This document shows, one piece after another, positions 1-64,000 of a stretch of DNA of 64,000 nucleotides (position 1 is its first letter; each line of letters starts with the position of its first letter). The notes below the pieces were generated by a model. It did not search any database and was not told the origin of the DNA. It was given only the letters and a program-made list of their open reading frames with translations. Source of the stretch: a bacterium. Its GTDB lineage: Bacteria; Pseudomonadota; Alphaproteobacteria; Rhizobiales; Aestuariivirgaceae. The DNA lies in NCBI GenBank assembly GCA_022842165.1, contig JALHQC010000014.1:1-64000 (forward strand), in the 5' to 3' direction. The translations under genes were made by a program, and so were the position numbers.

Positions 1-527
1 GGGCTGATGTCCTCGAAATAGCCGCGCACGATCCACAGGATCAGCGGCAGGCAGATCAGCTGATAGACCCAGATCAGGCCGATATAGGTGTTGGTGAGGC
101 CCAGCGTCTTGAAATAGAGGCTCAACGGCAGCAGCACGAGCAGGGCGGGCGCGAAGCGGAAGGAGAGCAGCGTGAAGGCGATGTCCTCGCCCAGCCGGAA
201 CTTGAAGCGCGCAAAGGCATAGGCGGCGGGAACGCCGAGCACCAGGGAGAGCGCGACCGAGAGCGTCGACAGCAGAACCGAGTTCCACATGTTCTGCATG
301 AAGTTCAATTGCAGGCTGCCCGCCGCGGTGCGGAGTTCGCCGGTGATGAGAGCGGTATAATTATCGATGATCGGCGTGAAGGTGAGAGCCGGCGGAATGC
401 GCAGGATCGTCTCGTTCGTCTGGAAGGACATGAGGAAGATCCAGAAGATCGGAAACAGGAAGAACACCAGAACGATCGTGATCAGCGCGATGCGGATGAG
501 CTTCTCGAGAGTGGAAGTGTGGTCCAT
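1..527 (-). CDS. Sugar/polyol ABC transporter permease (MalG/CUT1 type), partial
   Basis: N-terminal 175 residues of a binding-protein-dependent transport permease; the gene continues past the left edge. The ATG at 527 is followed by a short cytoplasmic segment (MDHTSTLEK) and a strong membrane helix (residues about 10-32), a periplasmic loop (about 33-75), and further helices around VLLSTLSVALSLVLGVPAAY and LICLPLILWIV. This is the arrangement of the second (MalG-like) inner-membrane subunit of CUT1 importers. The EAA loop that contacts the ATPase would lie beyond the window. It is downstream of the MalF-like permease and the binding protein on the same strand and is presumably co-transcribed with them. 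The substrate is inferred from the neighbouring erythritol-type catabolic genes, not from this protein. Confidence 0.9.
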   Translation of the reverse strand, partial: MDHTSTLEKLIRIALITIVLVFFLFPIFWIFLMSFQTNETILRIPPALTFTPIIDNYTALITGELRTAAGSLQLNFMQNMWNSVLLSTLSVALSLVLGVPAAYAFARFKFRLGEDIAFTLLSFRFAPALLVLLPLSLYFKTLGLTNTYIGLIWVYQLICLPLILWIVRGYFEDIS

Positions 528-554
528 GACTCAAAACGTCTCCCGCTTTCTTAT

Positions 555-690
555 CCCTCTTCGCGAAGCGGGGAGGGTGGCGCGGAACGCGCCGGGTGGG
601 GGCTTGCCGTGGGAAAGGACCCCATCCGTCACGCGCTGAAGACAGCGCGCGCCACCTTCCCCCGCTTCGCTTTGCGAAGCCGGAGAAGGA
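555..690. repeat. Palindromic intergenic repeat, family A (copy 1)
   Basis: GC-rich element between the two permease genes. It opens with ccctcttcgcgaagcgggga, has GGGTGG and ACCCCATCCGTCACGCG motifs inside, and closes with the complementary ccttcccccgcttcgc. The same opening, the internal cccat-cgtcacgcg segment and the complementary close recur at 5290-5429; a shorter relative is at 43304-43432. It fills the 191-bp gap and carries no plausible gene. Confidence 0.75.
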
Positions 691-718
691 TGAGGTTGTG
701 CCTGAGTGCAAATTGCCA

Positions 719-1645
719 TCACGCACCACCATGGGCGCGTTCGCGCAGCTTGAGCCATTGCTTGATGAAGACGTTGGAGAGTGCGTAGGTGATCGCCCAC
801 AGAATGATCATCAGTGCGGCAGAGCGGCCCACATTGGTGGCCTGGAAGAAGTCGAGATAGGCCTGCACCTGGAACACGAGGAGCTTGTCGCCGGGGCCGC
901 CTTGCGTCATCGCGTAGATGATGTCGAATTGCTGGATCGAGTCGAGAAGCCTGAACAGCGTCGCGGTGATGATATAGGGCATCAGCATCGGCAGCGTGAT
1001 GCGGAAGAACACGAAGCTTCGCGGCACGCCATCGAGTGCTGCCGCCTCGAATGGCGCCTTCGGCAGCGAGCGCAGGCCCGCCAGCAGCAGGATCATGATG
1101 AAGGGCGTGTAGACCCAGATATCGACCAGCAGCACGGTGAAGAGTGCTGTCGAAGGATCGGACGCCCACTTGAAATCGGTGATGCCGATGAGCGTCAGGA
1201 GGTAGCTGAGGATTCCGAAGTCGGGATGCGTCATCAGCTTCCACATCAGCGCTGCCAGTGCCGGCGCCGTCATCAGGGGAAGCAGGAGGAGAATGGAAGC
1301 GATGTTGTTGAAGCGTGTGGGCCGCTGCAGCAGCAGCGCGATGCCAAGGCCGATCACCAGCTCCAAGCCGACGGTGAGCGCGGCATAGGTGAGCGAGATA
1401 TAGACCGTGTTCCAGAACTTCGGATCGCCGAAGAAGTTGATGTAGTTATCGAACCAGATGAAGCCCTTCATCTGCGGCAGGTTCATGCGGTAGCGCAGCA
1501 GCGAATAGTAAACCGCCGTGAAGAACGGGATGAGGATGCCGATACACATCAGCAGCGCGGGCAGGCTGAGGAGATAGGGGAGCGCACGGCGCATGAAGCG
1601 GCTTTGCTTCACCGGTGTTCGCTTGGTCGTTGCAGCGGCGGTCAT
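719..1645 (-). CDS. Sugar/polyol ABC transporter permease (MalF/UgpA type)
   Basis: 308-residue inner-membrane permease with six predicted helices: residues about 20-45 (ALPYLLSLPALLMCIGILIPF), then helices near 85-110, 118-140, 160-185, 215-240 and 275-295. The EAA loop, EAAALDGVPRSFVFFRITLP, sits at about residues 200-219 and matches the ATPase-docking motif of MalF/UgpA-type subunits. Length is normal for the family. It lies between the binding-protein gene and the MalG-like permease, so it is the first permease of the importer. An intercistronic hairpin at 1676-1727 separates it from the binding-protein gene and probably lowers its expression relative to that gene. No ATPase gene is visible in the window. 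Confidence 0.93.
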   Translation of the reverse strand: MTAAATTKRTPVKQSRFMRRALPYLLSLPALLMCIGILIPFFTAVYYSLLRYRMNLPQMKGFIWFDNYINFFGDPKFWNTVYISLTYAALTVGLELVIGLGIALLLQRPTRFNNIASILLLLPLMTAPALAALMWKLMTHPDFGILSYLLTLIGITDFKWASDPSTALFTVLLVDIWVYTPFIMILLLAGLRSLPKAPFEAAALDGVPRSFVFFRITLPMLMPYIITATLFRLLDSIQQFDIIYAMTQGGPGDKLLVFQVQAYLDFFQATNVGRSAALMIILWAITYALSNVFIKQWLKLRERAHGGA

Positions 1646-1675
1646 GAAACCGTGGAACCCGTTTCAGGAGGAGGG

Positions 1676-1727
1676 ATGAAAAAGAAAGCGCGCAGGGCGT
1701 CCGCAGGGAGTCGGAGCACCTGCGCGC
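1676..1727 (-). terminator. Intercistronic hairpin between binding-protein and permease genes
   Basis: Read on the minus strand, a perfect 9-bp stem GCGCGCAGG / CCTGCGCGC (1719-1727 with 1688-1696) is followed by TTTCTTTTTC. It lies 14 bp after the binding-protein stop codon. Partial terminators or RNA-stabilising hairpins at this place are well known in ABC operons (as between malE and malF) and give an excess of binding protein; that role is inferred here. Confidence 0.65.
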
Positions 1728-1740
1728 AGTCTCTCAGGCT

Positions 1741-3180
1741 TTAGCCGAGACCGGCTTCAGCGAGCTTGGCGTCGATTTCGGCGGCCATCTTGTCCAGGCC
1801 TTCATCGACCGGGATTTCCTTGGCGACCATCTTCTGCAGGTTCTCCGACCACAGCGTGGTGAGGTCGAAGAACAGGGGCTGGGCGGTGAAGTAGATCTTC
1901 GCCCCCGGCGCCGACGTGTCGTGCTGGTTGAGGTAACCCGGATACTTCGCATCGATGCGGCCGCGGAATTCCTCATCCGCCCAGACCGACGCGCGGACCG
2001 GGTTGACGAAGTCCATCTTGCGGGCGCCGAACAGCGCATGCTCGACGGAGGTGGCCCACTGCAGGAAATACCAGGTGGCGTCCTTCTGGGTGCCGGCATT
2101 GTTCATGGCGAGCGACCAAATCCAGACGTTGGGTGTGGGAGCCGCGGCGGCGGGGTTGGCGGCAAACGGCGCATAGCCGAGGTTACCGGCTTCCTTGTTG
2201 TCGCCGCCGTTCATGAAGTAGCCGAGGATGTCGGCATCGAAGATCATGGCGGAAGCGCCGGCGCCTAAGTCCGTGCCGACCTGATACCAGGTATAGGTCG
2301 ACCAGTTCTTCGGGCCCGAATCCTGGATCATCTTCACCCAGTCGCCGTGGAAGGCCTTGGAGCCCGCGGTATTCATCGCGGCCTTCAGCTTGCCATCCGT
2401 GACGTTGAAGTCCTTCTCGCCGAAGTTCGCGTAGCCCGACAGGAAGCCCGGATGGATCGACGCCCAGGAGCGCGACCCGCGGACACCGACGCCGTAGGGT
2501 CCACCAAGGTCCTTGGTGAGCTTCGCCGAGACTTCGACCATCTCGCCCATGTTCTTCGGCGGCTGCACGCCGACCTTGTCGAACATCTTCTTGTTGTAGG
2601 AGATGTTGTTAAGCTCATAGCCCCATGGCACGCACCACTGCTTGGCATCGGCACTGCCAAGCTCGCCGCCCGGAACGCCATTCCACGAGGTCGATGCGCG
2701 AAGGCCCGGCAGCATGTCTTCCCAGTTGTAGGTGGGATTGGTCTTGGCCGGGTCCTTGATGTATTCGTTCAAGTCGGTGATCCAGCCGGCCGGACCATAG
2801 GTCCAGGTCATGTAGGCGCCGGTCATGAAGGCGTCATATTCGGTGGAGCCCGAGGAGAGCGCCGCCGTCACCTTGTCGAAGTAGACGTCTTCCGGGAAAA
2901 TGTCCCAGGAGATGTCCATGCCGGTCATCGTCTTGAAGCTTTCGATGTTGGCGATCATGGCATCGGCGTAAGGATGCTTGTTGAGCAGAAGCTTCAGCTT
3001 CGAACCCTTGTACTTCATCCAGTCGAAGTCGGCGGCCATCGCATTGGTCTGCGCCTGCGTCATCAGGAAGCCGGCGGCAGAGGCTGTGAGGCCCGCCTTT
3101 CCGGTCGCTGCGAGCAGTTCGCGGCGGCTCATCTTCTTGGCCACGAAGGCTTCGAAGAGACCTTTTTCCTTGTCGTACAT
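1741..3180 (-). CDS. Extracellular solute-binding protein of the ABC importer, Tat-exported
   Basis: 479-residue periplasmic binding protein of the family-1 (maltose-type) fold. The N-terminus carries a twin-arginine motif, SRRELL at residues 18-23, then a hydrophobic stretch ending in a signal-peptidase-like AMA-A near residue 48, so export through Tat is predicted. The mature part has typical binding-protein segments (KLKLLLNKHPYADAMIANIE; WGYELNNISYNKKMFDKVGV; MIFDADILGYFMNG). The ATG at 3180 follows a strong GGAGGAAT ribosome-binding site. It is transcribed with the SorC-like regulator upstream and the permeases downstream. The ligand is unknown; a polyol such as erythritol is suggested by the divergent eryC-eryH-eryI genes. 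Confidence 0.92.
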   Translation of the reverse strand: MYDKEKGLFEAFVAKKMSRRELLAATGKAGLTASAAGFLMTQAQTNAMAADFDWMKYKGSKLKLLLNKHPYADAMIANIESFKTMTGMDISWDIFPEDVYFDKVTAALSSGSTEYDAFMTGAYMTWTYGPAGWITDLNEYIKDPAKTNPTYNWEDMLPGLRASTSWNGVPGGELGSADAKQWCVPWGYELNNISYNKKMFDKVGVQPPKNMGEMVEVSAKLTKDLGGPYGVGVRGSRSWASIHPGFLSGYANFGEKDFNVTDGKLKAAMNTAGSKAFHGDWVKMIQDSGPKNWSTYTWYQVGTDLGAGASAMIFDADILGYFMNGGDNKEAGNLGYAPFAANPAAAAPTPNVWIWSLAMNNAGTQKDATWYFLQWATSVEHALFGARKMDFVNPVRASVWADEEFRGRIDAKYPGYLNQHDTSAPGAKIYFTAQPLFFDLTTLWSENLQKMVAKEIPVDEGLDKMAAEIDAKLAEAGLG

Positions 3181-3226
3181 TTCCCATTCCTCCGGTTGGT
3201 TGTTGGTAGAGGTCGTGACGTGAGGC

Positions 3227-4237
3227 TTAGCCCGGTGCGGTTTTCCCGTTCTTGTTGCCGGGCTCTCGTCCCGGTTTTGGCGAAACGAGGCGCCTGGCGG
3301 TCGCCTCGTCGGTAATCAGGCCGAAAAGAAGTCCGTGCGCGAGAATGGCGCGGATGGCCTTAGTCTTTGCCGTGCCGCCCGCGAGGGCGACGATCCTGTG
3401 GCTCTTGAGATCGGAAAAGCGCGGCGCCATCGCGCGGTCCGACACCGAATTCGGCAGATGCGCGCCGCCCTCGCTGAAAAAATGCCCGAGGATTTCAGCG
3501 CAGGCGCCGGTCTTCATCACTTCATCGATATCTTCCTCATCGACCATGCCGGCGGTCGCGATGAAGCTCTTGGCATCGACCTCGCCGATGCCGGCGATAT
3601 AGAGTTCGGCCTGCTGCGCCATGGCGATGACATCGGACACGCCATACTGCGCCTCGAGCACTTGCCTGTCTTTCGCGGAATTGGCGAAGAACGGCACCGG
3701 CATGACGTAGGATTCAGCGCCCGTGCGCTCCGCCAGGCGGTGGATCACGTCGAAGGGGCTGGCCGCGAAGCGCCGCGTCAGCCCGCCGAGGAGGGACACG
3801 AATTTTGTGCCGCCCGCTGCGACGCCGGGCATGAGATCGACGGCGGCGGCAAGCGTGCGCCCATGCCCGATGCCGATCATCCGGTGGCGGCGGCCCTCGA
3901 TCAGATTGCGGATGTAGCGTGCGCCTGCCATGCCAAGCGTGCGGAGCGGCAGCGGGCCTTCATCAATGTTGGGAACGACTTCGCAATATTGCAGGCCGTA
4001 TGCCGCCTTCACCTGTTCCTCGAGCGCGATGCAGCCGGCAATCGGCCCCTCGACGAAAACCTTGATCAAGCCATCGGCCCGGGCCCGCGCGATGAGGCGA
4101 TGCGCCTTGGTGCTTTGCACGCCCAACAGCTCCGCCACTTCGCCTTGCGTCTTGCCGCCGGCGAAATGCAGCCAGGCGGCGCGCGCGGCGAGCGCGGCTT
4201 CCTCATCCACCTCAAGTGCTGGCTGGTGCAGCGTCAA
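3227..4237 (-). CDS. SorC/DeoR-type sugar-binding transcriptional regulator (EryD-like role)
   Basis: 336 residues: an N-terminal helix-turn-helix at about 18-58 (GGKTQGEVAELLGVQSTKAH) followed by a SorC-type sugar-phosphate-binding domain (about 65-320) with the characteristic IGIGHGRTLAAAVD, FVSLLGGLTRRF and VALAGGTAKTKAIRAIL segments. Such proteins sense a phosphorylated sugar intermediate and control the adjacent catabolic operon; EryD in Brucella is the nearest functional parallel. It is divergent from eryC and upstream of the transporter genes on the same strand, so it probably controls both directions through the 116-bp gap. It is less certain whether it is a true EryD orthologue, so no symbol is given. 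Confidence 0.88.
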   Translation of the reverse strand: MTLHQPALEVDEEAALAARAAWLHFAGGKTQGEVAELLGVQSTKAHRLIARARADGLIKVFVEGPIAGCIALEEQVKAAYGLQYCEVVPNIDEGPLPLRTLGMAGARYIRNLIEGRRHRMIGIGHGRTLAAAVDLMPGVAAGGTKFVSLLGGLTRRFAASPFDVIHRLAERTGAESYVMPVPFFANSAKDRQVLEAQYGVSDVIAMAQQAELYIAGIGEVDAKSFIATAGMVDEEDIDEVMKTGACAEILGHFFSEGGAHLPNSVSDRAMAPRFSDLKSHRIVALAGGTAKTKAIRAILAHGLLFGLITDEATARRLVSPKPGREPGNKNGKTAPG

Positions 4238-4252
4238 CGCCCGATCCCATGT

Positions 4253-4306
4253 GCGAAGTTATGAAAATTTTTTCTTGAGGTGCAATATTTTTCAGATAAG
4301 CTTCGC
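4253..4306. promoter_or_regulatory. Divergent control region with dyad symmetry (candidate SorC operator)
   Basis: The AT-rich 116-bp gap between the regulator and eryC holds GCGAAG (4253-4258) mirrored by CTTCGC (4301-4306), and TGAAAA (4262-4267) mirrored by TTTTCA (4289-4294). The two pairs have centres 1-2 bp apart, so symmetry is imperfect. The sequence between is T/A-rich and would suit promoters. Binding by the adjacent SorC-type protein is an inference. Confidence 0.5.
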
Positions 4307-4353
4307 CGTCAACTTAAATCGTTACTGCACTGCAGCAACCGCAGGCTCCTCGC

Positions 4354-5274
4354 ATGGGATTTTCGCTCTCCGTCAACACCAATCCGCTGGTCAACCGTTT
4401 CGCGGAGCCCGAAGACGTGATCAACGTCCTCGCCGATGAGATCGGCATCGGCCACATCCAGCTGGTGCACGAGTTCATCAACCCATCCTGGGCCGCTGCA
4501 ACCGTGAAACGCCTGACCGGCCGCATGGCGAAGGCCTGCGTGCAGAAGCGTGCGAAGATCACCTCGATCATGACCGGCCCCTATGGACGCCTTAATCACT
4601 TCGCTCATCCTGACGCGGAAGTGCGGCAATACTATGTGAAGTGGTTCAAGGGGATGGCGGACATCGCCTCCGATCTCGACTGCCCGGCGATCGGCACCCA
4701 GTTCGGCATCTTCACCTACAGGGACTATGACGATGTGAAGCGCCGCGAAGCGCTGATGCAGATCGCGCTCGACTGCTGGCGCGATGTGGCCGAGCACGCC
4801 AGGGCCCGCGGCCTCACCTGGCTGTTCTGGGAGCCGATGTCGGTGGGCCGCGAGCTGGGCCACACACTGAAGGACACCCAAGGCCTGCAGGACTGGATTG
4901 ACGCATCGGGTTTCCCGATCCCGCTGCGGCCCATGATCGATATCGATCATGGCGATGTGTCGTCGCCCGAGCCGCGCGACATTGACCCCTATGCCTGGGC
5001 AAAGGATTTCGCCACGCAGTCTCCCATCATCCACATCAAGCAATCGACCATGAACAAGGGCGGCCACTGGCCCTTCACCGCGCAATACAACGAGAACGGC
5101 CGCATCACGCCGGAGAAGCTGATCGCGGCGGTGAAGGCGGGCGGCGGCACCGATAATGAACTCTGCCTCGAACTCGCCTTCCGCGAAAGGGAGCCGATGG
5201 ACAGGAGCGTCGTCGCGGCATTGCGCGAGTCGGTGGCCTATTGGGCGCCTTACACGAAGACGGGGTATAATTGA
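4354..5274 (+). CDS. eryC: Erythrulose-phosphate isomerase/racemase, EryC-like TIM-barrel protein
   Basis: 306 residues, AP-endonuclease-2/xylose-isomerase-type TIM barrel. Metal and substrate ligands are visible as LTWLFWEPMSVGRELGHT (Glu), RPMIDIDHGDVSS (Asp, His), IIHIKQST and ELCLELAFREREP near the C-terminus. Length and motifs match EryC of Brucella, which interconverts tetrulose phosphates during erythritol breakdown. It is first in a plus-strand operon with eryH and eryI and divergent from the SorC-type regulator. The ATG at 4354 gives the barrel start; the ribosome-binding site is weak (GCAGG). The assignment rests strongly on the two downstream isomerases; alone it would only be a sugar-phosphate isomerase/epimerase. 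Confidence 0.82.
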   Translation: MGFSLSVNTNPLVNRFAEPEDVINVLADEIGIGHIQLVHEFINPSWAAATVKRLTGRMAKACVQKRAKITSIMTGPYGRLNHFAHPDAEVRQYYVKWFKGMADIASDLDCPAIGTQFGIFTYRDYDDVKRREALMQIALDCWRDVAEHARARGLTWLFWEPMSVGRELGHTLKDTQGLQDWIDASGFPIPLRPMIDIDHGDVSSPEPRDIDPYAWAKDFATQSPIIHIKQSTMNKGGHWPFTAQYNENGRITPEKLIAAVKAGGGTDNELCLELAFREREPMDRSVVAALRESVAYWAPYTKTGYN

Positions 5275-5289
5275 AAACGTCTGAGCACA

Positions 5290-5429
5290 TCCCTCCTCGC
5301 AGAGCGGGGAGGGTGTCAGTTGCGGAGCAACTGACGGGTGGGGTCGTGGCAGGGGCAAAGAACCCCATTCGTCACGCGCGGCATGCCGCGCGCGCCACCT
5401 TCCCCACCCGCAACGCGGCCGAGGAAGGA
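5290..5429. repeat. Palindromic intergenic repeat, family A (copy 2)
   Basis: Lies between eryC and eryH. It starts ccctcctcgcagagcgggga, contains an inner hairpin gtcagttg/caactgac, an AACCCCATTCGTCACGCG segment, and ends in complementary CCTTCCCC ... GAGGAAGG. It closely resembles the element at 555-690. It separates eryC from eryH within what otherwise looks like one operon, so the mRNA would contain a large hairpin here. Confidence 0.75.
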
Positions 5430-5448
5430 CAAGGAGAGGCGCAAGTCC

Positions 5449-6225
5449 ATGACCCATAAAACCCCCTGGCTCGGCACCAACTGGAAAATGCACAAGACGC
5501 GGGGCGAGGCCAACGCCTTCGCCACGGCGCTGAAGGCATCGCCTTTCGCCAACACGGGCCTTGCGAATCTTTTCATCATTCCGCCCCTGCCCTGGGTCGA
5601 GGGCGTGGCCTCGATCATGAAGGGCACGAAGGTCAAGGTCGGCGTCCAGAACATGCACTGGGCGGACCATGGCGCTTATACCGGCGAAGTCTCGCCGCTG
5701 ATGGTCAAGGAGCTCGGCGCCAGCCTGATCGAGATCGGGCACTCGGAACGGCGCGAGCATTTCAACGAGACCGATGATGGCGTGGCGCGGAAGACCGCCG
5801 CCGCCGTGAAGCACGGGTTCCTGGCGCTGGTCTGCATCGGTGACACGCGCGCCGAATATGATGCGGGTGCAGCGGGCGACGCGCTGGCCCGCCAGACCCG
5901 CTTTGCGCTTCGCGATGCCGGCAAGGCGGCGATCGGCAATGTCGTGCTGGCCTATGAGCCGGTGTGGTCGATCGGCGAGAAGGGCATTCCGGCGGACCCC
6001 GAGTTCGCCAACCGCCAGCATCGCCGCATCAAGGAAGTCTCGGCCGATGTTCTGGGCGAAGCGCTTCCCGTCGTCTATGGTGGCAGCGTCAACCCGCAGA
6101 ACTGTTTGGAACTGATTTCGAAATCCGATATTGACGGGCTCTTCATCGGGCGCTCCGCATGGCAGCCCGAAGGATTCATCGGCATCATCGATGCCGTCAC
6201 CAAGATGCTGGGAGAACAGTCATGA
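5449..6225 (+). CDS. eryH: L-erythrulose-1-phosphate isomerase (triosephosphate-isomerase family)
   Basis: 258 residues with the triosephosphate-isomerase active site: Asn11/Lys13 in GTNWKMHK, the catalytic His in [12 protein letters not shown], and the catalytic Glu in AYEPVWSIG. The EryH/TpiB subgroup is recognised by [19 protein letters not shown] and [11 protein letters not shown] in place of the glycolytic GTG loop-6 signature, and by [11 protein letters not shown] near the end. In Brucella EryH converts L-erythrulose-1-phosphate to D-erythrulose-4-phosphate. The ATG at 5449 is preceded by AAGGAGA; an upstream in-frame extension runs through the repeat and is not credible. Its stop overlaps the eryI start (ATGA), so the two are translationally coupled. 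Confidence 0.88.
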
Positions 6226-6659
6226 AAATCGCAATCGCCGGCGACAGTGCCGGAAAACCGCTCGTCGACGCAATCGAGGCGCATCTGAAGACGAAGGGCG
6301 ATCACACGATCACCAACATGAGCCAGGGCGGCTTCTATGCCGATCTCTCCGCAGGCGTCGCCCATGCGGTGAAGGACGGCCAGTACGACCGCGCCATCCT
6401 GTGCTGCGGCACGGGGATCGGCGTGTGCATCTCGGCCAACAAGGTGCCGGGCATCCGCGCCGCGCTGACGCATGACACCTATTCCGCCGGCAAGGCCGCG
6501 ACGTCCAACAACGCGCAGATCATCACCATGGGCGCCCGCGTCATCGGGCCGGAACTCGCCAAGGCCATCGTCGATACCTGGCTCGCCTCCGAGTTCGACC
6601 CCAAGGGCGCATCGGCCTCGAATGTCGAGGCGATCAACAAGCTCGATGGCAGCTGCTGA
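6222..6659 (+). CDS. eryI: D-erythrulose-4-phosphate isomerase (RpiB family)
   Basis: 145 residues, RpiB/LacAB sugar-phosphate isomerase fold. The N-terminus [11 protein letters not shown], the catalytic-cysteine loop [16 protein letters not shown], the HDTYSA motif and [19 protein letters not shown] all fit the EryI branch of the family, which in Brucella makes D-erythrose-4-phosphate for the pentose phosphate pathway. It overlaps eryH by four bases and completes the eryC-eryH-eryI order. An ordinary ribose-5-phosphate isomerase role is the alternative, but the neighbours argue for the tetrose pathway. Confidence 0.88.
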
Positions 6660-6670
6660 ATATTCCCACG

Positions 6671-6719
6671 TCCGTCACCCCGGCGAAAGCCGTGGTCTTG
6701 GCCTTCGCCGGGATGACGT
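6671..6719. repeat. Short palindromic repeat, family C (copy 1)
   Basis: CCGTCACCCCGGCGAAAGCC followed by a complementary GGCCTTCGCCGGGATGACG forms a hairpin between the convergent eryI and dhaK genes. Relatives lie at 26340-26515 and 28153-28246. It could act as a bidirectional transcription barrier, although there is no clear T-run. Confidence 0.7.
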
Positions 6720-6720
6720 T

Positions 6721-7725
6721 CTATAAAGAAGAGAAGCCAAATGACGAACTTGGCAGGTCGAGATAGTGCTTCAACTCGTCGTCGAGCTTCATCAGCGAAA
6801 TCGAGAAGCCTGCCATCTCCTGTGACGTGAGCCACGAGCCGATGAGGCTGCGGTGCACGGTGATTCCCTCACGCGCGAGGATCTGCCGCACGCGGCGGTT
6901 GGCGATCAGCAGCTCCAGCATCGTCGTGGCGCCGAGATTGTTGATGAGCAGCGCCACCTCGTCGCCCCGCTGATAGGGAAGATCGCGCAGCACCGGCATC
7001 AGCATCTGGTCCACGATGTCATCCGCCGTTGAAAGCTTCTGGCGCTTCACGCCCTTCTCGCCATGCGCACCCATGCCGATCTCGATTTCGTCGTCGCCCA
7101 GTTCGAAGGTGGGCTTGCCCGACTCCGGCAGCGAACCGGGCGACACCGCAACGCCCATCGAGCGTGTGTTGGCCTCCGCCTTCGCGGCGATGCGCGCCAC
7201 TTCGTCAAGACTGTCCACTTCCGCAGCCGCACCGCCCGCCACCTTGATGACGAACACATCGCCCGCGATGCCGCGCCGGTCGTCCGGCCGGTCGGGTGCT
7301 CCCACCGCCACATCGTCGCGCACGCGGATGGTGCGGGTCGCGATTCCTTCGGCGGCAAGGAATTCGGCGGCCATGTCGAAGTTCATGTTGTCGCCGGAAT
7401 AGTTGCCATAGACGAAGACCACGCCCTTGCCGCGGTGGATGGCGCGGGCCGTCTCGCAGATCGTTTGCGGCGAAGGTGAGGTGAAAACCTCACCCGCCGC
7501 CGCGCCATCGGCCAGGTTCATGCCGAGGAAGCCCGAGAAGATCGGCTCATGCCCGCTGCCGCCGCCCACCAGCAGCGCCACCTTGCCCTGTGGAATGTCC
7601 TTCAGGAAGAATGCGCCATGGCCCTCGATCTTGCCCACGCGCCCGTCATAGGCGAGCACGAGACCTTCCATCATTTCTTGCGTGGCATGGCGCGGATCGT
7701 TGAGAATCTTTTTCGGTTTCTGCAT
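6721..7725 (-). CDS. Dihydroxyacetone kinase K-subunit-like protein (DhaK domain only)
   Basis: 334 residues corresponding to the substrate-binding K domain. The glycine-rich LLVGGGSGHEPIFSGFLGMN (about 52-71), the GNYSGDNMNFDMA segment (about 107-119), and His221 in GMGAHGEKGVKR, equivalent to the histidine that covalently binds dihydroxyacetone, are all present, so the domain looks intact. The nucleotide-binding L domain (DhaL) is neither fused nor adjacent, and no phosphotransferase DhaM is seen. It converges on the ery genes, and close relatives act as dihydroxyacetone or erythrulose kinases, so a triose/tetrose ketone substrate is plausible. The start at 7725 has an AGGGGGA ribosome-binding site. 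Without DhaL it could not phosphorylate by itself. Confidence 0.85.
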   Translation of the reverse strand: MQKPKKILNDPRHATQEMMEGLVLAYDGRVGKIEGHGAFFLKDIPQGKVALLVGGGSGHEPIFSGFLGMNLADGAAAGEVFTSPSPQTICETARAIHRGKGVVFVYGNYSGDNMNFDMAAEFLAAEGIATRTIRVRDDVAVGAPDRPDDRRGIAGDVFVIKVAGGAAAEVDSLDEVARIAAKAEANTRSMGVAVSPGSLPESGKPTFELGDDEIEIGMGAHGEKGVKRQKLSTADDIVDQMLMPVLRDLPYQRGDEVALLINNLGATTMLELLIANRRVRQILAREGITVHRSLIGSWLTSQEMAGFSISLMKLDDELKHYLDLPSSSFGFSSL

Positions 7726-7807
7726 CGCGTCCCCCTGTTTTCGGCAGCCTTAACATGCGTGGCGCGGCACTTGAAGCGGCAGAGCGCATGGGCCAATCTT
7801 ACCGGTC

Positions 7808-8635
7808 ATGAGCGATGACTTCGCAGACTGGATCGGCCGCAGCATAACGCGCGATGACGTGGTGACGCCGCGCCTTCTCGCCGAATACCGCGCTGCGATG
7901 GCGCCCTGGCTGTTCGAGCAGGATGCACCCGGCATCTGCCCGCCGGGCCTGCATTGGGGCCTCGCCCCCGCCATGCCCGGCTATGATGAAACCGGCCCCG
8001 ACGGTGCCGAAGCAAAGGGACTGTTCCTGCCGCCCATTCCGCTGTCGCGCCGCATGTGGGCGGGGGGTTCCATCGAGACGTTGCAGCCGATCCCGATCGG
8101 GCAATCGGTCAAGCGCACCTCGCGCATCGCCGATATCAAATTCCGGCAGGGCAGCGCCGGGCGATTGTATGTCGTCTCCGTCAGCCATGAGATTGCCAGT
8201 GGCGACGCGCTGCTCGTCCGCGAACGGCAGGACCTCGTGTTCCGCGAGGGCGCGCCGAAGTCGGTTGCGGGTTCCGGTGATCCAAGGCCAGCGCCGGGTT
8301 CAGGCTGGGCCATCGAACCCTCGCCGCTGCTGCTGTTCCGCTTTTCGGCCTTCACCTTCAACGGCCACCGCATCCACTACGATGTGAACTATGCGGCGGA
8401 GGAAGGCTATCCCGGACTGGTCGTTCACGGGCCGATGCAGGCAGCCCTGATGCTCAATCGCATTTCGCAGGCGCTGGGGCATGTGCCGGAACGTTTCGAC
8501 TACCGCTGCGTGGCGCCGCTGTTTTCCGGAAACACTTTCGAAGTGGCGCATGATCAATCCGCGTTGACCACGCGGATCATCCGGCACGACGGCGTTACGA
8601 CGGCGGAAGGCCAAGCTCACGTTCGAGGAACATGA
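7808..8635 (+). CDS. MaoC/HTD2-family enoyl-CoA hydratase (mesaconyl-C4-CoA hydratase-like)
   Basis: 275 residues with two hotdog folds. The N-terminal half is a FAS1-like dehydratase domain (PGICPPGLHWGLAP ... RRMWAGGSIE); the C-terminal half carries the hydratase signature FSAFTFNGHRIHYDVNYA followed by GYPGLVVHGPM, with the Asn/His catalytic region intact. The family includes mesaconyl-C4-CoA hydratase and 3-hydroxyacyl-thioester dehydratase 2. It stands alone; no CoA-transferase or lyase is adjacent, so the acyl-CoA substrate is unknown. Its last 41 bp overlap, tail to tail, the end of the Nudix gene. Confidence 0.85.
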   Translation: MSDDFADWIGRSITRDDVVTPRLLAEYRAAMAPWLFEQDAPGICPPGLHWGLAPAMPGYDETGPDGAEAKGLFLPPIPLSRRMWAGGSIETLQPIPIGQSVKRTSRIADIKFRQGSAGRLYVVSVSHEIASGDALLVRERQDLVFREGAPKSVAGSGDPRPAPGSGWAIEPSPLLLFRFSAFTFNGHRIHYDVNYAAEEGYPGLVVHGPMQAALMLNRISQALGHVPERFDYRCVAPLFSGNTFEVAHDQSALTTRIIRHDGVTTAEGQAHVRGT

Positions 8636-9179
8636 TCAGCATGACCGTCTTGGCATCGACGATCTCGCCTCGCCGCAGCATGCCGCGCAGCTCCGCGAAG
8701 GGCATTTCCACCACTTCGATATCCTCGCCCTCGTGAGCCTGCCCGCCGCCGCCGCCCGTCCGGTCCTCATGCGAGTAGTCGGCGAGGAACATGGTAAGCC
8801 GCTCCGTCACCGCGCCCGGCGTCATGAAGGTGCTGGCCATCTGCCGCAGGTTTGACAGGCGAAAGCCAAGCTCCTCTTCAGCTTCACGCCTGGCGCAATC
8901 TGCCGGGTCATTGCCGTCCAGCAATCCGGCGCAGGTCTCGAGGATGAAGCCATCCTCGCCATAGAGATGAACCGGAAGGCGGAATTGCCGCACCAGCAGG
9001 ACGGTGCCCCGCGCCTTGTCATGGGGCAGCACGGTTGCGCCATGGCCGTGGTCATGCACCTCGCGCACCAGCATGTCCGCCGTGCCATCCTGCCGCGTAT
9101 ACCGGATCGTGAAGCGGTCGAGCTTTGCCCAGCGGTGCGACAGTGGTTCGACGGCCTCGATCTTCACGCGCTCGCTCAT
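8595..9179 (-). CDS. Nudix hydrolase, NudK/ADP-sugar pyrophosphatase type
   Basis: 194 residues with a Nudix box GLLDGNDPADCARREAEEEL (about 88-107) and a following Gly-Phe; the first acidic position is Asp instead of the more usual Glu. The overall layout (N-terminal strand domain, box, and a GAVTERLTMFLADY segment after it) matches NudK and ADP-ribose/ADP-sugar pyrophosphatases. The ATG overlaps the stop of the glgX/malQ gene (ATGA), so it is the last, translationally coupled gene of the glycogen operon. That position suggests hydrolysis of a nucleotide sugar such as ADP-glucose, which is inference. The 3' end overlaps the convergent hydratase gene by 41 bp. Confidence 0.88.
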   Translation of the reverse strand: MSERVKIEAVEPLSHRWAKLDRFTIRYTRQDGTADMLVREVHDHGHGATVLPHDKARGTVLLVRQFRLPVHLYGEDGFILETCAGLLDGNDPADCARREAEEELGFRLSNLRQMASTFMTPGAVTERLTMFLADYSHEDRTGGGGGQAHEGEDIEVVEMPFAELRGMLRRGEIVDAKTVMLIMFLERELGLPPS

Positions 9180-12100
9180 GCCGGGCGTTCCTTCTTCACG
9201 GCATCAATGATGCTGCGGGCGAGGGGTTCCTCCATCATGTCATCGATGGTGCCGGTAAGACGCCGCCGCCAGTTGGGCCGCTCGGTATCGGTGCCCGGAA
9301 CATTCAAGGGCTCGCTCTCGCCAGCAAGATCATCCGCCTGCACCAGCATCACCTGCGAGGGCGTGCGGGCAACAAAGCCATGCACCGCCGCAGCGGTGGC
9401 GCCGGCGATTTCGTCAAGATGCCGGATCTCGTCATTGCGTTCAGCCCGGCGGCGCCGGGCCTCGTCCTCCGAAAGCTGGCCGAGTTCTTCCGAGATCGCG
9501 ATATCGCGCGCCGCACGCCAGCCCGCATAGGTTGGAAGGTCATGCGAGGCAAGGCAGGTGAGGGCATGCGCCGGATAGGCTTCGGGCGGCTTGAAGCTGG
9601 AACCGTCGCGCTCGAACCACAGCACGCGATAGGAAAAGATATGGGCCGCCGCGAGCTTCTCGCGCAGGCCATCGGGAATCGTCCCGAGATCCTCGCCGAC
9701 GATGAGGCAGCGGCTGCGCTGGCTTTCGATGGCGGTGACTGCGATCAGCGCATCCATGGGGAAGCGCACATAGGCGCCATGGCGGCCTTCACTACCGCGC
9801 GGCACCCAGAACTGCCGCGCGAATCCGAGGATGTGGTCGATCCGCAGCGCTGCCGCATGGCGCATGTTGGCAGCAAGGATCGTTCGCATCGGGGCATAGT
9901 TTCCGGCGGCCAGCGCCAGTGGCGAGAAGGGCGGCAGGTTCCACACCTGGCCGGCCCGTGAGAAGGGATCGGGCGGTGCCCCGATCGACACGCCGTCCGC
10001 AAACTGCTGCGGGGCTTCGGCGATCTCGCCGCCGTCGAAGGCGCAGCCAAGTGCAAGGTCGCGATAGAGGTTGTGATGCGTGGCGGCTTCGCGCAATTGC
10101 TGGTCGGCAATCCACTGCAGGAAGCCGCGATAGGCGATGCGCGCCGGCGTCGGCGCCTCGCCGCCAAGCATTGCTTCGAACCTGCCATGCGCGGCCAAGG
10201 CCGCGCCACCATCCTTCGCAAATTCATCAAGCGATGGATCGCCTCTGAACTCTCCGAAGGCCGTTTCGAGAATGGCGCTCTTTGCCGCCCAGACGGCGGC
10301 GTAGTCGACATATTGAAGTGTCTCCAGTGCGGCGAATGCGGCACGGGATTTCGCAGCCATGGCCCTGGCCTTTGGAAAACCAAACCGCTCGAGCAGCTTT
10401 GTGGTGTTGATGTAGATCGGGTCGATAAAGCGCCGGTCCGATGGCTGGTAGGGGCTGGCGCGGCTGCGATCTGTCGGAAACAAATGATGCAGCGGATTGA
10501 TCCCGGCATAACGCCCGCCGATCTGTTGCGTGACATCGGCGAAGCGCCGCAGCGTCTCGAAATCGCCGATGCCTTCATCGCCGCGATGCCGCAGGGCATA
10601 GAGATGCGAGGCAAGCCCGAACACCCGTGCACCATTGGCGATATCGTCAGGCAAGTGACAGGCACCGGGGCTGACGATGATGCTGCGCTTCGACGTATCG
10701 TCCTCGCTGCGCGCTTCGTAATATCCGGCAGTCAGATGAACCTCAGCCGCATCGCCGGGTTTCACCTCAATCCTGCGTGTTCCGCCAAGCTCGTCTGTGA
10801 GATGAATGATCTGCCGGCGATCGGATGCCGGGGCGATCCTTACCTTCCGCCGCGCATCCGCGATGATGGGTTGCGGCCTGACGTGCAAGGCCTGGAGTGC
10901 TTCCTCCGCATCGTCGGCGGTCGCATGCGGAAGCCGCATTGCCGACAGAAGGCTTCGCAAGGTCTCGGGCGTTACCGTGTGATGAGTGCCATCCACTTCC
11001 CACCAGTCGCGCTCGATTCCGGCTTCGCTGGCGACCTGGCGCAACGCATCGTCAGACACGCCCACCTGCCTCACGCGCTCCTCGGCGAAAACGGCAACGC
11101 AGCCCGGCTGAAGTGTCTCACCGTCTCCGGTGCGGAGAAGAACAGTCCAGCGATAACCTTCTCGCAGCGGGAGCGGCGGTACGATTGCTCGCGGTGTGCG
11201 GTTGAACCACAGGGCGATGCGGGAAGCCTGATCCGCCAGCGCGAGGCCTATGACGCCCGTATCGGGCTCGTGCCAGTTGAGCGGTGCACCGTCCTCGCCA
11301 AGCCATTGCGCGTCGGGAAACCGGCTCCCTGCAAGGTTGTGGCCGGTCAGAAACCTGTCGGCATGAAGCAGCGGCTGCGATTGCCGGAGCTTCATCAGCG
11401 AGGCGGTGAAATCGATCAGCGTCTGGTCGGCCATGTTCCAGTCGAGCCAGGTCGTCTCATTGTCCTGGGCATAGGCATTGTTGTTGCCGCGCTGGGTGCG
11501 GCCGAACTCGTCGCCCGCCGTCAGCATCGGCGTGCCGCGCGAAAGGAAGAGTGTCGCCAGCAGCGCCTTGACGTCGCCCCCCGGCCATGTCGGCTCATGC
11601 GCATTGCCGTCGCGGTTCTGCTCGCCATTCGCGTGGTTGTTCTTGAGCGTATAGGTGACTGTATCGCGCAGTGTGAAACCGTCATGCGCGGCGACATAGT
11701 TGACGCTCGCGGATGGCGGCCGGTGTGGGGCGAAGATGTCTGACGATCCCGTCAGCCGCGTCGCCAGTGCGCCGGCCGCATGCGCGTCGCCCCGCCAGAA
11801 GCGGCGCACATCGTCGCGGTAGCGGTCGTTCCACTCCTGCCAACGGGCAGGGAATTTCCCGAGTTGATAGCCGCCGGGTCCTACGTCCCACGGTTCCGCG
11901 ATCATGATCAGTTGCGAGAGAAGCGGGTCCTGCTCGATGGCGGCGAGCAGCGGCGCGTTTGCGTCGAAGCCGGAAGCCCTTCGGCCCATCACCGGCGCCA
12001 GGTCGAAGCGGAAGCCGTCGATGCCGGTGCGCCTCACCCAGATGCGCATCGCATCCATCGCCAGTTGCATCACCGGGCGCTCGTCCAGCGCCAGCGTATT

Positions 12101-12949
12101 GCCGCAGCCCGTGTCGTTCACCAGCCGGCCTTGGGCGTGGCGATAGTAGAGCGCGTTATCGAGCCCGCGCAGCGAGAGGACGGCGCCATGCTCGTCGCTC
12201 TCGCCGGTGTGGTTGAAGACGACGTCGAGAATGACGCGTATGCCTTCGCCGTGAAGCGCATCGACGGCGGCGCGGATCTCGGCAAGCCCGCCGGGCGCAA
12301 GCCGTGGATCGGGGGCAAGAAAGCTCACGGGGTTGTAGCCCCAGGCATTCGAAAGCCCGCTGGGCGGCAGATGCCGTTCGTCGGTCCAGGCGGCAATCGG
12401 CATCAGTTCGACCGTGTCGACGCCGAGCCGCTTCAGATGCGCGATGACGGCGGGATGGCTCAATGCCGCAACGGTGCCACGCTGCTCCGGCGCGATTGCT
12501 GGATGGAGCTTGGTGAAGGCCTTGACTGGAATCTCATAGATGAAGCGCGGGCGATGTGGCGGCAACGGCCGTGCATCGGCAGGAGCGTTAATGACGATGC
12601 CCTTGGGTACGAGTGACGAAGTGTCATGGCCCCGCAGGGCGAGATCGGAATGATGCCTGAACGCAGCATCGACGGCGAGCGCATAAGGATCGATCAGCAG
12701 CTTCGAGACATCGAAGCGGTGGCCGTTTTCAGGCTCCCATGGCCCCTCGGCGCGGAAGCCATAGCGTGTGCCGGTGCCCACTCCGCTCACGAAACCATAG
12801 TGAAGGTCGCCCAGCCGCTGCGGCAGGGCAATGCGCGCAACCTCCTCCTTCTCTTCGTACACGCAGAAGAACATGCGCGAGGCATTGCGCGAGACGACGG
12901 CGACACTGACGCCGCCCTCTGCCAGCCTCACGCCGGGTGGAGGCGCCAC
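9176..12949 (-). CDS. glgX/malQ: Fused glycogen debranching enzyme (GlgX) and 4-alpha-glucanotransferase (MalQ)
   Basis: 1257-residue two-enzyme fusion. Residues 1 to about 615 are GlgX: an N-terminal CBM48-like domain and a GH13 barrel with nucleophile Asp316 (GIDGFRFDLA), acid/base Glu352 (IMIAEPWDV) and Asp423 (NYVAAHDGFTL). Residues about 625-1257 are a GH77 amylomaltase: SPYQPSDRRFIDPIYI, nucleophile Asp1038 (AALRIDHILGF), acid/base Glu1086 (LIVGEDLGTIPDGL) and Asp1137 (ASHDLPTY). Both active sites are complete and no frameshift is seen. GlgX removes short branches from phosphorylase-trimmed glycogen; MalQ would recycle the released maltooligosaccharides into longer chains usable by GlgP. 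It is 23 bp downstream of pgm and overlaps the Nudix start by four bases. Confidence 0.95.
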   Translation of the reverse strand: MAPPPGVRLAEGGVSVAVVSRNASRMFFCVYEEKEEVARIALPQRLGDLHYGFVSGVGTGTRYGFRAEGPWEPENGHRFDVSKLLIDPYALAVDAAFRHHSDLALRGHDTSSLVPKGIVINAPADARPLPPHRPRFIYEIPVKAFTKLHPAIAPEQRGTVAALSHPAVIAHLKRLGVDTVELMPIAAWTDERHLPPSGLSNAWGYNPVSFLAPDPRLAPGGLAEIRAAVDALHGEGIRVILDVVFNHTGESDEHGAVLSLRGLDNALYYRHAQGRLVNDTGCGNTLALDERPVMQLAMDAMRIWVRRTGIDGFRFDLAPVMGRRASGFDANAPLLAAIEQDPLLSQLIMIAEPWDVGPGGYQLGKFPARWQEWNDRYRDDVRRFWRGDAHAAGALATRLTGSSDIFAPHRPPSASVNYVAAHDGFTLRDTVTYTLKNNHANGEQNRDGNAHEPTWPGGDVKALLATLFLSRGTPMLTAGDEFGRTQRGNNNAYAQDNETTWLDWNMADQTLIDFTASLMKLRQSQPLLHADRFLTGHNLAGSRFPDAQWLGEDGAPLNWHEPDTGVIGLALADQASRIALWFNRTPRAIVPPLPLREGYRWTVLLRTGDGETLQPGCVAVFAEERVRQVGVSDDALRQVASEAGIERDWWEVDGTHHTVTPETLRSLLSAMRLPHATADDAEEALQALHVRPQPIIADARRKVRIAPASDRRQIIHLTDELGGTRRIEVKPGDAAEVHLTAGYYEARSEDDTSKRSIIVSPGACHLPDDIANGARVFGLASHLYALRHRGDEGIGDFETLRRFADVTQQIGGRYAGINPLHHLFPTDRSRASPYQPSDRRFIDPIYINTTKLLERFGFPKARAMAAKSRAAFAALETLQYVDYAAVWAAKSAILETAFGEFRGDPSLDEFAKDGGAALAAHGRFEAMLGGEAPTPARIAYRGFLQWIADQQLREAATHHNLYRDLALGCAFDGGEIAEAPQQFADGVSIGAPPDPFSRAGQVWNLPPFSPLALAAGNYAPMRTILAANMRHAAALRIDHILGFARQFWVPRGSEGRHGAYVRFPMDALIAVTAIESQRSRCLIVGEDLGTIPDGLREKLAAAHIFSYRVLWFERDGSSFKPPEAYPAHALTCLASHDLPTYAGWRAARDIAISEELGQLSEDEARRRRAERNDEIRHLDEIAGATAAAVHGFVARTPSQVMLVQADDLAGESEPLNVPGTDTERPNWRRRLTGTIDDMMEEPLARSIIDAVKKERPA

Positions 12950-12972
12950 CGTAATGCTTGATGACGCGTAGT

Positions 12973-16027
<3,055 letters not shown>

Positions 16028-16028
<1 letters not shown>

Positions 16029-17290
16029 CAGGAGAGCCGGTCGATCATCGGCTGGGTGATCAGGCACACGCCGTTGGCCGTGCGGCGGAAGCGCTTGGCG
16101 TCGAATTCGGGGTCCTCGCCCACGACGAGCCCCTCGGGGATGTTGACGCCGCTGTCGATCACCACCCGCTTCAGCGAGGAATTGCGCCCCACATTCACAT
16201 GCGGCAGCACCACCGCCTGCTGGAGCAGCGAGAACGAATTCACCTTCACACCGGTGAACAGCAGGCTGTGCAGCACCGAGGAGCCGGACACCATGCAGCC
16301 GCCCGAAACGAGCGAGGCGACGGCCTGGCCGCGGCGGCCTTCGATGTCGTGCACGAATTTGGCGGGCGGCGTCACCTCGCCATAGGTCCACACCGGCCAG
16401 TTCTGGTCATAGAGGTCGAGCGCGGGAAGCGTTTCGGTCAGGTCGATATTGGCTTCCCAATAGGCATCGACTGTTCCGACGTCACGCCAATAGGCCTCCG
16501 CCTCCTGTGCCGAACGCACGCAGGACTGCGTGAAGCGATGCGCCACCGCCTTGCCGCCGCTGACGATATTCGGAATGATGTCCTTGCCGAAATCGCGGCT
16601 GGAATGGGGGTCGGCGGCGTCGCGGCGCAACTGGTCGGCGAGGAAATTGGTCTCGAACACATAGATTCCCATGGATGCCAGCGCCATCTCCGGGTTGCCG
16701 GGAATGCCGGGCGGATCCTTGGGCTTCTCGAGGAAGGCGGTGATGCGGTTGTTGGCGTCCACATGCATCACGCCGAAGCCCGTCGCCTCCATGCGCGGCA
16801 CCTCGAGGCAGCCGATGGTGACATCGGCGCCCGAGTCGACGTGCTGCTGCAGCATCAGCTCGTAGTCCATCTTGTAGATATGATCGCCCGCCAGGACGAC
16901 CATGTACTTGACCTTGTAGGTCTCGATGATGTCGAGGTTCTGGTAGATGGCATCCGCCGTTCCCGCATACCACTGGTCTTCGGAGACACGCTGCGAGGCG
17001 GGGAGAATGTCGAAGCTCTCGTTGCGCTCCGGCCGGAAGAAGTTCCAGCCGCGCTGCATGTGGCGGATGAGGCTGTGCGCCTTGTATTGCGTGGCAACGC
17101 CGATGCGGCGGATGCCGGAATTCAAGGCGTTGGACAGCGCGAAGTCGATGATGCGGGATTTGCCGCCGAAAGGCACCGCAGGCTTGGCCCGGCGGTCGGT
17201 CAGTTCCATCAGGCGGCTGCCGCGGCCGCCCGCCAGCACATAAGCCATGGCGTCACGCGCCAGCGGCGCTACCTTGCGAAGTTCAGCCAT
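16028..17290 (-). CDS. glgC: Glucose-1-phosphate adenylyltransferase
   Basis: 420 residues. The N-terminal nucleotidyltransferase domain shows [23 protein letters not shown] (allosteric and ATP loops, about 16-38), the catalytic [13 protein letters not shown] region, and GFGVMHVD. The C-terminal third (from about 300) is a left-handed beta-helix with hexapeptide-like repeats (VVSGSSV-type, [22 protein letters not shown]). It makes ADP-glucose, the committed step of bacterial glycogen synthesis, and is normally allosterically controlled by glycolytic intermediates. It precedes glgA with a one-base overlap and follows glgB by 33 bp. Confidence 0.96.
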
Positions 17291-17323
17291 CCTCTATTCT
17301 CCCTTGGGTCCTCAGTCGTCTTC

Positions 17324-19519
17324 TTATGGTTCATGCACGAAGAACAGCGTTGCCAGCGGCGGCAGTGTGACCTTGGCACGCGCCGGCTTTCCATGGCTCG
17401 GCTCGGCGTGCCCCAAAATGGCGCCCATGTTGCCCATGCCGCTTCCGCCATAGACCGCCGCATCGGTGTTGAGGATTTCACGCCATTGCCCGGCGGCTGG
17501 CAAGGGGAGAACATAATTCTCGCGCGGCACCGGCGTGAGGTTGCTGACGACTGCGACGCTTGGGGTTCCCTCGCCAGAATGCCGCGCCCAGGCGAAAACC
17601 GAATTCTGGGCGTCATCCGCCACCAGCCATTCGAAGCCTTCCGCCTCGCAATCCCGCGTGTGAAGGGCGGGAATGCTGCGGTAGAGGCGGTTGAGATCGC
17701 GCACCAGCGACTGCACCCCCTTGTGCGGCGCATGGTCCAGCAAATGCCAGTCGAGGCTGCGGGCTTCCGACCATTCATCCCAGGGTGCGAACTCCTGCCC
17801 CATGAAGAGGAGCTTCTTGCCCGGATAGCCCCACATGAAGGCGTAATAGGCGCGGAGGTTGGCGAATTTCTGCCACGCGTCGCCCGGCATCTTGGTCAGC
17901 AGCGAGCCCTTGCCATGCACCACTTCGTCGTGAGACAGCGGCAGCACGAAATTTTCCGAGAAAGCATAGAGGAGCCCGAAGGTCAGTTCATTGTGATGGT
18001 GCCTGCGGTGGATGGGCTCGCGCTTCATGTATTCGAGCGTGTCGTGCATGAAGCCCATGTTCCACTTGAAGCCGAAGCCAAGGCCTCCCGTGGAGGTGGG
18101 GCGCGACACGCCGGGAAACGAAGTTGATTCCTCGGCGATCGTCATCGCGCCGGGGTTCTGGCCATAAGCCTCGTGGTTCATGCGCTGCAGGAAGGAGATG
18201 GCTTCGAGATTTTCGCGCCCGCCGTGAATGTTGGGCACCCACTCGCCTTCCTTGCGCGAATAGTCGAGATAGAGCATCGAGGCCACCGCATCGACGCGCA
18301 AGCCATCGAGGTGATAGCGCTCGAGCCAGAACAGCGCGTTGTTCAGGAGGAAGCTCAGCACCTCCCGGCGGCCGAAATTGTAGATCGCCGTGTTCCAGTC
18401 CGGATGATAGCCCTGGCGCGGGTCTTCATGCTCGTAAAGTGCCGTGCCATCGAAGCGAGCCAGCCCGTGCTCGTCGGTCGGGAAGTGGGCTGGCACCCAG
18501 TCGAGGATGATGCCGATCCCGGCCTTGTGCGCGCGGTCCACAAATCGCGCGAAGCCTGCGGGGTCGCCGAAACGCGCGGTCGGCGCATAAAGTCCGGTCG
18601 GCTGATAGCCCCAGGATGGATCGAAGGGGTGCTCGGTGATCGGCAAGAGTTCGATATGCGTGTAGCCCATGTCGGCGACATAGGGGATCAGCGTATCGGC
18701 CAGTTCGTCATAGCTCAGGAAGTCGACGCCGTCCTTTCGCCGCCACGAGCCCAGATGCACTTCATAGGTTGATACCGGCTGGCGTCGGTGATCGCGTTTC
18801 GAGCGCTCCGCGAGATAGGCCTGGTCGTGCCATTGAAACTGGTTCGTGCGAGCGACTTTCGACGCCGTCTTGGGCCGCATCTCGGCGGCAAAGCCGAAGG
18901 GGTCGCTTTTCAGCGGCAGCAGTTTTCCCTCGGCATCCAGCAATTCATACTTGTAGGATTGGCCGGCACTGGCGCCCGGTACGAAGATTTCCCAGATGCC
19001 GGTGTTGAGGCGTTTCCGCATCACATGACGGCGGCCGTCCCAATTGTTGAAATCGCCGACGACCGAGACGCGCGCAGCGTTCGGCGCCCATACGGCGAAG
19101 TGCACGCCGTCATGGCCTTCGTGATGGAGTGGATGCGCGCCCAGCTTGTCGTAAAGCCGGAGGTGGTTGCCCTCGCCGATGTAATAGTCATCCATCGGCC
19201 CCAGCACCGGTCCCAGGAGATAGGCATCCGCCACCGTCCAGGTGCCGTTGGCATTGGCCGCCAGATAGTTGAGAACCTGCCGGGATTTGAGCTTCACCGG
19301 GCCTTCGAAGAAGCCGGCATCATGCCGCCTGGCTATCTGTCCCAGGCTCTTGCCGTCAGGCGTCAGCACTTCGAGCGACATCGCACCCGGCACGAAGGCG
19401 CGGACGATCCACTGCTTTCCCTGCTGATGGAGCCCCAGAACCCGGAAAGGATCGCCGTGACGGCCCGAAACGATCGCCTCGATCTCCGCGCCGCTCGTCA
19501 TCCACTCCGGGTCGGGCAT
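17324..19519 (-). CDS. glgB: 1,4-alpha-glucan branching enzyme
   Basis: 731 residues, close to the usual bacterial GlgB length. It has two N-terminal beta-sandwich modules (N1 to about 110, CBM48 about 120-215 including [20 protein letters not shown]) and a GH13 barrel with the nucleophile Asp in [19 protein letters not shown], the acid/base Glu in [16 protein letters not shown] and the transition-state Asp in [15 protein letters not shown]. It introduces alpha-1,6 branches. It begins 10 bp after glgP ends and belongs to the same operon. Confidence 0.96.
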
Positions 19520-19529
19520 CGGCTAGCTC

Positions 19530-21974
19530 CTACGCAACGGGCACATTCCAGATGTCGCGGGCATATTCCCGGATCGTGCGGTCGGACGAGAACCAGCCCA
19601 TGTTCACCGTATTGAGTATGGCCTTTTCAGTCCAGTCCTCTGATTGCCGCCAGATCGCATCGATTTCGCGCTGTGCCTTCGCATAGGCCTCGAAATCGGC
19701 GGCGACCATGAACCAGTCGCCATGATAGAGCGAATCGATGATGGGCCGGTAGCGGCCGGTATCGCCAGGCGAGAACACGCCTGAACCCAGCGCGTCGAGA
19801 ACCCCCTTCAAGTCGGGCGAGGCCTCGATGGTGGCGCCCGCATCATAGCCCGAACGCCGCTTCTCCTCCACTTCGGCTGCCGTCATCCCGAAGATCACGA
19901 TATTGTCCTTGCCGACGTGTTCCAGCATTTCGACATTGGCGCCGTCGAGCGTGCCGATGGTAATGGCGCCATTGAGGCCGAACTTCATGTTGCCGGTGCC
20001 GGAGGCTTCCATGCCCGCCGTCGAAATCTGCTCGGAGAGATCGGCGGCCGGAACGATGTTCTCGGCCAAGGTCACATTGTAGTTGGGAATGAAGACGACT
20101 TTCAGCAGGTCGCGGATGTCGGGATCGTTGTTGACGACGTCCGCCACATCATTGACCAGCTTGATGATGAGCTTGGCCTGCGCATAGCTCGCCGCCGCTT
20201 TCCCTGCGAAGATCTTGACGCGCGGCGCCCACTGCTTCTCGGGATGCGCCCGCATGGAATTGTAGAGCGCGATCGTCTCGAGAATGTTGAGAAGCTGGCG
20301 CTTGTATTCGTGGATGCGTTTCACATGCACGTCGAACATCGCCGAAGGATCGACCCTGAGGCCCCGGCGCGCGCTGATGAGGTTCGCCAGTTCCGCCTTG
20401 TTGTGGCGCTTGATCGCCATGAAGCGTTTCCGGAATGAAGCATCCTTCACGGCACCGCGGGCCTTGACGAGTTCGGCGGCATCGTCCAGCACGCTATCGC
20501 CTGCCGCCTCGCGCAGAAGCTCCGAGAGCTGCGGGTTGACGCCCAGAAGCCAGCGCCGTGGCGTGATGCCATTGGTCTTGTTGTTGATGCGCCCTGGATA
20601 GAGCGCATTCAGGTCGCGGAACACGCTCTGCTTCATCAGCGAGGTGTGGAGTGCCGATACGCCGTTGATGCTGTGCGAGCCTGCAAAGGCCAGTTGCCCC
20701 ATGCGCACGCGGCGGCCATTGTGCTCGTCGATCAGCGACACCGAGGCCAGGAAGTCCGGCGTCACCGAAGGCCGCTTCTGCGCCTCGGCAATGAGCCTCG
20801 CATTGATCGAATAGACGATCTGCATGTGGCGCGGCAGCACATGCTCGAAGAGGTGAACGGGCCAGCTTTCGAGCGCTTCGGGCAGCAGCGTGTGGTTGGT
20901 GTAGCCGATGCAGCCCTTGGTGATCTCCCAGGCTTCATCCCAGTCAAGCCCGTGATTGTCGAGCAGGATACGCATCAGTTCGGCCACCGCCACGGCGGGG
21001 TGCGTGTCGTTGAGCTGGATCGCCACCTTGTCGGCCAGCGAGCGCACTTCGTCATACTGCTGCATGTGACGGCGGATGATGTCCTGCAGCGAGGCGGAGG
21101 TGAAGAAATATTCCTGCCTCAGCCGCAGTTCCTGTCCGGCAGGTGTTGAGTCCGATGGATAGAGCACGCGGGTGATGATTTCGGCCTTGTTGCTCTCGCC
21201 CAGCGCGCCGACATAGTCGCCGCTGTTGAAGGCATCGAGCCGGATCGCATCGACGGGCCTGGCCGTCCACAGCCGCAAGGTGTTGACACGCTTTCCGCGC
21301 CACCCGACGATGGGCGTGTCGAAGGCGGAAGCCAGAAGCTTCTCGCCGGGCTTCCAGCGCCGCTGCTGCGTGTTGCCGGTTTCTACTCCCGGCACCACCT
21401 GGCCGCCGAAACCGATCTCGTAGGCCGCCTCGCGGCGCGGGAACTCCCACGGGTTGCCGTGATCGAGCCAGTTTTCCGGCAATTCCACTTGCCAGCCGTC
21501 GACGATCTTCTGCCGGAACAGGCCGTGATTATAGCGGATGCCATAGCCATAGGCTGGAATGTCGAGGCTCGCCATGCTCTCCATGAAGCAGGCGGCAAGC
21601 CGGCCAAGCCCGCCATTGCCCAGTGCCGCATCGGGCTCGAGGGCCTGCACGAGGTCGAAATCGACATTCAGTTCCTGCAGCGCCGTGTTGAAGGCACCGC
21701 TCAATTCGAGGTTGGTCAGCGCATCGCGCAGCAGCCGGCCGATGAGGAATTCGAGCGAGAGATAATAGACGCGCTTGGCTTTCGCGTGATAGGCGCGCCT
21801 CGTCGATTCCATCCAGCGATCGATGATGCGGTCGCGGAGCGCAAGGATCGTGGCGTTCAGCCAGTCGTGACGCTTGGCGACAACCGGATCCTTGCCGATC
21901 GAATAGGCGAGCTTTTCAAGGATCTCGGCGCGGATGGCCTCTGGAGTGGTTCCGCGCGGCGCTGGCTTGTTCAT
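19530..21974 (-). CDS. glgP: Glycogen phosphorylase
   Basis: 814 residues, GT35 family. The pyridoxal-phosphate lysine lies in EASGTGNMKFGLNGA, followed by ITIGTLDGANVEM, and the N-terminal part has ALGNGGLGRLAACFMES and YGIRYNHGLF. These are full-length hallmark motifs. It releases glucose-1-phosphate from glycogen for pgm. It is the first gene of the operon, with a recognisable sigma-70-type promoter and a perfect dyad upstream (22051-22080). Confidence 0.96.
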   Translation of the reverse strand: MNKPAPRGTTPEAIRAEILEKLAYSIGKDPVVAKRHDWLNATILALRDRIIDRWMESTRRAYHAKAKRVYYLSLEFLIGRLLRDALTNLELSGAFNTALQELNVDFDLVQALEPDAALGNGGLGRLAACFMESMASLDIPAYGYGIRYNHGLFRQKIVDGWQVELPENWLDHGNPWEFPRREAAYEIGFGGQVVPGVETGNTQQRRWKPGEKLLASAFDTPIVGWRGKRVNTLRLWTARPVDAIRLDAFNSGDYVGALGESNKAEIITRVLYPSDSTPAGQELRLRQEYFFTSASLQDIIRRHMQQYDEVRSLADKVAIQLNDTHPAVAVAELMRILLDNHGLDWDEAWEITKGCIGYTNHTLLPEALESWPVHLFEHVLPRHMQIVYSINARLIAEAQKRPSVTPDFLASVSLIDEHNGRRVRMGQLAFAGSHSINGVSALHTSLMKQSVFRDLNALYPGRINNKTNGITPRRWLLGVNPQLSELLREAAGDSVLDDAAELVKARGAVKDASFRKRFMAIKRHNKAELANLISARRGLRVDPSAMFDVHVKRIHEYKRQLLNILETIALYNSMRAHPEKQWAPRVKIFAGKAAASYAQAKLIIKLVNDVADVVNNDPDIRDLLKVVFIPNYNVTLAENIVPAADLSEQISTAGMEASGTGNMKFGLNGAITIGTLDGANVEMLEHVGKDNIVIFGMTAAEVEEKRRSGYDAGATIEASPDLKGVLDALGSGVFSPGDTGRYRPIIDSLYHGDWFMVAADFEAYAKAQREIDAIWRQSEDWTEKAILNTVNMGWFSSDRTIREYARDIWNVPVA

Positions 21975-22050
21975 CTGTCGCTTCTTTCCGTCCCGCTGTG
22001 CAGGGATGCGCTTATAGGAGAACCATCACAGCTTGCACACTGTAAGACCC

Positions 22051-22080
22051 ATAATAAATCAGATGGGTTGATTTATTCAA
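22051..22080 (-). promoter_or_regulatory. Promoter of the glycogen operon with overlapping 9-bp dyad operator
   Basis: On the minus strand: -35 TTGAAT (22080-22075), an 18-bp spacer, -10 TATTAT (22056-22051). Within it is a perfect inverted repeat AATAAATCA (22053-22061) / TGATTTATT (22069-22077) with a 7-bp spacer, so the dyad covers nearly the whole core promoter. A DNA-binding protein on it would compete with RNA polymerase. The regulator is not identifiable from the window. Confidence 0.65.
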
Positions 22081-22126
22081 CGTCTTTCTGAGGTGCGTAC
22101 CTGATTTCCTGCTGGCGGCGGCACGG

Positions 22127-22990
22127 CTATTGCGTCGCGGACAGTGTGGCGACGGCGCCCATGATGAGGGCAATCCCCCCCCATTGGCCCGCCGAGACCT
22201 TTTCCTTGAGGAAAACCATGGCCAGCATCACCGCGAGTGCGCCATAGGCGGAAATCCCGATCGCCGCGAACTCCTTGCCCGGAAACAACCCGGAGAGATT
22301 GACGGCGATGACGCCCAGCACGTCGAGCGCGCCCATGGCGAAAATGGCGATCCAGTGATTGCTCCTCAGGGGCGCAGGCCTGGCCTCGCTGAGCATGAAG
22401 GGGATGATGGTGACGAGCGCCGTGAGCCGGGAAAGCCAGGTCGCCTCGATGGCGCCTACCGAAACCGCTGCATTTTGCCCAAGGATGATGGAGGAGGAAT
22501 AGCCCAAGGCCGCCATCACCGCGAAGAACAGGAGCGTTGGCATCTTGCCCGGCTCCACCGCGTTGATGCCGCCGTCGGGCGTGCCCGAACGCGCCACGAT
22601 GACGGCGCCCAGCAGCGTTGCCGCCACGCAGGCCCATTGCAGCCATGTGGGTTCGAGGCCGTTGGCAACGCTCCACAGCACCGCCAGCACCGGATAGCCT
22701 GCGGTCAGCGGCCCGACCAGCGAGATGGGCCCCAGGCTGAAGGCCTTGAATAATCCGCCGACGCCGAAGCCATAGGCAAGGCCCAGAAGGAAGCCCTCGC
22801 CAATCCCGGCCCAGGAGGCCGTCCAGATCGTGCCGTCGTAGATCACATAGAAGCTGAGCAGGATGCCGCCCGACACCATGACATAGGCCGCCATGCGGAA
22901 GGCCCCGATGCGGGCCGCATTGCCGCGCGCCAGCAGGTCGTGCAGCGACCAGCACAGCGCAGCCGAGATGCCGAACAGGACGGCGATCAT
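22127..22990 (-). CDS. EamA/DMT-family transporter
   Basis: 287 residues with ten predicted membrane helices in two EamA halves (MIAVLFGISAALCWSLHDLL at the start; SISAYGALAVMLAMVFLKEK near the end). Proteins of this family are drug/metabolite exporters of diverse specificity; the substrate is unknown. The start chosen at 22990 has AGGAAC just upstream; a longer in-frame version reaches back into the sdaA promoter region, has no hydrophobic or family-like sequence and is rejected. It is divergent from sdaA and separated from glgP by 152 bp. Confidence 0.85.
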   Translation of the reverse strand: MIAVLFGISAALCWSLHDLLARGNAARIGAFRMAAYVMVSGGILLSFYVIYDGTIWTASWAGIGEGFLLGLAYGFGVGGLFKAFSLGPISLVGPLTAGYPVLAVLWSVANGLEPTWLQWACVAATLLGAVIVARSGTPDGGINAVEPGKMPTLLFFAVMAALGYSSSIILGQNAAVSVGAIEATWLSRLTALVTIIPFMLSEARPAPLRSNHWIAIFAMGALDVLGVIAVNLSGLFPGKEFAAIGISAYGALAVMLAMVFLKEKVSAGQWGGIALIMGAVATLSATQ

Positions 22991-23170
22991 GTTCCTGGAA
23001 TTCCCCCATTCGCAGGATTGGCCCCGCTGTTGCAAGCGACAACAGCATGAGTAGGCGCCCAAGTGAATTGCAAATGCCTCATGCCCACAGACCGGCCCGC
23101 TGACGTTTCCATTCGATAATGCGGCAGACTGGGCTATGCTGGGCACGAATATCCATGATTGAAGGTGCTG

Positions 23171-24559
23171 ATGTTCCTTTCCGTATTCGACATCTTCAAG
23201 ATCGGCATCGGCCCGTCGAGCTCACATACCGTGGGGCCGATGGTGGCGGCGGCCCGCTTCCTGCGGATGGCGGCGGCGGCCTCCCTGCCGCATACCGGGC
23301 GGCTGACGGTGACGCTTCATGGTTCCCTCGCCTTCACCGGCAAGGGCCACGGCACCGACCGCGCGGTGATCCTGGGCCTCGCCGGCGAGCGCCCCGACAG
23401 CATGGACCCCGACCGGGTGGACAGCGTCCTCCAGGCGATGGCCGAGAAGGGCCGGATCGAGCTTGGCAATGGCCACCGGCTGGGCTTCACGCCGGCGCGC
23501 GACGTGATCTTCGACTATGGCCCGGCCCTGAAGGGCCATGCCAATGGCATGGTCTTCCGCATTCTGGACGATGACAACAACACGCTGCTGTCGGAGACCT
23601 ACTTCTCGATCGGCGGCGGCTTCGTGCAGACCGAGGCCGAACGCATGGCGTCGATATCGGCGGACAAGGCGGCGGTGCCGCTGCCGGATGTGCCCTACCC
23701 CTTCCGCACGGCCAACGAGATGCTGGCGATGGGGCGGAGCTCCGGCCTTTCGATCGCGGCGATGAAGCGGGCGAACGAGACGGTGTCGCAGAGTGACGAT
23801 GAACTCGACGCCAATCTCGATCGCATCTGGGCCGCCATGCGCGACTGCATGAACCGGGGCCTGAGCCTTAGCGGCACGCTGCCGGGCGGCCTCAAGGTGA
23901 AGCGCCGCGCCGCCGAGATTCACCGGCAGTTGAAGGACGAGCAGGGCAACAACGCCATCCAGCCACACCGCATCATGGACTGGCTCTCGGTCTATGCGAT
24001 GTCGGTGAACGAGGAGAATGCGGCCGGAGGCCGGGTGGTGACGGCCCCGACGAATGGCGCGGCCGGCGTCATCCCGGCGACCATCCGCTATTATCTCGAC
24101 CATTGCCTGGGTGCCGATGCCCCGGGGATCCGCACCTTCCTGCTGGCGGCCGCGGCGATCGGCGGGCTCATCAAGCATAATGCCTCGATCTCCGGCGCCG
24201 AAGTGGGCTGCCAGGGCGAAGTGGGCTCGGCTTCCGCCATGGCCGCCGCCGGACTTTGCGCTGCTTTGGGCGGCAGCAACGAGCAGGTGGAGAACGCCGC
24301 CGAAATCGCCCTCGAGCATCACCTCGGCATGACCTGCGATCCGGTGGGCGGTCTCGTGCAGGTGCCCTGCATCGAGCGCAACGCCTTTGGCGCGGTGAAA
24401 GCCGTCACCGCGGCGTCTCTCGCGCTGCGCGGCGATGGCACGCATCTGGTGCCGCTCGACACCTGTGTTGAAACCATGCGCCAGACGGGGCTCGACATGA
24501 GCGAGAGGTATAAGGAAACCTCGACCGGCGGCCTTGCGGTGAACGTGGTGGAGTGCTGA
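23171..24559 (+). CDS. sdaA: L-serine dehydratase, iron-sulfur type
   Basis: 462 residues, single-chain SdaA with a beta domain (about 1-150, starting [20 protein letters not shown]) and an alpha domain with the cysteines for the oxygen-labile [4Fe-4S] cluster ([33 protein letters not shown]). It deaminates L-serine to pyruvate in the cytoplasm. The ATG at 23171 fits the family N-terminus and follows GAAGGT; a TTG four codons earlier is in frame but unnecessary. The next gene begins 10 bp after the stop, so the two could be co-transcribed. Confidence 0.95.
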
Positions 24560-24569
24560 TACTGGCCTC

Positions 24570-26339
24570 ATGCCAGTCTATAGAGCACCGCTTCACGATC
24601 ATCTCTTCTGCCTCTACGATGTGCTCGGCTTCGAGGCGCACACGAGGCTTCCCGGCTTCGAGGGCTTCCCGCGCGATGTGATCGAGGCCGTCCTCGAACA
24701 GGCGGGCCGCTTTGCAGCCGAGGTGATCTTTCCCCTGAACCGTTCTGCCGACGAGCAGGGCGCGCGCTTCGAGAATGGCGTGGTCAGCCTTCCCGATGGC
24801 TTTCATGAGGCCTATCGCGCGCTGGTCGATGGCGGCTGGCCGGCGCTGACCTGCGAGCCCGAGCATGGCGGCCAGGGCATGCCGCACATGATCAACATCC
24901 TCTTCGAGGAAATGCTCAATGCCGCCTGCCTGTCCTTCGGGCTGTTTCCGGGCCTGACGCGCGGCGCCTATGTGGCGATCGCCCAGCACGGCAACGCGGA
25001 GCAGCAGGCGCTCTATGCCCCAAGGCTTGCGAGCGGCGAGTGGGCAGGCTCGATGTGCCTGACCGAGGCCCATTGCGGTACCGACCTTGGTCTCTTGAAG
25101 ACGCAAGCCGTGCCGCAGGCCGATGGCAGCTACGCGATCAGCGGCACCAAGATCTTCATCTCGGCGGGCGAGCATGATCTGGCGCCCAACATCATCTATC
25201 TTGTGCTGGCGCGGCTTCCCGATGCGCCGCAGGGCTCGAAAGGCATCAGCATGTTTCTGGTGCCAAAGGTTCTGGCGGATGGCGATGGGGCTCTGCGTGA
25301 ACGCAACGCCGTCTCCTGCGGGGCGATCGAGCACAAGATGGGCATTCACGGCTGCCCGACCTGCGTGATGAATTTCGATGGCGCCACGGGCTGGCTCGTC
25401 GGCGAGGCGCATCAGGGGTTGAGAGCGATGTTCGCCATGATGAACACCGAGCGGATCGCGGTTGGCATCCATGGGCTCGGCATCGCCGAGGCCTCGTACC
25501 AGAACGCTGTTGCCTATTCCCGCGAGCGCCTGCAGGGCCGGGCACCTTCGGGACCACGCGAACCTGCAAGACCGGCGGACCCCATCATCGTGCATCCCGA
25601 TGTGCGCCGCATGCTGCTGACGCAGAAGGCCCTCACCGAAGGCTGCCGCATGCTGGCACTGTGGACGGCACAGGCGCTCGATGTCTCGGAGCGCGCCGCC
25701 GATCCGGCGGAACGTCAGCAGGCGGATCGTTTCGTGGCGCTGATGACTCCTGTCGTGAAGGCCTTCTTGACCGACTGCGGCAGCGAGGTCGCCAATCTCG
25801 GCGTGCAGGTGCTGGGCGGCCACGGCTTCATCCGCGCCAATGGGCAGGAGCAATATGTCCGCGACGTGCGCATCACCCAGATCTATGAAGGCACCAACGG
25901 CGTGCAGGCGATGGATCTGCTTGGCCGCAAGGTGCTGCATCTCGATCTCTTCGAGAGCTATGCCCGCCCCGTCGCCGATTTCATCGAAGCCCATGACGAT
26001 GACGGGCCTCTGGAGGAGTTCCTGGCACCGCTCGCTGCGGCTCATGACCTGCTTGCCGATGCAACGGAGCTGCTGCGCCAGCGCGCCGCATCGCATCCCG
26101 AGGAGATTGGCGCCGCAGCTTCCGACTACATGCGCCTCTTCGCCTTGAATGCGCTGGCCTTCCTTTGGGTCCGCACGGCGAAGGTGTCGCTGCCGAAGAG
26201 CAATGATGAATTCCACCGCGCCAAACTCGCCACCGCGCGCTTCTTCACGCAGCGCATCCTGCCGCAGACGGCGGCGCTCCACGCCATGATCACCGCCGGC
26301 GCGGCGAGCGTGATGGAGATGGACGAGGCGATGTTCTGA
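24570..26339 (+). CDS. Acyl-CoA dehydrogenase, long form with C-terminal extension (DmdC/FadE-like)
   Basis: 589 residues. The order is an N-terminal helical cap (about 1-150), an FAD-binding middle region (MCLTEAHCGTDLGLLKTQA, KIFISAGEHDL), a helical C-terminal half with the catalytic Glu in ITQIYEGTNGVQAMDLLG, and an extra C-terminal domain of about 120 residues. This layout is that of the long subgroup that includes 3-methylmercaptopropionyl-CoA dehydrogenase (DmdC) and long-chain FadE-type enzymes. Substrate cannot be decided from sequence. It follows sdaA closely but has no obvious metabolic link to it. Confidence 0.9.
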   Translation: MPVYRAPLHDHLFCLYDVLGFEAHTRLPGFEGFPRDVIEAVLEQAGRFAAEVIFPLNRSADEQGARFENGVVSLPDGFHEAYRALVDGGWPALTCEPEHGGQGMPHMINILFEEMLNAACLSFGLFPGLTRGAYVAIAQHGNAEQQALYAPRLASGEWAGSMCLTEAHCGTDLGLLKTQAVPQADGSYAISGTKIFISAGEHDLAPNIIYLVLARLPDAPQGSKGISMFLVPKVLADGDGALRERNAVSCGAIEHKMGIHGCPTCVMNFDGATGWLVGEAHQGLRAMFAMMNTERIAVGIHGLGIAEASYQNAVAYSRERLQGRAPSGPREPARPADPIIVHPDVRRMLLTQKALTEGCRMLALWTAQALDVSERAADPAERQQADRFVALMTPVVKAFLTDCGSEVANLGVQVLGGHGFIRANGQEQYVRDVRITQIYEGTNGVQAMDLLGRKVLHLDLFESYARPVADFIEAHDDDGPLEEFLAPLAAAHDLLADATELLRQRAASHPEEIGAAASDYMRLFALNALAFLWVRTAKVSLPKSNDEFHRAKLATARFFTQRILPQTAALHAMITAGAASVMEMDEAMF

Positions 26340-26515
26340 CCGTCAGCCCGGCCCATCGCGGCAGCAAAGCTGGGCCCCCGCCTTCGGGGGCAACGGGATA
26401 TGGAAGCGCACACCCCTTCGAACCGTCATCCTCCGCGCAGGCGGAGGACCCAGCTTTCCGCATATATGGTGGCTGAGGGATGGGCCGCCCGGAACGAGTC
26501 CGGCGATGACAGAAT
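26340..26515. repeat. Short palindromic repeats, family C (copies 2a/2b)
   Basis: Two hairpin-forming units fill the convergent gap between the acyl-CoA dehydrogenase and pgi: one includes GGGCCCCCGCCTTCGGGGGC near 26370-26392 and the other AACCGTCATCCTCCGCGCAG with GCGGAGGACCCAGCTTTCCG near 26418-26460, closing with a GGCGATGAC segment at about 26502. Related sequence occurs at 28153-28246. No gene is seen here. Confidence 0.65.
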
Positions 26516-26525
26516 ATGGGAGATA

Positions 26526-28139
26526 TCACTTCAAGCCGCGCAGATATTCGCTCAAGCCCGCGGTCGAGGCGTCGAGCCCCTCAGTGCTCTTCCTGCCTTC
26601 GATCACCGCCTGCAATCCCGTCGCCAGTTCCTTGCCGAGTTCCACGCCCCATTGGTCGAAGGCGTTGATGTTCCAGATGGCAGCCTCCGTGAACACGCGA
26701 TGTTCATAGAGCGCGATGAGGCAGCCGAGCGTGAAGGGATCGAGCGTCTTGTAGGCGAGGGTGACCGACGGCCGGTTGCCGGTGAAGACGCGATGCGGTG
26801 CCAATGTCTTCGCCTCGGCCTTCGGCTTCCCCATGTTGATGAGCTGGGCTTCCGCTTCCTTCAGCGTGCGGCCCTTCATGAGGGCCTGGGATTGCGCGAG
26901 GCAATTGGCGATGAGCAGCGCGTGGTGTTCCGGCATTCCCTTTTCATGCGGTTCGGCGGCGATCAGGAACTCGACCGGAATAATGTCCGTACCCTGATGA
27001 AGCAGCTGGAAGAAGGCATGCTGGCCATTGGTGCCGGGCTCGCCCCACACGATGGGGCCGGTCGCGCCCCTGACTGCTGCACCTGTTTTCGTCACCCGCT
27101 TACCGTTCGATTCCATGTCGAGCTGCTGCAGATAGGCGGGAAAGCGCGACAGGCGCTGGTCGTAGGGGATAATGGCGCGCGAGGGATAGCCGCAGACATT
27201 GCGGTGCCACACGCCGAGAAGCCCCATGAGCATGGGAAGGTTCTGCAGCACCGGCGCTTCGCGGAAATGCCTGTCCATCGCATGGCCGCCATCGAGGAAG
27301 CGGCCGAAATTCTCAGGGCCAATGGCGATCATCAGCGGCAGCCCGATCGCCGACCAGATCGAATAGCGCCCGCCGACCCAATCCCAGAAGCCGAAGATGC
27401 GGTTTTCCGAAATGCCGAAATCCTTGACCTTGGGGATCGCCGTCGAGATCGCCGCGAAGTGAGCGGCAACCTTGTCCTCGCCGAGGCTTGAAGCGATCCA
27501 CCGCCGCGCGGTTGCGGCATTGGTCATGGTCTCGATCGTCGTGAAGGTCTTGGACGCGATGAGGAACAGCGTGGTCGCGGGATCGAGCGTCTTCAGCGTG
27601 TCCGCGATATGCGCGCCATCGACGTTCGAGACATAATGAAGCCGGGGCCCGTCATGATAGGGGGCGAGCGCCAGCGTGGTCATGGCAGGCCCCAGGTCCG
27701 AGCCGCCGATGCCGATGTTGACGACATCGGTGATATTCGAGGCGCGGACCTCGCGGGCAAAATCCGCCATGGCGGCCAGCACCGCGTTCACATCCGGCAT
27801 CACGTCGCGCGCCCCCACGATGACGGGCGTGTCGGCGCGGTTGCGGAGCGCGGTGTGGAGGACGGCGCGGCCCTCGGTGGTGTTGATGATCTGGCCATCG
27901 AACATCGCGTCGCGCTTTCCCTCCACATCCGCCGCCTTCGCGAGGGAGGAGAGAAGCTTCATCGTGCGCGTGGTGACGGCGCATTTCGAATAGTCGAGCA
28001 GCAGGTCAGCCGATTTCGCCGACAGCGTATCGAAACGCTTCGCATCACGCGCGAAGGCCTTGCGCATATCGGTGGGGGCACCCGATTTCAGATGCGCCTT
28101 CAGGTCCGCGAAGGCCTTGCGGGTGTCACCTGATGTCAT
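26526..28139 (-). CDS. pgi: Glucose-6-phosphate isomerase
   Basis: 537 residues, full length. The PGI signatures are both present: the [11 protein letters not shown] region with [18 protein letters not shown], and the C-terminal [17 protein letters not shown]. The catalytic Glu/His region [10 protein letters not shown] ... [16 protein letters not shown] is intact. It interconverts glucose-6-phosphate and fructose-6-phosphate. It lies downstream of pheT on the same strand, separated by a palindromic repeat, so it probably has its own promoter. Confidence 0.96.
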
Positions 28140-28152
28140 GTCTGCCCCCTAG

Positions 28153-28246
28153 AGATCCGTCACCCCGGCGAAGGCGGGGGCTCCGCTTCTTACAACGGGA
28201 TGCAGGCGAGGGGAAGAAAGCTGGGCCCCGGCGTGTCACCGGGGTG
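28153..28246. repeat. Short palindromic repeat, family C (copy 3)
   Basis: CCGTCACCCCGGCGAAGGCG at the left and GGCGTGTCACCGGGGTGACG at the right form an imperfect long hairpin between pheT and pgi. The left arm is nearly identical to that at 6671-6719. Confidence 0.7.
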
Positions 28247-28260
28247 ACGTGCTGTTGGGG

Positions 28261-30654
28261 CTAGCTCCTGAGCGTTCCGCCGGTGGCCTTCGTCACCGCT
28301 GCCACGATCTTCGCGGAAACGGCTTCGATCTCGGGTTCGGTCAGTGTCTTGTCCTTCGGCTGCAGCGTCACTTCGATCGCCAGCGAAGTCTTGCCACCCT
28401 CGAGCTTGTAGAGATCGAAGACGGTGACATCGCTGATCAGCGCCTTGTCCGCGCCCTTTGCGGCCTTGACGAGCTTTTCGGCCTCGACCGCGTCATCGAC
28501 CACGAAGGCGAAGTCGCGCGACAGCGGCAGGAGATCGGAGGTGTTGAGTGCTGCGCGCGTGGCGCTCTTGGCCTTCGAGCCCGGCACGGCGTTGAGGATC
28601 ACTTCAAAAGCAACCAGCGGGCCCTTCACATCCATTGCCGCCAGAATGCGCGGATGGATTTCGCCGAAATGCCCAAGCTTGTTCTGCGGCCCCATCTGGA
28701 TGGTGCCGGAGCGCCCGGGGTGATACCACGATGGCGCGCCGGCGATGACCTGCACGTTTGCAACAGGAGCGCCAGCGGCTTCGAGCACCGCCAGCGCATC
28801 GGCCTTGGCGTCATAGGCGTCAACTGCGCGGGCGCCGCCATGCACGTTGCGGCCCGTGACGGCGCCACGCCTTATGCCGGCGGCGCGCAGGGTTTCGTCT
28901 TTCGGCGCATCGCCCGCATAGGCATGGCCCACTTCGGCCAGCATCATGTCGGCAAAGCCGCGGTCGCTGTTGCGCCCGGCGGCGGCGATGAGGTTCGGCA
29001 GCAGCGAGGGCCGCATGTCGGAGAGTTCCGAGGAGATCGGATTGGCGAGCTTCAGCTCCGCCTGCCCGCCGCCGAACAGCCTTGCGTGCTCCTCGGGCAG
29101 GAAGGCCCAGGTGATCGCCTCGTTGAAGCCGCGTGACGCCAGCATGCGCCTCGCCGCCAGCATGCGCTTCTGCAACGGGTTCAGCACCGGCTTCGCGATG
29201 GCGCTCGGCCGCTCCATGGGCTGGGGCGGAATGTTGTCGAGGCCATGGATGCGGGCGACTTCCTCGACGAGATCGGCTTCGCCATGAATATCGGGCCGCC
29301 ACGAGGGCACCGCGCAATCGAGCGTATCGGCCATCTCGTTCACCCCGAAGCCGAGTGCTGCGAGAATGGATTTCTGGCTCGTCACCGGAACATCGGCTCC
29401 GGCCAGCGACGCAACGCGCGTCTTGCGCAGGCTGTAGATGCGCGAGGTGCTGGGCACCTGACCCGCCATCACCACATGCGAGGCCTCGCCACCGCAAAGC
29501 TCGAGGATCATGCGGGTGGCGATTTCCGAGCCGGTGACCGTGAAGGCGGGATCGACGCCGCGCTCGAAACGGTAACGCGCATCTGAATTGATGCCGAGCC
29601 TGCGGCCCGTGGCCGCTGTGCGCAACGGATCGAACCAGGCTGACTCGAGGAACACATCGGTCGTCTCTTCCGTGCAGCTCGAGCGCGTGCCGCCGATGAT
29701 GCCGGCAATCGCCTCTGGCCCCGCGTCATCGGCAATCACCGTCATTTCCGGCGAGAGCGTATAGCTCCTGTTGTCGAGCGCTTCGAGCGTTTCGCCGTCC
29801 TTCGCCAGACGCGCGCGGATATTGCCTGAGACCTTCGCCGCATCGAATGCATGCAGCGGGCGGCCATGGGCGAAAGTGATGTAGTTGGTGATGTCGACGA
29901 GCGTCGAGATGGGACGCAGCCCGATGGCGCGCAAGCGGCGCTGCAGCCATTGGGGTGAGGGGCCGTTCTTCACGCCGCGGATATAGCGGCCGACGAACAG
30001 CGGACAGGGCTTCGTATCATTGTTGGGAAAATCGAGCGACACGGCGATGGGCGAGTCGAACGTGCCGGTGACGGGCTTCACATCAAGCGGCTTCAGTTTG
30101 CCGAGGCCCTTCGCCGCCAGATCGCGGGCGATGCCGTAGATGCCCAGCGCATCCGGGCGATTGGGCGTGACCTTCACATAGATCATCGGGTCATCGAGGC
30201 CGAGCGCCGTGGCGGCGGGCGTGCCGACGGGCCACTTCTCGTCCACCTCGATGATGCCGTTGTGCTCGTCCGAGATCAGCAGCTCGCGTTCCGAGCACAG
30301 CATGGCCTGGGATTCGACGCCGCGGATGGTGGCGGGCGAGAACACAGCACCCGTTGCAGGAATCGTGACGCCCGGCAGTGCGATGATGGCCTTGATGCCG
30401 GTGCGCGCATTGGGCGCGCCGCAGACGACCTGCTTCACGCCGTCCTTGGTCTCGACAACGCATTGCCTGAGCTTGTCGGCATTGGGGTGCTTCTCGGCCA
30501 GCGTCACATGCGCGACCGTGAAGTCCTTGAGCAGCCGTCCGGCATCGGAGACGTCTTCAACTTCGAGGCCAACGCCGACGAGGCCCTCGCAGATCTCGTC
30601 GATGGTGGTGGTGGTGTCGAGATAGTCTTTCAGCCAGGAGAGGGTGAATTTCAT
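28261..30654 (-). CDS. pheT: Phenylalanine--tRNA ligase beta subunit
   Basis: 797 residues, the normal length for bacterial PheT. The order is B1/EMAP-type tRNA-binding region at 40-150 (FTVAHVTLAEKHPNADKLRQ), B3/B4 editing domain, B5 domain, the class II-like core (GFNEAITWAFLPEE) and the C-terminal ferredoxin-fold anticodon-binding domain (DVTVFDLYKLEGGKTSLAIEVTLQP). It forms an alpha2-beta2 enzyme with PheS. Unusually it does not follow pheS directly: a DUF559 gene and two repeat elements intervene, ending 6 bp before the pheT start. Confidence 0.96.
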   Translation of the reverse strand: MKFTLSWLKDYLDTTTTIDEICEGLVGVGLEVEDVSDAGRLLKDFTVAHVTLAEKHPNADKLRQCVVETKDGVKQVVCGAPNARTGIKAIIALPGVTIPATGAVFSPATIRGVESQAMLCSERELLISDEHNGIIEVDEKWPVGTPAATALGLDDPMIYVKVTPNRPDALGIYGIARDLAAKGLGKLKPLDVKPVTGTFDSPIAVSLDFPNNDTKPCPLFVGRYIRGVKNGPSPQWLQRRLRAIGLRPISTLVDITNYITFAHGRPLHAFDAAKVSGNIRARLAKDGETLEALDNRSYTLSPEMTVIADDAGPEAIAGIIGGTRSSCTEETTDVFLESAWFDPLRTAATGRRLGINSDARYRFERGVDPAFTVTGSEIATRMILELCGGEASHVVMAGQVPSTSRIYSLRKTRVASLAGADVPVTSQKSILAALGFGVNEMADTLDCAVPSWRPDIHGEADLVEEVARIHGLDNIPPQPMERPSAIAKPVLNPLQKRMLAARRMLASRGFNEAITWAFLPEEHARLFGGGQAELKLANPISSELSDMRPSLLPNLIAAAGRNSDRGFADMMLAEVGHAYAGDAPKDETLRAAGIRRGAVTGRNVHGGARAVDAYDAKADALAVLEAAGAPVANVQVIAGAPSWYHPGRSGTIQMGPQNKLGHFGEIHPRILAAMDVKGPLVAFEVILNAVPGSKAKSATRAALNTSDLLPLSRDFAFVVDDAVEAEKLVKAAKGADKALISDVTVFDLYKLEGGKTSLAIEVTLQPKDKTLTEPEIEAVSAKIVAAVTKATGGTLRS

Positions 30655-30660
30655 GATGTC

Positions 30661-31152
30661 TTACTTTCCTTGTCCGGCAATTGACTTCCCCTCACCTGCC
30701 GCTTCGCGGCTGTCCTCTCCCGCAAGCGGGAGCGGATGACCTGCGCCTTCAACCTCTCCCGCGCGCGGGAGAGGACGCCCCGCTGCAAGTGGGGCAGGTG
30801 AGGGGGAGTGAGCAAGAGCTTCGCGGATCGCCATCGTGGCCTGATCCATGGCTTGCAGCACTTCGCTGTTCTGGAGTCGGATGATCTTGTAGCCAAGCTG
30901 TTCGAGATGGGCGGTGCGTCGTTTGTCCGAAGCAATCTCGGCATCCGCGGAATGCGTGGCGCCATCCACTTCGACGATCACTTTCTGCTCGCGGCAGAGA
31001 AAATCGGCGATGTAGTGACCTGCCGGAGCTTGCCGGATGAATTTGTGGCCATCGAGCTTGCGGTTGCGGAGTTCCTGCCAGAGCTTTTTCTCGGCCGCCG
31101 TTTCGTTCTTGCGGAGTTGGCGGGCGAGTATCGTCTTTGCGCCATCACGCAT
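30661..31152 (-). CDS. DUF559 (Vsr/restriction-endonuclease-fold) protein inserted between pheS and pheT
   Basis: 163 residues. Residues 1 to about 113 form a DUF559 domain with the restriction-like core: an N-terminal helix (RKNETAAEKKLWQELRNRKL), Asp50 in YIADFLC, Glu61 and Asp63 in VIVEVDGATH, and YKIIRL. The last 50 residues (from about 114) are Pro/Gly/Ala-rich and encoded by palindromic repeat B1, so the reading frame runs out through a repeat. The ATG at 31152 follows GAGGGGGA; an in-frame GTG six codons earlier lies in repeat B2. It is in the transcription path from pheS to pheT. DUF559 proteins are linked to DNA mobility or repair by fold only; the function is unknown. Confidence 0.8.
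   Translation of the reverse strand: MRDGAKTILARQLRKNETAAEKKLWQELRNRKLDGHKFIRQAPAGHYIADFLCREQKVIVEVDGATHSADAEIASDKRRTAHLEQLGYKIIRLQNSEVLQAMDQATMAIREALAHSPSPAPLAAGRPLPRAGEVEGAGHPLPLAGEDSREAAGEGKSIAGQGK
30688..30807. repeat. Palindromic repeat, family B (copy 1), coding for the DUF559 tail
   Basis: Starts CCCCTCACCTGCCGCTTCGC, contains CTCTCCCGCAAGCGGGAG and CTCTCCCGCGCGCGGGAGAG hairpins, and ends with the complementary GCAGGTGAGGGGGA. It closely matches the element at 31161-31284 on the other side of the DUF559 domain. It is translated as the C-terminal tail of that protein. Confidence 0.85.
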
Positions 31153-31160
31153 GATCAGAC

Positions 31161-31284
31161 TCCCCCTCACCGGCCCGCTGCGCGGGCGTCCTCTCCCGCA
31201 AGCGGGAGAGGTTGAAGGTGCAGCATATCATTCTCTCCCGCAGGCGGGAGAGAACGCTTCGCGGCACGCGGAGCAAGTGAGGGG
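31161..31284. repeat. Palindromic repeat, family B (copy 2), between pheS and the DUF559 gene
   Basis: CTCCCCCTCACCGGCCCGCT at one end and AGTGAGGGGA at the other, with GTCCTCTCCCGCAAGCGGGA and TCTCTCCCGCAGGCGGGAGA hairpins inside. On the minus strand its edge supplies the ribosome-binding site of the DUF559 gene. Confidence 0.85.
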
Positions 31285-31287
31285 ATG

Positions 31288-32358
31288 TCACGACAATCCC
31301 CCCGCCAGCGTCGGAACCTGCAGTGCCCTGAAGCCATAGTGCCGCAGCCACCTGAGGTCTGCTTCGAAGAACGCCCTCAAGTCCGGGATGCCGTATTTCA
31401 GCATGGCGATGCGGTCGAGGCCCATGCCGAAGGCCCAGCCCTGGACTTTGTCGGGGTCCATGCCGCCGGCGCGGATGACGTTCGGATGCACCATGCCGCT
31501 CCCCAGAATCTCCAGCCACTTGTCGCCGGTGCCGATCTTCAGCTGGCCGCCCTCGCGGGAATACTGGATGTCGACTTCCATTGACGGCTCGGTGAAGGGG
31601 AAGTGCGAGGCGCGGAAGCGCATCTTGACGTCGTCGACCTCGAAGAAGGCCTTGCAGAACTCGGTCAGCACCCACTTCAAGTTGGCGAGCGTCGTCGTCT
31701 CGTCGAGGAGCAGGCCCTCGACCTGGTTGAACATCGGCGTATGCGTCATGTCGGAATCACACCGGAAGGTACGGCCGGGCGCGATGATGCGCACGGGCGG
31801 CACGCTCGCCAGCATGGTGCGGATCTGGACGGGCGAGGTATGCGTGCGGAGCAGCATGCGCGAGCCATCCGCCTTCTCGTTGAAGAAGAAGGTGTCATGC
31901 TCCTGCCGGGCCGGATGCTCGGGCGGGATGTTCAGCGCATCGAAATTGTGAAAATCATCCTCGATATGCGGGCCTTCCGCCACGCTGAAGCCGAGGTCGC
32001 CGAAAATCTGGACGACTTCTTCCCACACTTGGGAAACCGGATGAACGGTGCCCGAGGCCTGCGGGCGCACGGGAAGCGTCACGTCGATCCGCTCGGAAGC
32101 GAGACGCGCCTCGAGCGCGATTTCCTGCAGCGCGATCTTCCGTGTACTGAGGGCTTCGGCAACCTTGTCCTTCAGCACATTGAGCGCGGCGCCCGCCTCG
32201 CGGCGTTCGTCCGGGCTCATGGCGCCAAGACTCTTCATGCGCTCGGAGATCGAGCCCTTCTTGCCGAGTGTGGCCACGCGCAAGGCTTCGAGCGAGGCCT
32301 CGTCCGTTGCGGCTTCGACCTGCGAGAGGATGTCCTGTTCGAGATGTTCGAGACTCAT
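31288..32358 (-). CDS. pheS: Phenylalanine--tRNA ligase alpha subunit
   Basis: 356 residues with an N-terminal coiled-coil tRNA-binding region (about 1-85) and a class II aminoacyl-tRNA synthetase core: motif 2 around [12 protein letters not shown] and [20 protein letters not shown], motif 3 in [18 protein letters not shown]. It charges tRNA-Phe together with PheT. Upstream lies a strong hairpin with a T-rich tail (32368-32419), suggesting that transcription arriving from rplT is attenuated. Confidence 0.96.
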
Positions 32359-32367
32359 GATCTGTCC

Positions 32368-32419
32368 TCAAAAACGAAAATGACCGGGCTCTGGTGTGTC
32401 ACCACCCAGGGCCCGGTCA
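32368..32419 (-). terminator. Terminator/attenuator between rplT and pheS
   Basis: On the minus strand a 9-bp perfect stem TGACCGGGC (32419-32411) / GCCCGGTCA (32389-32381 read on the minus strand) with an inner partly paired loop is followed by TTTTCGTTTTT, ending about 10 bp before the pheS start. The form is that of an intrinsic terminator. No leader peptide fits in the 39 bp between rplT and the stem, so a PheST-type leader-peptide attenuation mechanism is not supported. Confidence 0.7.
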
Positions 32420-32457
32420 AGGTCATCGGAATTCGACGTGGCGATCAGTTCAGGCTG

Positions 32458-32814
32458 TCAAGCCTGCGCGGCCTTGGCCTTCTCGACGAGAGCGGCAAAG
32501 GCGGCCTGATCATTCACGGCGAGATCGGCTAAGACCTTGCGGTCCACCTCGATCCCGGCCTTGGCCAGGCCAAATATAAATCGGCCATAGGTGAGGCCGA
32601 GTTCGCGCGTCGCGGCGTTGATGCGCTGGATCCAGAGGGCGCGGAAATTGCGCTTCTTGGTGCGGCGGTCGCGGTACTCATACTGGTTGGCCTTCTCGAC
32701 GGCCTGTACGGCGACGCGGAAGATGTTCTTGCGGCGCGAGAAGTAACCCTTCGCCTGCTTGATCACCTTCTTGTGGGACTTGCGGGCGACTGTGCCGCCC
32801 TTTGAACGTGGCAT
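32458..32814 (-). CDS. rplT: 50S ribosomal protein L20
   Basis: 118 residues with the L20 N-terminal RNA-binding helix ([20 protein letters not shown]) and the globular C-terminal part ([24 protein letters not shown]). It binds 23S rRNA early in large-subunit assembly and in many bacteria represses its own operon. It follows rpmI by 17 bp. It is separated from infC by a two-component operon, unlike the usual infC-rpmI-rplT order. Confidence 0.97.
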
Positions 32815-32831
32815 CTTGTCAGTCCTCCCGC

Positions 32832-33035
32832 TTACTTGGCGATGTAGGGCATGTGGATCTTCACCAGGCGCTCGTCACCCGGTGCCAGAACCATCGTGCC
32901 GCGCTGGTTGCGGATCTGCTTGTTGCTGCGCTTGATCATGCCATGGCGCTTTCCGGCGGCCCCGGCCTTGATGCGGCCCGATGCGGTGACCTTGAACCGC
33001 TTCTTGGCCGACGACTTCGTCTTCATCTTGGGCAT
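32832..33035 (-). CDS. rpmI: 50S ribosomal protein L35
   Basis: 67 residues: [20 protein letters not shown] is the classical L35 N-terminus, followed by [19 protein letters not shown]. It is small, basic and located just upstream of rplT, with AAAGGATG as ribosome-binding site. A GC-rich hairpin precedes it at 33065-33098. Confidence 0.97.
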
Positions 33036-33064
33036 TTTGCTTCATCCTTTCAAAGCGTTAGAAA

Positions 33065-33098
33065 GCCGCCATGGCATGCCCTTTACAGGCCAGGCGGC
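33065..33098 (-). promoter_or_regulatory. Hairpin in the rpmI-rplT leader
   Basis: On the minus strand GCCGCCTGGC (33098-33089) pairs with GCCATGGCGGC (33075-33065) with one bulged base, 30 bp upstream of rpmI. A TATAAG (33103-33098) abuts it and may be a -10 element, in which case the left arm would be only partly transcribed. L20 autoregulation through a leader structure is known in other bacteria; here it is only a possibility. Confidence 0.4.
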
Positions 33099-33141
33099 TT
33101 ATAGAAGGCTGGTCTAAGCAAAATTGCCCGGGAAATGCAAG

Positions 33142-34452
33142 TCAGACGCGGATTTCGACCCTGAGGCCGCCCAGCTCCGAGCGGCCATAGGTGACGCTCA
33201 AGCCGTAGATATCGGCGATATCCTCGACGATGGAGAGCCCCAGTCCGGAGCCCTGCTTCGATTCGTCGAGCCTGCGGCCGCGCTCCGAAATATGCTTGAG
33301 CTCGTCCTCTGGAACGCCCGGCCCGTCATCCTCGATCGCCAGCAGCGGCGCGGCGTAGCGGAGCCTCACCTGCGACCTAGCCCATTTCCGCGCATTGTCG
33401 AGGAGATTGCCCAGAAGCTCGGTCAGGTCGCCCTGTTCCATGGGCAGGGTGACATCGGCCAGAACGTCGAGATCGAACTGCAGGTCTTCCGCCCCCGGCA
33501 GCCGGGCAATCGCCGCCACCACGCGCTCGGCGGCGGGCTTCAGCGCCGTGGCGCTGTGGCCCTTGCCGCTCGACAGCCGTGCCCGCGCCAGCGCCTGCTC
33601 GACGTGGCGCAGCATTGCCTGGGCCTGGTCCTCGATGTCGCTGGCCTGCTGCGGATGTCCCGACTTGCGCAAGTCGCGGGCGATGGAGGCAAGGATGGTG
33701 AGTGGCGTCTTGAGGCCGTGCGCCAGGTCGCCCGCCCGCCGCCTGGCCCGCTCCAGCGAGGCATCGCGAAGGTCAAGTAGCTCGTTCAGCTCGCCGGCCA
33801 GCGGCGCCACCTCGTCCGGAAAGGCGCCGGACAGCCGGTTGTCGTGGCCGGTGCGGATGGCGGCGATACGGGCGCGGAGATGCTGCAGCGGCCTGAGGCC
33901 CACCGTGACCTGCACCCAGGCGCCGAGGATGAGGATGGTGCCGATGATGCCGAGCGACAGGATGAGCTGGTCGCGGAACTGGTCGATCGGCCGCTGCACT
34001 TCATCGGCATGCGCGGCGGCGAGCATGGCGATCTGCTGGCTGCGGCCATTGCGCTCGATGGCGAGGTCGCGCCTCGCGATGACCAGCTGCTCGCCTTCGG
34101 GGCCTTTGGGGTTCGCAGGGTCGAATTCGAAATCCCACAGCGAGCGCGAGCGCAACGGCTCCAGCACCGGCTGGCCCTCTCCTGGCAGAAACGCAATCCG
34201 CCAGTAGCGCCCGCCATAGGGTTCCTGGTAGCGCGGGTCGGCCAGCGTGCCGCCCGCCGTGACGCTGCCATCGGCGGAGGTGGCGATCGAGCCCGCAAGC
34301 TGCAGCAGATCGTTCTCGAGACTGGTGACCACGCGTTCGCGCATCTGCGCCTCGAACAGACGCACCAGTGCCACGCCGGTGAGCGACAGGGCGATGGCGA
34401 TCGAAATGGCCGCGGCCACAAACAGCCTCAGCCGCAGCGAGCCTTTTTTCAT
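33142..34452 (-). CDS. Sensor histidine kinase of the PepSY-associated two-component system
   Basis: 436 residues. There is a membrane helix at about 9-31, a periplasmic sensor region of about 125 residues, a second helix at about 163-185, a short HAMP-like linker, the phosphoacceptor His245 in GDLAHGLKTPLT, an N box LLGNLLDNARKWA, and G boxes EDDGPGVPEDE and GSGLGLSIVEDI. The layout resembles PhoQ/FeuQ-type kinases. The ATG at 34452 is 7 bp after the response-regulator stop. It would phosphorylate the regulator at 34460-35125. The stimulus is unknown; the associated acidic PepSY protein suggests an envelope or cation signal. Confidence 0.92.
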   Translation of the reverse strand: MKKGSLRLRLFVAAAISIAIALSLTGVALVRLFEAQMRERVVTSLENDLLQLAGSIATSADGSVTAGGTLADPRYQEPYGGRYWRIAFLPGEGQPVLEPLRSRSLWDFEFDPANPKGPEGEQLVIARRDLAIERNGRSQQIAMLAAAHADEVQRPIDQFRDQLILSLGIIGTILILGAWVQVTVGLRPLQHLRARIAAIRTGHDNRLSGAFPDEVAPLAGELNELLDLRDASLERARRRAGDLAHGLKTPLTILASIARDLRKSGHPQQASDIEDQAQAMLRHVEQALARARLSSGKGHSATALKPAAERVVAAIARLPGAEDLQFDLDVLADVTLPMEQGDLTELLGNLLDNARKWARSQVRLRYAAPLLAIEDDGPGVPEDELKHISERGRRLDESKQGSGLGLSIVEDIADIYGLSVTYGRSELGGLRVEIRV

Positions 34453-34459
34453 CGGGCCA

Positions 34460-35125
34460 TCATGCCGGGGCGGCGGGCACGATATATCCGAAACCGCGCC
34501 GCGTTTCGATGACGTCGGCCTTGAGCTTCCGGCGCAGACGGCCCACCAGCGCCTCGATGGCGTTGGAATCGCGCTCATTGTCGTGCGCGTAGAGATTTTC
34601 GCTGAGCTCGGCCTGCGACACCACCCGCCCGCGATGATGGAAGAGATAATTGAGCAGCCGGAATTCGAGCGGCGTCAGGGTGGCCGGAATGCCGCCGACC
34701 GTGACCTGCCGGTTGCGCGGGTCGAGCGTGATGGGACCGACCGAAATCGACGGCTCGGCCCGGCCGGTGGACCGCCGGAGCAGGGCCCGGAGGCGGGCCA
34801 TCAGTTCTTCCATGCGGAAGGGCTTGGGCAGATAGTCATCAGCACCGGCATCGATGCCGTCGACCCGGTCGGTCCAGGCGCCGCGCGCCGTCAGCACCAG
34901 CACCGGGGTCGTGACGCCCTCCTGCCGCCAGCGCTTCAGCACGGTAAGCCCGTCGATTCCGGGGAGCCCCAGGTCGAGAATGATGGCGGAATAGTTTTCG
35001 GTGCCGCCGCGGAACCAGGCGTCCTCGCCGTCGGCCGACACCTCGGCGACATAGCCGCCGCTGTTCACGGCTTCCGCGAGATCGGCGGCGATCCGGGCTT
35101 CATCCTCGGCGATCAGGATCCGCAT
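34460..35125 (-). CDS. OmpR/PhoB-family response regulator
   Basis: 221 residues: receiver domain (1-120) with acidic pocket EDE at 7-9, phosphoacceptor Asp51 (IILDLGLPG), Thr/Lys switch residues (LTARG, PKPF), and a C-terminal winged helix (about 125-218) with LTPLEFRLLNYLFHH and RRGFGYIV. It is a transcription regulator that usually binds direct repeats spaced 11 bp. Such repeats, TGTCAGCGA twice at an 11-bp period, occur upstream of this operon (35710-35729) and similar ones near 54350, giving candidate targets. The start is 2 bp after the PepSY gene stop. Confidence 0.94.
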   Translation of the reverse strand: MRILIAEDEARIAADLAEAVNSGGYVAEVSADGEDAWFRGGTENYSAIILDLGLPGIDGLTVLKRWRQEGVTTPVLVLTARGAWTDRVDGIDAGADDYLPKPFRMEELMARLRALLRRSTGRAEPSISVGPITLDPRNRQVTVGGIPATLTPLEFRLLNYLFHHRGRVVSQAELSENLYAHDNERDSNAIEALVGRLRRKLKADVIETRRGFGYIVPAAPA

Positions 35126-35127
35126 GT

Positions 35128-35598
35128 CTAGAACCCGGCCGTCCCGACGATCTGCGCGGTCCTGGCATTGACCCGCACTTCCACCAGCCGGTTATCCGTG
35201 TCGATCAGGCGGATGCGGTAGAGAAGGTTGCGGCGGCTGCCGGTGAGGCGGACGCGCACGACCTGGCCCTTGTAGCGGCGGCGGACGGCGGAGAGAATCT
35301 GGCGCAAGGGCTGCGCCTCGCCGGCCTTGACGGCATCGCGGATCCTGTCGTCATCGTCATCATCCTGCTTGTCGTCATCCTTGTCGTCATCGTCCTTGTC
35401 GTCGTCCTTGTCATCGTCCTTGCTGTCGTCGTCCCTGCCGCCATGGCCGCTGCTGTCATCGCCGCCACCGCTGTCGCCGCCCTTGCCGCCACCACCGTCT
35501 CCACCGCCGCCGCTTTCGCCATCCTTGGCAAGCGCCGGCAGGCCCTGACCGGCAAGGCCAAGCAGCAGAAGCATCAGGAATTGGCGGCGATCGGGCAT
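35128..35598 (-). CDS. Secreted PepSY-domain protein with a long Asp/Gly-rich linker
   Basis: 156 residues. A signal peptide (MPDRRQFLMLLLLGLAGQGLPALA, with Arg-Arg but no full Tat motif) is followed by a Gly/Ser stretch (about 25-50) and about 35 residues made almost only of Asp with interspersed Lys (about 55-86). The C-terminal 70 residues (IRDAVKAGEAQPLRQIL ... VRVNARTAQIVG) form a PepSY-like domain. It is the first gene of an operon with the response regulator and kinase, an arrangement seen for other PepSY/two-component sets. The poly-Asp region is a likely cation-binding segment; that role is inferred. The corresponding DNA is a run of imperfect GTC/ATC triplets prone to length change. 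Confidence 0.85.
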   Translation of the reverse strand: MPDRRQFLMLLLLGLAGQGLPALAKDGESGGGGDGGGGKGGDSGGGDDSSGHGGRDDDSKDDDKDDDKDDDDKDDDKQDDDDDDRIRDAVKAGEAQPLRQILSAVRRRYKGQVVRVRLTGSRRNLLYRIRLIDTDNRLVEVRVNARTAQIVGTAGF

Positions 35599-35686
35599 TA
35601 ACGCATATCCAACAGAACTCTAGACATTATCACAGGTCTCCCGGCGAGGGGAGGCGCCCGATAAGGATTAGCTCTAATTGAACAGG

Positions 35687-35729
35687 CCTGACAGGCCCGT
35701 GAACGGGTCTGTCAGCGATTTGTCAGCGA
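35687..35729 (-). promoter_or_regulatory. Candidate response-regulator boxes upstream of the PepSY/two-component operon
   Basis: CCTGACAGG (35687-35695) and two identical TGTCAGCGA units (35710-35718 and 35721-35729) with an 11-bp period. Direct repeats of this spacing are typical OmpR/PhoB-family binding sites. The set partly overlaps the infC 3' end and lies about 90-130 bp upstream of the PepSY gene start. A similar trio is at 54346-54375. Confidence 0.5.
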
Positions 35730-36280
35730 GGCGCCAGCACCATGACGATCTGGCGGCCTTCGAAGCGCGGCTCGGATTCGACCTTGGCGATCTCGGTGGT
35801 ATCCTTCTTGACGCGGTCGAGCAATTGCTGGCCCAGCTCCTGATGCGCCATTTCGCGGCCGCGGAAGCGGAGCGTGATCTTGACCTTGTCGCCTTCCTCG
35901 AAGAAGCGCTTGATGGCCCGCATCTTCACGTCATAATCGTGGTCGTCGATCATCGGGCGCATCTTGATCTCCTTGATCTCGATGACCTTCTGCTTCTTGC
36001 GGGCCTCGGCGGCCTTTTTCTGTTCCTGGAACTTGAATTTACCGTAGTCGAGGATCTTGCAGACGGGAGGCTTCGCATCGGGCGAGATCTCGACCAGATC
36101 GAGATTGGCCTCTTCCGCCATCATGATGGCCTGCCGGATCGGCACCACGCCGACATTGGCGCCATCTTCGCCGATCAGGCGCACTTCGCGCGCCTCGATG
36201 CGGTGGTTGATCCTGTAGTCCTCTTCCTTTTGCGGGGGGGCGGCTCCGCGGCTCGATGGCCTCCGTGGTGGTATGCTCAA
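35723..36280 (-). CDS. infC: Translation initiation factor IF-3
   Basis: 185 residues from the start chosen here. The N-terminal domain shows [19 protein letters not shown] and [20 protein letters not shown]; the C-terminal domain shows [20 protein letters not shown] and [16 protein letters not shown]. It binds the 30S subunit and checks initiator tRNA. The start is uncertain: the frame is open upstream to 36343, but that extension is not IF-3-like. The TTG at 36280 (giving [12 protein letters not shown]) has AGGAG about 11 bp upstream; the next codon but one is ATA, another rare start. Unusual start codons on infC are a known autoregulatory device. rpmI-rplT lies 2.7 kb away, not directly downstream. 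Confidence 0.9.
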
Positions 36281-36424
36281 GTGGGCATCAGCTCCTGTGG
36301 CGGGGCGGCACGAATCCGGCCAGCCCCTGTTTGGTTGCGGCACGCTTTAGACATTGAATGGGGCATCCCCGTCAAGCGCCTAAGTCGGAACGGGGCGGGA
36401 GGTTCCGGCGGGGCGGCGGAAGCC

Positions 36425-37915
36425 TCACCGGGCCAGGTTCCGCTGCCGCTCGCCGCGCCGGCCGGCTTTCAGCTCGGCGACCGTATCGGGAACCGCGATG
36501 CGGAACACCGTGCCGTCGGACCCTGTCGAGAACAGGCGGATCTCGCCGCCATGGGCGCGGATCAGTTCCGAGCAGATGGCCAGCCCGAGGCCCACGCCGC
36601 CGCTGCGCTGGGCGCTCTGGAAGGCTTCGAACAGTTTCGGGCGCACCCGCTCGGGGATGCCCGGCCCATTGTCCCTGACCTCGATCGTCACCACGCTGCC
36701 CTCGCGCCACGACTTCACCGTGACATGGCCCTCGCGCGCATCGGGCGTGTCGTTCTGCAGCGTCTCGATCGCCTGGATCGAATTGCGCAGCAAATTCGTC
36801 AGCACACGGTTCAGATGCTCGCGGTCGGCATCGATGAGGAGTTCCGCCGGAACCTGGTTGAACAGTACGACCCGGCTCGAGGCCTGCACGACCGCGCCCT
36901 CGATCACGTCATCCGCGATGGCGCGCAGCGTGAGGCGCTCGCGCAATGGCGGGGCTTCCTGCGCCCGGCCGAATTTCAGCGTCTGCGACAGGAAGTCGAT
37001 GGCGCGGTCGAGGCTGCCGATGAGCTTTGGCGCGAAGCGCTTGACGGTCGGGTCCTCCACCATCGCCAGCCGGTCGGATATGAGATGCGCCGACGACAGC
37101 ATGTTGCGGAGATCGTGATTGACCTTGGATGCGGCGAGGCCGAGTGCCGCGAGCCTGCTCTTCTGCTGCAGCATCGAGGCAAGCTCCGACTGCATGTCAT
37201 GGAGCTCGCGCTCGGCAAGCCCGATCTCGTCGCTGCGCTCCGATGGCACGATGATGCGCGAATGATCCTCCGGGTTCTGGCGGAAGGCCAGCATGTTGCG
37301 CGTCAGCCGTTTCATCGGCCGCACCAGCGTGACGTTGAGCGCCGTGAACACGAGCCCCGCGACGATGATCGAGAGAATGATCGAGAGAATGAGGATGTTG
37401 ATGCCGTAGCCCAGCATCGCCTTCCGGAGCGGTTCCTCGAACAGCGCGATCTCGATGATGTCGCCAGACATGTTGGGCGGCACATCGATGATGCCGAGGA
37501 CGCGCGGCTCCGTTGCCAGCATGGTGGTGAAGGCATCGACGATGGCCGACAGCCACGTGCCGCTCCGCAGATCGTAGGAGGCATCGATCATGTGATCGCC
37601 CTCGCTGCGGAGAATGAGCTGCCGCTTGTCGCCCCGTGTGAGCGAGACAACGAGAACGCCCGCGCCCTTGAGAATTTCGGTGCGGAGATCGCTCGACAGG
37701 ATGCGGTCGGGTGCGGCTTCCGCCGCAAGGGCCGCGATTTCGGCCTGGGCGACGCGGCCCTTGAGCCACTGGATGCGGAAATTGGCGATCGAGGGCAGGA
37801 AGATCAGCACCTCGCCCAGCATCACGAAGATGATGGTCAAGGCGAGGACCTTTCCGGAAAGCCCCCTCAGGAGGCCCGGATCGAATGATCTGGTCTTGCC
37901 GTCTCCGTCCGTCAT
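36425..37915 (-). CDS. Orphan sensor histidine kinase coupled to the flavoprotein gene
   Basis: 496 residues. Membrane helix at about 22-42, a periplasmic domain (about 43-165), a second helix (about 172-193), a HAMP domain, a phosphoacceptor His267 in KVNHDLRNML, and an ATPase domain with LLRNSIQAIET, DNGPGIPE and GGVGLGLAICSELI. The H box KVNHDLRN is typical of the HisKA_2/NtrB-like variants. Its ATG overlaps the stop of the flavoprotein gene (ATGA), so translation is coupled. No response regulator is adjacent, so its partner lies elsewhere. Confidence 0.9.
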   Translation of the reverse strand: MTDGDGKTRSFDPGLLRGLSGKVLALTIIFVMLGEVLIFLPSIANFRIQWLKGRVAQAEIAALAAEAAPDRILSSDLRTEILKGAGVLVVSLTRGDKRQLILRSEGDHMIDASYDLRSGTWLSAIVDAFTTMLATEPRVLGIIDVPPNMSGDIIEIALFEEPLRKAMLGYGINILILSIILSIIVAGLVFTALNVTLVRPMKRLTRNMLAFRQNPEDHSRIIVPSERSDEIGLAERELHDMQSELASMLQQKSRLAALGLAASKVNHDLRNMLSSAHLISDRLAMVEDPTVKRFAPKLIGSLDRAIDFLSQTLKFGRAQEAPPLRERLTLRAIADDVIEGAVVQASSRVVLFNQVPAELLIDADREHLNRVLTNLLRNSIQAIETLQNDTPDAREGHVTVKSWREGSVVTIEVRDNGPGIPERVRPKLFEAFQSAQRSGGVGLGLAICSELIRAHGGEIRLFSTGSDGTVFRIAVPDTVAELKAGRRGERQRNLAR

Positions 37916-39327
37916 GGTCTCAGTGTGCTGACAGTCCTTATAACGCGCCTGACCCAGATGTTGGATGCGAAATCCGCGAAATAGGTTACAGCCGCCCGGC
38001 GGTTGGCCTCGCCCCGCGTCGGGTAGGGCGCCACCGGAGCGACCATGGCGCCGATCCGGAAGCCCTTGGTGATGGCCTGCACCCAGGGGTGGATGATCTC
38101 ACCCGCCTGGGCGCCGACGATAGACGCGCCGAGAATTTTTCCGCGCTTGCCGGTGATCACCTTGACGAGCCCCTCGCTGCGGCCTTCGGCCTGGGCGCGG
38201 TCGTTCTCGTGGAAGGGCCAGCGCAGAACCTTCAAGCTCGATCCATGGGTCTCGCGGGCCTGCGCTTCGGTGAGGCCGACATGGGCAAGCTCGGGGTCGG
38301 TATAGGTAACCCAGGGGATGACGGCATCGGCTTTGACCGGCAGCCCGAACAGCGCATTCCTGATGACGAGGCCGGCGTGATAGCCCGCCACATGGGTGAA
38401 CTGCAGGCCGCCTGCCACGTCGCCAACGGCATAAACTTTCGGGTTTGACGATTTCAGCCCCTTGTCGACGGTGATGCCTCTCTTTGTATAGGCGATGCCG
38501 GCGGCTTCGAGGTTGAGGCCCTCGATATTGGGCTGGCGCCCGGCGGCGACGAGCAGATGCGAACCGGTGATGACGCCATGGTCCTTGGTGGTGACGGCGA
38601 TCCCTTCCGGCACCTTTGCAATCGCGGCGATGGCAGCGGGCGCCACGATCCTGATGCCTTCGGCCTTCAATTTCTCGATCACGATGGCGGTGAGCTCGGG
38701 GTCGTCCTTCGCGAGGGGGCCGGCGCCTTCGAGGACGGTGACCTCCGCGCCAAGCCGGCGGTGGGCCTGCGCCATCTCCATGCCGATGGGGCCGCCGCCG
38801 ATGATGATGAGGTGGGACGGCAGCGTCTGGTTCTCGAAGATTGTCTCGTTGGTGAGGTAAGGCACATCCTTCAGTCCCGGTATGGGCGGCGTCGCGGCGC
38901 GCGATCCCGTGGCGACGGCGATCCGCCGCGCGGTGTAGGTCCGGCCCTCGGCTTCAACCGTCTGTGCGCTGACGAAACGCGCCGCGGCGCGGATGACGGT
39001 GACGCCCAGCTTCTCGAAACGCTCCTGGCTGTCATTGGGCTCGATCGCCGCGATGGCGCGCCGCACATGCGCCATGACCTTCGCGAAGTCGACCTGCGGT
39101 TCCTGTGGCGTAATGCCGAAGCGCTCGGCGCTGCGGAAGGCATGGGCCTGTTTCGCCGCGGCGAGCAGCGCCTTCGAGGGCACGCAGCCGTAGTTGAGGC
39201 AATCGCCGCCCATCTCGCCCTTTTCGAACAGCACCACGCGCTGCCCGAATTGCGCGGCGGCGGCGGCAACCGTCAAGCCCCCCGAGCCCGCGCCGATGAC
39301 GGCGATATCGAAATCGGGCTTCGTCAT
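37912..39327 (-). CDS. Pyridine nucleotide-disulfide oxidoreductase (mercuric reductase-like, no HMA domain)
   Basis: 471 residues. The FAD-binding GAGSGGLTVAAAAAQ lies at about 12-26, the redox-active disulfide in GGDCLNYGCVPSKA, an NAD(P)-binding GGGPIGMEMAQAH, and a C-terminal dimerisation domain. It is like dihydrolipoamide dehydrogenase and MerA, but lacks the N-terminal metal-binding domain and the C-terminal Cys pair of true mercuric reductase. It overlaps the TVP38 gene by four bases at its start and the kinase gene by four at its end. TVP38/flavoprotein pairs are common in Proteobacteria but their substrate is not established. A much longer upstream in-frame reading is an artefact. 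Confidence 0.9.
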   Translation of the reverse strand: MTKPDFDIAVIGAGSGGLTVAAAAAQFGQRVVLFEKGEMGGDCLNYGCVPSKALLAAAKQAHAFRSAERFGITPQEPQVDFAKVMAHVRRAIAAIEPNDSQERFEKLGVTVIRAAARFVSAQTVEAEGRTYTARRIAVATGSRAATPPIPGLKDVPYLTNETIFENQTLPSHLIIIGGGPIGMEMAQAHRRLGAEVTVLEGAGPLAKDDPELTAIVIEKLKAEGIRIVAPAAIAAIAKVPEGIAVTTKDHGVITGSHLLVAAGRQPNIEGLNLEAAGIAYTKRGITVDKGLKSSNPKVYAVGDVAGGLQFTHVAGYHAGLVIRNALFGLPVKADAVIPWVTYTDPELAHVGLTEAQARETHGSSLKVLRWPFHENDRAQAEGRSEGLVKVITGKRGKILGASIVGAQAGEIIHPWVQAITKGFRIGAMVAPVAPYPTRGEANRRAAVTYFADFASNIWVRRVIRTVSTLRP

Positions 39328-40118
39328 GTGGGCTGCCTCCTGAAGTACTTCAGTGCGACGGGGATCAGCGCGACGAGGCCAAGTCCGCCGAAGGCCAGCA
39401 GCAATTCGCGGGTGACGAGCGAGGAAACCTCGAGGCTGAAACTGCAGTTCTCGGGCCCGTTCTGCGTCACGCAGGCCTCGAACGCCGCGCGCTGCGTGTC
39501 GATGACGCTGTCGAGCCCCGCGCCCAGCAGCGCGAAGGCGAGCGAGCCCGGAATGATGCCGATGGCGGTGGCGATGATGAAGGTCCGGAGCGGCACGCGG
39601 CAGATGCCTGCCACCGCATTCACCATGAAGAAGGGGAATACCGGCGCCAGCCTGAGGAAAAGGAGATAGCTGAAGGCATTCTCGGCGAAGCCCCGCGACA
39701 CGCGCTGGACGAGCGGGCCCGCCCGTTCGGCGAGCGCTGCGCCCAGCGATGTCTTGACGATCTGGAAGACGATGACCGCGCCGATGACTGCCGCCACGAT
39801 GGTGACGGGAACGCTCACCAGCCAGCCGAACAGGAAGCCGCCTGCAATGCTCATGACCGCCGCGCCGGGGATCGACAGCGCGACGATGGCGACATAGGCC
39901 GCCATGAAGATCGCGATGGCCAGCGCCAGGTTGCCGCCGACGAACAGGCGCAGCTGCTCGCGGTGCTCGGCCAGCGCGGAGAGCGAGACATGGCGGTGCA
40001 GCCCGAAGCCGTAGGCAAGCCCGATCAGGCCGACGAGCGCGAGGGCCGGAAGCCATTGCCGGAGGGTTCTTGCGGCATGTGAAGTCTGACCCGGCATGAT
40101 GCTGGCGTGGTCCGTCAT
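39324..40118 (-). CDS. TVP38/TMEM64-family (VTT domain) membrane protein
   Basis: 264 residues from the chosen start MTDHASIMPG; an alternative ATG at 40157 would add 13 residues and cannot be excluded. About six membrane helices surround the VTT motif region (GAAVMSIAGGFLFGWLVSVP, RLAPVFPFFMVNAVAG, GIIPGSLAFALLGAG). Family members are DedA-like transporters or scramblases; the substrate is unknown. It is first in the TVP38-flavoprotein-kinase operon, divergent from rpmH. Confidence 0.85.
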   Translation of the reverse strand: MTDHASIMPGQTSHAARTLRQWLPALALVGLIGLAYGFGLHRHVSLSALAEHREQLRLFVGGNLALAIAIFMAAYVAIVALSIPGAAVMSIAGGFLFGWLVSVPVTIVAAVIGAVIVFQIVKTSLGAALAERAGPLVQRVSRGFAENAFSYLLFLRLAPVFPFFMVNAVAGICRVPLRTFIIATAIGIIPGSLAFALLGAGLDSVIDTQRAAFEACVTQNGPENCSFSLEVSSLVTRELLLAFGGLGLVALIPVALKYFRRQPT

Positions 40119-40253
40119 GTTGTGGTTTCTCGAGGCGATGAACTTGCAATCATACATGACGCATCGGGAGAGCAGGCGATAGGGGGTGTCACCGGCTCGT
40201 GAGAACAGTTCAGGCCGCGTGCGGAGCGCGTGAAGTGGTGCAAACCCGGCGCG

Positions 40254-40283
40254 TTGACTTATCCTCGCTTTTCCCCCTATAAG
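40254..40283 (+). promoter_or_regulatory. Sigma-70-type promoter of the rpmH operon
   Basis: TTGACT (40254-40259), 18-bp spacer, TATAAG (40278-40283). This is a close match to the vegetative consensus, about 110 bp upstream of rpmH. Confidence 0.75.
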
Positions 40284-40391
40284 CCGCGTCCAATTCCTGA
40301 AGCCTTGGAGCGATCCTGTCAGGGCATGCCGGATTTTTCGGTATGTTATTGAAATTATTGGCCTTGAGGCCTGTTAACGGAGTTTACGAAC

Positions 40392-40526
40392 GTGAAGCGC
40401 ACCTTTCAGCCCTCCAAGCTTGTCCGCAAGCGCCGCCATGGTTTCCGCGCGCGCATGGCAACCGTCGGCGGCCGCAATGTCCTGGCTCGCCGCCGCGCCA
40501 AGGGCCGCAAGCGCCTCTCGGCCTAA
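40392..40526 (+). CDS. rpmH: 50S ribosomal protein L34
   Basis: 44 residues beginning with [23 protein letters not shown], then [19 protein letters not shown]. Sequence and length are diagnostic for L34. It heads the conserved rpmH-rnpA-yidC-engB string, 19 bp before rnpA, and follows a consensus promoter. Confidence 0.97.
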
Positions 40527-40545
40527 GGGCCGGAACCCGGTTGAT

Positions 40546-40902
40546 ATGGAACGCCTGAAGCGCCGGCAGGATTTTGTTGCCGCCGCCAAGGGCGCCTTTG
40601 CCGCCATGCCCGGCATGGTGGTGCAATCGCGCGACCGCAAGGACGATGCGCCTTCGCGGGTTGGCTTCACCTGCACGAAAAAGCTCGGAAACGCCGTGGT
40701 GCGCAACCGCATCAAGCGCCGCCTGCGCGAGATCGCAAGGCTGAAGCTCGGGTCTCTCGCCCGGTCCGGGCATGATTATGTCCTGATCGGCCGGGGCCCC
40801 TCGCTGACGCGATCCTTCTCCGATCTCGAGCAGGACCTCAATTCCGCCTTGAAACGGCTGCACCGCACGTCACATCAGGTGGCGGACAAGGGAACACCAT
40901 GA
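40546..40902 (+). CDS. rnpA: Ribonuclease P protein component
   Basis: 118 residues. The N-terminus MERLKRRQDFVAAAKG, the RVGFTCTKKLGNAVVRNRIKRR signature region (Arg-rich RNR motif), and the DYVLIGRG strand match RnpA. It is the protein subunit that assists the RNase P RNA in tRNA 5' maturation. A longer in-frame start overlaps rpmH and is rejected. Its stop overlaps the yidC start (ATGA). Confidence 0.95.
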   Translation: MERLKRRQDFVAAAKGAFAAMPGMVVQSRDRKDDAPSRVGFTCTKKLGNAVVRNRIKRRLREIARLKLGSLARSGHDYVLIGRGPSLTRSFSDLEQDLNSALKRLHRTSHQVADKGTP

Positions 40903-42671
40903 ACTACGACAACAAGAATTTCATTCTTGCCATCGTCCTCTCGATGCTGATCATCTTCGGCTGGCAGTATTTCTATGCCGCACCGCTGCAGGAAACGCTG
41001 GTGCAGACCGACACCACGACGACCACCACTACCACCACCCCCGCCCAGCCTGGCGGCACGGTTCCTGGAACGACCGGACTCTCTCCTATCACCCGCGATC
41101 AGGCGCTGGCCGCGAGCCCGCGCGTCAAGATCGAGACGCCTTCGGTTTCGGGCTCGATCAATCTGGCCGGCGCGCAGATCGACGACCTCCATCTCCTGAA
41201 GTATCGTGAAACGATCAACCCCAACAGCCCGACCATCACCTTCCTGTCGCCCGCCGGAACGCCCGGAGCACTTTTTGCCGAGCAGGGCCTCGTCGGCGCC
41301 ACCGGGACGATCGCCAGGCTTCCTGACTCGAAGACGCTGTGGACAGCGCCGCCCAATGCCGTTCTGACCGATACCAGCCCCGTCGTCCTCACCTGGGACA
41401 ATGGCGAGGGCCTCGTCTTCTCGCGCAAGATCGAGATCAGCAACGAATATGTCTTCACCGTCACGCAGACGGTCGAGAACAAGTCGCAAGCACCCGTGGC
41501 GCTCATTCCCTATGCGCGCATCCAGCGCCAGGACACGCCCGCCGTGGCCGGCTTCTGGGTGTTCTTCGAAGGCATGCTCGGCTGGGTCGCCGATGGCCTG
41601 CAGGAAATCCACTATTCCGACGTGGCCGACCAGAAGGAAGCCACCAGGTTCGATTCGACCGGCGGCTGGCTGGGCTTCACCGACAAGTACTGGGCGGCAA
41701 CCATCATCCCCGACCAGTCCAAGCCCGTGACCACCAGCTTCCTGCATGTGAAGTCCGGCGCCCGCGATCTCTATCAGACGGACTATCTGGCGAAGGACGC
41801 GCTCGTCGTCCAGCCGGGTGCGACCGCCACCTATCAGGATCATCTCTTTGCCGGCGCCAAGGTGGTGAAGACCATCGACGCGGTGGAGGCGAAGTTCGGC
41901 ATCGCCGGCTTCGACTACATGGTCGACTGGGGCTGGTTCTATTTCCTGACCAAGCCCTTCTTCTATCTTCTCGACTTCCTGAAAGGCCTCGTCGGCAACT
42001 TCGGCGTCGCCATTCTTCTGGCGACGGTGCTGGTGAAGCTTGCGGTCTTCCCGCTCGCCAACAAGTCCTATGCCTCGATGAGCAAGATGAAGAAGCTGCA
42101 GCCCGAGATGGAAAAGCTTAAAGCGGAATTTCCCGACGACAAGATGGCCCAGCAGAAGGCCATGATGGAGCTCTACAAGCGCGAGAAGGTCTCGCCGCTG
42201 TCGGGCTGCCTGCCGGTCGTCGTGCAGATCCCGATCTTCTTCGCGCTCTACAAGGTGATCCTGACCTCGATCGAGCTTCGCCATGCGCCGTTCTTCGGCT
42301 GGGTCCACGATCTCTCGGCACCCGATCCCACAAGCCTGTTCAACCTCTTCGGGCTGATCCCGTGGACGCCGCCGCACATGCTGGCGATCGGCATTTGGCC
42401 GATCATCATGGGCATCACCATGTGGATGCAGATGCGCCTCAACCCGACGCCGCCGGACCCGATCCAGGCGAGCCTGTTCAACTGGATGCCGGTGATGTTC
42501 ACCTTCATGCTCGGCACCTTCCCTGTGGGCCTCGTCATCTACTGGGCGTGGAGCAATACGCTCTCGATCCTGCAGCAGTCCTTCATCATGAAGCGCCATG
42601 GCGTCGAGATCGATTTCCTCGGCAATGTCAGGAACAGCCTGCCCTTCCTGAAGAAGAAGGCCACCAGTTGA
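40899..42671 (+). CDS. yidC: Membrane protein insertase YidC
   Basis: 590 residues. An N-terminal helix ([20 protein letters not shown]), then a Thr/Pro-rich linker with a run of threonines (about 43-53), a periplasmic beta-sandwich domain (about 80-350), and the 60KD_IMP insertase core (about 360-575) with [13 protein letters not shown]-like helices and [19 protein letters not shown]. It inserts inner-membrane proteins alone or with SecYEG. It overlaps rnpA and engB at its two ends. Confidence 0.96.
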
Positions 42672-43300
42672 GCGTGGAGTTCACCGGCGACCAGATCGAC
42701 GCGGGCCGCCGTCTCTTCGGCGGCCCGTCGCGCTTTCTGCTGGGTGTGGCGAAGCTCGAGCAATTGCCGCCGTCGAAGGGCGTCGAGATCGCCTTCGCGG
42801 GCCGCTCCAACGTCGGCAAGTCCTCGCTCATCAATGCGCTGACGGGCATGACCGAGCTGGCGCGCGCCTCCAACACGCCGGGCCGTACCCGGGAGCTCAA
42901 CTTCTTCAACGTGAACGAGGCGCTGACGCTGGTGGACATGCCGGGCTATGGCTATGCTAAAGCCTCCAAGGCCGATGTGAAGCGCTGGCAATCGGTACTG
43001 AGGGGATACTTGCGTGGCCGCCCCGGCCTGACGCGCGCCTTCGTGCTGATCGATTCCCGCCACGGCATTCTGAAAGCCGACGAGGAAATGTTCGAGCTCT
43101 TGGATGATTCCGCCGTTACCTATCAGCTGGTGCTGACCAAGATCGACAAGATCAAGCCCGCCGAGCTTGAAGCGGTGCATGAGAAGGTCGCTGCTGCCAT
43201 CAGGAAGCACCCCGCGGCCTTCCCCGTGGTGCATGCGACATCGAGCGAAAAGGCCACCGGAATTCCTGAGCTTCGCGCCGAGATCGCTGGGCTGCTCTAG
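42668..43300 (+). CDS. engB: Ribosome biogenesis GTPase EngB (YihA/YsxC)
   Basis: 210 residues. G1 [18 protein letters not shown]2 region [15 protein letters not shown]3 [12 protein letters not shown]4 VLTKIDKI and G5 HATSSEK are all present. It is an essential GTPase for 50S assembly. I chose the TTG at 42668, which overlaps the yidC stop (TTGA) and has AAGG 8 bp upstream; a GTG two codons later is the alternative. Longer upstream frames overlap yidC and are artefacts. Confidence 0.93.
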
Positions 43301-43303
43301 GCG

Positions 43304-43432
43304 CCGGCCCCACCCGGCCGCTGTGCGGCCACCCTCCCCGCTGAAGCGAGGAGGGATAGAATAGCATATCCCTCTTCGCGGAACGCGGGGAGGGTCCGTT
43401 GCAACGCAACGGGGGTGGGGGATTTCCGGCCC
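43304..43432. repeat. Palindromic intergenic repeat, family A-like (copy 3)
   Basis: CCCACCCGGCCGCTGTGCGG with CACCCTCCCCGCTGAAGCGA, then CCCTCTTCGCGGAACGCGGG and GTTGCAACGCAAC. The arms repeat the cccctc/gaggg pattern of the elements at 555 and 5290, but the order is partly inverted. It fills most of the 188 bp between engB and argB. Confidence 0.7.
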
Positions 43433-43488
43433 TTGGCACGGCCCGGCAATGCCCTATAACGCGCATCGAACTTTACGGAACCTCGCCC

Positions 43489-44379
43489 ATGTACAACGTC
43501 AGCACCACAGCCCAGATTCTCTCCGAGGCGCTGCCCTTCCTGCAGCGCTATGACGACCAGATCATCGTGGTGAAATACGGCGGCCACGCCATGACCAACC
43601 CGGAACTGGCGCATCAGTTCGCGCGTGACATGGTGATGCTGAAGGTCTGCGGGCTGAATCCCATCGTCGTCCACGGCGGCGGACCGCAGATCAACCGCAT
43701 GCTCGACAAGCTGGAAGTGAAGGCGGAGTTCCGCGAGGGCCTGCGCGTCACCGATGCCGAGACGATGTCAGTGGTCGAGATGGTGCTGTCGGGCTCGATC
43801 AATAAATCGATCGTTGCCTCGATCCAGCAGGCCGGCGGCCGGGCCGTGGGGATTTCGGGGAAGGACGGGAACCTCCTGATCGCCGAGAAGCTGACCAAGA
43901 AAAAGACCGACCCCGCGACGGGCGTGGTGACGGAAGTCGACTTCGGCTTCGTGGGCGAGCCCGTGCGCGTCAACACCGAGATTCTCGAGACGATCATGAA
44001 GAGCGACGCGATCCCCGTGATCGCGCCTGTGGGCGTGGGCTGGGAGGGCGAGACCTTCAATGTGAATGCCGATACCGCGGCGGGAGCGATTGCCACCGCC
44101 ACCCAGGCCAAGCGCCTGCTGCTGCTGACCGACGTCGCGGGCGTTCTCGACAAGGACAAGAACCTGATCAGCGAATTGAAGGTGGGCGACCTCGCGGCAC
44201 TCGTCGAGAACGGCACCATCACCGGCGGCATGATCCCCAAGGTCGAGAGCGCGGCATCGGTCGTCGAATCCGGCGTCGAGGGCGTCATCATCCTCGATGG
44301 CCGCGTGCCGCATTCTGTGCTGCTCGAATTGCTCACACCGCATGGTGTGGGAACGCGCATTTCGCGGACCGGCGTATGA
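43489..44379 (+). CDS. argB: Acetylglutamate kinase
   Basis: 296 residues of the amino acid kinase family. The Lys/Gly loop VVKYGGHAM, the substrate loop [13 protein letters not shown] and [14 protein letters not shown] with [14 protein letters not shown] are present; [10 protein letters not shown] lies near the C-terminus. It catalyses the second step of arginine synthesis and in many bacteria is inhibited by arginine. The start MYNVSTTAQ is chosen over an upstream frame that crosses the repeat. It overlaps the following nucleotidase gene by four bases. Confidence 0.95.
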
Positions 44380-45068
44380 GAGGGTTTTCACACGTCGACA
44401 CCTGGGTCTTCGATCTCGACAACACGCTCTATCCGGCGTCGTGCCGGCTGTTCGACCAGATCGACGTCAAGATGGGCGAGTTCGTCTCGAAGCTGCTGAA
44501 TGTGGAATATGCCGAGGCGAAGCTGCGCCAGAAGCAGATGTTCTACAAATACGGCACAACGCTCCGTGGACTGATGACCGAGCACGGCATCGAGCCCGAT
44601 GCCTTCCTCGACTATGTGCATGATATCGACCATACGCCCATTCCGCCGAACCGGCTGCTGGACGAGGCGCTGCATGCATTGCCGGGAAGAAAGCTGATCT
44701 TCACCAACGGCACGGTGGCCCATGCGGAGCGCGTGCTGAAGCGCATCGGCATCACGCATCACTTTGGCGACATCTTCGACATCGTGCATTCGGACTTCAT
44801 TCCGAAGCCCGAGTTGGGCCCCTATCAGAAATTCGTGAAGCAGACCGGCATCCGGCCGGAGACCTCCGCCATGTTCGAGGACATCGCGAGGAACCTCGAA
44901 GCGCCGCATGCGCTGGGCATGACCACGGTGCTCGTCGTCTCGCCCCAGAACGATGACGCCGAGCACCTCAACAAGGCAACCGGCGGCACCGCGCAGGACC
45001 ATATCCACCACATCACCGATGATCTGGCGGGCTTCCTGCAGGGAATCGTCGGAGACAGGGCTTTGTGA
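44376..45068 (+). CDS. Pyrimidine 5'-nucleotidase-like HAD hydrolase
   Basis: 230 residues. HAD motif I is [11 protein letters not shown] (about 10-20), motif [10 protein letters not shown], and motifs III/IV include [11 protein letters not shown] and [14 protein letters not shown]. The subfamily matches SDT1/PHM8-type pyrimidine nucleotidases, common next to argB or dapD in rhizobia. It probably dephosphorylates nucleoside monophosphates. It is translationally coupled to argB, and its stop overlaps the GTG of the next gene (GTGA). Confidence 0.88.
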
Positions 45069-45613
45069 GCGTCTACCATCCGATCACGCCGGATCAATTC
45101 CGGAGCGTATGGAACGCCCGGTATCCGGAAGTCCCGCCTCTAAGTTGGCAATTGAAGTGGCATCTCGATGAGAGATGGGCTCGCATCCACAGCCTCCCGC
45201 AGTCCAAGCGATATGCCGATACACCGGAAGAGATGGCTGAAATCCTGTTCCGTCAGAATACAATCATTTCCGAGTTGGTTGAGGACGCGAGCTCCATTTG
45301 GGTAATTAGCTGCCGTTGGCCCAAGAGCTTCAGCGATTTGCCGGCCGGAAAGCTGGAGGCTGTCAGTACTCATTCTGATGATGACTACACGTTTCGCATT
45401 TTTGCTTGGTCTGCCATCTGGACGTGGGGATCGCAAGACACCATCCTGAAGCTGATTGCCGACGAGAAAATGCAAGCCATTATCATGTGCAATGACTGCC
45501 TGATCGCACCTTATGATGGCGGCATGGATGTTATCTTGGCCGACAGCAGAACTGCTGGTGAATTCAAGGCTGCGTACCGGGAGTGGCTTCCAACCGACTC
45601 TGACGGCTTTTGA
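45065..45613 (+). CDS. Uncharacterised protein with lower-GC sequence (DUF3885-like layout)
   Basis: 182 residues, GTG start overlapping the previous stop. No catalytic motif is seen. The sequence is Trp-rich (LSWQLKWHLDERWARIH, WVISCRWPKSF, WSAIWTWGSQD) and ends in MDVILADSRTAGEFKAAYREWL, suggesting a small alpha/beta globular protein. The order of elements recalls DUF3885-type proteins, some of which are suspected immunity factors, but I am not confident. Base composition and codon choice (ATA, TTA-rich, many A/T third positions) differ visibly from the neighbours, so recent acquisition is likely. Confidence 0.75.
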   Translation: MSVYHPITPDQFRSVWNARYPEVPPLSWQLKWHLDERWARIHSLPQSKRYADTPEEMAEILFRQNTIISELVEDASSIWVISCRWPKSFSDLPAGKLEAVSTHSDDDYTFRIFAWSAIWTWGSQDTILKLIADEKMQAIIMCNDCLIAPYDGGMDVILADSRTAGEFKAAYREWLPTDSDGF

Positions 45614-45656
45614 AATGGGACCGGCTTTCGCAAAACGAGTCCCATGCGAATCCCTG

Positions 45657-45686
45657 TTGACACAGGCTATTCAACTCCCCTTTAGG
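45657..45686 (+). promoter_or_regulatory. Possible dapD promoter
   Basis: TTGACA (45657-45662), 18-bp spacer, TTTAGG (45681-45686), 30 bp before the dapD start. The -35 is a perfect consensus, the -10 is weak. Confidence 0.4.
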
Positions 45687-45715
45687 GACATAATAAACAA
45701 TTGCAGGAGCCTTCC

Positions 45716-46552
45716 ATGACCGATCTTCAGACGACCATCGAACAGGCCTGGGAGGCCCGCGACAAGGTCAACCTCGAAACGAAGGGTGCCGTCCGTGACG
45801 CGGTGAATGCCGCGCTTGGGCTGCTGGATTCCGGCAAGGCCCGCGTCGCCGGGAAGGTCGATGGCGAGTGGCAGGTGAACCAGTGGCTGAAGAAAGCCGT
45901 GCTGCTGTCCTTCCGCTTGAACGACATGGCGATGATCCCGGGCGGTCCCGGCGGGTCGAGCTGGTGGGACAAGGTGCCTTCGAAGTTCGACGGCTGGACC
46001 GAGAAGGAATACCGTAGCAGTGGCTTCCGCGCCGTGCCGAACTGCATCGTGCGGAAATCCGCCTATATCGCGCCGGGCGCCATCCTGATGCCGAGTTTCG
46101 TGAACCTGGGCGCTTATGTCGACACCGGCACCATGGTCGATACCTGGGTGACGGTCGGCTCCTGCGCCCAGATCGGCAAGAACGTGCATCTGTCCGGCGG
46201 CGTCGGCATCGGCGGCGTGCTGGAGCCGATGCAGGCCGGCCCCACCATCATCGAGGACAATTGCTTCATCGGCGCGCGCTCGGAAGTGGTCGAGGGCGTG
46301 ATCGTCGGCGAAGGCTCGGTCATTTCCATGGGCGTGTTCATCGGCCAATCCACCAAGATCATCGAGCGCGACACCGGCAAGGTGCACATGGGCAAGGTGC
46401 CGCCCTATTCGGTGGTCGTTTCCGGCTCGCTGCCGCAGAAGCCCTATGCCGATGGCTCGCCGTCGCCCTCGCTCTATTGCGCGGTGATCGTCAAGCGGGT
46501 CGACGAAAAGACCCGGTCCAAGACCTCGATCAATGAACTGTTGAGGGACTGA
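45716..46552 (+). CDS. dapD: Tetrahydrodipicolinate N-succinyltransferase
   Basis: 278 residues. N-terminal helical domain with [20 protein letters not shown], then a left-handed beta-helix of hexapeptide repeats ([40 protein letters not shown]) and the substrate loop [17 protein letters not shown]. It succinylates tetrahydrodipicolinate in the lysine/meso-diaminopimelate pathway. A CAGGAG site is 7 bp before the ATG. dapE of the same pathway is 500 bp downstream. Confidence 0.96.
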
Positions 46553-46637
46553 GCCTCCCCCTTCCCGTTGGCCCCGGTTTGAGCGATATTGACGCCGGGG
46601 CTATCAACGGCGCGCAGCGCCTTGCAAGGGGGGAATA

Positions 46638-46991
46638 ATGGACTGGAAGTATCTCTACACGAGTCTGGAAGGCCGTATCGGCCGCCAGACCTTCTGGATG
46701 GGCGTCATCGTCCTCATCGTCATCAGTATGGTGTTTACGGTGCTGGACGCGATCCTCGGAACGCGAACCGACAGCGGCATTGGAATTCTCGGCGCGCTGT
46801 TCAGTCTTGTGGCGATCTATCCCTCGATCGTGCTCTACGCCAAGCGCTGGCACGACCGCGGCAAATCCGGCTGGTGGTCGCTGATCGGCCTGGTGCCGAT
46901 CATCGGCTTCATCTGGATCATCGTCGAGCTCGGAATCCTCAAGGGTATCGACGGACCGAACCAGTATGGAGCCGATCCTGTTCCGGCGTGA
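46638..46991 (+). CDS. DUF805 inner-membrane protein
   Basis: 117 residues. The DUF805 pattern is complete: GRIGRQTFWMGVIVLIVISM (first helix), YAKRWHDRGKSGWWSLIGLV (conserved RxHDxGxSGWW loop), a last helix IGFIWIIVELG, and a tail GTNEYG-like GPNQYGADP. About four membrane helices. Function is unknown. It sits between dapD and dapE; such insertion is seen in related genomes and need not mean a link to lysine synthesis. AAGGGGGG lies just before the ATG. Confidence 0.9.
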   Translation: MDWKYLYTSLEGRIGRQTFWMGVIVLIVISMVFTVLDAILGTRTDSGIGILGALFSLVAIYPSIVLYAKRWHDRGKSGWWSLIGLVPIIGFIWIIVELGILKGIDGPNQYGADPVPA

Positions 46992-47054
46992 CACCTAAGC
47001 CTGACAGCATCTGAGTGATGACAAATCATGGCGCGGCGTTCACAATGCCGCGCC

Positions 47055-48227
47055 ATGAAGAACACGCCCACCGATCCCGTTCCGCTGCTGCAGGACCTCG
47101 TCCGCTGCAAGTCCGTCACGCCTGCCGAGGGCGGTGCTCTCACCTATCTTGAAAACCTGCTCTCGACCCACGGCTTCACCTGCCAGCGCCTGATTTTCCG
47201 CGAGGAGGGAACGCCGGATGTCGAGAACCTCTTCGCCCGCATCGGCACCGGCGCGCCGCATCTCTGCTTCGCGGGCCACACCGACGTGGTGCCCGAAGGC
47301 CATGCCGAGGGCTGGACCTTTCCGCCCTTCGCCGCCGACATCGCCGATGGCTTCATCTATGGCCGCGGCGCCTGCGACATGAAGGGCTCGGTCGCCGCCT
47401 TCGCGGGCGCCGCCATCGACTTCGTCAGGACGGCGCGAAAGTTCAAGGGCTCGATCTCGTTCCTGATCACTGGCGATGAAGAAGGCCCCGCCATCAACGG
47501 CACGGTGAAGGTGTTGGAATGGATGAAGGACAACGGCCATATCCCCGATCACTGCATCGTCGGTGAGCCGAGTTGCGTGGATCAGCTGGGCGACACGATC
47601 AAGATCGGCCGCCGGGGTTCGCTGAGCTTCGCGGTTACGGTCGAAGGCAAGCAGGGCCACGCCGCCTATCCGCACAAGGCGGATAATCCGATCCCCAAGC
47701 TCGCGCGCTTCATCGACCGCATCTCGTCGGCAAGCCTCGACGGGGGCAACGATCATTTCGATCCCTCGACGCTGGCCGTCACCAGTTTCGATGTCGGCAA
47801 TCCGGCGGGCAACGTGATCCCGTCGCGCGCCGCCGCAAAGTTCAACATCCGCTTCAGCCCCGAGCACAGCTTCGCCTCGCTGAAGACCTGGGCCGAGGGC
47901 GAGATTGCCGCGGTGAAGGCGGAGATGGGCGGCACATGGTCCTATACGGCCACCGAAGGTGCGGATGCCTTCATCACCGAGCCGGGCGCTTTCGTCGGCC
48001 TCGTTCAGGATGCCGTCGAGCGCGAGACGGGTGTCTTGCCGAAGCTCTCGACCAGCGGCGGCACGTCTGACGCGCGCTTCATCAAGGACTATTGCCCGGT
48101 GCTGGAATTCGGCCCCACCAACGCGACGATCCACCAAACCGACGAGCGGATTTCGGTCGACGAATTGCGCGCCACGCAAACGATCTACGGCCGCATCATC
48201 GCGGATTATTTTTCCGCCGAACTGTAA
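47055..48227 (+). CDS. dapE: Succinyl-diaminopimelate desuccinylase
   Basis: 390 residues. Metal ligands are in [12 protein letters not shown] (His, Asp), [11 protein letters not shown] (Asp), [12 protein letters not shown] (catalytic Glu-Glu), IVGEPSC and [11 protein letters not shown]20 peptidase family with a dimerisation insert around [20 protein letters not shown]. It makes LL-diaminopimelate. Two in-frame ATGs are possible (47028, 47055); 47055 gives the family-like [30 protein letters not shown] hairpin (47029-47036/47047-47054) lies exactly between them. The last 22 bp overlap, tail to tail, the end of truA. Confidence 0.94.
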
Positions 48228-48958
48228 TCGACTTTCAGAAGATAGAGGCCTTCGGGCGGCGCCACCGGGCCGCAGGCCGCGCGGTCCTGTGCATCGAGCG
48301 CGCGCTTCATGTCGCGGGGGTGCCATTTTCCCTCGCCCACCTGGCGGAGCGAGCCCACCATCGAGCGCACCTGATTGTGCAGGAAGGAACGGGCATCGGC
48401 GCGCACCTCGATCAGTTCGCCGTAGCGCGCGACATCGAGCCGGTCGAGAGTCTTCACCGGCGAATTTGCCTGGCACTGCGCGGCGCGGAAGGTGGTGAAA
48501 TCATGCTTGCCGACGAGATGCTGTGCGGCCTCGTGCATCGCGGCTGCATCAAGGTCGACCGGCAGCCACCACACCTTGCCCTTGTCGAGTGCCGGCGGGC
48601 TGCGGCGGTTGAGGATGCGGTAGAGATAATGGCGCCGCGTGGCGGAAAAGCGCGCGTGGAAGTCATCAGGGACTTCCGCGACATCGAGAACGCTGACGGG
48701 ATAAGGCCGAAGGTTGCCGTTCAGCGCATTCCGCAGCTTGAACGGATCCCATGACTTCGCGAGGTCGACATGCGCCGCCTGTTCCAGCGCGTGAACGCCG
48801 GCATCGGTGCGGCCCGCGCCATAGACCATGGCGGGCTCGCCATTGATGATGGCGACGGCGCGTTCGAGCACGTCCTGGATCGACGTGCCGCCCGCCTGGG
48901 ACTGCCAGCCGGTGAAGGGGCCGCCGTCATACTCGATGATGAGCTTGTAGCGCGGCAT
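48206..48958 (-). CDS. truA: tRNA pseudouridine synthase A
   Basis: 250 residues. N-terminus [20 protein letters not shown], the catalytic Asp in [18 protein letters not shown], and the C-terminal [17 protein letters not shown] are diagnostic of TruA. It isomerises uridines 38-40 in the tRNA anticodon stem. It follows fmt on the same strand after a palindromic repeat. Confidence 0.95.
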
Positions 48959-48975
48959 CAGGTGAACCCCATATG

Positions 48976-49119
48976 TCCCCTCTCCTCCACGCATGTGGGG
49001 GAGAGGGCAGGGTGAGGGGATATGCACCGCGCAGACCGGCTTCCGAAAGACGAGGTCGTGGCAGCCGCCCCCTCACCCCGCCCTCTCCCCCGCTGAAGCG
49101 GGGAAGAGGGGGAAGGGGA
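48976..49119. repeat. Palindromic repeat, family B-like (copy 3)
   Basis: CCCCTCTCCTCCACGCATGT with GGGGGAGAGGGCAGGGTGAGG on the left half and CCCCCTCACCCCGCCCTCTC with GAAGCGGGGAAGAGGGGGA on the right, forming a long imperfect hairpin between fmt and truA. It shares the CCCCTCAC/GTGAGGGG ends of the elements flanking the DUF559 gene. Confidence 0.75.
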
Positions 49120-49136
49120 AATGGCGAACTGCACGC

Positions 49137-50039
49137 TCATGTCTTCGTCCCCCTGGCAATCGGAAAGCCCCGCAGGAAAACATCTGCCTCCATCACGCCC
49201 TTGCCCTCGCGCTGCAGTTTCAGCAGGCGGAGTGCGCCCGTTCCGCAGCCGACGGTGAGGCGATCGTCGATGAAGCTTCCGGCATCGCCCGAGGCTTTGA
49301 CGCTCTCGCAGGCGAGAACCTTGATACGCGTGCCGTTCAGCTGAAACCACGCGCCGGGAAAGGGCGAGAGGCCGTGAATGTGATTGCGGACCTGCTCGGC
49401 GGGTTTCGTGAAGTCGATCCTCGCTTCCGCCTTGTCGATCTTCTTCGCGTAGGTGACGCCCTCCTCGGGCTGCGGCGTGCAGGCGATGGTCTCCTGCGCC
49501 AGTACCTCGACCATCAGCCGCGCGCCGAGTGCGGCGAGTTCGTCGTGCAGCGTTTGCGCCGTCATGCCGGCCGTGATGGCGACGCGGCCTGTCCTGCACA
49601 TCGGCCCGGTGTCGAGGCCTTCCTCCATCCGCATGATGGTGACGCCCGATTGCGTGTCGCCCGACATGATGGCGCGCTGGATCGGAGCCGCTCCCCGCCA
49701 GCGCGGCAGCAGCGAGGCGTGGACATTGAAGCAGCCGAGCTTCGGCGCATCGAGGATCGCTTTCGGCAGCAGCAGGCCATAGGCCACGACCACCGCCGCC
49801 TCAACGCCGAGCGCCGCGAAACGCGCCTGCTCCTCGGCGGATTTGAGCGAGACTGGCGTGCGGACCTCGATACCCTGAGACATTGCGAAGGCATGAACCG
49901 GTGAGGACCTTGTCTCCATGCCGCGCCCGGCGGGCCGTGGCGGCTGGGAATAGACGCAAGCGATCGCGTGGCCCGCGCCGAGCAGCGCCTTCAGCGTTTC
50001 GACCGCGAAATCCGGCGTTCCCATGAAAGCGAGGCGCAT
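49137..50039 (-). CDS. fmt: Methionyl-tRNA formyltransferase
   Basis: 300 residues. The formyltetrahydrofolate site [20 protein letters not shown] contains the catalytic Asn and His, and [10 protein letters not shown] the catalytic Asp. The C-terminal tRNA-binding beta barrel starts near residue 210. It formylates initiator Met-tRNA. It begins 4 bp after def ends, as is usual. Confidence 0.96.
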
Positions 50040-50043
50040 CGGC

Positions 50044-50562
50044 TCAGAGCTTGCCCAGCTTCTGGGCCTTCATGAATTTCTTGAGCACGCGGTCGCGCTT
50101 CAGTTTCGAGATGTGGTCGATGAACAGGATGCCGTCGAGATGGTCGATCTCGTGCTGGAGGCAGGTGGCGAGCAGGCCTTGGGCCTCGATCTCCTTAGCC
50201 TCGCCCTGGCGGTCGAGATAGCGCATCCGGATCTCGGCGGGCCTCGTCACCATCTCGTAGTAATCGGGGATCGACAGGCAGCCTTCCTCATAATCGCTTT
50301 GCTGCTCGCTCGACCAGGTAATCTCGGGATTGGCGACGAACAGGGGCTTTGCCTCTTCGCCTTCCTTCGCAAGATCGACCACCAGCAGGCGCTGCGGCAC
50401 GCCGATCTGGATCGCGGCAAGGCCGATGCCCGGCGCTTCGTACATCGTCTCCAGCATGTCGTCCCAGAGTCTCCGCGTTGCATTGTCGACGGCGCCAACG
50501 GGCTTCGAAACCTCGCGGAGGATCTTCTCGTCGGGCAGCGTGATGATGGAGCGGAGCGTCAT
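50044..50562 (-). CDS. def: Peptide deformylase
   Basis: 172 residues with all three motifs: [18 protein letters not shown] (Cys metal ligand) and [14 protein letters not shown] (HExxH). It removes the formyl group from nascent proteins, paired functionally with fmt next to it. Confidence 0.96.
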
Positions 50563-50611
50563 GCCCCGTCAGATAGTTGAGGCGGCTTCCGTGGTCAATC
50601 GGCCCCTCTCC

Positions 50612-51073
50612 CTACTGCCAGTCATAGGAGCGGATGCAGCGCGCGCGCTTTGGAATGCCTTCGGCAAAGCTCAGCGTTGCCGTATCGAAGCCCCAGCCCT
50701 GCAGGCGGCAGTGATGGCGATCGGCCTTGCGGTGCTTGTGCTTGCCATAAGTCTTGTGGGCATGAGCCTTGTGCTTATGGGCCTTGTGCTTATGGGCGAT
50801 GTGTTGATGGCTGCGGAGCCTGAAATCGCCATGTTTGCCCTTGCCCGGAGGTGCCTGGTACCAATAGCTCGGCTGGCCAGCGAGGCCCGCGTGCTGGCCC
50901 GGCGCATAGACCATGCGCGGCCTGCAGTGCCTGAAATGGGCGTTGCAGGTCTTTTCGATGACATAGGGCCGGTGCATGAGAACATCGGCCTTGTGGGCCA
51001 GCGCGGGGCCGGCCGCACCTGCCGCGAAGGCCGCCAGAACCACGGCAAGGAAACTCAGGATCGTCCGGCGCAT
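50612..51073 (-). CDS. Secreted His/Lys-rich protein, function unknown
   Basis: 153 residues. A signal peptide (MRRTILSFLAVVLAAFAAGAAGPALA) is followed by a segment with paired cysteines (TCNAHFRHC), a PGQHAGLAGQPSYW stretch, and about 30 residues dominated by His and Lys with KHKAH repeats (about 100-130). The end contains two more Cys. The AAGGAGA site just before the ATG at 51073 decides the start over an upstream in-frame ATG. The His-rich region is likely to bind metal ions such as Ni, Zn or Cu; that is inference. It stands upstream of def but separated from it. Confidence 0.75.
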   Translation of the reverse strand: MRRTILSFLAVVLAAFAAGAAGPALAHKADVLMHRPYVIEKTCNAHFRHCRPRMVYAPGQHAGLAGQPSYWYQAPPGKGKHGDFRLRSHQHIAHKHKAHKHKAHAHKTYGKHKHRKADRHHCRLQGWGFDTATLSFAEGIPKRARCIRSYDWQ

Positions 51074-51210
51074 CGGCAATCTCCTTTTTAAGTCCTCTGA
51101 CCAGTCAATGTCGGGCCGCATTGCAACCGCCGTCAACCTTCAAGTCACAACAGCCTGAACGCCGCTTTGTTTCCTCCCCGGCAGCGGGCCGGGCGGGAAC
51201 GCCCCGGCCC

Positions 51211-51239
51211 TTGCCTTTTTGGCCCCGGCAGACCATATA
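51211..51239 (+). promoter_or_regulatory. Promoter of the SRP RNA gene
   Basis: TTGCCT (51211-51216), 17-bp spacer, CATATA (51234-51239). The predicted transcription start, about 51246, coincides with the 5' end of the SRP RNA. Confidence 0.65.
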
Positions 51240-51245
51240 GCCCCC

Positions 51246-51343
51246 GGGAGGTTGGCGGCGGACGTGCCGCTCGCCAACCGGGTCAGGTCCGGAAGGAAGC
51301 AGCCCCAACGAGTCCGGAACGGGTTGCCCGTCCAGCCTCCCAC
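51246..51343 (+). ncRNA. ffs: Signal recognition particle RNA, small bacterial type
   Basis: About 98 nt. The universally conserved apical domain GTCAGGTCCGGAAGGAAGCA (51282-51301) followed by GCCCC is unmistakable, and the outer arms GGGAGGTTGGC at the 5' end and CCAGCCTCCC at the 3' end pair. It is the scaffold that binds Ffh and the receptor for membrane targeting. Location just before dnaX is common in alphaproteobacteria. Confidence 0.95.
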
Positions 51344-51370
51344 CTCTATTTCCAGGCCCGGAAGCCCGCC

Positions 51371-53077
51371 ATGGTCGAGAATTCAAGCGGCGCGAACGCT
51401 ACCGGGTATCGCGTTCTCGCCCGCAAATACCGCCCCCGGACATTCCCTGACCTGATCGGCCAGGAAGCGATGGTGCGCACCCTGACGAACGCCTTCGCCA
51501 GTGGCCGTATCGCCCAGGGCTTCATGCTGACGGGTGTGCGCGGCGTCGGCAAGACGACCACCGCCCGCCTCATTGCCCGCGCGCTGAACTACGGCGACAG
51601 GCCCACGATCGACATGCCGGATTATGGCCCGCATTGCGAGGCGATCCTCGAATCGCGCCACATGGACGTGATCGAGATGGACGCGGCGTCGAACACCGGC
51701 GTCGACAACATGCGCGAGATCATCGAGAGCGTGCGCTATGCCCCCGTCCAGGCGCGCTACAAGGTCTATATCATCGACGAAGTGCACATGCTCTCGAAGA
51801 GCGCCTTCAACGCGCTTCTGAAGACGCTGGAAGAGCCGCCGCCGCATGTGAAGTTCATCTTCGCCACGACCGAGATCAACAAGGTTCCCGTGACGATCCT
51901 GTCGCGCTGCCAGCGCTTCGACCTGAAGCGGCTGGATGCGGCAGTGCTGGCCTCGCATTATGCGGAGATCGCCGCGAAGGAAGAGGTGGAAGCCGAAGCC
52001 GATGCGCTGGCGATGATCGCGCGCGCCGCCGAAGGCTCGGTGCGCGATGGCCTCTCGCTGCTGGATCAGGCGATCGCCTATGGCGAGGGCAAGGTGAAAG
52101 CTTTGGACGTCGCAGCCATGCTGGGGCTGATGGACCGTTCCCGTATCATCGACCTGTTCGCGGCGGTGATGAAAGGCGACACGGCAGGAGCGATCCGCGA
52201 GATCGAGACCCAGTACCATGACGGCGGCGATCCGCGCCGCATATTGAGCGATCTGGCAGACTACGTGCACTGGGTGACGCGGTTGAAGGTGGTGAAGGAC
52301 TCTGCCTTGTCCGATACCTCCCGAACCGAAGCCGAGAAGACACGAGGCGCCGAGCATGCAGGCCAGATCGGCATGGCGCATCTGACCAGGGCCTGGTCGA
52401 TGCTCCTGAAGGGCATCCGCGAGACCGAGCTTCATGCCGATCCGCTGATGGCCGCCGAAATGGTGCTGATCAAGCTCGCTCATGCCGCCGACTTGCCCGG
52501 CGGCGAGGAACTGGCGAAGCTTGTAAAGAGCGCGCCGCCGCAGGGTGAGCGCGTGGTGCCGATGAACGCGCGCGAGCTTTTGCGCGGCAATGGCGGGGAG
52601 CCCGCCGAAACGCAATCGGTTTTGGCCGTGAAGCAGCAGGTATCGAGCACGCCGGCACAGACCGAAACCCGCGCCTTCTCGAGTTTTGCCGATATCATCG
52701 CGCTGGCGGTTGAAAAGCGCGACATCAAGCTGAAATCCGACCTCGAGGCGCTGGTGCGCCCCATCCGCGTCAGCACCGGGCAGTTTGAGCTCGCCCTTGA
52801 ACCGGGCGCGCACCCCGGCCTTCCCGGTGAGATTTCGCGGAAGCTCGAATCCTGGACGGGCATGCGCTGGATGGTGATGGTGGCGAAGGATGGCGGCGAC
52901 AAGCCTCTGGCCCGCCAGAAACAGGAAAGCCGCGACAGCCTGTTCCTCATGGCGCGCGAGCACCCCGATGTGCAGGCTGTGCTGAAGCGCTTTCCGGGCG
53001 CCGAGATCATCGACGTCAGGGAACCCGAACCGATAATTCCCCAACCATTGAGTGAGAGCGATGAAGAATCTCGGTGA
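51371..53077 (+). CDS. dnaX: DNA polymerase III subunits gamma/tau
   Basis: 568 residues. [20 protein letters not shown] at the start, Walker [15 protein letters not shown], Walker B/sensor region [26 protein letters not shown], sensor 1 [12 protein letters not shown] and the Arg finger [11 protein letters not shown] are present; a tau-like C-terminal part follows (about 370-568). It is the clamp-loader motor. The four Zn-binding cysteines of E. coli DnaX are not kept: only GPHCEAI remains. A longer frame starting before the SRP RNA is rejected. It overlaps ybaB by 17 bp. Confidence 0.95.
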
Positions 53078-53384
53078 CATGATGAAGCAGGTGCAGGCCA
53101 TGCAGGAGCGCATGGCCGAGATGCAGGCGAAGCTCGAGCAGGCGAGCGTCACCGGCCAGTCCGGCGGCGGCCTTGTCAAGGTGACGCTGAACGGCAAGGG
53201 CGCCATGACCGGCCTTGTGATCGATCCCTCGCTTATGAGCCCCGAGGAAAAGGAAATCCTCGAGGACCTGATCGTGGCGGCCCATGCCGATGCGAAATCG
53301 AAATCCGAAGCGATGATGGCGGAAGAAATGAAATCCGTGACGGGCGGGCTTCCCCTGCCGCCGGGAATGAAACTTCCCTTCTGA
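53061..53384 (+). CDS. YbaB/EbfC nucleoid-associated protein
   Basis: 107 residues: [20 protein letters not shown] at the start, then [20 protein letters not shown] and [19 protein letters not shown]. This is the usual YbaB pattern of helix-strand-helix. It binds DNA as a dimer and is almost always encoded between dnaX and recR, as here. The ATG lies within the dnaX end. Confidence 0.94.
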
Positions 53385-53989
53385 TGTCGAAGCGCACGAC
53401 CGGCCCCGAGATCGAGCGGCTGATCCAGCTACTCGCCAAATTGCCGGGGCTTGGCCCCCGCTCGGCCCGGCGTGCGGCGCTGCATCTGATCAAGAACCGC
53501 GAGCGCCTGCTGGAGCCCTTGTCAGCGGCGATTGCGGAAGCCCGCGACAAGGTGACGGTGTGCAGCGAATGCGGCAACGTCGATACGGTCGACCCTTGCA
53601 CGCTCTGCACCGATCCGCGCCGCGACCGCTCGATCCTCTGCGTCGTTGAAGAAGTGGGCGACCTCTGGGCGCTGGAGCGCGCCGGCGCCTGGAACGGGCT
53701 TTACCATGTGTTGGGCGGCACATTGTCGGCGATCGAGGGCGTGAGGCCAGAGGACCTTGCCATTTCGGGATTGCTCGAACGCGCCGGAACGGGAAGCGTC
53801 AAGGAAGTGGTGCTGGCGCTCAACGCCACCGTCGAGGGCCAGACCACGGCGCATTACATCACCGAGCGGCTGAAGGGCCTGGGCGTTTCGGCCTCGCGGC
53901 TGGCCCATGGCGTGCCGGTGGGCGGCGAGCTTGACTACCTCGACGAGGGAACGCTGACCCAGGCGATGAGGGCGAGGCGCCCGCTCTAG
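53384..53989 (+). CDS. recR: Recombination protein RecR
   Basis: 201 residues. A helix-hairpin-helix ([20 protein letters not shown]), a Cys4 zinc finger ([17 protein letters not shown]), and a Toprim domain with [13 protein letters not shown] and [19 protein letters not shown]. It loads RecA with RecF/RecO during gap repair. Its ATG overlaps the ybaB stop (TGATG). It is the last gene of dnaX-ybaB-recR. Confidence 0.96.
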
Positions 53990-54019
53990 GCGAAAGCCCC
54001 GCCGGTCCGTCCGTGACGG

Positions 54020-54271
54020 TCAACGGTGATTGGCGCCGTCGTCTGCTCCACGGCCCTTGCCGCCCTTGCGGCCGCCGCGGTCATCGCCGGCCGGGTCATC
54101 GGCGCCGCGGCCGCGGCGGACGTGACCAGCCGGATCATCGGCGCCCTGGCCGCCGCGAACGTGGCCGGCAGGATCATCGGCACCCCGGCGGGCAAAGGCG
54201 TCGGTGCTGAGGAACGAGGTTGAGGCGGCAACCGTCAGTCCGAGGGCGAGGGCGGTGAGCGTGAGCTTCAT
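54020..54271 (-). CDS. Small secreted protein with GADDPAGH repeats
   Basis: 83 residues. A signal peptide MKLTLTALALGLTVAASTSF is followed by LSTDAFARR and then three imperfect copies of GADDPAGH(V/D)RGG(Q/R) (about residues 30-65) and a basic Gly-rich tail. No family is recognised. ACGGAG lies ahead of the ATG. Although strongly repetitive, the signal peptide and ribosome-binding site make it a credible gene. Upstream lie boxes like those in front of the PepSY/two-component operon (54346-54375), so co-regulation is possible. It converges on recR. Confidence 0.65.
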   Translation of the reverse strand: MKLTLTALALGLTVAASTSFLSTDAFARRGADDPAGHVRGGQGADDPAGHVRRGRGADDPAGDDRGGRKGGKGRGADDGANHR

Positions 54272-54345
54272 CTGACTACTCCGTGTTTGTGTTGCAGGTC
54301 TGAATGACCATGACGAGGACACTAGTCCACGCGCCCCTGCAGGCG

Positions 54346-54375
54346 CCTGACAGGTGCCGTCAGCCTTCCGTCAGC
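54346..54375. promoter_or_regulatory. Candidate response-regulator boxes (CCTGACAGG and two CCGTCAGC)
   Basis: CCTGACAGG (54346-54354) followed by CCGTCAGC at 54357-54364 and 54368-54375, an 11-bp period. It lies 75-105 bp upstream of the small secreted protein gene (minus strand) and 131-160 bp upstream of the vWA gene (plus strand). The composition and spacing match the set at 35687-35729. Confidence 0.5.
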
Positions 54376-54505
54376 AAGCCCGTTAACGCTTCGTGAACCA
54401 TAATCATCGCGCCGGCTGCCCTGCCGGCCGCCGCGGACCGCCGCTTGCTCCTGCTCTCCTCAATGGCCACCGGCCTGTTCCGGATTGAGACGAGGGAGAA
54501 CCATC

Positions 54506-55768
54506 ATGACCAACTTGAAGCGCATCGCATCGACGCTGAAGGCCTTTGCCGCCAACCAGAAGGGCACCACCGCGGTGATCTTCGCGCTGAGCATCGTGCC
54601 GCTGCTCCTCGCCGGCGGTGCGGCGATCGACTATGTGCGCTATGCCGATGCCGAGACCAGGCTTCAGGCCGCACTCGACAGCGGCGCGCTTGCCGTCGCG
54701 GCCTCCGCCGGCCTGACCGACGCCCAGCGCGCCAAGGCCGGCAAGGATACCTTCGAGAGCAATCTCAAGGCGGCCCGCATCGATCCCGCCGATGTGTTCT
54801 CGTCGTTCAAGGTCAAGGGCACGCAGGTTTCGGCGGAAGCCAATTTCATCCTGCCCTCGGGCCTGATGCAGATCGCCGGGATTTCCGAGATGGAAATCGC
54901 CGTGGCCACCGAGATCAGTGTTCCGGAAGGCAAGAAGGCCGAGATCGCGCTCGTCCTCGACTATTCGGGCTCGATGGAGGAAGTCTCGGGCGGCGAAGTG
55001 AAATATGTGGCGATGAAGAACGCCGCCAAGAAGCTGATCTCCGATCTCGAGGCCGCGAACCCCAAGAACGTGAAGGTCGGCCTCGTGCCGTTTTCGCACC
55101 ATGTCTATGTGACGATGCCCGAGAAGTTCATTGCCGGCATGAGCGGCCCCGCCAGCTGGACGGGCTGCACGCAGGACCGCCGTTATCCCCATAACCTGAC
55201 CGACAAGACCCCCGGCACTGGCGACGACACCAAATGGGGCCATGCCTTCGCCAAGGTTCATGCCAGCGACGGCTGCGCGCCCTATGCGCCGAAGGGCCTC
55301 AAGGTGACGCCGCTCACCGACGATTTCGGCAAGCTCCGCAAGCAGCTCGACGTCATGCGCCCCTATGCCTGGACCCACATCGCGCTGGGCGCCGAGTTCG
55401 GCTATCACCTGCTCTCGCCCAACGCGCCCTTCACCGAAGGCGTTGCCTATGGCGACAAGAAGACGACCAAGATCATGGTGCTGCTCACCGACGGGCGCCA
55501 GACCGAGCCGGGCTTCGGCAGCGGCGTGAGAAGCGTTGCGCAGGGTGAAAGCAATCTCGAGGCGATCTGCACGAATGCCAAGGCCTCCGGCATCACCATC
55601 ATCACCATGGCCTTCGACCTCCGCGACAAGGACACCCGCGCCCGGCTGAGCGACTGCTCCACCGATCCCGCCAAGCACTTCTTCGTCGCCGAGGACAGCG
55701 CCGAACTGGCGTCCGCCTTCGAGGAAGTGAAGTCGCAGATCACCGCGCAGGTCTTCATCAGCCGCTGA
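54506..55768 (+). CDS. Tad-like pilus-assembly protein with von Willebrand A domain
   Basis: 420 residues. N-terminal TadE/TadG-like segment: QKGTTAVIFALSIVPLLLAG with GAAIDYVRY, one membrane helix with the bulk of the protein outside. From about residue 150, a vWA domain with MIDAS motif VLDYSGSMEE and VLLTDGRQTE. Cys residues at GCTQ and GCAPY could form a disulfide. Such proteins occur with tight-adherence pilus systems, but no other tad or cpa gene is near. GAGGGAGAA precedes the ATG at 54506; a TTG seven codons upstream is in frame but unlikely. Confidence 0.85.
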   Translation: MTNLKRIASTLKAFAANQKGTTAVIFALSIVPLLLAGGAAIDYVRYADAETRLQAALDSGALAVAASAGLTDAQRAKAGKDTFESNLKAARIDPADVFSSFKVKGTQVSAEANFILPSGLMQIAGISEMEIAVATEISVPEGKKAEIALVLDYSGSMEEVSGGEVKYVAMKNAAKKLISDLEAANPKNVKVGLVPFSHHVYVTMPEKFIAGMSGPASWTGCTQDRRYPHNLTDKTPGTGDDTKWGHAFAKVHASDGCAPYAPKGLKVTPLTDDFGKLRKQLDVMRPYAWTHIALGAEFGYHLLSPNAPFTEGVAYGDKKTTKIMVLLTDGRQTEPGFGSGVRSVAQGESNLEAICTNAKASGITIITMAFDLRDKDTRARLSDCSTDPAKHFFVAEDSAELASAFEEVKSQITAQVFISR

Positions 55769-55776
55769 GCCTGATT

Positions 55777-56934
55777 TCAGGCGCCGCGCTCGACCAGTTT
55801 CGGGCGCGGCGTCTCGATCTGCGGCGCTTCCGCAAGGTCGAGGCTCTCGATGCGCAGGCCGCGTTTCGCAATTCTGTCCGATGAGACGCCGAGCTTTTCG
55901 AGATCGCCCGAAGCGAGGCTGAAATGCTTCTGGAGATCGGCCACGCGTTCCTTGAGCCGGCCGACGTCCTCCAGGAGCCGCGAGACTTCCACCTTGATGA
56001 GACCCGCCTGCTCGCGCATGCGCTGGTCCTTGAAGATCGCCTGCAGCGTCTGCACCAGCAGCATCAGCACATTGGGCGAGGCGATGATGACGCGCATCCG
56101 GTGCGCCTTCTGGATCACATCCTCGAACTTCTCGTAGAGGTCGGCATAGACCGACTCGGAAGGCACGAACATGATCGCGGTGTCATGGGTCTCGCCGGCG
56201 ATCAGGTATTTTTCCGCGATGTCGCGCACATGCTTCATCACGTCGCCGCGCAGGCGCGTTTCCGCCGGTTTTGTCTCGGCCTCGCCGCGCGCCAGCTTCA
56301 GGGTGTTGAAGGCCTCCAGCGGAAACTTGGCGTCGATCACCAGCTTCAGCGCCGAATCGGGCAGCGAGATGAGGCAGTCGGGCCGCGTGCCGTTGCTCAA
56401 GGTTCCCTGGAAGGCAAAGGCGCCGCTGTGCAGCCCGTCGCGGATGATCGCCTCCATGCGGCCCTGCCCATAGGCGCCGCGCGCCTGCTTGTTGGACAGG
56501 ATGTCCTTCAGCGTGAGCATTTCGCTCGACAGCGACGTGAGGTTCTTCTGCGCCGTGTCGATGACGGCGAGCCGCTCGTGAAGCTGGCTGAGCGACTGGC
56601 CGGTGCGCTCGGCCTGGTCGGTAAGGCTGGCGCCCAGCCGGTGCGAGACCTGGTCGAGGCGCTCGTCGAGTGTGCTGACAAGCTGCATCTGCGTGCCCTG
56701 CGCCTGCTCGGCAAGGCTCTTCAGGGCGCCTGAAAGCTCGGCGATGCGGAATTCCAGTTCGGCGGAGCGCCGGAGGGCGGCATGCGATTCGTCCGCGCGC
56801 CCGCGCTGCGCCCGCCAGGCCAGCACGACGGCTGTAACGAGCAGCAGAAGCGCGAAAATGGCGCCTGTGACCAAAAGGTCAAGAAGGGTAAAGCCGTTCC
56901 GGCCGATCTGCAGCAGCGTCTGGTCGAGGTCCAT
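55777..56934 (-). CDS. rmuC: DNA recombination protein RmuC
   Basis: 385 residues. A membrane helix at about 18-44, a long coiled coil (about 50-140), then the RmuC nuclease-like domain with GQGRMEAIIRDGL, PDCLISLPDSALKLVIDAKFP and a MFVPSESVYADLYE segment. RmuC limits inversions at repeats in E. coli. Length is in the usual range. It converges on the vWA gene with an 8-bp gap. Confidence 0.92.
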   Translation of the reverse strand: MDLDQTLLQIGRNGFTLLDLLVTGAIFALLLLVTAVVLAWRAQRGRADESHAALRRSAELEFRIAELSGALKSLAEQAQGTQMQLVSTLDERLDQVSHRLGASLTDQAERTGQSLSQLHERLAVIDTAQKNLTSLSSEMLTLKDILSNKQARGAYGQGRMEAIIRDGLHSGAFAFQGTLSNGTRPDCLISLPDSALKLVIDAKFPLEAFNTLKLARGEAETKPAETRLRGDVMKHVRDIAEKYLIAGETHDTAIMFVPSESVYADLYEKFEDVIQKAHRMRVIIASPNVLMLLVQTLQAIFKDQRMREQAGLIKVEVSRLLEDVGRLKERVADLQKHFSLASGDLEKLGVSSDRIAKRGLRIESLDLAEAPQIETPRPKLVERGA

Positions 56935-57277
56935 GGCTGGGGGAGCCTAGACCGATTCGCTGAATTGAAAGTAAGTGGCCCGCCCACACCGGCAGGGTAT
57001 GGACGGGCCCATGGCCTTCACGACTCGGGACGGCGACAGGAGCCATGCGGGCCAATGTGAATTCCGTCACTCAACGAACGTCCTGAAAAGAAGTTCCACC
57101 CCTTTTTTCGGTTTGTTTGCAGTTCGTTGACTGCGTGATCCCTGCCTGATCGAGGCTGAGGATGACCCTCGATGATGGCCTGAAAGCGGACAGAGTTAGA
57201 CCATTTCAAGACCAAAACTTGACGTGTTGGTCAAATATCTTCCGCAAAAAGCGGGAATATCGAACAGCTTCCGCAGC
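56935..57277. other. Intergenic region with inverted repeats, no recognised gene
   Basis: Between rmuC and the small ORF at 57278. It contains a perfect 9-bp inverted repeat TCAACGAAC (57071-57079) / GTTCGTTGA (57122-57130) 42 bp apart, and TTGAC (57219-57223) / GTCAA (57230-57234) around GTGTTG. The middle has a C4-T6 run (57109-57118). No clear coding sequence or family-level RNA is recognised. Confidence 0.5.
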
Positions 57278-57403
57278 TTAGCGGCTACGGTGCTTCTCGG
57301 CGCGCGGCGTGTAGGTGGTGAGGTCGCGGCGCTCCGTGAAGAACAGCGCAAAGCCGCGGGTCAGGCCATCGGCGAAGTCGCGGACGGCGTTGAGAACGAT
57401 CAT
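57278..57403 (-). CDS. Possible 41-residue small protein
   Basis: ATG at 57403, stop TAA at 57280-57278; the product begins MIVLNAVRDFADGLTRGFAL and ends in a basic tail. A weak TGAGG site is about 8 bp upstream. The codon use is like that of neighbouring genes (GCC, CTG, CGC). Size and amphipathic start resemble the many tiny helical proteins of rhizobia, but it is not DUF1127 and no homologue is known to me. A perfect palindrome lies 19 bp upstream. Confidence 0.4.
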   Translation of the reverse strand: MIVLNAVRDFADGLTRGFALFFTERRDLTTYTPRAEKHRSR

Positions 57404-57421
57404 GGTTAGCCTCAAAAGTTT

Positions 57422-57440
57422 GAAAACACGGCGTGTTTTC
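57422..57440. promoter_or_regulatory. Perfect 19-bp palindrome upstream of the small ORF
   Basis: GAAAACACG-g-CGTGTTTTC, fully symmetric around 57431. It sits in the leader or promoter of the 41-residue ORF (minus strand). It could be an operator or form a hairpin; there is no T-run of a terminator. Confidence 0.45.
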
Positions 57441-57511
57441 TGGTTGAGGCTCATATGGTGGGCAATTGTGAATGAATCATAGCCAGTTGCCGGGCAAAGC
57501 AGGTTACGCAG

Positions 57512-58477
57512 CTATGCAGGTCCTGCATGCCGGAACCGGTCGGTGGCGCGGATGATGGCGTCGGCGATCCCCGGCTCCGTTGCCGTATGCCCGGCATCCG
57601 GCACCACGATGAACTGGGCTTCGGGCCAGGCCTTGTGCAGGTCCCAGGCCGTCTGCATCGGCGTCACCACGTCGTAGCGGCCCTGGATGATGACGCCCGG
57701 AATGGCTTTCAGCCTGTGGGCCTCGGCCAGCAACTGCCCGTCATGGGTGAAGAACCCGCCGTTCATGAAATAGTGGCATTCGATGCGCGCGAAGGCCAGG
57801 GCGAAGCTGTCGGCTCCGAACTCGCTCACCCGTTTCTCGTCCGGCAGCAGCGAAAGCGTGGCGCCTTCCCACTGGCTCCAGGCCCTGGCGCAGGCCAGCC
57901 GGACCTGGGGGTCAGGCCCCGTCAGCCGCCGGTGATAGGCGGCCACCATGTCGTGGCGTTCCTCCGGCGGGATCGGAGCCACATAGCCCTCCCAATGATC
58001 GGGAAACAGCGCGCTGGCGCCCTGCTGGTAGAACCAGTCGATCTCGGACTTGCGCACCGTGAAGATGCCGCGCACGATCAGTTCGCTCACCCTGTCGGCA
58101 TGGGTTTCGGCATAGGCGAGCGCCAGCGTTGCCCCCCATGAGCCGCCCACCACCTGCCAGCGTTCGATCCCGAGATGGACGCGGAGTTTCTCGATGTCGG
58201 CGACGAGATCCCAGGTGGTGTTCTCCTCAAGCCCGGCATGCGGCGTCGATTGCCCGCAGCCGCGCTGGTCGAACACGATGATGCGGTAGGCCGCGGGATC
58301 ATGCAGCTTGCGCAGGAAGGGCGAGATGCCGCCGCCCGGCCCCCCGTGCAGGACCACGGCAGGTTTGCCCCGGGGATTGCCACATTCCTCGAAATAGATT
58401 TCGTGGCGCGCCGATACCTTGAGGCGGCCACGGGAGAAAGGGTGGATTTCCGGGTAGAATGTCTTGCGATCCGTCAA
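57512..58477 (-). CDS. pip: Proline iminopeptidase
   Basis: 321 residues of the alpha/beta hydrolase fold, S33 family. The oxyanion segment VVLHGGPGGGISPFLRKLHD, FDQRGCGQSTPH, the nucleophile Ser in GGSWGATLALAYAE, the acid Asp in GRYDVVTPM and the His in DAGHTA are all present. It cleaves N-terminal proline from peptides in the cytoplasm. The start is a TTG at 58477, supported by GGAGG 9 bp upstream. Confidence 0.94.
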   Translation of the reverse strand: MTDRKTFYPEIHPFSRGRLKVSARHEIYFEECGNPRGKPAVVLHGGPGGGISPFLRKLHDPAAYRIIVFDQRGCGQSTPHAGLEENTTWDLVADIEKLRVHLGIERWQVVGGSWGATLALAYAETHADRVSELIVRGIFTVRKSEIDWFYQQGASALFPDHWEGYVAPIPPEERHDMVAAYHRRLTGPDPQVRLACARAWSQWEGATLSLLPDEKRVSEFGADSFALAFARIECHYFMNGGFFTHDGQLLAEAHRLKAIPGVIIQGRYDVVTPMQTAWDLHKAWPEAQFIVVPDAGHTATEPGIADAIIRATDRFRHAGPA

Positions 58478-58595
58478 GTGGGGCCTCCGGGCTCATGTGC
58501 AGTTTTGGCTTTTGCCATAGCTGCAATCTTGGGTTAGTTTGAACGCTTCGGCGCACCACTCAACAAATCTCGGCGCCGGTTTAGGGGGACTATTC

Positions 58596-59009
58596 ATGTG
58601 GCAAGAATTCAAGGCTTTTGCGTTCAAAGGCAATGCCTTTGACCTCGCGGTCGGTATCATCATCGGTGTTGCCTTCGGCAAGATCGTTGACGGTATCGTC
58701 AACCTGCTCATCATGCCGATCGTCGGCGCGCTGTTCGGCGGGTTGAACTTCGACAATTATTTCCTTGCGCTGTCGTCCAACGTGACGGCGACATCGCTGG
58801 TCGAGGCCCAGAAGCAGGGCGCTGTCTTCGGTTACGGTGCCTTCATCACCATCGTGATCAATTTCCTGATCATCGCCTTCATCCTGTTCCAGCTCGTCAA
58901 GGTCTCGAACCGCATGAAGAAGTCCGAGCCGCCGGCCCCGCCGCCTGCCGCCAGCACCAGCGAAGTGCTGCTCGCCGAAATCCGCGACGCGCTTACCAAG
59001 AAGAAGTAA
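58596..59009 (+). CDS. mscL: Large-conductance mechanosensitive channel
   Basis: 137 residues. The N-terminus [27 protein letters not shown], the second helix [20 protein letters not shown] and a charged C-terminal helix ([11 protein letters not shown]) match MscL. It opens under membrane tension to relieve hypo-osmotic stress. AGGGGGA precedes the ATG at 58596; an upstream extension in frame is not MscL-like. It is followed by a strong terminator. Confidence 0.95.
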
Positions 59010-59035
59010 TTCATTTCCCGCATGGGAGTGGAGAG

Positions 59036-59065
59036 GCCCGGGTGCTGGACACCCGGGCTTTTTTT
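59036..59065 (+). terminator. Rho-independent terminator after mscL
   Basis: GCCCGGGTG (59036-59044), loop CTGGA, CACCCGGGC (59050-59058), then seven T. A perfect 9-bp GC-rich stem with T tail. Confidence 0.9.
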
Positions 59066-59082
59066 GTGTTTGAGAACGAACC

Positions 59083-60276
59083 ATGAGCATCGAACAGCTA
59101 CTTGCCGCCATCACCCCGCAATCCCGCAACGAGCCCGACAGCGGCATCGTCAAGGCCGCCATGTACGGGATGACGGTGCCGGGCGTCATCCCGCTCTGGT
59201 CGGGCGAGGGCAACACGCCGACCCCTGAAATCTTCACGCGGCCGGCGATCGACAGCCTGCTGGCGGGCGAGACCTTCTATACCTGGCAGCGCGGCATCCC
59301 CGAGCTTCGCGAGGCGCTGGCCCGCTATCACGAGCGGAATTTCGGCCGGCCCTTCTCCCACGAGAATTTCTTCGTCACCTCGGGCGGCATGCAGGCGATC
59401 CAGATCATCGTGCAGATGGTGGCGGGCGATGGCGACGAAATCCTGATCCCCACGCCGGCCTGGCCGAACTATGGCGGCGCGCTGCGCATCCAGGGCGCGA
59501 GGCCCGTGGAAGTGCCGATGGATTTCCGCAACGGCCGCTGGAAACTCGACCTCGACCGGCTGTTCGACGCCATCACTCCGCGCACCAGGGCGATCTCGCT
59601 GAACTCGCCCTCCAATCCGGTGGGCTGGACGGCGACGCTCGACGAGCTGATCGCGGTGCGCGACGCATGCCGCAAGCGCGGCCTGTGGATGTTCGGCGAC
59701 GAGGTCTATTCGCGCTTCTATTATGGCGACAGGGGCGAGAAACGCGCCCCCTCCTTCCTCGACATCTGCGACGACGAGGAGCAATTGCTGCTCGCCAATA
59801 CCTTCTCGAAGAACTGGGCGATGACCGGCTGGCGCATCGGCTGGCTGCAGGCGCCGAAGGCGCTGGCCCCGGCCATCGAGCGCATCATCCAGGTCAACTC
59901 CAGCGGCACGGCGGCCTTCATGCAGCGGGGCTGCGTGGCGGCGCTCGATCATGGCGATAAATTCCTGGAACAGCAGATCGCCAAGGCCCGCGCCAACCGC
60001 GACCTCGTGGTCGCGATGCTGGGCGAGATGCCGGGCATCCGCTTCGAGATTCCGCGCGGCGCTTTCTACATGTTCTTCGCGATCGAGGGCATGAGCGATT
60101 CGGCGGCGACCACCATGCGCATCATCGATGAGGCCAAGGTCGGCTTCGCGCCCGGCGCGACCTTCGGCCCCGGCGGCGAAGGCTTCCTCAGGATGTGCTA
60201 TCTCCGCGATCCGGCGAAGATCGAGGAGGCGCTGAACCGCTTCCACGGCTGGCTGAAAACCCATCGCCCGGATTGA
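59083..60276 (+). CDS. PLP-dependent aminotransferase, class I/II
   Basis: 397 residues, fold type I. The PLP lysine is in ANTFSKNWAMTGWRIGW, the pyridine-contact Asp in MFGDEVYSRFYY, and SLNSPSNPVGW and FYTWQRGIPELREAL are typical of the aspartate-aminotransferase-like subgroup. The substrate is not predictable. It starts 18 bp after the mscL terminator and stands alone. Confidence 0.92.
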   Translation: MSIEQLLAAITPQSRNEPDSGIVKAAMYGMTVPGVIPLWSGEGNTPTPEIFTRPAIDSLLAGETFYTWQRGIPELREALARYHERNFGRPFSHENFFVTSGGMQAIQIIVQMVAGDGDEILIPTPAWPNYGGALRIQGARPVEVPMDFRNGRWKLDLDRLFDAITPRTRAISLNSPSNPVGWTATLDELIAVRDACRKRGLWMFGDEVYSRFYYGDRGEKRAPSFLDICDDEEQLLLANTFSKNWAMTGWRIGWLQAPKALAPAIERIIQVNSSGTAAFMQRGCVAALDHGDKFLEQQIAKARANRDLVVAMLGEMPGIRFEIPRGAFYMFFAIEGMSDSAATTMRIIDEAKVGFAPGATFGPGGEGFLRMCYLRDPAKIEEALNRFHGWLKTHRPD

Positions 60277-60424
60277 ACTGGTGCCTTATCGGGCATCGCA
60301 CTGCACAAACGCGGGGCATCGCCATCAGCGGGCATACGGCGCGTTTCCGACGAAGTGTACATAAAATTCATATTAAACAATGGTTTGCGAATTTCTCCAA
60401 ACCGCTTTGAAGTTTGGCACTGAC

Positions 60425-60444
60425 GTTGCAATACATGTTGCAAC
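60425..60444. promoter_or_regulatory. GTTGCAA-N6-TTGCAAC inverted repeat upstream of the candidate sRNA
   Basis: Perfect 7-bp arms (60425-60431 and 60438-60444) around TACATG. TTGAAG at 60407-60412 and the AATACA/TACATG overlap could be a weak -35/-10 pair. An operator for the RNA below is one reading. Confidence 0.4.
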
Positions 60445-60445
60445 G

Positions 60446-60570
60446 CAAACGTCTGTCTTGGGTCCTCCCATTCTCAAGTAAGAGTACTCGTTGCGTCTTG
60501 GGCGTCCGGCCTGTCCGGGCCCAAGTCAGGGGTGGACGGCGACTGGTTGCTGCCGTTCACCCCTCTTTTT
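60446..60570 (+). ncRNA. Candidate small RNA with anti-Shine-Dalgarno loop and intrinsic terminator
   Basis: Three hairpins in order: a small one, CTTG (60457-60460) / CAAG (60475-60478), whose loop shows TCCTCCC (60463-60469); a second, CTTGGGC (60497-60503) / GCCCAAG (60519-60525), with an inner CCGG/CCGG pair; and a terminator, AGGGGTGGACGGC (60528-60540) / GCCGTTCACCCCT (60552-60564) followed by CTTTTT. A UCCUCCC loop plus terminator is the layout of several alphaproteobacterial trans-acting sRNAs. The 5' end is a guess. No open frame explains this structure, and the aminotransferase stop is 250 bp upstream. Class and targets are unknown. Confidence 0.55.
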
Positions 60571-60750
60571 ATCGAGGTCCCCGAACCTGTTCGAAAATTA
60601 ATCCGGCCAGCCGCTTGGCGCGGCGGGGCAACATATCCATATCCCGGTCACTGGGTCCGGGCCCCTCTGGCAGGCGATACGCCTTGCGATGTCGGACTCT
60701 TCCACCTTGAAGGCGAGACGAACGCCGCAATCTGGGAGATACCGCTGCCG

Positions 60751-61122
60751 ATGACCACCGTTCCCCCCATCACCATCGACCTGACGCGCGACGGCACGCT
60801 TGAACGCCTCGAGTTTCTCGCCTGGTTCACCGATTCCGCGATCCGCATTCCGGGCACGTCGCGCACATTCGGCGCCGATGGTTTCCTGAGCCTCATTCCC
60901 GGCGTCGGCAGCCTGTTCGGCACCGCCATGTCTCTCTACATGGTGGCTGAGGCGCTGCGCCATGGCGCACCCGCCCGGCTGCTTGGCCGCATGGGGCTGA
61001 ACATCGCCGCCGATACCGTGCTGGGCGCCATTCCGCTGATCGGCTTTCTCTTCGACATGGCCTTCAAGGCCAACCAGCGCAACCTCAACCTGCTGCGCCA
61101 GCATCTGAAGGAACAATCGTGA
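60751..61122 (+). CDS. DUF4112 protein
   Basis: 123 residues. The DUF4112 core is clear: LAWFTDSAIRIPGTSRTFGA, LIPGVGSLFGTAMSLYMVAE and IPLIGFLFDMAFKANQRNL. Two hydrophobic segments make it a likely membrane protein; function unknown. The ATG at 60751 starts just before the domain, with GGGAG about 12 bp upstream. A frame open back to 60532 crosses the sRNA terminator and is not domain-like. Its stop overlaps the next start (TGATG). Confidence 0.85.
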   Translation: MTTVPPITIDLTRDGTLERLEFLAWFTDSAIRIPGTSRTFGADGFLSLIPGVGSLFGTAMSLYMVAEALRHGAPARLLGRMGLNIAADTVLGAIPLIGFLFDMAFKANQRNLNLLRQHLKEQS

Positions 61123-61421
61123 TGAAGACCCTGATCTGGATCGCAACCTGGGTGGTGATCGCCCTGTGGTCGGGCATTTCGTGGATCGCCCATGGCCTTG
61201 TCAGCGTCGGCGGCAATCTTGTCGCCAATAATGCCGATCTCATTCCCGCGGCCGACCCGCTGCTGGTCGAATGGGCTTCGTGGCTTGCCAGCGTCGGCAC
61301 CGGCGTTGGCGAATGGCTGGTGATCGCCATCTGGGCCATCGTGTCGCTGGTGATCTTTGCGCTGGGCTTTGTCGCCACGCGGCTGGTGCCGCGGCTCAAG
61401 ACGTCTCTTCAAAACAACTGA
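61122..61421 (+). CDS. Small membrane protein, function unknown
   Basis: 99 residues with two membrane helices (LIWIATWVVIALWSGISWIA at about 4-23 and GEWLVIAIWAIVSLVIFALG at about 64-83) and a short basic tail. No family recognised. It is coupled to the DUF4112 gene (TGATG) and followed 11 bp later by the zeta-like gene, so the three form one operon. A GTG one codon earlier is the alternative start. Confidence 0.75.
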   Translation: MKTLIWIATWVVIALWSGISWIAHGLVSVGGNLVANNADLIPAADPLLVEWASWLASVGTGVGEWLVIAIWAIVSLVIFALGFVATRLVPRLKTSLQNN

Positions 61422-61432
61422 AAGGAGTAGCA

Positions 61433-61723
61433 ATGACTTTCCACGACATCGAACGCCACACCGATGGCCAGGTGATCGCGCGGCGCAACATGCGGATCGG
61501 CCTGTGGGCGGGCATGCGGCTGGGCCTTCGCGACGACCGGCTGTCGCGCTATGCCCGCGAGGTGATGGACGCCGATTACCAGCGCCCGGGGCCCGATGAT
61601 GTCGTCGAGAAGATCAGGGCGGATTTCGACGAGCATGGCGTCGAATTCGCCGATGACCTGATCCTGATGGAAATCCAGCGCGTCGAGCGCCAGGTGCGCG
61701 CCGAACTGCTGGCGACGGACTAG
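61433..61723 (+). CDS. ATP synthase inhibitor zeta-subunit-like protein (DUF1476), short N-terminus
   Basis: 96 residues. Core matches the alphaproteobacterial zeta subunit: RRNMRIGLWAGMRLGLRDDR, YAREVMDADYQRPGPDDVVE, IRADFDEHGVEFADDLILME. In Paracoccus the zeta subunit inhibits the F1-ATPase through its N-terminal segment. Here the stretch before RRN is only about 16 residues rather than about 27, and its sequence (TFHDIERHTDGQ) differs. It may be a second, non-inhibitory member. AAAGGAG precedes the ATG. Its stop shares CTAG with the stop of the convergent MarC gene. Confidence 0.82.
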   Translation: MTFHDIERHTDGQVIARRNMRIGLWAGMRLGLRDDRLSRYAREVMDADYQRPGPDDVVEKIRADFDEHGVEFADDLILMEIQRVERQVRAELLATD

Positions 61724-62355
61724 CCGGAAGCGCGCGCCAGCGCCACCACGCCGTCGATCACGAATTGCACGGCGAGCGCCGCGAGGATGATGCCAAGAAG
61801 CCTGGTCATCACCGCGCGGCCGGTGATGCCCATGATCTTCGAGATACGGTCGGCCATCAGGAAGCAGGCAAAGCACGCCGCCATGACGATGGCCGCCACC
61901 ACATAGAGCGAGACGAGATATTCGACGCGGCCCTCGGCCCGGCCCGCCAGCAGGATCATGGCGGTGATCGCGCCAGGCCCCGCCATCAGCGGAATGGCCA
62001 GCGGAAAGGCGGCGATGTTCTTGACATGATCGACGCTGATCGCCTGTTCGGCGGTGGCCTGCAGCCGCTGGCTGCGCCGGTCGAACACCATTTCCGCGGC
62101 GGCCGACAGGAGCAGCAGCCCGCCGGCGATCCGGAAGGCCGACAGCGAGATGCCGAGCAGGTCGAGCAGCTTCGCACCGCCCAGGCCTGCGGCGAGTAGA
62201 ATGCAGAAGGCGATGATCGAAGCCCGGAGCGCCACCTCGCGCCGGTGGGCCTGCGTCATCCCGCTGGTGATGCCGAGAAACAGAGCGCTGAGGAACACGG
62301 GGTCGGCGACGACGAGCAGCGTGGCGATGGCCGAGGTGATGTAGTCGGTGAGCAT
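61720..62355 (-). CDS. MarC-family membrane protein
   Basis: 211 residues with six predicted membrane helices. Family features are VADPVFLSALFLGITSG in the first helix region, RIAGGLLLLSAAAEMV and AAFPLAIPLMAGPGAITAMI in the fourth. Function of MarC (UPF0056) proteins is not known. The start at 62355 matches the family; a longer frame continuing upstream into the MttB-like gene is an artefact. It ends tail to tail, overlapping by four bases, with the zeta-like gene. Confidence 0.88.
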   Translation of the reverse strand: MLTDYITSAIATLLVVADPVFLSALFLGITSGMTQAHRREVALRASIIAFCILLAAGLGGAKLLDLLGISLSAFRIAGGLLLLSAAAEMVFDRRSQRLQATAEQAISVDHVKNIAAFPLAIPLMAGPGAITAMILLAGRAEGRVEYLVSLYVVAAIVMAACFACFLMADRISKIMGITGRAVMTRLLGIILAALAVQFVIDGVVALARASG

Positions 62356-62411
62356 GGGCTTCAGGCTAACACGGCGGAAAGCGCCGGGCCATGCCCCCGA
62401 TCGGAATCGCA

Positions 62412-63965
62412 TCAGCTCACGCTGTTCGGCAGTTCTTCCTCGCGCCGGGCGATGAAGTCCTTGAGGCCCTCGGCGATGCCTTGCTCGAGCTTCGGCTCCT
62501 CGTAAGCCGCCAGTAGGCTGCGTGCCTTGTCGCGGCCGCGGGTGTCGTGGTCCTTGGCACCTTCCGCCGACCATTGCTCGAAGGAATTGAAATCCATGAT
62601 TGATGGAATGAAGAAGGCCTTCTCGAAATGCTCGAGCGTGTGCTTGGTGCCGAGGAAGTGCCCGGCAGGCCCAACCTCGCGGACCGCGGCCATCGCCTCC
62701 TTGAAATCGTCGAACTTGAGGCCGCCCGCATATTTGTACCAGCCGACGAGCTGCTCGCAATCGGTGACGAATTTCGAATAGCCGCAGGCAAGCCCTGCCT
62801 CCAGCCAGCCCGCCACATGCCAGATGTAATTGGCGCCCGACAGGATCGCCGCATGCATCAGCATGTTGGATTCGTATCCGGCCTGCGCATCGTTGAGCTT
62901 CGAGCCGACATGGAAGCCTGACGTGCGCCAGGGGAGCCTGTACTTCCGGGCGAGTGCGCCCATCACATACATCATCTGCGCGGCTTCGGGCGTTCCCCCC
63001 ATGGGGGCACCCGTCTTCATGTCGACCGTCACCATGAACTGTCCGTAGATCACCGGCGCACCGGCGCGGATCAGTTGCGTGTAGGCAACGCCGGCCAGCG
63101 CTTCGGCATTGACCTGCGCCACGGCGCCCACCGCCGAGGCGGACGTGGAAGCCCCGCATAGGGCAAAGGGTGCAGCGATGATCGGCTGGTTGCTGCGTGT
63201 ATAGACCCGCATCGCGTCCAGCATTGTCTGGTCCCAGACGAGCGGCGAGTTGCAGTTGGTGATCGAGACGACGACGGTATTGTCCTTCACATAGTCCTCG
63301 CCGAAGACGATGCCCGCCATCGCCATCACGTCCTCGGCGCGTTCCTTTGCGGTGACGATGCCCATGAACGGCTTGTCGGAATGTTTCAGCGCCGAATGGA
63401 TGATGTGCAGGTGGCGCTTCGGCACCGGAATCTCCATCGGCTCGCAGATGATCGAGCTCGAGGAATGCAGCGCCGGCGACATGTAGGCGAGCTTGTGGAA
63501 ATTGTTGAGATCCTCGAGCGAGCCATAGCGCCGGTTGTTGTCGAGGTCGCGCACGTAAGGCGCGCCATACATCGGCACGAAGACGGTGTTCTTGCCGCCC
63601 ACCTTCACCGTGCGCTCGGGGTTCCGTGCATTCAAGGTGAATTCCGGCGGCGCCTTTGCGACAAGCGCCATCAGCAGCGCGCGGTCGATCCTCACCCGCG
63701 TGCCGGTGACGTCCGCGCCTGCCGCCGTCCACATCGCGATCGCCTCGTCGTCGCGAAACTCGCAGCCGACCTCTTCGAGGATCCTGAGCGATTCCTCGTG
63801 GATCAATTCCACCGCCTCGTCCGGCACGATGTTGTAGACGGGAATTTCGCGCACCAGCGTGGGGAACGACGCCATGGGGGCCGCCCGCAGCACGCGCCGC
63901 CCCTCGCGGCCGCCGCTGCGGCGGGAAGTTGCGGGGGCTGCTGCAGGCTGTGCGGCGTCGGTCAT
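62412..63965 (-). CDS. MttB-family methyltransferase, non-pyrrolysine type
   Basis: 517 residues of the trimethylamine methyltransferase superfamily (TIM barrel): IPVYNIVPDEAVELIHEESL, VFVPMYGAPYVRDLDN, VSITNCNSPLVWD, FALCGASTSASAVGAVAQVN, and a GAPVIYGQFMVTVDMKTGAPM segment. There is no in-frame amber codon, so the pyrrolysine of true MttB is absent; the protein belongs with the MtgB-like group, of which some demethylate glycine betaine. Substrate and corrinoid partner are not indicated: no corrinoid protein gene is adjacent. The first 40 residues are a low-complexity Ala/Arg extension, so the real start may be the internal ATG at residue 31 (MASFPTLVREI). Confidence 0.88.
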   Translation of the reverse strand: MTDAAQPAAAPATSRRSGGREGRRVLRAAPMASFPTLVREIPVYNIVPDEAVELIHEESLRILEEVGCEFRDDEAIAMWTAAGADVTGTRVRIDRALLMALVAKAPPEFTLNARNPERTVKVGGKNTVFVPMYGAPYVRDLDNNRRYGSLEDLNNFHKLAYMSPALHSSSSIICEPMEIPVPKRHLHIIHSALKHSDKPFMGIVTAKERAEDVMAMAGIVFGEDYVKDNTVVVSITNCNSPLVWDQTMLDAMRVYTRSNQPIIAAPFALCGASTSASAVGAVAQVNAEALAGVAYTQLIRAGAPVIYGQFMVTVDMKTGAPMGGTPEAAQMMYVMGALARKYRLPWRTSGFHVGSKLNDAQAGYESNMLMHAAILSGANYIWHVAGWLEAGLACGYSKFVTDCEQLVGWYKYAGGLKFDDFKEAMAAVREVGPAGHFLGTKHTLEHFEKAFFIPSIMDFNSFEQWSAEGAKDHDTRGRDKARSLLAAYEEPKLEQGIAEGLKDFIARREEELPNSVS

Positions 63966-64000
63966 GGTCGGGGTTCCCTCGAAGGTCCTGGCAATATCAA

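Follow-up and report, generated by a model that had tools for sequence, protein, structure and literature searches.

Two places in the window (the whole 64,000-nucleotide stretch of DNA analyzed here) carry the same short repeated words, one upstream of a two-component operon and one upstream of a gene for a small exported protein. Are these words operators of a common regulator and, if so, which regulator and which genes are involved? The original prediction placed the words at 35687-35729 (site 1) and 54346-54375 (site 2), described them as the same trio of boxes, and proposed that one OmpR/PhoB-type regulator acts on both to control an apparently new regulon of small, acidic exported proteins. 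All of the words are present where they were reported. At site 1, CCTGACAGG occupies 35687-35695 and TGTCAGC starts at 35710 and 35721 on the forward strand; at site 2, CCTGACAGG lies at 54346-54354 and CCGTCAGC at 54357-54364 and 54368-54375.

At both sites, the promoter of interest is on the minus strand. Read in that direction, toward the PepSY-regulator-kinase operon, site 1 is CTGACAAATCGCTGACAGACCCGTTCACGGGCCTGTCAG. It contains the boxes TGAC (35722-35725), TGAC (35711-35714), TTCA (35700-35703), and GTCA (35689-35692) at offsets 0, 11, 22, and 33, an exact 11-bp register that defines an operator core at 35689-35725 (minus strand). This core has one mismatch in 16 positions to the palindrome TGAC-N7-TGAC-N7-GTCA-N7-GTCA. 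The general layout, TGAC-N7-TGAC-N7-(G/T)TCA-N7-GTCA, consists of two PhoB-style direct-repeat pairs arranged back to back. Site 2 (54337-54373, minus strand), which reads CTGACGGAAGGCTGACGGCACCTGTCAGGCGCCTGCAGG toward the GADDPAGH gene, has TGAC (54370-54373), TGAC (54359-54362), GTCA (54348-54351), and a degenerate fourth box, GCAG (54337-54340), also in 11-bp register. At site 1, CCTGACAGG forms box 4, whereas at site 2 it forms box 3; its start precedes the first repeat unit by 23 nt at site 1 and the matching base by 12 nt at site 2. As the difference is one 11-bp step, all boxes of both sites share one register. Rather than a trio, the element is a palindromic tetrad.

The site 1 operator is 90 bp from the start codon of the first operon gene (35128-35598, minus strand), which encodes an Orf1-like PepSY protein with an apparent signal sequence and an Asp/Gly-rich segment; its match to PF03413 is marginal (24.1 bits; cut-off, 24.0). 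The presumed operator binder is the OmpR/PmrA-type response regulator (34460-35125, minus strand; PF00072 and PF00486). Its best NCBIfam model is PmrA, with a score under the cut-off, and its nearest solved chains are BasR; against the PhoB model TIGR02154, it scores 156.8 bits, short of the cut-off of 296.2. The sensor kinase (33142-34452, minus strand; start codon inferred from MKKGSLRLRL) is of the SK1 type. In the available portion of the paper that describes them, SK1 sensors carry the signatures SGVYWQ and RSRSLWD and always occur with a small Orf1 (Meyer et al., 2010; PMC2909971). The window kinase has an exact RSRSLWD, together with GGRYWR, a variant of SGVYWQ. The upstream neighbor, infC (IF-3; 35723-36343, minus strand), is outside the system, and its stop codon (35723-35725) lies inside the second TGTCAGC of site 1 and overlaps box 1. 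A second histidine kinase gene (HATPase_c; 36425-37915, minus strand) is located upstream of infC, with no regulator adjoining it in the listed stretch. Site 2 is 65 bp from the start codon of its putative target (54020-54271, minus strand; GGAG before the ATG), which encodes a small exported GADDPAGH-repeat protein of 83 aa that had no Pfam match.

To what extent could such arrays occur by chance? A scan of the genome for TGTCAGC-N4-TGTCAGC, as proposed with the original prediction, was weak on its own: with up to 2 mismatches, it gave 37 matches compared to 13 for the reversed control, and site 1 was the only exact match. When the 64-kb window was scanned with the palindromic four-box model, site 1 ranked first (1 mismatch in 16) and site 2 second (3 in 16), followed by three other places with 4 mismatches. 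In whole genomes, four boxes with up to 3 mismatches in 16 matched 16 distinct places in the window's own genome (G000; control, 2) and 31 in its nearest relative (G034; control, 6). As roughly nine of the 16 G000 places fall inside coding genes and look like chance matches by gene context (using mechanical ORF calls), the boxes alone at 3 mismatches are no proof of site 2. Those on C9, C7, C20, and C50, both on C24, and C19:42358 are inside long ORFs, those on C4 and C10 are inside or across called ORFs, and C19:58218, which retains three boxes and resembles a place in G034:C44, has no small exported neighbor. Four of the 16 precede small exported proteins, namely site 1, site 2, and places on C13 and C11; since the model was built from site 1, only the last three are independent of it.

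The remaining two places merit separate mention. G000:C27:24716 (L325:1517-1553; 3 mismatches) lies among similar small exported-looking ORFs with an NVTVxxKN...PxVG motif, the nearest start being 164 bp away. G000:C1:60804 (L229) is one of three operator-like sites beside the same gene pair in three genomes, together with G034:C103:62669 (L228) and G017:C3:69591 (L108); we take this pair to be DUF1638-like and corrinoid-methyltransferase-like genes. The G000 site sits between convergent genes, and the sites beside this pair have no clear small protein. Possibly, the sites beside the DUF1638-like genes belong to a small RNA or an overlooked small gene.

Could site 1 mainly be a 3′ hairpin of infC, either a terminator or an mRNA end, with the repeats a by-product of the stem? 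The infC stop codon is followed immediately by an inverted repeat of 13 nt with a 2-nt gap (35688-35715, minus strand; arms 35688-35700 and 35703-35715), which exists because boxes 2 and 4 are inverted. It could form a hairpin with a predicted stem of 11 pairs, and two other loci (L015 and L016) have, in place of the tetrad, a terminator-like hairpin with a T tract, ending CTGTCAGCTTTTTT. However, the repeat at site 1 has no T tract, a terminator search found no intrinsic terminator in 35590-35800, and the fold has a z-score of only -1.5, with 15 of 200 shuffles folding equally well. A hairpin also needs no direct repeats in exact 11-bp register. The tetrad upstream of pepSY is kept in four genomes of the same genus (G034, G002, G030, and G017) in which the surrounding sequence has diverged, as well as in L017 and L020 (1-2 mismatches in 15), where no infC is found upstream in the stretch examined. 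L013 (from G026) retains infC, regulator, and kinase, but no pepSY gene separates infC from the regulator and no tetrad is seen. The presence of the tetrad without infC and its loss with pepSY indicate that the element belongs to the pepSY operon and not to infC. As the tetrad also occurs elsewhere, before cytochrome b561 and other exported genes, a hairpin origin of site 1 seems very unlikely.

Named genomes were scanned and yielded 80 loci with related regulators. The operator, mostly 356-493 bp before the regulator gene, was found in Bradyrhizobium, Rhodopseudomonas, Pseudolabrys, Hoeflea, Thioclava, Roseovarius, Paracoccus denitrificans, and others, and also in the Chromatiaceae Thiocapsa and Thiorhodococcus. 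The copy in Paracoccus denitrificans DSM 413 (L211) is a perfect match to the operator. For a count of co-occurrence, an operator was scored when it had no more than 2 mismatches in 15 and lay within 900 bp upstream of the regulator. From 109 loci, four with too little sequence were removed; L017, which is probably the same contig as L147, had been excluded beforehand. In the resulting 105 loci, the operator was present upstream in 48 of 63 with an SK1 kinase signature versus 2 of 42 without (Fisher p = 4e-14). The two exceptions with an operator and no signature are L037, whose operator has 2 mismatches, and L147, which has no RSRSLWD match. Among the 15 SK1-type loci lacking an operator within 900 bp, four (L172, L176, L179, and L190) carry one at another position in the locus, two (L168 and L174) have partial copies, and the others (L015, L021, L025, L031, L148, L159, L164, L173, and L178) have at least 3 mismatches in 15. 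In a 104-row tree of the regulators, every one of the 49 rows with an operator fell in a single 70-row clade (support, 100/99), and none of the 34 rows outside this clade has one; within it, 21 rows lack the operator. That the operator tracks a regulator clade supports, from comparative genomics, the idea that one OmpR/PhoB-type regulator acts on both sites. Some loci, most of them Rhodobacteraceae-like, have an operator copy beyond the regulator-kinase genes, before cytochrome b561 (L170:6013, L176:6022, L179:6019, and L265:4947).

We examined promoter geometry using 75 distinct sites with no more than 1 mismatch in 15 from the named and order-level loci, a set that includes neither G000 nor G034. 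Within 120 bp of these sites were 97 exported-type start codons, which fell into a near group at 23-28 bp (34), a far group at 58-76 bp (41), and 22 elsewhere. Position 14 after the last box is an A in all 34 near promoters and 39 of the 41 far promoters (73/75). The rest of the hexamer is loose: T13 accompanies A14 in 18 near and 8 far promoters (26/75), and the full TANNNT is found in 6 near and 4 far promoters (10/75), so that only the A is well conserved. This A is probably the second base of a -10 element at positions 13-18 after the last box, and the regulator may stand in for the -35 element. A -10 at this position would place the transcript start roughly 25 nt after the box, so near genes are probably leaderless, or nearly so, and far genes have a leader. 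A ribosome-binding site precedes 7 of the 34 near genes and 38 of the 41 far genes.

Applying this rule from other genomes to the window gives a predicted -10 of TAGAGC for site 1 (35671-35676, minus strand; positions 13-18 after box 4), in which the T at position 18 is missing, and of TAGTGT for site 2 (54319-54324, minus strand; positions 13-18 after the box-4 position). No sigma-70 -35/-10 pair was found at site 1. G034 keeps both the GADDPAGH gene and its site (L138:2935-2971); after the fourth-box position, site 2 reads GGGCGCGTGGAC-TAGTGT and its G034 counterpart GCGGCACGCGGT-TAGCTT. In G030, the interval from recR to the TadE/G gene contains neither the GADDPAGH gene nor the site. In the window, site 2 is flanked on its other side by a TadE/G-vWA gene (54509-55768, plus strand; PF13400 and PF00092). 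This gene is probably not a target, as position 14 in its direction is not an A and G030 carries the gene with no operator. The pattern recognized by CtrA is TTAA-N7-TTAAC, and TTAACGCTTCGTGAACC, at 54383-54399 (plus strand) between site 2 and the TadE/G-vWA gene, matches it with one mismatch; it could be a control site of the TadE/G-vWA gene itself.

Combining the four boxes with TANNNT into one composite pattern (no more than 3 mismatches in 19) left four distinct places in the 4.3-Mb G000 genome and none in the control. These are site 1, site 2, C13:50236, and C11:7350, and each precedes a small exported protein. The protein downstream of the C13 site is exported, contains DDDGTPDQGGG repeats and a Lys-rich tail, and has a counterpart in G034:C81 that likewise comes with a site. 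The C11 site precedes a 66-aa exported GGSGCDD protein ending GGSGCDDPGDVAEHPECR, a protein type that recurs with the operator in L111, L116, and L123. At the three non-autoregulatory sites, the operator is 65, 69, and 70 bp from the start codon. The C11 type belongs to a small exported family ending GGSGCD...D.AEH..C (L226:1607-1807, L111:1565-1894, L116:2965-3453, and L123:2816-3082), each member with an operator 62-70 bp upstream; one member tested (L226) had no Pfam match. Five PF01292 cytochrome genes are present in G000, on contigs C5, C11, C12, and C80 and none on C14. As no site with up to 3 mismatches occurs near any of them in the stretch examined around each, the cytochrome branch seen in relatives seems to be absent from the G000 regulon.

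As for the proposal that the target proteins are acidic, it fits two of the four G000 proteins. With assumed cleavage points, the mature PepSY and C13 proteins have net charges of -8 and -15 (pI 4.7 and 4.4), but the GADDPAGH and GGSGCDD proteins each have a net charge of +1 (pI 8.6 and 7.8); the GADDPAGH protein of G034 is at -6. "Exported, mostly Asp/Gly-rich" is a more accurate description of the set.

Elsewhere, the composite pattern was found at five places in G034, four in G017, and two each in G002 and G030, with a control total of 1 across the search; some of these matches have no clear target. It was found nowhere in G026, which has no pepSY at the locus, nor in G018 and G005, whose best regulator match is 53% identical. 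G026 is in effect a natural loss experiment, with neither pepSY nor operator at the locus and no composite sites genome-wide.

Might a paralogous OmpR-type regulator, such as the one on C43 of G000 (53% identical), use the operator instead of the linked regulator, or alongside it? Paralogs with related DNA-binding domains exist, and the groups share some recognition-helix residues. However, there is no operator upstream in the paralog-group rows L034-L036 and L038, and no composite sites were found in either tested genome lacking a close regulator, making a role for a paralog very unlikely.

The linked regulator's presumed targets in relatives extend beyond its own operon. With the 15-base pattern at up to 1 mismatch, 37 genomes yielded 36 distinct places (control, 1). 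A small exported ORF begins 10-150 bp from 18 of the 34 places examined, versus 573 of 5,897 random positions. In 249 genomes of the order, exact matches to the symmetric 14-base pattern occur at 42 distinct sites, spread over 31 genomes (control, 2). Twenty-five of these sites are upstream of the regulator operon and 23 are upstream of cytochrome b561, including L118, a manual assignment since its contig breaks off within the gene. A small exported ORF starts within 160 bp of 35 of the 42 sites, compared to 629 of 5,698 random positions (11%); 25 of these 35 ORFs are PepSY genes belonging to the regulator's own operon, and one (L292) looks like a phosphatase, the exported-protein call being a simple hydrophobicity rule. 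All but three of the 42 (L270, L286, and L287) adjoin the operon, cytochrome b561, or a small exported ORF. Among the 17 not upstream of the regulator, 10 have a small exported ORF, four have only the cytochrome, and three have nothing fitting. The frequency of small exported neighbors, also away from the regulator operon (10/17), favors the predicted regulon of small exported proteins. In Pfam searches of proteins from relatives, both divergent small proteins tested matched PepSY_2 (PF13670), the one Orf1 tested matched PepSY (PF03413), and the cytochrome matched PF01292. In two genomes, the operator lies between two genes (L109:3313-3349 and L110:1018-1054), with an exported Asp/Gly/Ser-rich protein on one side and, on the other, a gene that we take to be DUF4139/MuiA-like.

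The sites could also be ordinary Pho boxes bound by PhoB. The half-site of the Pho box is TGTCA, and the TGTCA-like half-sites, the 11-bp period, and the place of the predicted -10 in our sites are all similar. But the tetrad is palindromic, no phosphate genes are among the targets seen, the site goes with the SK1 module and its regulator clade, which is not that of PhoB, and G018 and G005 have no composite site, leaving little probability for PhoB as the binder. The resemblance may extend to the promoter, since in the available text on enterobacteria and rhizobia, PhoB boxes overlap the -35 and the regulator stands in for it (PMC3616915).

We compared the window system with known systems that share its parts. 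The closest is the Orf1-RR-SK1 module (Meyer et al., 2010; PMC2909971), which, like the window operon, consists of a small Orf1, a response regulator, and an SK1 kinase with RSRSLWD. The available portion of that paper also describes a divergent Orf1-cytochrome operon with a suspected divergent promoter, matching the layout in our relatives, and gives no operator (PMC2909971). Based on matching gene order, we infer that Meyer's Orf1 is the PepSY protein. The published module adjoins SHP/cytochrome b operons (PMC2909971), whereas in the window infC is the neighbor and small exported proteins make up the additional targets. Linked cytochrome b561/SHP genes, which are frequent but not universal in the module, were not found in G000 and are linked at 23 of the 42 sites in relatives.

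The Vibrio cholerae DbfQRS system (VC1638-39) also has a small exported PepSY gene just upstream of the regulator and kinase genes (PMC12714742). According to the available sections, DbfQ binds DbfS and holds it in check, biasing it toward phosphatase activity; the operon is probably under positive autoregulation, and it reacts to damage of the membrane (PMC12714742). On exposure to polymyxin B, the kinase VC1639, which is another name for DbfS, controls a periplasmic protein, VCA0732 (PMC5636140). Control of the small periplasmic VCA0732 (PMC5636140) parallels the small exported proteins that the window system is predicted to control. The DbfQRS signal is membrane integrity or polymyxin B (PMC12714742), and for the window system, both a signal of this kind and inhibition by PepSY are suggested by analogy. 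DbfS may itself be an SK1 kinase, judging from a remark about Vibrio by Meyer et al. (PMC2909971). The available sections of PMC12714742 and PMC5636140 give no operator for DbfQRS.

Other operators share the 11-bp period. In the accessible text on Pseudomonas aeruginosa, BqsR recognizes TTAAG-N6-TTAAG, with four pentamers at one promoter, the fourth overlapping the -35 (PMC4682146). The period and the number of boxes are those of the tetrad; in contrast, the half-site is TTAAG rather than TGAC/GTCA (PMC4682146), and the tetrad has two pairs in opposite orientation. PepSY genes also adjoin the BqsR system (PMC12714742, available sections), and BqsS is reported to be a ferrous iron sensor (PMC12666569, available sections). 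In Sinorhizobium meliloti, FeuNPQ comprises a modulator gene and two-component genes, feuN is FeuP dependent, and the candidate motif is TTCA-N7-TTCA (PMC3616915, available sections). This motif has the 11-bp period, and box 3 is TTCA in the window genus; however, boxes 1, 2, and 4 are TGAC/GTCA in a palindromic array, and the FeuP motif is not present at site 1, where only box 3 is TTCA.

Taken together, the results make it likely that sites 1 and 2 are operators of the linked OmpR/PmrA-type regulator, with two PhoB-style pairs per palindrome, that serve autoregulation and a regulon of exported proteins. They belong to the known OmpR/PhoB type of site but differ in having a conserved palindromic architecture of their own, and the regulon was not found in the literature searched. 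We likewise found no operator of this kind there, in a search with partial coverage and few subscription journals; it may be in print elsewhere. The module to which the regulator belongs had been described by Meyer et al. (2010; PMC2909971).

How might this operator work? Each GTCA-N7-GTCA pair would point at its own promoter, with the regulator, in the place of the -35, recruiting RNA polymerase. In the divergent layout common in relatives, one half would drive the PepSY-regulator-SK1 kinase operon and the other a second PepSY protein or cytochrome b561, and the autoregulated operon transcript would apparently have little or no leader. In the window lineage, with infC on the other side of site 1, the regulon would add the GADDPAGH, C13 DDDGTPDQGGG-repeat, and C11 GGSGCDD proteins. 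By analogy to DbfQRS, the PepSY protein probably restrains the kinase until the envelope is disturbed or a ligand binds. The released kinase would then phosphorylate the regulator, which would occupy the tetrad and switch on its own operon along with the genes for the exported proteins. The same analogies suggest envelope disturbance or a cation as the releasing signal, which may differ between systems.

More tentatively, as a reading that is plausible rather than probable, we propose a widespread, undescribed regulon of PepSY two-component systems in which one palindromic four-box operator extends from purple sulfur bacteria to Bradyrhizobium, Paracoccus, and the window genus. In this last genus, it may have been rewired to control exported proteins of low complexity that evolve fast and are rich in Asp/Gly. 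These would soak up cations, metals, or cationic peptides in the envelope like a sponge, and the Asp-rich PepSY protein would be at once a target and the brake on the sensor.

For the PepSY/OmpR-type/SK1 systems, which are common and poorly understood in Alphaproteobacteria and Chromatiaceae, our analysis provides a testable operator, a promoter layout, and a list of targets. A single motif would make the regulon recognizable in a genome sequence; it connects PepSY/cytochrome b561 operons, along with several uncharacterized low-complexity exported proteins, to one regulator. The signal that these systems sense would become testable with reporters.
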